The notes beneath the pieces were generated by a model. The model did no database searches and had not been told where the DNA came from. It saw only the letters and a program-made list of their open reading frames with translations. From positions 1 through 32,959 of the forward strand of contig JAIRJU010000122.1 in the NCBI GenBank assembly GCA_031260485.1: a stretch of DNA of 32,959 bases. Direction: 5' to 3'. Positions within the stretch are counted from its first letter, which is position 1. Each line of letters opens with the position of its first letter. The translations under genes and the position numbers were made by a program. Below, in pieces: positions 1 to 32,959 of this stretch. Source of the DNA: Pseudomonadales bacterium. GTDB taxonomy: Bacteria > Pseudomonadota > Gammaproteobacteria > Pseudomonadales > Pseudohongiellaceae.

Positions 1-2
1 TG

Positions 3-455
3 GCGGCGCCAGACACTGAAGCAAATACTGACGCCACCAAACCAAGCGCCGCCGTGAAAATCGAGGCAGTAAGCGGCAAGGTGATTCCTCTGGTGGCGGG
101 AGAGCGCTTGACGATTCCAGCCGCTGCGCCACAAGCAACAGCATCATCCATCGCGGCGCCATCAATCGCACGCGATCAACTGGCGCCGGATGAGGTTGAG
201 GTGAAGCTGGCCTGGCGGGTGGGGATGCTGGTGTTTCAAGGCGAACCGCTGGAAACCGTGCTGCAAGAAATTGGCCGCTATACCACGGTGAAACTGGAGG
301 CGGATGCCGCCATCCGCGATATCCGCATAGAGGGCCTGTTTCGTGCGGGCGACATTGATGGCCTGCTCATTTCGATGGAAAAGAATTTCAACGTAAGTTC
401 GCAACGCACCGGGGCAGACCAGATTCTGTTCACCGCGCGTACCCAGGAGGAATGA
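3..455 (+). CDS. FecR-family anti-sigma regulator, C-terminal part (5' end outside window)
   Basis: The frame is open from the first base of the window, so this is the 3' end of a longer gene; the ATG/GTG at 54 is only the first in-window start. FecR proteins sit in the inner membrane and pass the state of an outer-membrane TonB receptor to a FecI-type ECF sigma factor. What is visible is the end of the FecR domain (VSGKVIPLVAGERLTI), a linker rich in Ala and Pro, then the usual C-terminal periplasmic module with its 'aWR.G.LVFQGEPLETVLQEIGRY' pattern and the IEGLF strand. The stop lies 10 bases before the receptor gene, whose N-terminal STN domain is the expected partner. The sigma factor gene should lie just upstream of the window. 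The family call is firm; the ligand is unknown. Confidence 0.85.
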   Translation, partial: AAPDTEANTDATKPSAAVKIEAVSGKVIPLVAGERLTIPAAAPQATASSIAAPSIARDQLAPDEVEVKLAWRVGMLVFQGEPLETVLQEIGRYTTVKLEADAAIRDIRIEGLFRAGDIDGLLISMEKNFNVSSQRTGADQILFTARTQEE

Positions 456-465
456 CTGGGCAATC

Positions 466-3400
466 ATGATCAAAGCCAAGGGGAGCCAAGCAGGGTGCAT
501 AAAGGCAAGAGCAGCGCTTCCTGTTGCGGGCTTGAGCAGCGGCGGCAGGCTGGGAAGCTGGGCAATGGCGGGGTGTCTGGTGGCGGTATCGTGCCTGGCG
601 TTTGCGCAGAACGAAGGAACGTTCCATTTCGATATTCCACGGCAGTCAGTGCAAAAAGCGCTGCTGGACTTGGCGCAGCAGGCGCAACTGCCGCTGCTGT
701 TGCCCATGAATGCCTTCAGCGATTTGCAGGCCAATGCGCTTGATGGCGAGTATTCGGTGCCCGAAGCGCTGGCGCGTTTGTTGGAAGGAACCCGCGTAAA
801 AGCGCGGCTCGATCAATCAGGGCAGTTGATCGTCGAAAAAATTGCCGATAGCGGCGTTAACAACAACCTTACAGGGGAAGCACGCATGTCTGAAAACAAA
901 ACCAGAAAAAATTTGTTGGCCGCTGCCATTGCGGGCCTGTTTTCAGGCGCGGCGGAACACGCGCTGGCGCAGGAGGCGGCATCCGCCCAAGGGCTCGAAG
1001 AAATTACCGTTACCGGCAGCCGCATCCGCAACACCTCGGGCTTCGAGACGCCCACGCCTGTCACCTCGATCACGCCCTCTGAATTGAAGAGTTTCGAGCC
1101 GGGTAACACCGTGTCGCAGCAGTTGAATGCGCTGCCGCAATTTTTCAACAACCGCACCTCGCAGCAATCGGCTGATGGCAGCCGCTTCAGTCCGGCGGCC
1201 AACACCTACACCTTTCTCAACTTGCGCAGCCTCGGCGGCAACAGAACGCTGGTGTTACTCGATGGGCATCGTTTGCAACCGTCGGATAAAGCCGGCACGG
1301 TGAATCCTGATTTACTGCCCAATGCCTTGATGCGCAGTGTCGATGTTGTCACTGGCGGCGCGTCGGCGGCTTACGGCGCGGATGCCGTCGGCGGCGTGGT
1401 GAACTTTATTTTGGACCGGGAGTTCGAGGGGCTCAAACTGGAAGCCAGCACCGGCCAGCACGAAGGCGGCGTGGGCCAGCAGTGGCAGGTTGGTGTGGCG
1501 GCGGGCTTGTCTTTCATGGCGGGGCGCCTGCATGTCGTCGGTTCTTTCGACAACTTGCAGATTGATCAGATTCGCGGCGATCGCAGCAGCATCAGCAGCT
1601 TTCGCCGTTGGGGTTGGGTGCGCAATCCAGATTGGACGCCTACTGCGCCGCTCGGCGTGCCGCAGCGGCTGACCTTTCCCGATGTCGTTTCGACGCTATC
1701 TTCACCCACCGGCCTGATTACCGCACCGGGCACGCCGCTCAACCGGATGCAGTTTTCGCTGGATGGCAGCGGCATCGTGCCCTTCGTCAACGGCAGTGTC
1801 ACCTCGCTGCCGGGTCAGCAAGGCGGCACCAATTCCACCACCGGCGGCCCTGAAGCGGCGCTTGCCTACGACACTTTCGACAACAGCCCTTCGGCGTCGG
1901 CGGTAGTGGTGCGCTCCAGCTTTCTCGGGGTGAAGTACGAATTCTCCGAGCGCTTGAGTTTCACGCTGGATGGCCGCGCGGGCCGCACCGAGTCGAATAA
2001 CCATTCGGTACGCGGCGGTTTTGAACTGGAATCGCCCTGGAACATGTTGATCGCGCCCGACAATGCCTTTCTGCCTGCGCAGGTGCGGGATTTGATGCTC
2101 GCCAACAACATCAGGGAACTGAATGTCAGCAAACTGGGTTCCTGGGTCGATCGGCCTGAGGTGGGTTCCAATACCATTACCGAGAATGTCTTGACGCAAT
2201 GGCAGGTGAGTACTGGCTTCGAGTACAAACTTCCGGGTGTCGAGTGGACCTTGGAAGGGCATTATCAAACAGGCGAATCGAAGCGTAACCCTGAAGGCAT
2301 CAATGTGATTCGAGAAGATCGCCTGTACCTCGCCATGGATGCGGTGCGCGATCCTGGCAGCGGAAAAATCGTATGCCGTGTGCAACTCTACAACCCCACG
2401 GTTGAACAATTGCGCGCCGCGGTGGCGGGCCGCAGCTCTGGCATTCCGCTCGATCCCACCAAACCGCCGGGCGTGCCGGGCAATACCAAGCCTTTGGAAT
2501 CACCGATTGGTCTTGATAACACGATTGCCGCGTGCGTGCCGCTCAATCCCTTGGGCAGCGGCAACATGAGCCGGGAAGCGCTTGATTATGTGACAAGCTA
2601 CAAAGGCGCCGATGGCATCGTGACGCAGAATTTCGCCGAACTGCTTTTGAGCGGCGAGTTATACCCCCTGCCGGCAGGGATGCTGAGCTTCGCCGCAGGG
2701 CTGACTTGGCGAGAACAATCGTTCTACGATTTTCCGGTGACGAACAGCGGCATCGGTGTCGATGGCAAGATTGTCACTACCGCCGATCTCGGCCCACCCA
2801 TCAACGCGCCTGAGTTGGGCATTCGCGGCATTCCTGCCGGTATCGAAACCGGCAGCCCGAACCTGCATCTCTTTTCCACGGTGCCCAACATCGCTGGGGA
2901 CACCAGTGTCACGGAATGGTTCGGTGAATTGCAGGTGCCCGTGTGGGAATGGCGCGGCGGCCAGCGCATCGATACCAACCTGGCATTTCGGCGCTCGAAT
3001 TACGTGCGCAGCGGTGTCTCCGATAGCTGGAAGATCGGCATCGAGTCGCGCTTGCATCAGGATTGGCGCCTGCGGCTGACGCGCTCGCGCGACGTGCGCG
3101 AACCGACATTTCAGGAGCTGTTCGATGCCCAAGGCGGCGGTTCAGCGGTAAATGACCCTTTCTTCAATAACGCCAGCATTCAGACGAATACGCTATCGGG
3201 CGGCGATCCCAACCTGGCGCCTGAAATCGGCGATACCTCGACCGCGGGGCTTATCTGGCAGCCGAGTTTCATGACGGCGCTGGAAGGCTTGCAGGTGGCG
3301 CTCGATTGGTACGACATCAAAATCGCGGATCGTGTCGATACGCTTACCGCGCAACGCATCCTCGACGAATGCTACCGTAACAGCCTCTTTTGCGATCGCA

Positions 3401-3981
3401 TCACGCGCGATTCTGCCACACAGCAATTGGTGAACGTGCGTCAATCCTACATGAACCTCAGCCAGGCGGCGGTGTCGGGTACTGATCTTGAGATTTCGTG
3501 GCGACATGCGGTAAGTTTCTTCGGCGGCGCGGCGGAAAACATCGGCCTGCGCTGGTTGGGTGCGTATTTGGACGAATCATCCACCACGCCGTTCGGCGGT
3601 ACGCCGCGTAATATTGCGGGGCAGGTGGGCACGCCGCGCTATACGCACGTGCTCACCGCCAACTACGGTATCGGTGCGTATTCGTTCCAACTGCAAAACC
3701 GTTTTGTTGATTCCACCCTGCTCAATGTCGATTGGGTCGAGGGGCGTGATGTGGACATCAACTCGGTGGCATCCATGAGCTGGTGGAATGCGAGTGTTGG
3801 CTACCGTGGCGAGACGCGCGGCGGCGCGGCCTGGAGCGTGAATCTCAACATACAGAACCTGTTGAACGACGAGCCGCCAGTGGTGCCGAATTTCAGCACG
3901 CGCGGCGGCAGCCAGAGCTTTCCGGCGTCGTATGATGTGTTTGGGCGGCGCTATAACCTGAGTCTCAATTACAGTTTTTGA
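466..3981 (+). CDS. TonB-dependent receptor with N-terminal STN (FecA-type signalling) domain
   Basis: Outer-membrane beta-barrel receptor for energised uptake, 1171 aa, long for the family. Visible parts in order: a signal peptide (about 1-48, ending CLAFAQ), an STN domain (about 52-124, FHFDIPRQSVQKALLDLA), a second signal-peptide-like stretch (141-169, MSENKTRKNLL...HALAQ), a TonB box-like LEEITVTGSR (177-186), a plug with VDVVTGGASAAYGADAVGGVVNF, and a barrel ending in the terminal Phe of LSLNYSF. The STN domain fits signalling to the FecR protein encoded just upstream. The second hydrophobic segment is odd: in ordinary FecA-type receptors the STN domain leads straight into the TonB box. 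Either an STN protein became fused in frame to a complete receptor, or translation also starts at 886. The substrate cannot be read from sequence; the downstream MFS transporter hints at an aromatic acid. Confidence 0.9.
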   Translation: MIKAKGSQAGCIKARAALPVAGLSSGGRLGSWAMAGCLVAVSCLAFAQNEGTFHFDIPRQSVQKALLDLAQQAQLPLLLPMNAFSDLQANALDGEYSVPEALARLLEGTRVKARLDQSGQLIVEKIADSGVNNNLTGEARMSENKTRKNLLAAAIAGLFSGAAEHALAQEAASAQGLEEITVTGSRIRNTSGFETPTPVTSITPSELKSFEPGNTVSQQLNALPQFFNNRTSQQSADGSRFSPAANTYTFLNLRSLGGNRTLVLLDGHRLQPSDKAGTVNPDLLPNALMRSVDVVTGGASAAYGADAVGGVVNFILDREFEGLKLEASTGQHEGGVGQQWQVGVAAGLSFMAGRLHVVGSFDNLQIDQIRGDRSSISSFRRWGWVRNPDWTPTAPLGVPQRLTFPDVVSTLSSPTGLITAPGTPLNRMQFSLDGSGIVPFVNGSVTSLPGQQGGTNSTTGGPEAALAYDTFDNSPSASAVVVRSSFLGVKYEFSERLSFTLDGRAGRTESNNHSVRGGFELESPWNMLIAPDNAFLPAQVRDLMLANNIRELNVSKLGSWVDRPEVGSNTITENVLTQWQVSTGFEYKLPGVEWTLEGHYQTGESKRNPEGINVIREDRLYLAMDAVRDPGSGKIVCRVQLYNPTVEQLRAAVAGRSSGIPLDPTKPPGVPGNTKPLESPIGLDNTIAACVPLNPLGSGNMSREALDYVTSYKGADGIVTQNFAELLLSGELYPLPAGMLSFAAGLTWREQSFYDFPVTNSGIGVDGKIVTTADLGPPINAPELGIRGIPAGIETGSPNLHLFSTVPNIAGDTSVTEWFGELQVPVWEWRGGQRIDTNLAFRRSNYVRSGVSDSWKIGIESRLHQDWRLRLTRSRDVREPTFQELFDAQGGGSAVNDPFFNNASIQTNTLSGGDPNLAPEIGDTSTAGLIWQPSFMTALEGLQVALDWYDIKIADRVDTLTAQRILDECYRNSLFCDRITRDSATQQLVNVRQSYMNLSQAAVSGTDLEISWRHAVSFFGGAAENIGLRWLGAYLDESSTTPFGGTPRNIAGQVGTPRYTHVLTANYGIGAYSFQLQNRFVDSTLLNVDWVEGRDVDINSVASMSWWNASVGYRGETRGGAAWSVNLNIQNLLNDEPPVVPNFSTRGGSQSFPASYDVFGRRYNLSLNYSF
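872..888 (+). promoter_or_regulatory. Possible internal ribosome binding site and start codon inside the receptor gene
   Basis: AGGGGAAG lies 6 bases before an in-frame ATG at 886 whose product would begin with a normal signal peptide (MSENKTRKNLL, Ala-rich core, ALAQ cleavage site) and then a TonB box and plug. Starting here gives a 1031-aa receptor without the STN domain. Whether it is used cannot be told from sequence. Confidence 0.45.
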
Positions 3982-4022
3982 CCCTTGTACAACGCGTGAT
4001 CCTTTGAGGAGTGGCTACTTAA

Positions 4023-4457
4023 ATGTGTGGACTGTTTGGAATTGACAGCAAGATGCGCAAGGCGCTGGCATCTATGCTACTGAGCGCAGCGCTGGCCTTG
4101 GTGGGGCAGGGGGCGTTTGCCCAGCATGGCCATCCGCTGCAAGGCAGTTGGAGCGGTAACTGGACCAGCGGCAGCCAGCAAGGGCGGCTGCTGGTGCTGC
4201 TGGACTTCAGTGTTGATCAGGTGATTTCAGGCAGCATCATCGAAGATGGCGTGCGCACGCCCATCAGCGAAGCCAGCCTCGATCCCGACACCTGGAGCGT
4301 AACGCTCAAAGGCGAACAGCAGGCGCCCGATGGCAGCAGCGCCCCGCTTGAAATCAAAGGCAAGATCGAAAATCTGGGCTCGATCACGGAGCGCAGCATT
4401 GTCGGTACCTGGCGCAAAGGCACAGCGAATGGCGCTGTGCGTCTCACCATAAATTGA
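4023..4457 (+). CDS. Small secreted protein of unknown function
   Basis: 144 aa with a signal peptide ending near GQGAFAQ. The mature part is beta-rich and looks like a compact barrel or sandwich: LQGSWSGNWTSGS near the start and a closing IVGTWRKGTANGAVRLTIN. I recall similar proteins with a 'GxWxGxW ... GTWxxGxxxGxFxxTR' layout beside DUF6152 genes in Acidobacteria and Proteobacteria, but no function is known to me. The start at 4023 has GAGGAG 11 bases upstream; a second ATG at 4054 (MRKALASML) would give a cleaner signal peptide but has a poor ribosome site. It lies 41 bases after the receptor gene and is probably in the same operon. Its stop codon falls inside the first unit of a 15-bp tandem repeat. 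Confidence 0.75.
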   Translation: MCGLFGIDSKMRKALASMLLSAALALVGQGAFAQHGHPLQGSWSGNWTSGSQQGRLLVLLDFSVDQVISGSIIEDGVRTPISEASLDPDTWSVTLKGEQQAPDGSSAPLEIKGKIENLGSITERSIVGTWRKGTANGAVRLTIN

Positions 4458-4519
4458 TGAATGTTCAATTGATGAATGTTCAATTGATGGACGTTCAATT
4501 GTTGGACGTTCAATTGATA
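4452..4519 (+). repeat. Tandem repeat, 15-bp unit, four copies plus a partial fifth
   Basis: Unit AATTGATGAATGTTC occurs at 4452 and 4467 without change, then twice with small changes (GGACGTTC at 4482 and 4497), and ends with AATTGATA. It starts over the stop codon of the preceding gene and ends 14 bases before the next ATG, leaving the AGGAGAG ribosome site free. The unit length is a multiple of three, and in the frame of the next gene it is open but has no start codon. Confidence 0.95.
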
Positions 4520-4533
4520 ATCAGGAGAGTGTT

Positions 4534-4962
4534 ATGAAACAAGCTAGTCGTATGTCACAAGCTAATCGTATGCCGCAAGCCAAGCGCAGCCAGAGTTTGC
4601 TGCTGGGCGCGGCGCTGATGCTGAGCGGTGCCGCGTATGCTCACCATTCGTTCCCCGCGCAATACGACATCAACAAGCCCGGCACGGTGACAGGGATGGT
4701 GACGAAAGTGGATTGGCGTAATCCGCATGTTTATTTCTTCATGGATGTGAAGAATCCCGATGGCAGCATTACAGGGTGGTCTTTCGAGTTGGCCAATGTG
4801 TCTGCCATGCGCAGCCAGGGCTGGAGCAAGGAAACGCTGCACGCGGGCGATCTATTGGAGGTATCGGGCTCACTGGCGCGCGATGGCAGCCCGCTGCTCA
4901 ACGCCACCGCGGTCAAGCGTGTGGATGGCGAACAGTTGCTGAGTTCCGGCAGCCGTCTTTGA
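4534..4962 (+). CDS. DUF6152-type secreted protein
   Basis: 142 aa. It has a signal peptide ending at AAYA followed by the family hallmark HHSFPAQYD, then GTVTGMVTKVDWRNPHVYFFMDV, a conserved Trp in ITGWSFEL and the DLLEVSG...ARDGSPLL block. Proteins of this family are small beta-barrel, OB-like periplasmic proteins whose function is not known; the name rests on pattern recall. The start is set by AGGAGAG 6 bases upstream. The first residues contain a small imperfect internal repeat (SRMSQANRMPQAKR), which is not conserved in the family and may be slippage. It sits in an apparent operon between two other secreted proteins, an arrangement I associate with this family in other soil bacteria. 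Confidence 0.8.
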   Translation: MKQASRMSQANRMPQAKRSQSLLLGAALMLSGAAYAHHSFPAQYDINKPGTVTGMVTKVDWRNPHVYFFMDVKNPDGSITGWSFELANVSAMRSQGWSKETLHAGDLLEVSGSLARDGSPLLNATAVKRVDGEQLLSSGSRL

Positions 4963-4994
4963 GATCGGTTTCTTATCTCCAGGGTAAATAAACG

Positions 4995-5816
4995 ATGAGT
5001 CAATATAAAATCAAAAAAATACAATGCCTGGCGCTCGCAGTGTTGCTGGCACTGCCATGGATGGCTCAGGCGCAGAGGCGCACAGGGGAAAGCAAGCCAA
5101 CGCCGCGCTACCCTGACGGCTCCGTCAACTTTGGGCCAGCACCTGGCGAGCGCGGGCATTGGGATACTGGTGTGGGCAACTTGTCGGAAAACTTCGTGCA
5201 GATGAATGGCGCCTTTTTGGTACATCTCGACGAAGACCTCGATAAAGTGGCGCCGTTTCAGCCGTGGGCCAGAGCCTTGGTGAAATACCGCCTCGAAACC
5301 CTGGGCCGCGACGATCCGCATCCGCACTGTATGCCGAACGGCGGGCCGCGGCAGTTCCATACGCCGGTGGGCATCGAGATCACCGAGAGCCGCGATCGCA
5401 GCAAGATTTATGTGCTGTCGGGTGGCGGGCCGCATAGCTGGCGTACCATTTATATGGATGGCCGCGAGCATCCCAGTCTGGATGATTACGATCCCACCTA
5501 TTTCGGCCATTCGATCGGTAAATGGGAGGGCGATACGCTGGTGGTCGATAGCGTGCATTTCAACGAGCGTTTCTGGTTTGCGCGCCGCCCGACCGGCATG
5601 GTGCATACCGATGCGCTGCATCTGATTGAACGTCTCTCGCGGCCCGACTACAACACGCTGCATTACGAGGTAACGATCGACGACCCCAAAGCGTACACGC
5701 GGCCCTGGACCGCAAGCTGGAATGTGCCCTGGATAGAGGAAGACATCGAAGAGTATTTCTGCCAAGACTACAACCTCGATGTGGATCACATCGTTGGCCC
5801 AGGCGGGGTTGAATGA
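4995..5816 (+). CDS. Secreted protein of unknown function, 273 aa, of a family often found beside DUF6152
   Basis: The signal peptide ends at PWMAQAQ. The mature protein carries blocks I recognise as recurrent in a large uncharacterised family of soil bacteria: DKVAPFQPWARAL, CMPNGGPRQF, WRTIYMDGREHP, the Gly/Trp motif GHSIGKWEGDTLVVDS, FNERFW, a DDPKAYTRPWT block, and a C-terminal EEYFCQDYN. Only two cysteines remain in the mature part (in CMPNGG and FCQD), so a disulfide is possible. No known catalytic motif is visible. It starts 32 bases after the DUF6152 gene with an AGGG ribosome site and ends an apparent run of three secreted proteins. A role in handling the receptor's substrate in the periplasm is inferred from position only. 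Confidence 0.75.
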   Translation: MSQYKIKKIQCLALAVLLALPWMAQAQRRTGESKPTPRYPDGSVNFGPAPGERGHWDTGVGNLSENFVQMNGAFLVHLDEDLDKVAPFQPWARALVKYRLETLGRDDPHPHCMPNGGPRQFHTPVGIEITESRDRSKIYVLSGGGPHSWRTIYMDGREHPSLDDYDPTYFGHSIGKWEGDTLVVDSVHFNERFWFARRPTGMVHTDALHLIERLSRPDYNTLHYEVTIDDPKAYTRPWTASWNVPWIEEDIEEYFCQDYNLDVDHIVGPGGVE

Positions 5817-5848
5817 TAGTCTTTTGCAAGCGGATAGCGGCGCAAGCT

Positions 5849-5874
5849 CCCCTCGCCCACTTGTGGGAGAGGGG
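5849..5874. repeat. Dispersed GC-rich palindrome (REP-like), copy 1
   Basis: A 26-base hairpin with core CGCCCACTTGTGGG flanked by CCCCT and AGGGG, followed by a short G-rich tail. The same 26-base element, with compensating changes in the stem (A/T to G/C), recurs at 26766. It lies between the secreted-protein gene and the MFS gene and could end or attenuate transcription, but has no T-run. Confidence 0.8.
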
Positions 5875-5949
5875 CCGGGGGAGAGGGAAATACTCATGCG
5901 AATAGTTGCCTGTTGATTACAAAACTCTAAAACCAGGATTCCATATCCC

Positions 5950-7302
5950 ATGACTCAAAGCATACAGGTAAACGAATTCGTTGATGGGCAGCGCATTCGC
6001 AAGTTCAACATCATGCTCCTGGTGTGGAGTTTTCTGACGATGTTCGCCGATGGCTTTGATCTCAATTCACTGGGTTTTGCGGCGCCGGATCTCACGCGCG
6101 CCTGGGGTGTGGAACGCAGTGCGATGGGCGGCGTGCTCAGCGCGAATCTCTACGGTATTTTTCTGGGTGCACCATTACTCGGCTGGCTTGGCGACAAATA
6201 TGGCCGCCGTCCTCTCATCATTGGCGGTACGCTGCTCTATGGTGTTGTCACCTTGCTCATGGCCCACACCACCACGATGGAACAGATGATGACGCTGCGC
6301 TTCATCGCAGGCGTCGGCATCGGCGGCATCATGCCGAACACCATCTCGCTCAATTCTGAACTTGCGCCCAAAAAATACCGCTCCATGCTGGTGATCCTGA
6401 TGTTCATGGGCATCACCACGGGCAGCACGGGCGTGGGTCTCATCGCCGCTTATTTCATGCCTACTTACGGCTGGCCGGTGATTTTTCATACTGGCGGCGT
6501 GTTGCCGCTTGTGGTGGCTTGCGGCTTGTATTTTTATTTACCGGAATCGCTGAAACTGCTCGCGATCAACCCCGAGCGCCGCCATGAACTGATCGCCACC
6601 GCGCGCAAGATGCGCCCCGATTTGTCGATTGCCGACGATGCCGTGTTCATCAATCCGCCCAGCGTCACCGGCAGCGAAGGCAGCGTGGAGGAATTGTTCA
6701 AAGGCGGTCTCGCGCGGATCACGCCGCTACTGTGGCTCTGTTACACCATCGCGCTCATGGCCAATTTTTTCCTCAACAACACAATCCCCTTGATCTTCGA
6801 TAAATATGGCATCGACGCGCAGGAAGCCGCGCTGGTTGCCACCTGGTATCACGCGGGCGGCACTTTCGGCGGATTGATAATCAGCGTGCTGCTCGATCGC
6901 AGCGGCTTTTTGATCGTGGCAGCCTTGTTCCTGCTCGCCATCCCCAGCATCGCGCTGCTGGGCGCGGTAGACATGCCATTCTATGGCTTGGCGCTTGCAT
7001 CCAGTATGGCGGGCGTGGCGATCCTGGGCGCGCAATCAGGCAATAACGCCGCAGCGGGAATGATCTACCCCACCAACGTCCGCGGCAAAGGCGTTGGTGT
7101 CGCGCTCTCGGTGGGCCGCGTCGGCGCGATTCTCGGCCCCTATGCCGGTGCCGCCTTGCTCGGCATGGACATCACGATGCAGAGCCTGTTTTTGGTTTCA
7201 GCCATTCCTGTGGTCATTGGTCTTGTTGCGGCGCTCGCCCTTTCCTGGTTGTGTTATAGGCGCTTCAACAGTTTTCAGTTGGATGATACGCCGGTGGAAT
7301 AG
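5950..7302 (+). CDS. MFS transporter, aromatic acid:H+ symporter (AAHS) type
   Basis: 450 aa with about 12 membrane segments. Family markers are the first-helix acidic motif FADGFDLN (34-37, DGFD), the cytoplasmic loop motif GDKYGRRP between helices 2 and 3, and a long central loop around 220-245. AAHS carriers such as PcaK and BenK bring protocatechuate, 4-hydroxybenzoate or benzoate into the cell with protons; which substrate applies here cannot be read. AGGA lies about 12 bases before the ATG. It follows the three secreted proteins after 133 bases that hold a palindrome, so it may be the last gene of the receptor operon or have its own promoter. Together with the TonB receptor it could give a route across both membranes. 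Confidence 0.85.
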   Translation: MTQSIQVNEFVDGQRIRKFNIMLLVWSFLTMFADGFDLNSLGFAAPDLTRAWGVERSAMGGVLSANLYGIFLGAPLLGWLGDKYGRRPLIIGGTLLYGVVTLLMAHTTTMEQMMTLRFIAGVGIGGIMPNTISLNSELAPKKYRSMLVILMFMGITTGSTGVGLIAAYFMPTYGWPVIFHTGGVLPLVVACGLYFYLPESLKLLAINPERRHELIATARKMRPDLSIADDAVFINPPSVTGSEGSVEELFKGGLARITPLLWLCYTIALMANFFLNNTIPLIFDKYGIDAQEAALVATWYHAGGTFGGLIISVLLDRSGFLIVAALFLLAIPSIALLGAVDMPFYGLALASSMAGVAILGAQSGNNAAAGMIYPTNVRGKGVGVALSVGRVGAILGPYAGAALLGMDITMQSLFLVSAIPVVIGLVAALALSWLCYRRFNSFQLDDTPVE

Positions 7303-7307
7303 CGTGC

Positions 7308-7751
7308 TTACGCCGCCATTCTCCAATCATGCCCTGAATGCTCTAGCTGCAAATCCAGCATATTGGAACGGGTGTCCAGTTCTGCGAGGCGATCCACCAA
7401 TGTTTTTATGGCGCCGCGTTCGTGTATCCATTCAAGGTAGAGCGCGCGAATGATTAGCTCGTTACTTCTGGGGGCTGGTACTTCTCCACGCTCCCAGCGC
7501 CCAACGGTTTGCTCTTCTACCCCTAAATAGCTCCCGAGTTTTTTCTGCGACAGGTTCAGCTCTATGCGCAGAAACCTTATTTCTCTCCCGGTGAGTGGAC
7601 GCCGGGCGTTGGCCAATAATTGGCCGATGACTTTATGGAGCCCGTCCGCGTCTTCTATGGCAATGGTTTCACCATATTCTGAGTGTTGCGCTATGACGTA
7701 TCCATTGGTGAGGTATACGTTATCTAGCCCACTTTCGGTGTAGTGATACAT
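7308..7751 (-). CDS. XRE-type HTH antitoxin (partner of a DUF4258-type toxin)
   Basis: 147 aa. The N-terminal part begins YHYTESGLDNVYLTNGY, a pattern seen in HTH antitoxins paired with DUF4258 or MqsR-like genes. A helix-turn-helix spans about 55-92 (GREIRFLRIELNLSQKKLGSYLGVEEQTVGRWERGE). The rest is helical. AGGAG 9 bases before the ATG overlaps the stop codon of the upstream toxin remnant, 12 bases away, showing an operon in which the toxin gene comes first. It is intact, while the partner has two stop codons, so it may now act alone, binding the palindrome at 8086. It converges on the MFS gene with a 5-base gap. Confidence 0.8.
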   Translation of the reverse strand: MYHYTESGLDNVYLTNGYVIAQHSEYGETIAIEDADGLHKVIGQLLANARRPLTGREIRFLRIELNLSQKKLGSYLGVEEQTVGRWERGEVPAPRSNELIIRALYLEWIHERGAIKTLVDRLAELDTRSNMLDLQLEHSGHDWRMAA

Positions 7752-7763
7752 GGCTCGCTTCTC

Positions 7764-8063
7764 CTAATACACGGTGATGATGAGAGCATCGCTCGAAGCC
7801 GATGGGAATTCGATGGCCAATACGACAGTGAGATATACCCCCGCGGAAAATCCCTCTATCTTGCATTTCCAGTCTCCGAGTCTTCCTTGGTAAGGGCCTT
7901 GTGTCATCATGCTGCTCGAGCTTTGTAAAACTCTGAGTATCTGGGTTCTGCTGATGTCTCTCTACGCCATGCGTGCCTTCGCGTGCATTGAAAGTCGAAG
8001 TCTCGGTTTTTTGTCCGCGGCCGCGTCGCGGATAACACGCTACGCTTGCTCGCTTGTCAGCAC
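7764..8063 (-). pseudogene. DUF4258-type toxin gene interrupted by two in-frame TAG codons
   Basis: Not in the ORF track because of the stops. Read from a GTG at 8063, the frame has 99 sense or amber codons and gives VLTSEQA*RVIRDAAADKK, then HAKARMA*RDISRTQILRVLQ, then GDWKCKIEGF, YLTVVLAIE and a final ALIITVY. This layout (H-A..RM..R.IS...VL, G.W.C, VV.AIE, ITVY) fits DUF4258 proteins paired with HTH antitoxins. The ambers are at codon 8 (8040-8042) and codon 34 (7962-7964), both at places where Gln or Glu would fit. AGGGAGAG lies 9 bases before the GTG. TAG is an ordinary stop elsewhere here (the MFS gene ends in TAG), so decay is more likely than readthrough. There are no frameshifts, so the damage looks recent. 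Confidence 0.75.
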
Positions 8064-8085
8064 GGCTTGGCACTCTCCCTGTGAG

Positions 8086-8122
8086 CTATCATTATGATAG
8101 GTTTCGGTGTGGCGTAATTCAA
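8086..8122 (-). promoter_or_regulatory. Promoter and operator palindrome of the DUF4258/HTH operon
   Basis: On the minus strand TTGAAT (8122-8117), a 17-base spacer and TATCAT (8099-8094) form a good sigma-70 promoter. The -10 box lies inside a perfect 15-base palindrome CTATCATTATGATAG (8086-8100), placed 22 bases before the GTG start. A repressor bound there would block the polymerase, as expected for autoregulation by the HTH antitoxin. Confidence 0.7.
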
Positions 8123-8132
8123 CGGTGGCGGC

Positions 8133-8570
8133 TTACACCCGAAACGGATTGACGATGCGCAGATCGCCGATGGTTTGCCCATGCTGGAGATCTTCTGAAA
8201 GCAGCACGGCGCAGGACGCCTTTTGCGCCATGCGGATGATGAGGCTGTCCCAGAAAGAGAACTGGTAGAGGCGGTGCAGTTCGATGGCGCGCACGATGTC
8301 GCGGTGCTCTATGCTGAGAATTTCCAGCGCGTGAAACAATTCCACTTTGCGCTGTACGGTGGCGATCGGTACGCCGAGTTTGCGTGAGGCGGCCACGGTG
8401 TATTCCTGCAACACCTGGGTGGAGAGCACGAGCGTGCCGCTGTTCCAGCCGTCTTCCAATAAGTGCAGGGCTTGCGTCTGTTTGGCTGGCGCCGCGCCGT
8501 CATCCGTATAAAGCAGGATGTTGGTGTCGAGAAAGCAGCGCTCCTTTGCTGTGTTGTCACTCCTTTTCAT
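8133..8570 (-). CDS. PIN-domain toxin (VapC-like ribonuclease)
   Basis: 145 aa. PIN domains are Mg-dependent RNases; the four acidic residues expected are present: D15 (FLDTNILLY), E56 (VLQEYT), D108 (SFWDSLI) and D127 (LLSEDLQHG). The length is normal. The ATG at 8570 lies 6 bases after the stop of the upstream RHH gene, a typical antitoxin-toxin layout. There is no sign of damage. The target RNA is unknown; most VapC toxins cut initiator tRNA or the sarcin-ricin loop. Confidence 0.88.
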   Translation of the reverse strand: MKRSDNTAKERCFLDTNILLYTDDGAAPAKQTQALHLLEDGWNSGTLVLSTQVLQEYTVAASRKLGVPIATVQRKVELFHALEILSIEHRDIVRAIELHRLYQFSFWDSLIIRMAQKASCAVLLSEDLQHGQTIGDLRIVNPFRV

Positions 8571-8576
8571 AGTAGC

Positions 8577-8816
8577 TCACCCCTGTGCATACAGATCACC
8601 CCGTGCATACAGTTCATCACGGTCAAAGCGCCAGCCCTTGGCATTGCCTTGGCCCGAAAGCGTCTTCATCTCAGTGAACCCTTGTTTGCGCTGTTCACGC
8701 CTGATGAGGCGCTCCAGGTCTTCGCGTATCACGTCGTTCAAACTTTTGCCCATGGCTGCTGCCGCCTCCCTGGCTTGCATAACGATTTCCTCGGCGATCG
8801 ATAAGGTGATATTCAT
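8577..8816 (-). CDS. Ribbon-helix-helix (CopG-like) antitoxin
   Basis: 79 aa when started at the ATG at 8816 (MNITLSIAEEIV). The ORF track begins 52 codons earlier, but that extension runs through the operator and reads as non-coding. The sequence has the short beta strand NITLSI, then helices EEIVMQAREAAAAMGKSLNDVIREDLERLIRRE, as in RHH antitoxins, and a C-terminal tail (GWRFDRDELYARGDLYAQG) likely to wrap the PIN toxin encoded 6 bases downstream. It should neutralise the toxin and repress the operon through the 8837 palindrome. Confidence 0.82.
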   Translation of the reverse strand: MNITLSIAEEIVMQAREAAAAMGKSLNDVIREDLERLIRREQRKQGFTEMKTLSGQGNAKGWRFDRDELYARGDLYAQG

Positions 8817-8836
8817 GACACAGATTCCGCGTACAC

Positions 8837-8855
8837 ATAGTATGTGCAATACTAT
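8837..8855. promoter_or_regulatory. Operator palindrome of the RHH/PIN operon
   Basis: ATAGTAT, five bases, ATACTAT: a perfect 7-5-7 inverted repeat 20 bases upstream of the antitoxin ATG. On the minus strand it contains TATAGT, which could serve as the -10 box. Short palindromes of this spacing are usual sites for RHH repressors. Confidence 0.65.
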
Positions 8856-9001
8856 ACTCGAAAAACCGGTACAGTTGGAAGTACCTTCAGAGTAGAACAA
8901 GGATGGCGTTTTCGCCAATTTAATAGCGGAGCACAGCACTTTGATGCCACTATCCGTACCCGTGCCTCGCAATTTCGCCAGCCAAAACCCACGCCCACCC
9001 C

Positions 9002-11701
<2,700 letters not shown>

Positions 11702-11738
11702 CGGAAATGGATGGACTCGCCGCTGTCGCTGAAGCAAG

Positions 11739-11801
11739 TCAAATGCGGAGCACCAAATCCGTATATTTCTCCAGGTATCCATCAGCAGTCAGCAGTCGCA
11801 T
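11739..11801 (-). pseudogene. Collapsed VapC-like toxin remnant, 20 codons
   Basis: The stop of the Phd gene overlaps an ATG (TGATG at 11803-11799), the standard Phd-VapC junction. The following frame reads MRLLTADGYLEKYTDLVLRI and stops. MRLL matches the start of many PIN toxins (MRLLLDTH), while the rest resembles the last strand and helix (typically 'LVTAD..L..Y...VL'). An internal deletion joining the two ends, perhaps at a CTGCTG repeat, would explain it. All but one of the PIN acidic residues are gone, so no toxin is made. Confidence 0.5.
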
Positions 11802-12037
11802 CAGTTTCCCTCGAACGCCGCGATGACATCATCGGGGAGCGGTGCATCAAAATCATCGGCAATTCGCACTTTGCCCTTGAGTCCGCCGAAGCGCCGGACA
11901 ACTTTCTTGCGCTCAATGGGCACCAGCCGCGCCGTCGGAACGCCTGCTTTGGCGATCACGATTTCTTCACCGCTCGCAACGGCATCGACGAGCCGCGAAA
12001 GCTGTGCCTTTGCTTCGTGAATGTTCATGGTTTGCAT
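11801..12037 (-). CDS. Phd/YefM-family antitoxin
   Basis: 78 aa from the ATG at 12037 (MQTMNIHEAK), which has AGGA upstream; the ORF track start 39 bases earlier is not supported. It has the family pattern NIHEAKAQLSRLVDAVASGEEIVIAKAGVPTARLVPI, a DNA-binding N-terminal half, and the C-terminal DDFDAPLPDDVIAAFEG that folds on VapC-type toxins. Its toxin gene, which should follow with overlapping codons, is reduced to about 20 codons. The gene lies opposite to, and between, the SNF2 and SWIM genes. Confidence 0.88.
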   Translation of the reverse strand: MQTMNIHEAKAQLSRLVDAVASGEEIVIAKAGVPTARLVPIERKKVVRRFGGLKGKVRIADDFDAPLPDDVIAAFEGN

Positions 12038-12074
12038 GGCGGTTCCTGCGGCGGAGGGGGATTCAAGTGAGCCC

Positions 12075-12102
12075 ATATTAGCAAGCGCAGAGCGGGTTTC
12101 AA
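12075..12102 (-). promoter_or_regulatory. Likely promoter of the phd gene
   Basis: On the minus strand TTGAAA (12102-12097), 16 bases, TAATAT (12080-12075), about 37 bases before the ATG at 12037. Confidence 0.45.
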
Positions 12103-12217
12103 CCGGATGCCTCCCCCCTCATGTGTGGTAGTTTGGCACGATGAGAAAGTTCCTCACTCATCTGATGATCAGCGGACGCTAACGGCTGGCGGCGAAATCA
12201 ACCACAAAGGAGCAAGC

Positions 12218-13033
12218 ATGAGTTATTGGGAGTATCCCGCCTACGTTCCGGTAGCGCAGCGGCGCGCCAATGCGCAAAAACACGTCGCCAAGCTGAAGAA
12301 ACAAGGGCATAGCGTTGCGCCGATCGTCATCGAAGGGCGCAAGATCGCCAAGAGCTTCTGGGGCAAAGCCTGGTGCGACAACCTGGAGCACTACGCCGAT
12401 TTCGCCAACCGGCTGCCGCGCGGGCGCACGTATGTTCAGAATGGTTCGGTGATTGACCTGCAACTGACGCGCGGCAAGGTGCAGGCGCTGGTCAGCGGTT
12501 CAGCGATTTACACGGTGGAGATCACGATGGCCGTTGCGCCTCCTGCGCGCTGGAAAGCGATCTGCGCGGACTGCGCTGGCTCGATCGGCTCCCTGGTCGA
12601 ATTGCTGCAAGGCGCGCTGTCCAAACACGTGATGGAACGGGTCTGCCGCCCGGCCGATGGGCTGTTTCCGGCGCCCCGGGAAATCAAGATGGCGTGCTCC
12701 TGCCCCGATGGCGCGCACCTGTGCAAGCACGTCGCGGCTGCGCTCTATGGCGTCGGCGCGCGGCTCGATCATGCGCCGGACCTGCTGTTCACCTTGCGCG
12801 GCGTGGATCGCAGCGATCTGGTGTGTGTCAGTACCGACTTGCCGATCACTGCGGTGGCCGCAGGCAGCGAGCGCGTGCTGGCCGATGCGGACATGGCGGC
12901 TCTGTTTGGTGTGGACATGGTGCTTGGTGTGGGCATCGAGATGGCGCCAACAGCAGCGAAAAAAGCGCGCACACCCAAACCCGCGAGCAAGGCGAAGCGC
13001 ACCGTAGCCACCAAGGCGGGCAAGCAGCCGTAA
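12218..13033 (+). CDS. SWIM zinc-finger protein, partner of SNF2 helicase
   Basis: 271 aa from ATG 12218, chosen because AAGGAG sits 5 bases upstream; the longer ORF from 12107 starts in non-coding sequence. It begins SYWEYPAYVPVAQRRANAQ and has a KSFWGKAWCDNLE block and the LPRGRTYVQNGSV motif typical of the bacterial SWIM family found next to SNF2 helicases. The zinc finger CxCx6CxH is C160, C162, C169, H171 (CSCPDGAHLCKH). The C-terminus is a Lys/Ala-rich tail (KKARTPKPASKAKR...) likely to bind nucleic acid. The role is unknown; it probably loads or directs the SNF2 motor on DNA. Confidence 0.88.
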   Translation: MSYWEYPAYVPVAQRRANAQKHVAKLKKQGHSVAPIVIEGRKIAKSFWGKAWCDNLEHYADFANRLPRGRTYVQNGSVIDLQLTRGKVQALVSGSAIYTVEITMAVAPPARWKAICADCAGSIGSLVELLQGALSKHVMERVCRPADGLFPAPREIKMACSCPDGAHLCKHVAAALYGVGARLDHAPDLLFTLRGVDRSDLVCVSTDLPITAVAAGSERVLADADMAALFGVDMVLGVGIEMAPTAAKKARTPKPASKAKRTVATKAGKQP

Positions 13034-13227
13034 TGCGCGCCGTCTTGGTGTGCTGGCGCCTCCAGAGTTGTGCGCAAGCGGACAGTGCCTTGTCCCTTTT
13101 CGGACATTTGCCTGGCGTTGCGCGCGAGGCGTTATAGCTAGGTGATTGATTTTTCAATACTTCTCTATATGGAACAAAATTTGCTTATCCTCAACGAATA
13201 ACAATCATGCCTTGGAGAATGCCCATC

Positions 13228-15699
13228 ATGCTACGCGATCATCTACGCTCATTCTGGCGCGGCGTGGTGAACAACAAACTCACCACGGGTATCAATGTGG
13301 CTGGCCTTGCTCTGGGCTTGGCGGTGTTTTTTGCTTTGACGTTCTACGTGCAGCGGGAGTTTTCCTACGATACGCAGTGGCGGGATGCAGAGAGGATTTA
13401 TGTGATTGCCGGGCAGCAGGAGATGCTTAGTGGTAATTCAGTACCCAGGGTGCCTCTCTCATTTTATGTGCTTGGAACCCATTTGCTGAGCCGTTATCCC
13501 GATGCTTTCGAGGCGTATGCCAGAAATGTAAGAAGCCAGGGCGCGGTTGTCGTCGATGAAAAAGAATATGCCAATAAAATGCTGAATTATGTCGAACCTG
13601 GTTTTCTCAATCTGCTGCAACTGGACACTGTGGAAGGCTCTTTGCAAGCAGTATTCACCGACCCACATTCCATTGCCATCAGCGCCCAAGAAGCTGAAAT
13701 CATGTTTGGCCAACAATCGCCATTGGGGCGCATACTGACTTTTAATTCGCAACAAAACAGTCCAGCGGACTATGTCATAAAAGCGGTCTATCGTGTTCCC
13801 GCGCCAAGCTCGTTGGAATTTATGAATTTTCTGGCGCTGTTAGATTCTGTTGCATCGCCGTTAAAGAATATCGACTTGGATAGCTGGAGTCGCAATTCAC
13901 CCGCGTTTGCTGACAATTATCTCAAACTTAATCCTGGATTTTCTGCCCGCCAGTTGGAAGCAGAACTGCGTGCTTTTATGGATGAAAATCACTACATGGA
14001 TGCCGGCGACAACAAAACGCGCTTTGTTTTCATGCCGCTGCGGGATGTACATTTGATCCCTTCGAGCTTTAATCCAGGCGGGGGTACTGACCGCCTGCGT
14101 ATTCTTGTCGCTATTGGTGTGATGGTGTTGCTGATCAGCGGGTGTAACTTCGTGATGCTGGGTACCTTGCGTTCGGTTGATCGCATGAGAGAGGTGGGTA
14201 TTCGCAAGGCTGTGGGGAGCGAAACGCGGCAGTTGTTGCGCCAATGCTTATTCGATGTGTTTGTGCAAGCGCTTACGGCAGCGTTATTGGCGGTCGTGCT
14301 ATTGGAGCTTGGTTTGCCCGTGTTGCAGGCACATCTGGGGGTGAACTTGGCGCTGGATTTTTGGCATTGGCGTAACTTGGCACAGTGCTTGGGCATCGTG
14401 GCTGCTTTCACATTATTGAGCGGTTTTTATCCAGCGGTATTGATGTCGCGCGGCCAGCCTGCGGCGCTGCTGCGCAATAGCAGCGGAGCGATGGTATCGA
14501 GCGGCACTATGCTGCGCAGAGTTTTGGTGGGAGTTCAGTTCGCGGTTGTCATTGGACTGCTGCTGGCTAGCGCGGTGGTACGGCAGCAAATTGAATACAC
14601 CCGTAATCGCGATCGTGGTTATAGTTTGGAAAATATCATGGGCGTGCGCATCAACGACCGTAGTGTCATGGCAAAAACCGCGGCTGTGGCAAATGAATTC
14701 AAACAGGTACCAGGTGTGGCGGGCGCTGCGGTGGGTGCCATGTCACCCGGCATGATCATTGGCGCAACGCCTACGCCATTCACGCACGTGGCCGCTGATG
14801 GAAAGTCAATCGAGGCAACACTACAGACCGGCGGCGGCGTGGGGGCTGGCTATTTCGGCGTCATGTCCGTGCCGCTTCTGGCGGGGCGTGAATTTTCCAC
14901 TGACGTGGAAGGTGTGTTGCCGCCAGGTGCGCAGGGAGAGATAAGCAATGTGCTGCTGAATGTTGCGGCGATCCATGCCTTGAATTTTACTACTCCCAAA
15001 GATGCCATTGATGAATTGATTACGGCGGAGCTTGTTGGCAGTGATGGGCAGATAACGCATCAGAGCATGAGAGTAATCGGTGTCGTTGCGGACACACAGT
15101 TTGCGTCCATGATGTTGCCTCCCAGGGCTGAGTATTATCGCTTTACAGCCACCAATATATTTATTCCAATCAAGTTTACGCCAGATGCCGATCAGGCAGC
15201 GGTGCTGAATGATTTACGCGGTGTTTGGCAGCAACTGGTGGGCGATGTGGCGTTCTTGCCGTTGTCGCCGGGTTTGATGGAAATGAATGTATTGGCAGAT
15301 GAAGAATTTGAAGCCCGCATTGTCATCGGCAGCACGCTATTGGCGCTGGTGATTGCGCTCTTGGGTTTGTATGGCCTGGTGGAAGCCACGGTCGCCAAGC
15401 GCGTGAAGGAAATCGGCGTGCGCAAGGTAATGGGCGCGGGCAATACGGCGATTGTTGCGCTGCTGCTGTGGCAATTCTCCAAACCCATTGTCATCGCCAA
15501 TCTCGTGGCCTGGCCGCTGGGATTTTGGGGCATCTCGCGTTGGTTGCAACGTTTTCCGTATCAGCTCGATATGGGTGTGATTGCAGGATCGGCGCTGGCG
15601 GCGAGCATCGTGGCTTTGCTCATCGCGTGGCTCACCATTAGTATGATGGCCACACGCGCGGCGAGCGCGAAGCCCGTGCTGGCCTTGCGGTATGAGTAA
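13228..15699 (+). CDS. MacB/FtsX-type ABC transporter permease, paralogue 1
   Basis: 823 aa from the ATG at 13228 (MLRDHLRSFWRG); GGAGA lies 9 bases upstream, whereas the ATGs at 13207 and 13219 are badly placed. Layout: cytoplasmic start, membrane helix at about 24-44, a large periplasmic MacB-type domain, an FtsX block with helices around 290-430 (RMREVGIRKAVGSE), a further helix near 440-460, a second periplasmic domain, and a C-terminal FtsX block (RVKEIGVRKVMGAG) with the final helices. Such permeases need a separate ATPase and usually export peptides or move lipids or signals across the envelope. No ATPase gene is in the window. A tandem paralogue of exactly the same length starts 29 bases after its stop. 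Confidence 0.88.
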   Translation: MLRDHLRSFWRGVVNNKLTTGINVAGLALGLAVFFALTFYVQREFSYDTQWRDAERIYVIAGQQEMLSGNSVPRVPLSFYVLGTHLLSRYPDAFEAYARNVRSQGAVVVDEKEYANKMLNYVEPGFLNLLQLDTVEGSLQAVFTDPHSIAISAQEAEIMFGQQSPLGRILTFNSQQNSPADYVIKAVYRVPAPSSLEFMNFLALLDSVASPLKNIDLDSWSRNSPAFADNYLKLNPGFSARQLEAELRAFMDENHYMDAGDNKTRFVFMPLRDVHLIPSSFNPGGGTDRLRILVAIGVMVLLISGCNFVMLGTLRSVDRMREVGIRKAVGSETRQLLRQCLFDVFVQALTAALLAVVLLELGLPVLQAHLGVNLALDFWHWRNLAQCLGIVAAFTLLSGFYPAVLMSRGQPAALLRNSSGAMVSSGTMLRRVLVGVQFAVVIGLLLASAVVRQQIEYTRNRDRGYSLENIMGVRINDRSVMAKTAAVANEFKQVPGVAGAAVGAMSPGMIIGATPTPFTHVAADGKSIEATLQTGGGVGAGYFGVMSVPLLAGREFSTDVEGVLPPGAQGEISNVLLNVAAIHALNFTTPKDAIDELITAELVGSDGQITHQSMRVIGVVADTQFASMMLPPRAEYYRFTATNIFIPIKFTPDADQAAVLNDLRGVWQQLVGDVAFLPLSPGLMEMNVLADEEFEARIVIGSTLLALVIALLGLYGLVEATVAKRVKEIGVRKVMGAGNTAIVALLLWQFSKPIVIANLVAWPLGFWGISRWLQRFPYQLDMGVIAGSALAASIVALLIAWLTISMMATRAASAKPVLALRYE

Positions 15700-15728
15700 G
15701 AACAATAATTCTTTGGAGAATGCCTATC

Positions 15729-18200
15729 ATGCTACGCGATCACTTACGTTCATTCTGGCGCGGCGTGGTGAACAACAAACTCACCACGGGTATCAATGTG
15801 GCGGGCCTTGCTCTGGGTTTGGCGGTGTTTTTTGCCTTGACGTTCTACGTGCAGCGGGAGTTTTCCTGGGATGCGCAGTGGCAAGATGCGGATAGGATTT
15901 ACGCGGTTGCCTGGAGCCAGGAGAGCCCCAATGGCCATACCCTGCCGATTGTGGGTTCAGGCCCGCTGCCTTATGTGCTGGGCACCAGTTTGCTTAGCCG
16001 TAATCCTGATGCGTTTGAGCTTTATGCTCGGCGGTTGGGCACTGGGGGTACCTTGGTGGTCGATGGCGAGAATTATTCCAACCGGCAACTGCATTATGTC
16101 GAACCTGCGTTACTGGATTTATTCCCGCTAGAAACACTGGAAGGATCCTTGCAAGCGGTATTTGCTGATCCTCATGCCATCGCCATTAACTCAGCGGTGG
16201 CGACAACGCTGTTCGGGCAACAAACGGCGCTGGGCCGTGTTCTCACCTTCGTTTCTCCATTGAGAGGTGCAGCGGACTATACGATCAAGGCGGTTTACCA
16301 CATTCCTGAACCAAGTATATTGAGCAGCATACAACTCATGACCTTGCTCGATCCCGCCGTGCCGCCATTATTGAATGTGAACCTGGAGGATTGGGGTGCA
16401 CTCCCCGGTTTTGGTGGCGGCTACTATTTCAAGCTGCGTCCAGGCGTTTCCGCGCCTGCGCTCGAAGCGGCGCTGCGCGCCTTCATGGATGAAAATCACT
16501 ATCTGGAATCTGGTGCTGGTATTAAGAGCCGGTTTTCATTTGTGCCGCTGCGGGATATACATTTGATGCCGTCGCTTTTCGATACAGGAAATAACGTCGA
16601 GCGTTTGCGTGTTCTTGCCGCCATTGGTGCCCTGGTATTGGCAATCAGCGGCTGTAACTTCGTGATGCTGGCCACCTTGCGCTCGCTTGATCGGATGCGT
16701 GAAATCGGTATTCGTAAAACCTTGGGTGGCGAAGTAGCGCAATTGCTGTGGCAGTACTTACTCGATGTTTTTCTGCAAACCTTGCTGGCGGCATTGCTGG
16801 CCATCGCGTTATTGGATCTGTGTTTGCCGTGGTTGCGCACCGCGATGAACTTGCCATCGACCTTTGAACTCTGGAGCTGGCATAGGCTCGGCGCAGGTTT
16901 TGCCGTCGTGGTGATTTTTACCTTGTTGAGCGGGCTTTATCCTGCCTTGCTGCTGTTGCGCGGTAAGCCCGCCACGCTCTTGCGCAATAGCGCCAGCGCG
17001 GTGGTGGCGAGCGGTAATGCTTTGCGTAAATTGCTGGTGGGAATTCAGTTTGCGATAGTCGTCAGCTTGTTGCTGGCGAGCGCGGTAGTGTGGCAGCAGA
17101 TTGACTACACGCGCTCTCATAGTCGTGGTTACAGCGTGGAGCGAGTCGTTGGTTCGCATATCAATACCAAGACTGAGGAGCTGAGCACCAAAGTAGAAAC
17201 GCTAGTGAAAGAACTCAAGCGTGTGCCCGGTGTGGCGGCAGCGGCAGCGGGAGCGCTATCACCGGGAATAATAACGATTAACGCGCCAACCGGTGTTGTG
17301 GCCATAGCGTCTGATGGTGCTATGACCGAAGCGTCGCTGCAAAGCCTCAACGCGGGTGCAGACTATTTCAGCGTGATGTCCGTCCCGATTTTGGCAGGGC
17401 GTGAATTTTCCGACGACATAGACACAGTAACGACGCCCAGCGGCGATGGGCAGAGTGCTCCGGTCAGGAATGTGCTATTGAATGTTGCGGCGGCCCGCGC
17501 GCTGGGCTTTGCGACGCCAGAGGCAGCAGTAGGCAACATTGTTACCGTAAAATTAGCCAAAGGTTCAAACCTGCGCGTGATAGGCGTGGTTGCGGATACG
17601 CAATTTTCCTCGCCACTGCTGCCGCCCGTTGCGCAGTTTTATAGTTTTTCCACGCGAAGTAGCTTTATTGCAGTCAAGTTGAATCCAGGCGTTGAGCGCG
17701 CCGCCGTGACGGAAGATTTGCGGAAAGTTTGGCAGCAAGTGCTGGGGGATGTGCCGTTTGACGTGCAGTCGCCTGAGGAGCTAGGTGACATGCTTCAGCG
17801 TGAAGCGTTCGAAGCGCATATCGTGACCAGCAGCGCCATGCTGGCTTTGGCGATTGCGCTCTTGGGCTTATATGGCCTGGTGGGCGCCACGGTTGCCAAG
17901 CGTGTGAAGGAAATTGGCGTGCGCAAGGTGATGGGCGCGGGCAATACGGCGATCGTTTCCTTGCTGCTGTGGCAATTCTCCAAACCCATTGTCATCGCCA
18001 ATCTCGTGGCCTGGCCGCTGGGGTATTGGGGAATCTCGCGCTGGTTACAGCGTTTTCCGTATCAACTCGACACGGGCGTGATTGCAGGATCGGCACTGGC
18101 GGCGAGCATCGTGGCTTTGCTCATCGCCTGGCTCACCATCAGTGTGATGGCCACGCGCGCGGCGAGTGCGAAGCCGGTGCTGGCGCTGCGTTATGAATGA
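15729..18200 (+). CDS. MacB/FtsX-type ABC transporter permease, paralogue 2
   Basis: 823 aa from ATG 15729 (MLRDHLRSFWRG), with the same GGAGA-to-ATG spacing as its twin. The domain plan is identical. The first 55 or so codons and the last 120 or so codons are nearly identical in DNA to paralogue 1, with mostly silent changes, while the two periplasmic domains and the middle FtsX block differ widely (for example LVVDGENYSNRQLHYVEPALLDLF against VVVDEKEYANKMLNYVEPGFLNLL). It follows its twin closely, so the two are probably co-transcribed and may form a heterodimer. The O-methyltransferase gene starts 6 bases after the stop. Confidence 0.88.
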   Translation: MLRDHLRSFWRGVVNNKLTTGINVAGLALGLAVFFALTFYVQREFSWDAQWQDADRIYAVAWSQESPNGHTLPIVGSGPLPYVLGTSLLSRNPDAFELYARRLGTGGTLVVDGENYSNRQLHYVEPALLDLFPLETLEGSLQAVFADPHAIAINSAVATTLFGQQTALGRVLTFVSPLRGAADYTIKAVYHIPEPSILSSIQLMTLLDPAVPPLLNVNLEDWGALPGFGGGYYFKLRPGVSAPALEAALRAFMDENHYLESGAGIKSRFSFVPLRDIHLMPSLFDTGNNVERLRVLAAIGALVLAISGCNFVMLATLRSLDRMREIGIRKTLGGEVAQLLWQYLLDVFLQTLLAALLAIALLDLCLPWLRTAMNLPSTFELWSWHRLGAGFAVVVIFTLLSGLYPALLLLRGKPATLLRNSASAVVASGNALRKLLVGIQFAIVVSLLLASAVVWQQIDYTRSHSRGYSVERVVGSHINTKTEELSTKVETLVKELKRVPGVAAAAAGALSPGIITINAPTGVVAIASDGAMTEASLQSLNAGADYFSVMSVPILAGREFSDDIDTVTTPSGDGQSAPVRNVLLNVAAARALGFATPEAAVGNIVTVKLAKGSNLRVIGVVADTQFSSPLLPPVAQFYSFSTRSSFIAVKLNPGVERAAVTEDLRKVWQQVLGDVPFDVQSPEELGDMLQREAFEAHIVTSSAMLALAIALLGLYGLVGATVAKRVKEIGVRKVMGAGNTAIVSLLLWQFSKPIVIANLVAWPLGYWGISRWLQRFPYQLDTGVIAGSALAASIVALLIAWLTISVMATRAASAKPVLALRYE

Positions 18201-18206
18201 CCGCAT

Positions 18207-19286
18207 ATGACGATGAATTACCCACCGGAAGTATCGAGCGCGAGTCTGAAAAACAGTCTCGACTCTCCGCCCCAGGCCGACCTGACACCGCTCTGGAACC
18301 TCGGCGTAGCCGGAGTTCCCACGCCACAGTATTTGCGCTGGGCAGAAGAAGTGGGCTTGTTCAACGCGATGGCGGATCAGGACCTCTTGAGCGACGCCGA
18401 CATCCTCGCGCGCACGACGCTTTCGGAGCGCGGTATTGATGCGCTGCTCGGCGTATTGCGGAGCCTGCGCTTGGTCAAGCGTGTCGATGGCCAGCATACG
18501 CTGGAGGCGGCAGCGCGCGAGTACCTCGACAAGCGCAGCCCTTATTACATTGGACATGCTCTTTACGGAATGTGTAAACGGCCTCTCCCGTTCGGTTTGC
18601 AGAAGGGCGACAAACCCAGAAAATTTTCAAAAATCACTGGAACCTTTTGGTACTGGGTTCGCTTCATAAAGAAAAGTGCGATTTTCTGGGGCAAGCCGGT
18701 GCGCTTGCAGGTACAACACAGCAGAAATTTTCCAGCGGCGGTCGTTGCGGCAGGAAGCACGCAGTTCGAAGGCATTGCACATCTTGTCGATGTCGGTGGC
18801 GGGAGTGGCGTTTTTGCCATTCCTCTTGCGCTGCGTTATCCGCAGATGCGCATTTCGCTCGTGGAACTGCCTGCCGTCGTACCGAACATTGACATGTTCC
18901 TCAAGCCGTATTCCTTGTCGGGCAAGGTACGCTTGCTTGGACACGATATTCATAAAACGCCGTGGCCGATACAGGACTGCGATGCGATATTGTTCGCCAA
19001 CATTCTGCATTTTTGTGCCGATGACGAATGCCATAACCTCCTGCAAGAGTGTTACCGCCTGCTGCCGCCGGGAGGCCGCGTCATCTTGCATGAGATGTTG
19101 TGGAATGAAGAAAAAGACGGCCCACTGGTGACGGCCTACTGGAACTTCTGGCTCATCAGCGTGAGTGCTGGCCGCCAGCGGACACGATCCGAGTTTGCGG
19201 ATCTGCTGAGCGCTGCGGGCTTTTCTGCGCCGATCGTCGAAGAAACACGCGGAGGATTCTCGTTGGTGGTGTCGAGAAAATCCTGA
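18207..19286 (+). CDS. SAM-dependent O-methyltransferase (hydroxyneurosporene/COMT-like)
   Basis: 359 aa. The N-terminal half is a winged-helix dimerisation domain (LSERGIDALLGVLRSLRLVKR...). The C-terminal half is a class I SAM fold: motif I DVGGGSG (195-201), an acidic end of strand 2 (LVELPAV), and the segment ANILHFCADDEC where H268 occupies the catalytic-base position of this O-methyltransferase family. LPPGGRVILHEML follows as usual. Such enzymes methylate hydroxyls of small phenolic or polyketide compounds. The stop of the preceding permease is 6 bases away, implying co-transcription. No Shine-Dalgarno stands out; the ATG at 18213 is an alternative start. Confidence 0.85.
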   Translation: MTMNYPPEVSSASLKNSLDSPPQADLTPLWNLGVAGVPTPQYLRWAEEVGLFNAMADQDLLSDADILARTTLSERGIDALLGVLRSLRLVKRVDGQHTLEAAAREYLDKRSPYYIGHALYGMCKRPLPFGLQKGDKPRKFSKITGTFWYWVRFIKKSAIFWGKPVRLQVQHSRNFPAAVVAAGSTQFEGIAHLVDVGGGSGVFAIPLALRYPQMRISLVELPAVVPNIDMFLKPYSLSGKVRLLGHDIHKTPWPIQDCDAILFANILHFCADDECHNLLQECYRLLPPGGRVILHEMLWNEEKDGPLVTAYWNFWLISVSAGRQRTRSEFADLLSAAGFSAPIVEETRGGFSLVVSRKS

Positions 19287-19339
19287 AGGCTGCGTTACCC
19301 GTTTTCTGCGATGCACCCAATATAAGGTAGGTCGGTTTT

Positions 19340-20065
19340 ATGGAAGACAGTAAATCCTCGTTGGGCCACATGCCTGCTACTGAGCGCTGGATATTCGATG
19401 CCGAGGTGGTGGAGGTGTTCCCTGACATGCTGAGGCGTTCGATTCCGCAGTACGACGTGATGCGTCGCAGTGTATATGACGTCGGTATGCGTTTCGTGCA
19501 TCCGGCGCACTACATTGTCGATCTCGGCTGTTCGCGCGGCGATTCTCTCGCGCCTTTCGTGTCGCATTTTGGTGAAAACAATCGTTATTTGGGCATCGAC
19601 AACTCGCCGCCGATGATCAACATCGCCACGAAGCGCTTCGCAGCGGAAATAGACCAGGGTATTTTGCAGATTACGTGCGGTGATTTTGCCGGGGAATATC
19701 CCGACGCCAACACGACACTGACTCTGTGTATTCTATCTTTGCAGTTCGTGCCGCCGGAACATCGGCTAGAGGTGCTGAAGGCCGCATACCGCAATACCTG
19801 CGCCGGCGGCGCGTTCATTCTCGTCGAGAAGTTGCTCGGTGCGAGTAGCGAAATAGACGCGTTGATGGTGGAGCTGTATCTCGATATGAAGCGTAGCAAT
19901 GGCTACTCCCGCGACGAGATCGAACGGAAAAAAAATGCGCTCAAAGGCATTCTGATCCCGCACACAGCGAACCAAAATGAATCATTATTGCGATCGGCGG
20001 GTTTTCGCGGCGTTGATTGCTTCTGGCGCTGGATGAACTTTGCTGGATTTGTAGCCGTAAAGTAG
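19340..20065 (+). CDS. CmoA-like (carboxy-SAM synthase family) protein
   Basis: 241 aa, close to the 247 aa of E. coli CmoA, which makes carboxy-SAM from SAM and prephenate for wobble-uridine modification of tRNA. Shared blocks: IFDAEVVEVFPDMLRRSIPQY, VDLGCSRGDSL (motif I), GIDNSPPMI, SLQFVPPEHRLEVL, GGAFILVEKL, DMKRSNGYSRDEIERKK, and the C-terminal FNF/MNFAGFVAVK. From memory the Arg (R199) that holds the carboxylate in CmoA sits in the QKRS segment; here that position is Lys198 (RKKN). Tyr38 matches the Tyr of IPGY. There is no CmoB in view. It lies 53 bases after the O-methyltransferase, so it may be a specialised paralogue rather than the housekeeping enzyme. TAGG lies about 8 bases before the ATG. 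Confidence 0.78.
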   Translation: MEDSKSSLGHMPATERWIFDAEVVEVFPDMLRRSIPQYDVMRRSVYDVGMRFVHPAHYIVDLGCSRGDSLAPFVSHFGENNRYLGIDNSPPMINIATKRFAAEIDQGILQITCGDFAGEYPDANTTLTLCILSLQFVPPEHRLEVLKAAYRNTCAGGAFILVEKLLGASSEIDALMVELYLDMKRSNGYSRDEIERKKNALKGILIPHTANQNESLLRSAGFRGVDCFWRWMNFAGFVAVK

Positions 20066-20113
20066 TTGCAGCGGCGAATAGGTGAATAGGTGAATAAATA
20101 AAGGCTTACTTAA

Positions 20114-20146
20114 AACACCAGCCCTTGAGACTCAAGGGCTGGTGTT
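20114..20146 (-). terminator. Rho-independent terminator of the tRNA-Ser gene
   Basis: A perfect inverted repeat with 16-base arms around one central base (arm AACACCAGCCCTTGAG). On the minus strand it is followed by TTTTAAG, giving a stem with a T-run 7 bases after the tRNA CCA end. On the plus strand it may also end the CmoA-like transcript. Confidence 0.8.
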
Positions 20147-20153
20147 GTTGATT

Positions 20154-20243
20154 TGGCGGAGAGGTAGGGATTTGAACCCTAGAGCCCCTTGCGAGGCTAC
20201 CTGATTTCGAGTCAGGCCCGTTCGGCCACTCCGGCACCTCTCC
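20154..20243 (-). tRNA. tRNA-Ser (anticodon CGA)
   Basis: Reads on the minus strand from GGAGAGGTGCC at 20243. The acceptor stem GGAGAGG pairs with CCTCTCC, the discriminator is G, and CCA is encoded (20156-20154). The anticodon stem CCTGA/TCAGG encloses loop CTCGAAA, so the anticodon is CGA, reading UCG. The long variable arm (CCTCGCAAGGGG region) is the class II feature of tRNA-Ser, and the T loop is GTTCAAATC. It is a single isolated gene, 90 bases with CCA. Confidence 0.95.
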
Positions 20244-20264
20244 GGTGAGCAGCTTGAGGGGCGC

Positions 20265-20293
20265 TTGTTAGCTGTCTGCGCGCCAAAGTGCAA
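20265..20293 (-). promoter_or_regulatory. Promoter of the tRNA-Ser gene
   Basis: On the minus strand TTGCAC (20293-20288), 17 bases, TAACAA (20270-20265), followed by a GC-rich GCGCCCCTC discriminator, as seen at promoters of stable RNA genes under stringent control. It lies 21 bases before the tRNA. Confidence 0.6.
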
Positions 20294-20416
20294 GCCAAAA
20301 TTTACTTAAGGCGGCGCAAAGCGGCCTGCGCGCTTGGGTAAGGCCGGCTGGGGTGGTTATAGTGGCATCTCTTGGGTCGAGGGCCCTGCAACGACGAACA
20401 CCAGAAGAGCGCGGAT

Positions 20417-20914
20417 ATGAATGCTTTTTTCATCTGGCTGGAAAGCTCCAGCCTTAGCCTCTGGGTGCGGGGCGAGAGCGGCGCGGACATGGCGTTTCCC
20501 GTCATCATCAGCCTGCACGCGATTGGCATGGGCTTTCTCGCGGGCATTGCCAGCATGATCAATCTGCGCATTCTTGGGGTGGCGCCGAAGGTGCCGCTGG
20601 GCTGCTTGGCGGCGTTTTTGCCGGTGGCCTGGCTGGCGTTGGCGATCAACGTGGTGTCGGGTGTGTTGCTGCTGGTGGGGTATCCGACCAAGGCGCTCAC
20701 CAATTGGGTGTTCTATGTGAAGCTGTTGTGCCTCGCGGGGGCGCTGTGGGGGTTCTTGCATTTGCGCAGGCAGGTGTTGTTGGCGCCAACGCCGTTGAGC
20801 GCCGCGAGGCTCGTTGCCTACCAGCGCGTGGCGGCGTTGGCGACCTTGCTGTGGGTGGCGGCCATCGTCGCGGGGCGCCTTTTGGCCTATACCTATATTC
20901 ACCTTATGTCATGA
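20417..20914 (+). CDS. Small inner-membrane protein, DUF6644-like, paralogue 1
   Basis: 165 aa from the ATG at 20417 (MNAFFIWLESSS); the ORF track start 45 bases earlier reads as non-coding. It has four or five membrane helices: VIISLHAIGMGFLAGIA, a helix at VAWLALAINVVSGVLLLVG, VFYVKLLCLAGALWGFLH, and a last one at AALATLLWVAAIVAGRLLAYTY. Conserved features shared with the next gene are the LHAIG/LHFIG helix with a membrane His, the INLRILGV/IDLRLLGL pair, NVVSG, and the WxxVIVAGR end. The family name is from recall; function unknown. The gene downstream begins 10 bases later. Confidence 0.65.
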   Translation: MNAFFIWLESSSLSLWVRGESGADMAFPVIISLHAIGMGFLAGIASMINLRILGVAPKVPLGCLAAFLPVAWLALAINVVSGVLLLVGYPTKALTNWVFYVKLLCLAGALWGFLHLRRQVLLAPTPLSAARLVAYQRVAALATLLWVAAIVAGRLLAYTYIHLMS

Positions 20915-20924
20915 GTTTCTCGCC

Positions 20925-21413
20925 ATGATCGACGCACTTACGCAGTGGCTCAAAAGCACGTGGTTGTCGAAAGTGTTTTTGCATAACGGCGGCTGGTCGT
21001 GGCCGCTCAGCGAAACGCTGCATTTCATCGGTTTGTGTATGCTGATTGGCAGCATCGGTCTCATCGATCTGCGCTTGCTCGGCCTGGGCAAGGGCATTCG
21101 TTTTCTGGATTTGCATCGCTTCGTGGTGTTTGCGGTGGCGGGGTTTGCGCTGAACGTGGTGTCGGGGTCGCTGTTTTTGATTGGCGAGCCAGATCAGTAT
21201 CTGCTCAATCATGCCTTTCATTTCAAAGTGGCGTTTTTCGTGATTGCGGGGGGCAACGTGCTGGCGTTCTATGGCACGCAGTTTCAGCGGCTGAAATTAT
21301 TGGGGCCGGATGACGTAGCACCCTTGCCGGCGCGGGTGATGGCGGCGATCTCGCTCATTTGTTGGATCGGCGTGATCGTCGCGGGGCGGATGTTGACGTT
21401 TTATCGGCCTTGA
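20925..21413 (+). CDS. Small inner-membrane protein, DUF6644-like, paralogue 2
   Basis: 162 aa from the ATG at 20925 (MIDALTQWLKST), which lies 10 bases after the previous stop; the longer ORF from 20814 overlaps the previous gene in another frame. Membrane helices are at TLHFIGLCMLIGSIGLIDL, FVVFAVAGFALNVVSGSLFL, FKVAFFVIAGGNVLAFYG and VMAAISLICWIGVIVAGRML. It shares the His-containing first helix, the DLRLLGL motif, NVVSG, a K-containing helix start (FHFKVAFF / FYVKLLCL) and the VAGR ending with its neighbour, so the two probably arose by duplication and may form a complex. Conserved His in membrane helices could bind haem or a metal, but that is a guess. Confidence 0.65.
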   Translation: MIDALTQWLKSTWLSKVFLHNGGWSWPLSETLHFIGLCMLIGSIGLIDLRLLGLGKGIRFLDLHRFVVFAVAGFALNVVSGSLFLIGEPDQYLLNHAFHFKVAFFVIAGGNVLAFYGTQFQRLKLLGPDDVAPLPARVMAAISLICWIGVIVAGRMLTFYRP

Positions 21414-21480
21414 GGGGCCCTTTGGTCCTTGGTAACGTGCGCTTGCGCGTTTTGAGAAGTTTGTTCCAATATAGAGTGAG

Positions 21481-21600
21481 AGCCTCTGGTGGTCCCCGCC
21501 CTTATCCAGGGGACGCCTGCAAGTACATCCATGTAAGGCTCGGCTCGCGCCATCCCTGGCGCTCGACGCCCCTGGATAAGGGCGGGGACCACCAGAGGCT
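21481..21600. repeat. Large inverted-repeat element (120 bp, 32-bp perfect arms)
   Basis: The arms 21481-21512 and 21569-21600 are exact reverse complements over 32 bases, beginning AGCCTCTGGTGGTCCCCGCC. The 56-base centre holds two further small hairpins, TACATCCATGTA (21524-21535) and GCGCCATCCCTGGCGC (21547-21562). It lies between convergent genes and would form a very stable structure in RNA from either strand, so it can end both transcripts. The layout recalls non-coding repeats dispersed in gammaproteobacterial genomes; no second copy is in the window. Confidence 0.85.
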
Positions 21601-21632
21601 TGCATCCAGCCGCCGTTTTTAGTCCTTATCTT

Positions 21633-24230
21633 TCAGTCCTCATTCCATCTCTCGCTGGCGCCGCCGAAGGCGTAAGTTATTTTTAGCCAGGCACCGCGCG
21701 GTGGCGCGGGGGTGCGGAACTGTTGGTTTACCAGGGTGTAGAGACTGGTCATGCCTGAGAGGCCGTAGGTTGAATAGGTTTTATTGAACAGGTTGTCGAT
21801 ATTGAGCGCCAGGCGCAGCGCGCCGATCTGGTAGTGAGCGTCGAGATCGACCACGGTATAGCGGGGGAGTTTGCCGTCTGGGTCAGCGTTGTTCTCGTTG
21901 CCATGCGCGTATTGCTCGCCTACCACCATCAGGGTGGCGCCAAGGCGAAAATCGCGGGTGATTGGGTAGGCGGCGTGCAGTTTGAGAGTGCTGGCGGGAA
22001 TGCCGGGGATGCGGTTGCCGCTTTGCACGTTTTCGCCAGTGATCGTGGTGAACGGTGAGCGGTAGCGAGCTTGCACGTAGCCGTAGTTGGCGGCGAGTTC
22101 CAGCCGGTCGAGGTTTGCTTGAGCGCCAAATTCGATGCCACGGCGTTCGGTGTCGCCAACATTGCTGAAGTAGCCATAGGTCGCCGAGGTGGCGATGAAC
22201 TGAATGTCGTTGCGCAGGCGTGAGGTGTAAAGCGCCGCGTTCCAGGAGAGCGGGTTGGCTTGGGAGAGGTGTCCACGTGCGCCGAGTTCGAGGCTGCGGG
22301 CGGTTACTGCCTGGAGATCGGGATCGCCGTTGAAGCCGGTCGGTAAGCTGCAAGGGTGGTTCGGATCGGCGCAGGAGAGTTCGATCGAGGTTGGCGCCCG
22401 CATGGCTTCGCTATACGCGCCAAACAGGCCGGTGGTGCGCGCGAAATTGTAGTTGAAGCCCAGGCGGGGGTTGAAGCGCTGATAGCGGTGTACGCCATCG
22501 AGGCTGTTGGTTTGCGGCCCGGCCACGGCGCCAGAAGGGATGCCGTTGGGCGTGGCGAGCGCGCCCGGCGCGGTATTGGCGTAGCGGTAGGCGTTGAGGT
22601 AATTCGGGTTGTAGTAGGAAACGCCAGTGATGTCATCGGTCCATGAATAGCCGCCATCGTCGTTGAGATATTGCTGGTTCGCGCCTGCCTGATCGAGCGC
22701 GGTGTCGTCGTGGCTGCCGGCCAGGGTGAGGCTGAGTTGCGGTGTCACAGCGAAGGTATCGGTGAAATACACATTGGCTTCCCGCAGTGTCGAGCGCAGT
22801 GCGATCGCGGCCAGGTCGTTGCTGCCGCTGAAGGCGGGAAGGTTGGTGGAGGAAGGCGGCAGGCCGTTGGCGGTGAAGCCGTAGGCGCGATTGGGTGTGA
22901 CCACTGTCTGGTAGTCGAGCAAGCGCGCGAGGAAGGTGTCCTGGCGGTAGGCAATGGTGGAGCGGTTGAACACGAGGCCAAAGGTAAAGGCGTTTTTGTG
23001 GCCCGCGAGCGGCGCGGTAGTAGCCCATTGGAGGGAGGCGCCAGTGGTCTTTTGGCGCGTGGTGGAGGTCACGAGGCTAGCGTTGATGGTGTTGGTCCAG
23101 CGTTCGTAGCCGAGCGCCAGGGCGTCGGCTCCGGTGACGGCATTGAGGGCGCTGCCATTTAGCGTGGCGTTGGCGCAGCGCAGGCCGCTGGCGTTTGTGC
23201 TTAGCGAACCGGTGCTTGGCGAACCATCGCTGTTGAAGCAGCCATCATCCAGATCGGCGTTGCTGTTCATGCTCTGTGTGTTGGATTGGCGGTGATACAC
23301 CTGTGCGGATAACAGGCTGTTGCTGCTCAATTGCTGGCTGGCCTTCAGATTGCCTAGATGCAGGGTATTGGCGATGGCATCGGGCGCCGTGTAGGCGGCT
23401 TTGGGATTGGCTAGCATGTCCATGGGCAGCGCTTGCGTGCCTTGCAACAGGGTGTCGGCCCAGGCGCCGGAGAGTTCGACCAAGCTGCGCTCGTCCGCGC
23501 TATGCCAGCGCGCCTTGCCGAAGGCTTGCTTCACCGTCGAGCCAGAGAAGTAGCGAAAGCCATCCTGCTTGTCATAGTTGCCTGCCAGGAAATAATCGGT
23601 GTGCGTGGCGGCGTCCGCTGTGCCTGCTTCGATGCTGCCTGCCCGGCGTTGGAACGAGCCGCCTAGCGCGCTGAGCGAGAGGCCTGGGTTGTCTTGCCCA
23701 TTGCGGGTGTTGACCAGCAAGGCGCCACCGAGCGTATTGAGGCCAAAAATCGGGTTGGAGCCCGGCTGCACCTGAACGCTGGACAGCGCGTTCATCGGGA
23801 TGAGATCCCAGTTGACGATGGAACCGAAGGGCTCATTGACCCGCACGCCATCGAAATACACCGCCAAGCCGACAGGCGCACCGAGCAGTGAGGTGGCCTG
23901 AAAGCCACGGTAGTTGATGTCATTCTGGTAGGGATTGCCGGTGCCATCGCTCACGCTCACTGCGCCGAGGTTGCTGTTGAGCAGGTTGGCCATGTTGGTG
24001 GCGTTTTGGCGCTGGATGTCGGCGGCGCTCAAGATCTGCGCATTGGTAGGCACTTGCGACAGCGGCGTGCCCGTGGTGTCGAGCAAGGTGGCCACGATCA
24101 CGATTTCATCCAGCGTGGGCGTTAGTGTGGGGCTTGGTTCCTGCGCGTGAACGGTGCTAGCCAGGGCGCTCAGCGCCGAGGCGCTGGCCATGCCAAGGAG
24201 GTGGCGGTGGAGGGGAAGCGGGCGATTCAT
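21633..24230 (-). CDS. TonB-dependent receptor, plain type (no STN domain)
   Basis: 865 aa from the ATG at 24230 (MNRPLPLHRHLLG), with GAGGAAA about 9 bases upstream; the ORF start at 24269 lies before that site. The signal peptide ends at STVHAQ, then a TonB box-like TLDEIVIVAT, a plug with QNDINYRGFQATSLLGAPVGLAVYFDGVRVNEPFG and the PGSNPIFGLNTLGGALLV motif, and a barrel. The end is unusual: the normal aromatic last strand (WLKITYAF) is followed by nine extra residues, GGASERWNED. The plug resembles receptors for siderophore- or cobalamin-type ligands only at family level; the ligand is not known. It is divergent from the next receptor, with 206 bases between the starts. Confidence 0.88.
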   Translation of the reverse strand: MNRPLPLHRHLLGMASASALSALASTVHAQEPSPTLTPTLDEIVIVATLLDTTGTPLSQVPTNAQILSAADIQRQNATNMANLLNSNLGAVSVSDGTGNPYQNDINYRGFQATSLLGAPVGLAVYFDGVRVNEPFGSIVNWDLIPMNALSSVQVQPGSNPIFGLNTLGGALLVNTRNGQDNPGLSLSALGGSFQRRAGSIEAGTADAATHTDYFLAGNYDKQDGFRYFSGSTVKQAFGKARWHSADERSLVELSGAWADTLLQGTQALPMDMLANPKAAYTAPDAIANTLHLGNLKASQQLSSNSLLSAQVYHRQSNTQSMNSNADLDDGCFNSDGSPSTGSLSTNASGLRCANATLNGSALNAVTGADALALGYERWTNTINASLVTSTTRQKTTGASLQWATTAPLAGHKNAFTFGLVFNRSTIAYRQDTFLARLLDYQTVVTPNRAYGFTANGLPPSSTNLPAFSGSNDLAAIALRSTLREANVYFTDTFAVTPQLSLTLAGSHDDTALDQAGANQQYLNDDGGYSWTDDITGVSYYNPNYLNAYRYANTAPGALATPNGIPSGAVAGPQTNSLDGVHRYQRFNPRLGFNYNFARTTGLFGAYSEAMRAPTSIELSCADPNHPCSLPTGFNGDPDLQAVTARSLELGARGHLSQANPLSWNAALYTSRLRNDIQFIATSATYGYFSNVGDTERRGIEFGAQANLDRLELAANYGYVQARYRSPFTTITGENVQSGNRIPGIPASTLKLHAAYPITRDFRLGATLMVVGEQYAHGNENNADPDGKLPRYTVVDLDAHYQIGALRLALNIDNLFNKTYSTYGLSGMTSLYTLVNQQFRTPAPPRGAWLKITYAFGGASERWNED

Positions 24231-24385
24231 TTCAATAAATTTCCTCTGGCAAGCGGACTGCAGGGCCAATCAAGGCGGGCGTAGCCTTACGCAATATTAT
24301 TCTGATTTTCTTTCTCTCCCTACGTTTCTTTACCTGATTCACCGATATGGCGGCATATCGTGCGCGCCTGAAATTGGGTCAGTTG

Positions 24386-24405
24386 CTCTCCCGCTGGCGG
24401 GAGAG
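24386..24405. repeat. Short GC-rich palindrome related to the dispersed elements
   Basis: CTCTCCCGCTGGCGGGAGAG, a 20-base palindrome 31 bases before the receptor start at 24437. Its GCGGGAGAG half is shared with the 26-base elements at 5849 and 26766, so it may be a trimmed copy. It lies in the likely leader of the receptor mRNA. Confidence 0.6.
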
Positions 24406-24436
24406 ACCTGGAAAGAGAACTGGAGAGAGTATTGCA

Positions 24437-26755
24437 ATGTTCAACATGTTTCAAAGGCGGTCTTTGTGGCAAGCGATTCAGCATTCCACGGTGGGGCTGA
24501 TTTATGGCGTAGGTCTGTTGGGGGTGGTGAACGCCGTACACGCGGCTGAGGCTGGCCCTTACATCGACCCGGAAAATCCCGATTTTGGCCGCAAGGTCGA
24601 GGAGTTGATCGTTACGGCCTCGCGCGACAGTGGCCAGCTTCAGCCAGCCACCGCTTCGCTGGCGGCAACCCAGCCACAGTCGATCATCGACCGCAAGGCG
24701 ATCGATCAGTTCATTGCACAGAGCGCCGATTTCACGCAGATCGTCAATTTGTCGCCCAGCATGTCGGGAACCTCGTACAACGGGCCGGGGTTGAGCGAGG
24801 CCAAATCCACGCTGCGCGGCTTCAAGGACGGTGAATACAACATTACCTATGACGGCATCCCCTGGGGCGATGCCAACGGGCCGAGTCACCATTCAACTTC
24901 GTTCTTTCCGGCCTCGACGATAGGCGCAGTGGTGGTCGATCGCGGCCCTGGCGCGGCGGATCAGTTGGGTGTCGCTACCTTTGGCGGCTCGGTCAATCTG
25001 TTTTCGCCCGAAGTGAGTGAAGTTGGCGGCGGCTCGCAGCAATTTACGCTGGGCTCGTGGAACACGCTCATGTCAGTGACCAAGCTCTCGACTGGATCGA
25101 TCAGCCAGCTCAACGGCGCGCGTGCGCTGTTCAATATCCAGGCGCTGAAAACCGACGGCTACCTGACGCATTCGGATTCGACGGCTTACAACCAATTCGT
25201 GCGCGTGGTGGTGCCGATCGTTGACAGTTGGCAGTTGACCTTGCTCGGCACCTGGAATCAATCCAAGGTACAAATCAGCGACAGCAGCGGCGCGACACGC
25301 GAGCAGGTGGAAAAATACGGCAAGAATTTCGCGTTGACCGATGATCCCAAAAACCCGACGTACTGGCGTTACAACATCGTCGAGAAGCATACCTATTTCA
25401 ACTACGCGCGTTTGAGTGGCGATCTGACGCCAAAGACTCACCTCGAAAATACCGTTTATTCGTACTACTACAAGAACGATACGGAGTCGGCGCTCGATCC
25501 GACGGTGCCGGATGCCGACATCGCCAGTTGCAAGGGCTTGCAGATTACTCAGACCCCCGGCGGCTCGCCGGTGGTGAATTGCCATGTGCCTGGCTACACC
25601 AAGCTCAACGTCTATACGATCTACGGCAACATCCTGCACCTTGACCAGGAATTGCCGTTCGGTACCTTGAAAACGGGCCTCTGGCTAGAGCGCGCCGACA
25701 CTGGCCCGCGTGCCCGTTACGACTACGATGCCACCGCGAGCCTTTTTGGCGGGTTGCGTGTGCCTGACTACCGGCAAAAGGCGCTGCCCGGCGTTCCACA
25801 ATATCTTGAGTACGAACAGTACTCCGGCTGGAATCAGTACGAACCGTTCGTCAGTTTGGACTGGCGCGTGACGCCCGCGCTTACTGTCAGCCCTGGTATC
25901 AAATATGTGCATGAGAACCTGCATGTGGAAGCCGAAGTCAACCAGCGATCGCGCGAGCCATTCTTTGATTCTCATACCTTCACCAAGACCTTGTATTTCC
26001 TGACGGCCAACTACCGCATACAAGACAATCTTTCGGCGTATGCGCAGTACGCCACGGGCTTTTTGGTGCCGGATGTCAGTGTGACGCAGCAAAGCAATCC
26101 TGTACTGAGCGGTCTACAACCGCAGGAATCCACCAACTATCAGCTTGGAGTGGTCTATCACGGTTCGCGCGTCAGTTTCGATGGCGACATCTACTACATC
26201 GACTTCACCAACAAATTGCAGACGGTAAGCGTCACCGATCCCGTCACCAAGCAACAGGATACTGTCAACTTCAACCTCGGCGGCGCTGTCTACAAGGGCG
26301 TTGAAGGCCAGGTTACGTTCCAGGCTACCGACAACATCTTCTTGTTTGCCAACGGCTCGTTCAACCCGGCGACGGCGCAAGGTGGCGAAACCACGATCTA
26401 CGGCACGCCCGTGACAATCACCGGCGGCAAGCAGATTGCTGGCGCACCGCGCTCCACGGCGGGCTTTGGCGCCTACTGGCAGGACGCTGCCTTGACGGTG
26501 TCGCTGGTGGATAAATACACCGGCCAGTACTGGTCGGCGGAAGGCGAGCCGGAGGCATCCAAGATCAACGGCTATCACGCCACGGATCTGAGTGCGACGT
26601 ATCGCTGGGATCGCTGGCGCCTGCAAGCCTCGATCTACAACTTGTTTGATAGCCAGCGGCTGACCTCGATCAAGGTCGGCAAGACCGCGCCTGCCGACAT
26701 CCTTTATTTCCAGGCGGAACGTAATTTTCAACTGTCGTTGCGCATGAATTTCTGA
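24437..26755 (+). CDS. TonB-dependent receptor, upstream of acid phosphatase
   Basis: 772 aa from the ATG at 24437 (MFNMFQRRSLWQ), chosen because GGAGAGAG precedes it; the longer ORF start at 24347 runs through the palindrome. The signal peptide ends at AVHAAEAG. A TonB box-like VEELIVTASRD follows, then the plug (STLRGFKDGEYNITYDGIPWGDANGPSHHSTSFFPASTIGAVVVDRGPG) with the usual GVATFGGSVNLFSPEVSE, and a barrel with the terminal Phe (LSLRMNF). The acid phosphatase gene starts 67 bases after its stop, so the imported or surface-captured ligand may be a phosphate ester such as phytate. This is inference from position. There is no STN domain and no nearby sigma/anti-sigma pair. Confidence 0.88.
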   Translation: MFNMFQRRSLWQAIQHSTVGLIYGVGLLGVVNAVHAAEAGPYIDPENPDFGRKVEELIVTASRDSGQLQPATASLAATQPQSIIDRKAIDQFIAQSADFTQIVNLSPSMSGTSYNGPGLSEAKSTLRGFKDGEYNITYDGIPWGDANGPSHHSTSFFPASTIGAVVVDRGPGAADQLGVATFGGSVNLFSPEVSEVGGGSQQFTLGSWNTLMSVTKLSTGSISQLNGARALFNIQALKTDGYLTHSDSTAYNQFVRVVVPIVDSWQLTLLGTWNQSKVQISDSSGATREQVEKYGKNFALTDDPKNPTYWRYNIVEKHTYFNYARLSGDLTPKTHLENTVYSYYYKNDTESALDPTVPDADIASCKGLQITQTPGGSPVVNCHVPGYTKLNVYTIYGNILHLDQELPFGTLKTGLWLERADTGPRARYDYDATASLFGGLRVPDYRQKALPGVPQYLEYEQYSGWNQYEPFVSLDWRVTPALTVSPGIKYVHENLHVEAEVNQRSREPFFDSHTFTKTLYFLTANYRIQDNLSAYAQYATGFLVPDVSVTQQSNPVLSGLQPQESTNYQLGVVYHGSRVSFDGDIYYIDFTNKLQTVSVTDPVTKQQDTVNFNLGGAVYKGVEGQVTFQATDNIFLFANGSFNPATAQGGETTIYGTPVTITGGKQIAGAPRSTAGFGAYWQDAALTVSLVDKYTGQYWSAEGEPEASKINGYHATDLSATYRWDRWRLQASIYNLFDSQRLTSIKVGKTAPADILYFQAERNFQLSLRMNF

Positions 26756-26765
26756 TCACGCCCTG

Positions 26766-26791
26766 CCCCTCGCCCGCTTGCGGGAGAGGGG
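26766..26791. repeat. Dispersed GC-rich palindrome (REP-like), copy 2
   Basis: A 26-base hairpin with core CGCCCGCTTGCGGG, same length and flanks (CCCCT, AGGGG) and G-rich tail as the element at 5849. It lies between the receptor and phosphatase genes and may set their relative expression. Confidence 0.8.
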
Positions 26792-26822
26792 TTGGGGAGT
26801 ATTACTCTGAGAGAAAACTGGT

Positions 26823-27554
26823 ATGAACAGTCAAATTTCAAAAAAATCCTTGAAAATTTCCACGCATTCGCTGCTGATCGCGTTGGCACTCGGTTGGGCA
26901 GGGCTGCCTGCGCTTGCCGCCGAGCAGTCCTTCCTGGTGGCGGAAAAACTGGACCCGCAGCGCCTGCTGCCACCTCCGCCCACCGATCCTCTCGAACTGG
27001 CCGAGGATCTGGCCGTGGTCAAGCGCGTGATTGCCGCGCGCACGCCCCAGCGGCTGGCGGCGGCGCAGTGGGATGACGACCACGAGGATGCCAGCCTCTA
27101 CGGCGCCACGCTCGGCCCAGGTTTCGATCTGGCGGCGCTGCCAGCGACAGCGGAGCTGCTGACGATCGTCAAGCGTGAGGCGTCGCAGGCAGGTAAAACG
27201 GCGAAGGCCGTGTTTGCGCGCAATCGTCCTTGGGCGGTTGATCCGGCCATCGTCTCGATCTGCGATCCCAACGACAAACCGGCGACATCCTACCCGAGCG
27301 GTCATGGAATGCTCGGTTATGCCACCGCGCTGGTGCTGGTGGAACTCTTGCCCAATCGGGCGCAAGCGATTTTGGCGCGCGCGCAGGATTATGGCTTCAG
27401 CCGGGTGGTGTGCGGCTCGCATTTCCCCAGCGATCTGCGCGCCAGCGCCATGCTCAGCACTTACCTTGTCGATCACCTGCTGCAAGACGCTGAATTTCAG
27501 GTAAAGCTGGAAGCGGCGCGCGTTGAGTTGCAAGCGGCCAAGCTCACGCTGTGA
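26823..27554 (+). CDS. Class A non-specific acid phosphatase (PAP2 fold), PhoN-like
   Basis: 243 aa, periplasmic, with a signal peptide ending near LPALAA. The three-part phosphatase signature is complete: K128-x6-R135-P136 (KAVFARNRP), PSGH at 158-161 (SYPSGHGM), and SR-x5-H-x3-D with S193, R194, H200 (nucleophile) and D204 ([12 protein letters not shown]). Such enzymes release phosphate from many organic esters. It follows a TonB receptor, with the 26-base palindrome between, suggesting joint use in phosphate or organophosphate scavenging. Its last 11 bases overlap the end of the convergent dctA gene. Confidence 0.92.
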
Positions 27555-28797
27555 GCGTGCGCTGTAACACCGCGTCGTCAACATCGCCGGTCCACTTGCC
27601 GACCACGATGGTGGCGACGCCGTTACCGATGAGATTGGTCAGCGCGCGCGCTTCGCTCATGAAGCGGTCGATGCCGAGGATCAGCGCCAAGCCTTCCACC
27701 GGCACGCGCCCTACCGCCGACAGCGTGGCGGCGAGCACGATGAAGCCGCTGCCGGTAACGCCCGCCGCGCCCTTGGAGGTGACGAGCAGCACCACCAGCA
27801 GTGTGATCTGTTCCATCAGCGTAAGATCGGTGTTGGTGGCCTGCGCGATGAAGATCGCGGCCATCGCCAGGTAGATCGAGGTGCCATCAAGGTTGAAAGA
27901 ATAGCCAGTGGGAATCACCAGGCCCACCACGCTTTTGTTCACGCCCAATCGTTCCATTTTGTCCATCATGCGCGGCAGCGCCGATTCCGAGGACGAGGTG
28001 CCGAGCACGATCAAGAGTTCCTCGCGGATGTAACGGATGAAACGCAGTATCGAAAAACCGTAGTAATGGCAGATGGCGCCCAGCACCACAAAGATGAACA
28101 GCAGGCAGGTGGCGTAGAACGCCAGCATCAGTGCGCCGAGCGACAGCAAGGTGGTGATGCCGTAATTGCCGATGGTGAAGGCCATGGCGCCGAGCGCGCC
28201 CAGCGGCGCCACTTTCATCAGATAGCCAACGATCACGAACAGCACTTTGCCGAAGCGTTCGATGAAGTCGTATACCACGCTGGCGCGGCCCCCCTGACGA
28301 TGCAGCGCAAAACCAAACAGCACGGCGATCAGCAAGACCTGCAAAATTTCACCGTCGGCAAAGGCCGACACCAGAGTATTGGGAATGATGTGAAGCAGAA
28401 ATTGCGTGACGGTGGTTTGTGCTTCGGCGGAGGTGTAGCTGCTGATGGCGGCGGTATCGAGTGTGTGCGGGTCGATGTTCATGCCCGCGCCGGGGCGCAA
28501 TACATTGATGATGATGAGGCCGATGATGAGCGCGGCCGTGCTGAGCACCTCGAAATAGAGCAGCGCGAGGCCGCCGGTGCGGCCTACCTTCTTCATGCTG
28601 TCCATGCCCGCGATGCCGCTGACCACGGTGCAGAAGATGATTGGCGCGATCATCATCTTGATCAGCTTGATGAAACCATCGCCCAAGGGTTTGAGCCGTA
28701 CCGCGGTATCGGGCGCGAAGTGCCCGAGCAGAATCCCGAGGACGATGGCGCAGAGCACTTGAAAATACAGGGAACGATAGAGTGGCTGGGGGGACAT
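27544..28797 (-). CDS. dctA: C4-dicarboxylate:cation symporter DctA
   Basis: 417 aa from the ATG at 28797 ([13 protein letters not shown]), which lines up with E. coli DctA (428 aa, start ...LFKSLYFQVL); the ORF track start 42 bases earlier adds residues not seen in the family. Family marks are [21 protein letters not shown], the serine-rich reentrant loop [14 protein letters not shown], the [12 protein letters not shown] motif, the second hairpin [20 protein letters not shown], and the substrate helix [20 protein letters not shown]. It imports succinate, fumarate and malate across the inner membrane. It is divergent from the next gene with only 45 bases between starts, and convergent with the phosphatase gene. 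Confidence 0.92.
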
Positions 28798-28842
28798 GCG
28801 GCGGCGAGCGTCCTGGGTTAATATGCTTGCCGGCAGCATACT

Positions 28843-29604
28843 ATGACTTCACCCAGACACACATCCCGCACCCTCGTGATCCAATCCGCCAGCCCGCGCC
28901 AATTGCGGGGCTGGATGCACCGCTGTCTGGAATCCGTGCATGGGTGGTCGCGTCAGCAGGGCTATCAATACCGCTTCGTGGGCGATGACATTTTCGAGCG
29001 CGTGCCGCGCTGGTACCGCGACAAAGTAGGCAGCAAGCTGCAAGTCGCCACCGATTACGGACGGCTGATGCTGATTCAGGAAGCCTTGAAGGAAGGCTTC
29101 AGCGAAGTGCAGTGGTTCGACGCCGACGTGCTGGTGTTCGATCCGAGCCTGCTCATCACGTTCGAGGGGAGCTGCGCTTTTGGCCAGGAAGTGTGGGTAC
29201 AGGCCGAGGGCGACGGCTACAGCGCGCATCGCAATGTACACAACGCCTTCTGCGCCTTTCGTCAGGGCTGCGTGACCTTGCCGTTTCTGCTCGAAACCAT
29301 GGAATCCTTGATCCGCCGCGTCGATCCCAATCATCTTGCTCCGCAACTGGTAGGGCCGAAGCTCTTGACCGCGCTGCATTCGCTGCGCGGTTTCGCGCTG
29401 GTGCCGGAGGTAGGCGCGCTGAGCCCGTCGGTGGTGGCGGACATCGTGGCGAACCGGGGCGCCGCGCTCGATCTCTTGCGCCGCAAAAGCGCGGTAAAGC
29501 CCAAGGCGATGAATCTGTGTGCGTCGCTGATCGAGGCGCCGCTGGCCGACACCGTGATCGATGTGTTGCTGGGTAGCCAGGCACGGGATAGCCAAGCACC
29601 TTGA
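28843..29604 (+). CDS. Putative glycosyltransferase, GT-A type with DXD motif
   Basis: 253 aa, no signal peptide. Features are an N-terminal strand (TLVIQSASP), [20 protein letters not shown], a [18 protein letters not shown] helix typical of sugar-donor enzymes, and WFDADVLVF with D93-A94-D95 as the metal-binding DXD. A run with [11 protein letters not shown] and a later [12 protein letters not shown] follow, as in GT32-like or related cytosolic transferases. The donor and acceptor are unknown. The stop overlaps the next start (TGATG), so it is co-translated with the TauE/SafE permease. The start is 45 bases from the divergent dctA start, leaving little room for two promoters. Confidence 0.6.
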
Positions 29605-30341
29605 TGGACTTCTCGCTATGGCAATGGGCCTTTCTGTTCTTGGCCGCGGTGTCGTTTGGTTTTTCCAAAACGGGATTGCCGGGCGCATCGCTGTTGGCGG
29701 TAGGCATTCTGCCCAACCTGATGCCCGCGAAGGCCGCCACCGGCGTGGTATTGCCGCTCTTGATGTTCGCCGATCTCTTTGCCTTCGTGGTTTACCGCAA
29801 GCATCTGGACTGGCGGCGCGTAGGGCGGCTGTTGCCTTGGGCGGTGAGCGGCGTGGTGCTGGGCTGGCTGGCCTTGGGGCGTGTGGATGACCGGCAAGCC
29901 GCGCGGCTGATCGGCGCGATCATTACCGCGATGCTGGCGGTGCATCTGTGGCGGCGCCGCACCAGCAGCGAGGCCATCGCGCAGGCGCCCGCCTGGTTTG
30001 GGCCGCTGATGGGGCTGCTCGCGGGCTTTACCACGATGGTTGCCAACGCCGCTGGCCCGGTGATGGTGCTGTATCTGCTGGCGATGCGTTTGGAAAAACT
30101 GGAATTCCTTGGCGTGTCGGCGGCGTTTTTTCTCGTCATCAACTGGATCAAGGCGCCGTTCGCGCTGCAACTGGGTTTGATCAATCATGCCAGCCTGGCG
30201 CTGAACTTCTGGCTTTTGCCTGCGGTTGCTGTGGGCGCCCTGGCGGGGCGCTGGATCATTGCGCACGTCGATCAACGTCTGTTCGAGAACCTTACCCTCG
30301 CCTTATCGGTAGTGGCGGCGCTGAAGCTGCTCCTGGTCTAA
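29604..30341 (+). CDS. TauE/SafE-family membrane permease
   Basis: 245 aa from ATG 29604; the track start at 29601 is a TTG just before it. About eight membrane helices in two similar halves: FLFLAAVSFGFSKTGLPGASLLAVGILPNLMPAKAATGVVLPLLMFAD in the first, and GPLMGLLAGFTTMVANAAGPVMVLYLLAMRLEK in the second; the G-F-x(3-5)-G-G/A pattern and the 'ANAAGP' loop are typical. The family exports or imports sulfite, sulfoacetate or related organosulfur anions, but many members have no known substrate. It overlaps the preceding glycosyltransferase-like gene by one base, suggesting coupled translation. Confidence 0.82.
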   Translation: MDFSLWQWAFLFLAAVSFGFSKTGLPGASLLAVGILPNLMPAKAATGVVLPLLMFADLFAFVVYRKHLDWRRVGRLLPWAVSGVVLGWLALGRVDDRQAARLIGAIITAMLAVHLWRRRTSSEAIAQAPAWFGPLMGLLAGFTTMVANAAGPVMVLYLLAMRLEKLEFLGVSAAFFLVINWIKAPFALQLGLINHASLALNFWLLPAVAVGALAGRWIIAHVDQRLFENLTLALSVVAALKLLLV

Positions 30342-30465
30342 GCCGACGGCTAGCACAATGCGACAAGTGACGCCGCGAATTTCCATGCGAGAATGCCTTG
30401 CCCGGCGCGCTTGGGCTGTTCGCGCTGGTTTTCAATAAGCAGGCCAACACAAGGAGACGCACTTC

Positions 30466-31158
30466 ATGATTCGTAAATTAGCAGTGGAATTCATCGGAAC
30501 AGCATGGTTGGTATTGGGCGGTTGCGGCGCGGCGGTATTGGCAGCGGCGTATCCACAAGTAGGCATCGGTTTTGTCGGCGTATCGCTGGCCTTTGGCTTG
30601 ACGGTACTGACGATGGCCTACTCCATCGGGCATATCTCGGGTTGTCATCTCAACCCAGCGGTGTCGGTGGGGCTATGGGCGGGCGGGCGTTTCCCGGCGG
30701 CGGAACTTCCCCAGTACATCATTGCCCAGGTGCTGGGCGGCATCGTCGGCGCGGGCATTTTGTATTTGATCGCCTCGGGCCACGCGGGCTTCGACGTGCA
30801 GGCGGGCTTTGCCAGCAATGGCTACGGCGTGCATTCGCCCGATGGCTATTCAGTGACGGCGGCGCTGGTGTGCGAAATTGTCATGACTTTCGCGTTCCTG
30901 TTCGTCATTCTCGGCGCCACCGACAGCCGCGCACCGGCCGGCTTCGCGCCGATCGCCATCGGCCTTTGCCTCACGCTGATCCACCTTATCTCGATCCCCG
31001 TCACCAACACCAGCGTCAACCCCGCGCGTTCGACCGCGCCAGCGCTCTTTGCCGGCGGCTGGGCCTTGGAACAGCTTTGGTTGTTCTGGGTGGCGCCGCT
31101 CGTAGGCGCTGTGATCGCAGGCGCGGTCTATCGTTGGCTGGGCGCGGAGAAGCGCTGA
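30466..31158 (+). CDS. aqpZ: Aquaporin Z
   Basis: 230 aa, six membrane helices. The two NPA loops are N63-P64-A65 ([10 protein letters not shown]) and N185-P186-A187 ([11 protein letters not shown]). The narrow filter positions read F43, H173 and R188, matching water-selective AqpZ (F43, H174, R189 in E. coli) rather than glycerol channels, which have no His. AAGGAG lies 8 bases before the ATG. It is probably a single-gene unit; its TGA abuts the TGA of the convergent vapC gene so that the two stops form TGATCA. Confidence 0.95.
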
Positions 31159-31557
31159 TCACCACAGCACATGTAAGCCGGATTTCTGGTATTGCGGAAA
31201 TCCGGCGTCTTTTGAAATCAGCGTGAGCGATTGCTGGATGGCTTGCCAAATGATCATGCGGTCAAAGGGAGCTTTGTGCGCGAGTTTTGGTAGACGGTGG
31301 AAGGTGGCGGCTTCCTGCGCAGTGGGCTGAATGATGTCGATATTCATTTGCGCTGCCAGGGCAGGCATGTCATCGGGCTGACAGTTTTCCAGTTCAATCT
31401 TGCCCAAGGCGTATTTGAGAGAAAGCTCCCAAAATGAAATCGTGCTGATGCACACACGGTTTTCTGCGGAGCGGATAGTGGCTCTCGCCAGCGCGCTCAA
31501 TTTATCCGGCGCAAACACTGTCCACAGGAAGGTATGCGTGTCGAGCAGGCAGTTCAT
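31159..31557 (-). CDS. vapC: PIN-domain toxin VapC
   Basis: 132 aa. All four acidic positions are present: D6 (LLDTHTFLW), E44 (SFWELSLK), D99 (PFDRMII) and D117 (ISKDAGF). The C-terminus LHVLW is the common family end. The start codon overlaps the phd stop by 4 bases (ATGA), as is standard for phd-vapC pairs. It is intact and likely an RNase held by the upstream antitoxin. It ends directly against the aqpZ stop codon. Confidence 0.92.
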   Translation of the reverse strand: MNCLLDTHTFLWTVFAPDKLSALARATIRSAENRVCISTISFWELSLKYALGKIELENCQPDDMPALAAQMNIDIIQPTAQEAATFHRLPKLAHKAPFDRMIIWQAIQQSLTLISKDAGFPQYQKSGLHVLW

Positions 31558-31796
31558 GCTTGTAGAACGCCTTCATCTGAAAGCGAAAAGTCATCATGAA
31601 TGATGCACTTGGCGCGCCCTTTCAAGGGCCCTAGCGGGCGTGCCATTTTGGGCGCTACGTGGTTGTAGGGCACGATGGCGGCGATTTTCTCTTTCTTCTT
31701 GCCGTAGCTGATCGCAACCGGCTTGCCGTTTTTGATTATTTGGTCGAGTACTTCGGAAAATTGTGCTTTCAATTCGCCTACTGTCAGCGTTTTCAT
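31554..31796 (-). CDS. Phd/YefM-family antitoxin
   Basis: 80 aa from ATG 31796 (MKTLTVGELKAQFSEVLDQI), with AGGGG 7 bases upstream; the ORF track start 21 bases earlier has no support. It has the Phd beta-alpha start, then GKPVAISYGKKKEKIAAIVPY, and a C-terminal toxin-binding tail around KGRAKCIIHDDFSLSDEGVL. It pairs with the overlapping vapC gene and probably represses it through the TTGACA palindrome at 31839. It lies 94 bases after holC on the same strand. Confidence 0.9.
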   Translation of the reverse strand: MKTLTVGELKAQFSEVLDQIIKNGKPVAISYGKKKEKIAAIVPYNHVAPKMARPLGPLKGRAKCIIHDDFSLSDEGVLQA

Positions 31797-31838
31797 GGTG
31801 AATCCCCTGAGGAGCATAGGCAGGAATGTTTCATTTCA

Positions 31839-31853
31839 TTGACAACTTGTCAA
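31839..31853. promoter_or_regulatory. Palindrome with -35-like TTGACA upstream of phd-vapC
   Basis: TTGACAACTTGTCAA, a perfect 6-3-6 inverted repeat 42 bases before the phd ATG. On the minus strand it supplies TTGACA, a consensus -35 box, although the sequence 17 bases on (AACATT) is a poor -10. It may serve as both promoter part and repressor site. Confidence 0.5.
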
Positions 31854-31890
31854 GAAAATTTCAGCGCGCTTTTCCATCCGTCTACCTTCT

Positions 31891-32310
31891 TCAAACCTGA
31901 TGATGCCGCAGCTCATGCCCGCCCTGCTTGTAGGCGTTCCATTTGCGGCGGCTGAGGGCTTTGGCAGCGTCGTTGTTGAGCACGAATTCGGCGATGGAAT
32001 CGAATAGGGCAGGTTGCGGCGGAAGTTCCGCGGTGAGGTTGAGCAGATTGCCGCCGGTGAAGGCATCGAGGTGCCAATCAATCAGTACCGAGCAGGCGGC
32101 GGGCGCGGTGTTTTGCAGCGCGTGCGGCACGAAACTTTCGGCGCTGAACGTCCACAGTAGTTGATCGAGCGTGCGGGCTTCGTCTTCGTGCGTGGCCAGC
32201 AGGCGCACCTTGAGCCCTTGCCGCAGCAATTGTTCGCTCAGGCGGCAGGCCAGGTGCAGGCGCGCGTGGGCGTCGTCGTGGCGCAGCAGGTAGAAGTTGA
32301 CGCGGGCCAC
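31891..32310 (-). CDS. holC: DNA polymerase III chi subunit HolC
   Basis: 139 aa; E. coli chi has 147. It starts with GTG (VARVNFYLLRHDD). It links the clamp loader to SSB on lagging-strand DNA. Family pattern: FYLL at the start, a helix (ARLHLACRLSEQLLRQGLKVRLLATHEDEARTLDQLLWTF), the FVPH block and the LIDWH and LLNLTAELPP strands. The C-terminus YKQGGHELRHHQV is a little degenerate. It lies 14 bases after pepA, the conserved order in gammaproteobacteria; the next gene is usually valS but here it is phd. Confidence 0.9.
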   Translation of the reverse strand: MARVNFYLLRHDDAHARLHLACRLSEQLLRQGLKVRLLATHEDEARTLDQLLWTFSAESFVPHALQNTAPAACSVLIDWHLDAFTGGNLLNLTAELPPQPALFDSIAEFVLNNDAAKALSRRKWNAYKQGGHELRHHQV

Positions 32311-32324
32311 GCGCGGCTCTGGTG

Positions 32325-32959
<635 letters not shown>

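Follow-up and report, generated by a model that had tools for sequence, protein, structure and literature searches.

The gene array at the contig start

The window analysed in the present study comprises the 32,959 nucleotides of one entire contig (G000:C345) from a Pseudomonadales genome of 3.14 Mb, assembled in 357 contigs and 88.8% complete. Six genes lie head to tail on the forward strand between positions 3 and 7302: the C-terminal part of a FecR anti-sigma factor (1..455), a TonB-dependent receptor of 1171 amino acids bearing an STN domain (466..3981), three exported proteins labelled P3 (4053..4457, alternative start 4023), DUF6152 (4534..4962) and P5 (4995..5816), and an MFS carrier of the AAHS type (5950..7302). 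All six were present on re-examination, as originally predicted, separated by gaps of 10, 71, 76, 32 and 133 bp, none of which contains a terminator-like site. A 15 bp tandem repeat of 4.5 copies (4452..4518) lies between P3 and DUF6152, and the 133-bp gap between P5 and the carrier holds a palindromic repeat (5849..5874), one of two copies within the window (second copy 26766-26791). DUF6152 matched its family profile well above threshold (PF19649, 81.4 bits, cut-off 27, E=5e-23), the best family of the carrier was TIGR00895 (AAHS) at 315 bits, under the curated NCBIfam cut-off of 418.6, and no Pfam or NCBIfam model matched either P3 or P5.

Only the C-terminus of FecR is present because the contig start falls inside the gene, and any FecI gene would fall beyond the contig end. 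The fragment adjoins the receptor, 10 bp upstream of it, and its profile scores are weak to moderate (FecR_C, PF16344, 19.6 bits versus a cut-off of 24.4, E=9.6e-4; NCBIfam NF007296, E=8.2e-8). The receptor matched PF07715 and PF00593 above cut-off and the STN profile PF07660 below it (E=1.7e-4), while the STN domain of a paralogue at C339, a sister locus elsewhere in this genome, scored above cut-off. The sister locus has the complete order of ECF sigma factor, FecR and STN receptor, and its FecR is 39% identical to that of the window over 118 amino acids. A FecR/STN signalling receptor, as originally proposed, is genuinely present. Inside the receptor gene, between the STN and plug regions, is a second potential start (873..972, forward strand), consisting of a Shine-Dalgarno-like AGGGGAA (873-879), an ATG (886) and the coding sequence of a further signal peptide (residues 141-169); the C339 paralogue has the same build. 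In sister species, orthologues 82% and 74% identical to the receptor have no STN domain and begin at this internal signal peptide, including one (G002:C334, L241) whose own signal peptide matches the internal one of the window receptor. The STN part appears to have been added later, and two receptor forms, with and without STN, are possible, as is cutting between the two parts; cleavage of the signalling domain has been reported in Pseudomonas (PMC11637429).

Linkage, spread and neighbours of the exported trio

A total of 51 P3 copies were compared, drawn from the window's own genome, from loci of relatives fetched by P3 alone, and from two more. In all 51, a same-strand P5 or DUF6152 gene lay no more than 1 kb away, and 50 had both within 4 kb. 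In the own genome, matches were found at 27 places for P5, 19 for DUF6152 and five for P3, and 18 of the 19 DUF6152 copies lay <700 bp from a same-strand P5 or were fused to it, nine being fusions. P3 was found in 18 of 96 relatives, comprising all members of the own genus, all members of one sister genus and one further genome. Across 200 genomes of the phylum, P5 occurred in five and DUF6152 in 17, with all five P5 genomes also carrying DUF6152 (Fisher p=2e-6, genomes taken as independent and kinship uncorrected). The trio was also found in Acidobacteriota (loci L070-L074 and L077, in a scan of named genomes), and in Sphingomonadales, named plasmids of Sphingobium and Croceibacterium carry DUF6152-P5 pairs next to TonB receptors. 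The neighbourhood analysis therefore bears out the original view of the trio as a repeated gene neighbourhood, found in the own genus, its relatives and Acidobacteriota, and the linkage is tighter than the window alone could reveal. A Bryobacterales protein (53%) resembles the window P5 more closely than does any paralogue found, which suggests transfer between phyla.

The genes around the trio varied. An AAHS carrier and a FecR gene were each found within 4 kb of P3 at only one of the 51 loci, the window's own in both cases; we therefore rejected the carrier as a member of the conserved set and consider the chain from FecIR to the AAHS carrier private to the window locus. The proposal of a trio conserved beside both STN-bearing TonB receptors and AAHS carriers consequently holds for TonB receptors, which were over-represented, but not for the carrier. 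In the own genome, a TonB receptor directly adjoins six of 21 clusters, compared with ~0.5 expected from 34 receptors, assuming about 2900 genes (an estimate). Receptor and trio recur together in several relatives, with differing receptors and gene orders. Comparing 110 same-strand neighbours with 120 control genes located >5 kb away at the same loci, we found that the two leading classes were TonB barrels, six versus at most one, and PQQ propeller proteins, with a modest enrichment (7/110 versus 3/120). A PQQ dehydrogenase was rejected as a general partner in the own genome, where just one of the 11 PQQ genes lies close to P5. PQQ genes do neighbour the module in other genomes.

Several neighbours belong to aromatic catabolism. 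A gallate dioxygenase gene (above the NCBIfam cut-off) adjoins DUF6152/P5 in the own genome, and all seven full-length gallate dioxygenase genes of the own genus are directly followed by DUF6152, seven cases that probably represent one inherited arrangement rather than seven events. The sister genus has four gallate dioxygenase loci, one stopping at a contig end, and DUF6152 was found at none of them. Elsewhere, an acidobacterial copy of the trio (L071) also has a gallate dioxygenase as neighbour, the sister genus carries a p-hydroxycinnamoyl-CoA hydratase/lyase close to the trio, and in Novosphingobium PP1Y a class III extradiol dioxygenase gene adjoins DUF6152. At most trio loci no aromatic gene is adjacent, and many copies adjoin housekeeping genes (IleRS, DAHP synthase), which we discounted as inherited synteny. 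Among the recurring neighbours of the trio we saw neither metal ABC nor metal exporter genes.

Predicted folds and the putative histidine terminus of DUF6152

The AF2 model of P3 is a confidently predicted eight-stranded barrel (pLDDT 90), while that of P5 has helices followed by a C-terminal domain of eight strands and is only fair in quality (pLDDT 77). Structural matches of both models in the PDB were to calycin-like, designed or other small barrels, all weak with no E below 0.001, and a sequence search of the PDB with P3 and P5 profiles returned nothing meaningful. Two cysteines of P5 are invariant among the aligned sequences, as expected of an exported disulphide protein. D155, R157 and E212 of P5 are likewise conserved.

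Of 180 DUF6152 sequences, 175 have HH near the domain start and 174 have alanine or serine just before it, the residues preceding HH being mostly AxA, VxA or LxA. An AxA-like pattern is the usual signal-peptidase site. Based on this rule, by which alone the mature N-terminus was predicted, the window protein would be cleaved at AYA/HHSF, and two histidines very probably form the N-terminus of the exported, mature DUF6152. A PH motif is also conserved (169/180), present as NPH in the window copy. DUF6152 homologues that occur without P5 in other proteobacteria have the same A/HH junction in every case with the start shown among the matches listed, and nearly all of these distant homologues pair with DUF6644, a small predicted membrane family; the DUF6152-DUF6644 gene pairs adjoin varied genes. 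The idea that DUF6644 is a CopD homologue was unsupported, there being no CopD match in Pfam, and a profile sequence search of the PDB found no relative of DUF6152. A literature search found no paper on DUF6152 or on DUF6644. In a screen of exported proteins with an N-terminal histidine, the metal binders included DUF4198 (79% conservation), which binds Ni and has TonB receptors among its neighbours, and DUF6702 (65%), compared with a general frequency of 2.6% for histidine at that mature position (PMC12537917); DUF6152 is absent from the names in the main text of that study. The near-invariant predicted HH terminus likewise predicts a metal site, making DUF6152 a strongly predicted candidate metal-binding protein. 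New here is the predicted His-His start of mature DUF6152, in 174 of 180 sequences and in the distant homologues paired with DUF6644.

A proposed periplasmic module and its comparison with known systems

We propose that P3, DUF6152 and P5 together make up the conserved unit, a periplasmic module that connects to a variety of TonB receptors and would bind plant-derived aromatics and probably oxidise or demetallate them, a reading to which we give a probability of roughly 0.4. It draws on features read from sequence, namely the co-occurrence of the three families, the DUF6152-P5 fusion, the export signals, the predicted HH terminus and the cysteine pair of P5. The receptor would import an aromatic compound of plant origin, either uncomplexed or bound to a metal, and the P3 and P5 barrels would hold it. 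DUF6152 would bind a transition metal via its N-terminal histidine and, together with P5, act as a single metal-dependent unit in the periplasm, either oxidising the compound or demetallating it; the resulting product would then be carried inwards, in the window by the AAHS carrier. The FecR/STN circuit would have been added at the window locus, where the receptor ligand may switch the genes on; that the ligand induces the system, as originally suggested, is a reasonable expectation there, but it is limited to that locus. The gallate dioxygenase, the hydroxycinnamoyl-CoA hydratase/lyase and the extradiol dioxygenases near copies of the module lend circumstantial support to the aromatic ligand of the original prediction, the substrate itself being putative. 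Plant aromatics are most likely what the module acts on, with its substrate, metal and chemistry all presumptive.

The same genes could instead serve metal acquisition, an account we regard as less probable, in which the receptor imports a metal-catecholate or other metal-aromatic complex, DUF6152 takes the metal in the manner of CopC, P3 and P5 bind the organic part, and the aromatic neighbours are secondary. Circuits of the FecR/STN kind typically serve iron-chelate receptors (PMC11637429), DUF4198 (Ni) and DUF6702 are metal binders among the N-terminal-histidine families, the former with TonB receptors as neighbours (PMC12537917), the P5-less DUF6152-DUF6644 pair recalls CopC-CopD, and the model barrels resemble ligand-binding calycins. 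However, metal ABC and exporter genes do not recur next to the trio, up to 27 copies per genome are many for metal uptake, and DUF6644 has no CopD match in Pfam. The fixed path originally envisaged, a conserved route for aromatic acids through the receptor, three binding proteins and the AAHS carrier under FecIR control, appears unlikely. It agrees with the order and gaps of the window genes and with the TonB receptor and MFS carrier that import a lignin-derived acid in Sphingobium SYK-6 (PMC6874591), but the occurrence of the carrier and of FecR each at one P3 locus in 51 argues for a module with varied receptors rather than any single fixed uptake system. The palindromic repeat ahead of the carrier also counts against this path, as do the closest receptor orthologues, which lack STN and, where contigs permit a view, are not beside the trio. 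Equally doubtful is the idea that the trio has an envelope or stress role, without connection to nutrients, and was copied beside receptors because both have expanded in these genomes; the many copies adjoining IleRS or DAHP synthase and the varied neighbours of DUF6152-DUF6644 pairs would fit it, but the adjacency of receptors in the own genome, some ten times what would be expected, and the repeated links to ring-cleavage dioxygenases would not.

The proposed P3-DUF6152-P5 module brings together two families that neither Pfam nor NCBIfam models and a DUF for which no paper was found. Its range covers Acidobacteriota, a pair of gammaproteobacterial genera and Sphingomonadales, and a 3 Mb genome can hold up to 27 P5 matches. 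The near-invariant predicted HH terminus makes the question of DUF6152 function a one-protein experiment. If the aromatic link is true, the module would represent an extra periplasmic step by which bacteria exploit what is released when lignin and tannin break down. A more specific conjecture, which we consider improbable, is that DUF6152 and P5 constitute a new two-part periplasmic metalloenzyme, with a histidine-brace-like site on the small exported protein and a barrel partner holding the substrate, that oxidises plant aromatics imported by TonB receptors, the DUF6152-DUF6644 pair being a membrane-linked cousin.

The CopC-CopD copper proteins combine an exported protein having an N-terminal histidine with a small membrane protein. 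The DUF6152-DUF6644 gene pair has the same layout, but no sequence match to either family was found for these proteins. The DdvT-DdvK system of Sphingobium SYK-6 similarly combines a TonB receptor with an MFS carrier and imports lignin-derived dehydrodivanillate beside catabolic genes; it differs in its MarR-type control (DdvR), and the part of the report consulted describes no secreted trio or STN/FecR signalling (PMC6874591). FecIRA-type signalling, as in FoxA/FoxR (PMC11637429), shares the placement of FecR beside an STN receptor, with the full order of sigma factor, FecR and receptor at C339, whereas the window receptor has an internal signal peptide and Shine-Dalgarno-like site between STN and plug and is followed by the secreted trio. 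DUF4198, DUF6702 and the anglerases (PMC12537917) are likewise exported with a histidine exposed by signal-peptide cleavage, and DUF4198 also has TonB receptor neighbours. In contrast to these, DUF6152 is another family, with predicted metal binding, in which two histidines are kept and which is linked or fused to P5.

Internal signal peptide of the receptor

The gene for the STN-bearing TonB-dependent receptor (window 466-3981) contains a second, in-frame signal peptide between STN and plug (873-972), accompanied by a Shine-Dalgarno-like sequence. Both elements are also kept in the paralogue from the same genome (L239; G000:C339, around 7250-7300), and the site coincides with the start of STN-less receptor orthologues. 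This sequence arrangement is compatible with a possible dual translation start, or with cleavage of the signalling domain built into the protein.

Surroundings of the exported trio

A 15-bp repeat (4.5 copies; 4452-4518) lies between the genes for exported proteins P3 and DUF6152. Secreted proteins with ankyrin-like repeats, judged by eye, are recurrent neighbours of P5/DUF6152, adjoining them at loci L067, L187, L195, L210, L215 and L216. Two P5 domains occupy a single gene at L054:3283-4965, and at L061:4302-6221 a P5 copy forms a fusion with a dienelactone-hydrolase/S9-like domain.

Membrane protein genes and DUF6644 pairs

Two tandem MacB/FtsX-type permease genes with almost identical starts (13207-15699 and 15720-18200) are followed by two methyltransferases. 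Further along, two side-by-side DUF6644-like membrane genes (20426-21413; scores below the family cut-off) adjoin a TonB receptor (21633-24269). Where DUF6152 occurs without P5, it is usually paired with DUF6644; such two-gene pairs are present in many proteobacteria (L289-L302), and their DUF6152 has the same predicted A|HH terminus (cleavage directly before His-His) as in the trio.

Follow-up and report, generated by a model that had tools for sequence, protein, structure and literature searches.

Tandem permease genes and their neighbourhood

The window analysed here, which is a whole contig (C345) of 32,959 bases, belongs to a draft genome that totals 3.14 Mb, is split into 357 contigs and is 88.8% complete. 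It carries two consecutive genes on the plus strand, A and B, with an intergenic spacing of 29 bases (Table 1). Their products are 62–63% identical in alignment. In both genes, a GGAG motif lies ten bases 5′ of the ATG, and these GGAG-preceded start codons confirmed the coordinates and the 823 codons that a sequence-only reading had given for each. The equal length of the two proteins is a coincidence because nine unrelated indels cancel: gaps of 2, 1, 1, 2 and 3 residues in A and of 1, 1, 6 and 1 residues in B leave nine residues missing on each side.

Directly upstream of gene A are a gene for an SNF2-type helicase and then one for a SWIM zinc-finger protein (9002–13033). Downstream of gene B, an O-methyltransferase gene is probably co-transcribed with it, and a CmoA-like gene is possibly in the same transcription unit. 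The O-methyltransferase gene lies outside the homogenised blocks described below. Its relatives in the genus are only 26–29% identical, so it gives no clue to the substrate of the permeases. Elsewhere in these 33 kb are three large genes of the outer-membrane TonB-dependent receptor type (466–3981, 21633–24269 and 24347–26755), two small proteins judged by eye to be PIN-domain toxin-like (8133–8570 and 31159–31557, minus strand), and an antitoxin-like helix-turn-helix gene (7308–7751).

Table 1. Features of the permease pair and of the genes that follow it (window coordinates).
Feature	Start	End	Strand	Content and basis
Gene A	13228	15699	+	823-aa duplicated MacB/FtsX-type ABC permease; ORF, Pfam, 8-helix model (pLDDT 84.8)
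5′ homogenised block in A	13200	13366	+	Leader with ribosome site, N-terminal helix, TM1 (codons 1–46); coding part 96% identity
Diverged middle of A	13367	15350	+	Periplasmic domain 1, FtsX domain 1 (TM2–4), TM5, periplasmic domain 2; 62% DNA identity
3′ homogenised block in A	15351	15699	+	TM6–8, second major and C-terminal minor coupling helix; 90% identity
Gene B	15729	18200	+	823-aa tandem paralogue of A; ORF, Pfam, alignment
5′ homogenised block in B	15701	15867	+	Leader, N-terminal helix, TM1; offset 2501 from A
Diverged middle of B	15868	17851	+	Periplasmic domain 1, FtsX domain 1 (TM2–4), TM5, periplasmic domain 2
3′ homogenised block in B	17852	18200	+	TM6–8, second major and C-terminal minor coupling helix
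O-methyltransferase gene	18207	19286	+	Pfam Methyltransf_2, 8.4e-33; begins 6 bases past B
CmoA-like SAM-dependent methyltransferase gene	19340	20065	+	Pfam; TIGR00740 168 bits, below the cut-off of 193

Each permease contains two MacB_PCD and two FtsX stretches above the Pfam gathering scores, the domain content of the MacB/FtsX (type VII) class, and profile matches in the PDB were to MacB, LolC/LolE/LolF, YtrF and FtsX chains. An AlphaFold model built from 25 family members reached a mean pLDDT of 84.8; a prediction from four sequences (pLDDT 47) was discarded. The model has an N-terminal helix (2–15), eight membrane helices (17–45, 285–318, 333–370, 381–408, 421–460, 690–724, 739–773 and 782–812, of which the first is TM1 and the fifth TM5), two coupling helices (320–329 and 726–734) and a short C-terminal one (816–821). 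The structural marks of type VII systems, namely stalked membrane helices, a periplasmic alpha/beta domain and coupling helices, are thus present, and Foldseek returned MacB, LolE and YbbAP. The two proteins are therefore duplicated MacB/FtsX permeases with eight membrane helices, resembling the ADOP family.

ADOP (TIGR03434) was the best NCBIfam match and has the same build of about 800 amino acids with two MacB_PCD and two FtsX parts, but A and B scored 221 and 229 bits against a cut-off of 622.3, aligning only from about residue 223, and for that reason we did not file them in it. The sole full-length match among solved folds was the permease chain of E. coli YbbAP (PDB 9ge6, 9ge7; about 800 residues, Foldseek E 1.4e-20), whose function is not transferable at 13–14% identity and a TM-score of about 0.5. 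MacB itself (PDB 5lil, 5gko, 5nik) shares the fold of the half-molecule and the coupling helices (PMC5985334), but it has four membrane helices and a fused ATPase, whereas A and B have eight and no ATPase. The darobactin exporter permease DarB (NF038008) was only weakly and partially similar (71 bits against a cut-off of 700), and no darobactin genes were seen in the window.

Alike ends and diverged middles

The best two-changepoint model of the A/B alignment put the first break in A at 13367 (2-lnL interval 13363–13401) and the second at 15351 (15341–15356), with a DNA identity of 0.957 at the start, 0.616 in the middle and 0.905 at the end. Its log-likelihood was 101 units above that of a single-rate model. 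When identity was taken in blocks of 20 codons, it was 0.90–0.97 over the first 56 codons, 0.43–0.80 in the middle, and 0.83–0.98 over the last 120 or so codons. The longest identical runs measured 53 nt in the 5′ block and 61 nt in the 3′ block, while in 5000 shuffles of the sites no run ever exceeded 36. Within the 3′ block the identity was patchy (p 0.03 for the 61-nt run). The leaders with the ribosome site match at 24 of 28 positions (13200–13227 and 15701–15728), and the 3′ block ends at the stop codon; the outer limits of the homogenised blocks are therefore the ends of the repeat unit, the 28-base leader on one side and the stop codon on the other.

The near-identical ends and diverged middles noticed in the sequence-only reading are thus real, the first ~140–170 and the last ~350 bases being alike. 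That reading had placed the strong differences in the periplasmic domains; these have indeed diverged, but the middle also holds FtsX domain 1 (TM2–4) and TM5.

Silent sites follow the same division. By the Nei-Gojobori method, dS between A and B was 0.19 in codons 1–50, 1.1–2.7 in the middle and 0.44 in codons 701–823. Four-fold degenerate sites were identical at 85% and 78% in the two ends, against 32–38% in the middle (Fisher p 2e-6 and 3e-9). For comparison with other genomes of the genus we used the two nearest homologues outside this genome, C from genome G005 (56–57% identical to A) and D from genome G002 (57–58%), of which D stops at codon 733 and so has little of the 3′ block. The dS of C and D to A over these end segments was 0.6–1.6.

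We also counted identical codons only where both genes encode the same amino acid. In the ends, A and B shared 118 of 153 such codons (77%), compared with 64 of 121 for A and C (p 3e-5) and 60 of 116 for B and C (p 2e-5), that is, 52–53% for either copy with C. In the middle, the fractions were 151 of 332 for A and B (45%), 145 of 324 for A and C (45%; p 0.88) and 43% for B and C. The same test with D gave p 0.047 for A and 0.012 for B, weaker because D is without most of the 3′ block; the start block alone was below significance against D (four-fold sites, p 0.27). Since D is cut at codon 733, the test of the 3′ block rests on one comparison, that with C. In the middle, therefore, A is no closer to B than to a homologue from another genome of the genus, while in the ends it is clearly closer. 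A delimited tract in which paralogues resemble each other at silent sites more than they resemble homologues between genomes is a classical signature of concerted evolution.

In all three genes, C included, the ends have a higher GC3 than the middle. Codon bias thus contributes some identity to the ends of A and B, but it is insufficient alone because the ends of C, with the same raised GC3, nevertheless differ from them in codons.

We compared four further tandem arrays: a triplet on contig C264 of the same genome, G005:C158, G022:C7 and G020:C23; three others (L083, L086 and L087) were left out. In none of these four was homogenisation of the ends at silent sites found, silent identity being 0.3–0.5 nearly everywhere; only in protein did identity rise towards the C-terminal end, with a maximum of 0.61 in one pair of the triplet. 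Across the paralogues, conservation of the protein is highest in the C-terminal domain (38–50% amino acid identity against 18–27% in the periplasmic parts), whose silent sites are near saturation. The case that the sequence-only reading had named against itself, that of many paralogues with only their ends fixed, is borne out at the protein level, in the C-terminal domain, but not at silent sites. Among the genes compared, silent-site homogenisation of the ends is specific to the A/B pair.

Searches of 11 genomes of the genus, 137 of the family, 392 of the order and 369 of the class found no second genome with the A/B pair and no further orthologous pair, only C and D; two scans of GTDB genome contigs likewise gave no homologues of the pair beyond these two. 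The A/B clade is patchy within the genus, present in three of the 11 genomes, each of them an incomplete draft, and missing from the seven that are at least 90% complete, which hints at loss or horizontal gain. A repeat as the cause of the contig end in D at codon 733 was considered and found unsupported; that draft has ~410 contigs and chance breaks are common.

Origin of the mosaic

From these comparisons, the ends of A and B have probably been homogenised by recombination between the copies, through gene conversion or unequal crossing-over, while the middles are old and diverged. The sequence-only reading had offered gene conversion at the ends as one cause, and this gains support from the low dS found in the ends only and in this pair only, relative both to the genus homologues and to the other arrays. 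A and B are copies, in tandem, of an ABC permease gene of the MacB/FtsX type, and their middles have diverged to saturation at silent sites, about as far as each stands from the homologues in the genus. The leader with codons 1–46, and codons 709–823, would then have been homogenised between the copies once or more. Gene conversion, or duplication and deletion via unequal crossing-over, could have been the route, and a single genome would show the same footprint for either. The ends, being best conserved in protein, may have retained enough DNA similarity for homologous recombination, while the middle may have dropped below the threshold of similarity, and chimeric ends would be harmless because the ends presumably have an identical role in A and B.

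The second cause offered by that reading, selection for divergence of the periplasmic domains, found no support. Positive selection could have pushed the periplasmic parts apart, and protein identity does drop to 51–56% in the middle, both periplasmic domains included. The pairwise dN/dS of the middle, however, is about 0.13–0.29 on saturated dS, and its dN between A and B (0.33–0.41) is not above that between either copy and D (0.28–0.47) or between A and C (0.32–0.50). The divergence of the two middles equals that of either from D, and we regard diversifying selection as very unlikely. It is slightly more improbable again that the ends are alike solely through protein function, by strong purifying selection together with codon bias. 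The conservation of the C-terminal domain in all comparisons and the raised GC3 of the ends speak for it, and protein constraint does contribute. But the excess of identical silent codons in the ends, with no difference in the middle, the homogenised leader and the lack of the silent-site pattern in other tandem arrays make it insufficient; since low dS is confined to the ends of this pair and the leader is included, recombination is the best reading. Mixing of end reads of A and B in the assembly, conceivable in a draft of so many contigs, is extremely unlikely: the differences, at 4–10% of positions, occur all along both blocks, keep the frame and are mostly silent, whereas mixed or collapsed reads would leave identical copies or breaks.

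A different order of events would also give sharp breakpoints at both sides. The pair could be a recent, uniform duplication in which one middle was later swapped with that of a diverged homologue, either a third copy of the array that has since been lost or a gene gained horizontally. As this would have it, A, B and D are equally far from one another in the middle, silent divergence of the 5′ and 3′ blocks is not clearly different (p 0.06 by codons and 0.57 by four-fold sites), and larger tandem arrays exist in the genome, such as the three copies on C264. The donor, however, was found neither in this genome nor in the 137 genomes of the family, and the unequal dS of the blocks and the patchy 3′ block fit several tracts of different age better, though this is weak. 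The order in which the middles of A, B and D branch would tell conversion of the ends from replacement of a middle, and would place the duplication before or after the split from D, but AU tests on the trees reject no pairing. We consider replacement unlikely, and the patchiness and the unequal silent divergence (p 0.06) lean weakly towards repeated conversion.

A possible shared ATPase and known parallels

The window has no gene for an ATPase or an adaptor, as the sequence-only reading had noted for the ATPase; unlinked ATPases of the MacB type are encoded elsewhere in the genome. One lies directly upstream of the three paralogous permeases on C264 (2608–10112); it is a fragment cut by the contig end and 90% identical to an ATPase of G002. 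These three permeases are about 25–35% identical to one another in the middle, with identity rising to as much as about 60% towards the C-terminus. In G002, contig C379 (296–8720) carries genes for an HlyD-type adaptor, an ABC ATPase and a permease in that order, beside divergently oriented genes for a histidine kinase and a sigma-54 regulator of the NtrC type, probably a complete export locus of the same permease family. A and B are each probably the permease of a type VII (mechanotransmission) ABC system driven by an unlinked ATPase, and their periplasmic domains probably differ in substrate or partner. A putative ATPase common to both is plausible.

The major contact of MacB with its ATPase is made by the helix that joins TM2 to TM3 and the minor one by the C-terminal helix, and movement is passed on to the periplasmic domain (PMC5985334). 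In the model of A and B, the homogenised ends contain the N-terminal helix, TM1, TM6–8, the second major coupling helix (726–734) and the minor one (816–821). Selection might keep the ends alike so that both permeases dock interchangeably on the same unlinked ATPase while their periplasmic parts diversify. We hold this only tentatively and think it rather doubtful; the coupling helix of the first half (320–329) lies in the diverged middle, outside the homogenised ends, which counts against a pure docking reading. If it were true, recombination would maintain a shared drive module, and the concerted evolution of this ABC transporter would be modular. In any case, the pair is a clear and statistically supported case of partial homogenisation by recombination in an ABC permease family, and protein trees of such tandem permeases should be read with caution as they combine two histories.

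This kind of evolution is already known and the mechanism is not new; the new part is the ABC permease family. A genome-wide survey of concerted evolution in prokaryotes covered full-length cases only and named partial ones as future work (PMC6053082). Alike ends with a diverged middle are known from babA and babB of Helicobacter pylori (PMC4552749). The babA, babB and babC genes, unrelated to A and B, encode outer-membrane adhesins at separate loci and undergo phase variation, whereas A and B are a tandem pair of inner-membrane permeases with no repeats seen. Mammalian TLR1 and TLR6 are likewise tandem paralogues with one part converted and another diverged; gene conversion keeps their transmembrane and signalling part alike (PMC2077338). 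Conversion there was demonstrated in nine species, while the A/B pair is known from one genome.
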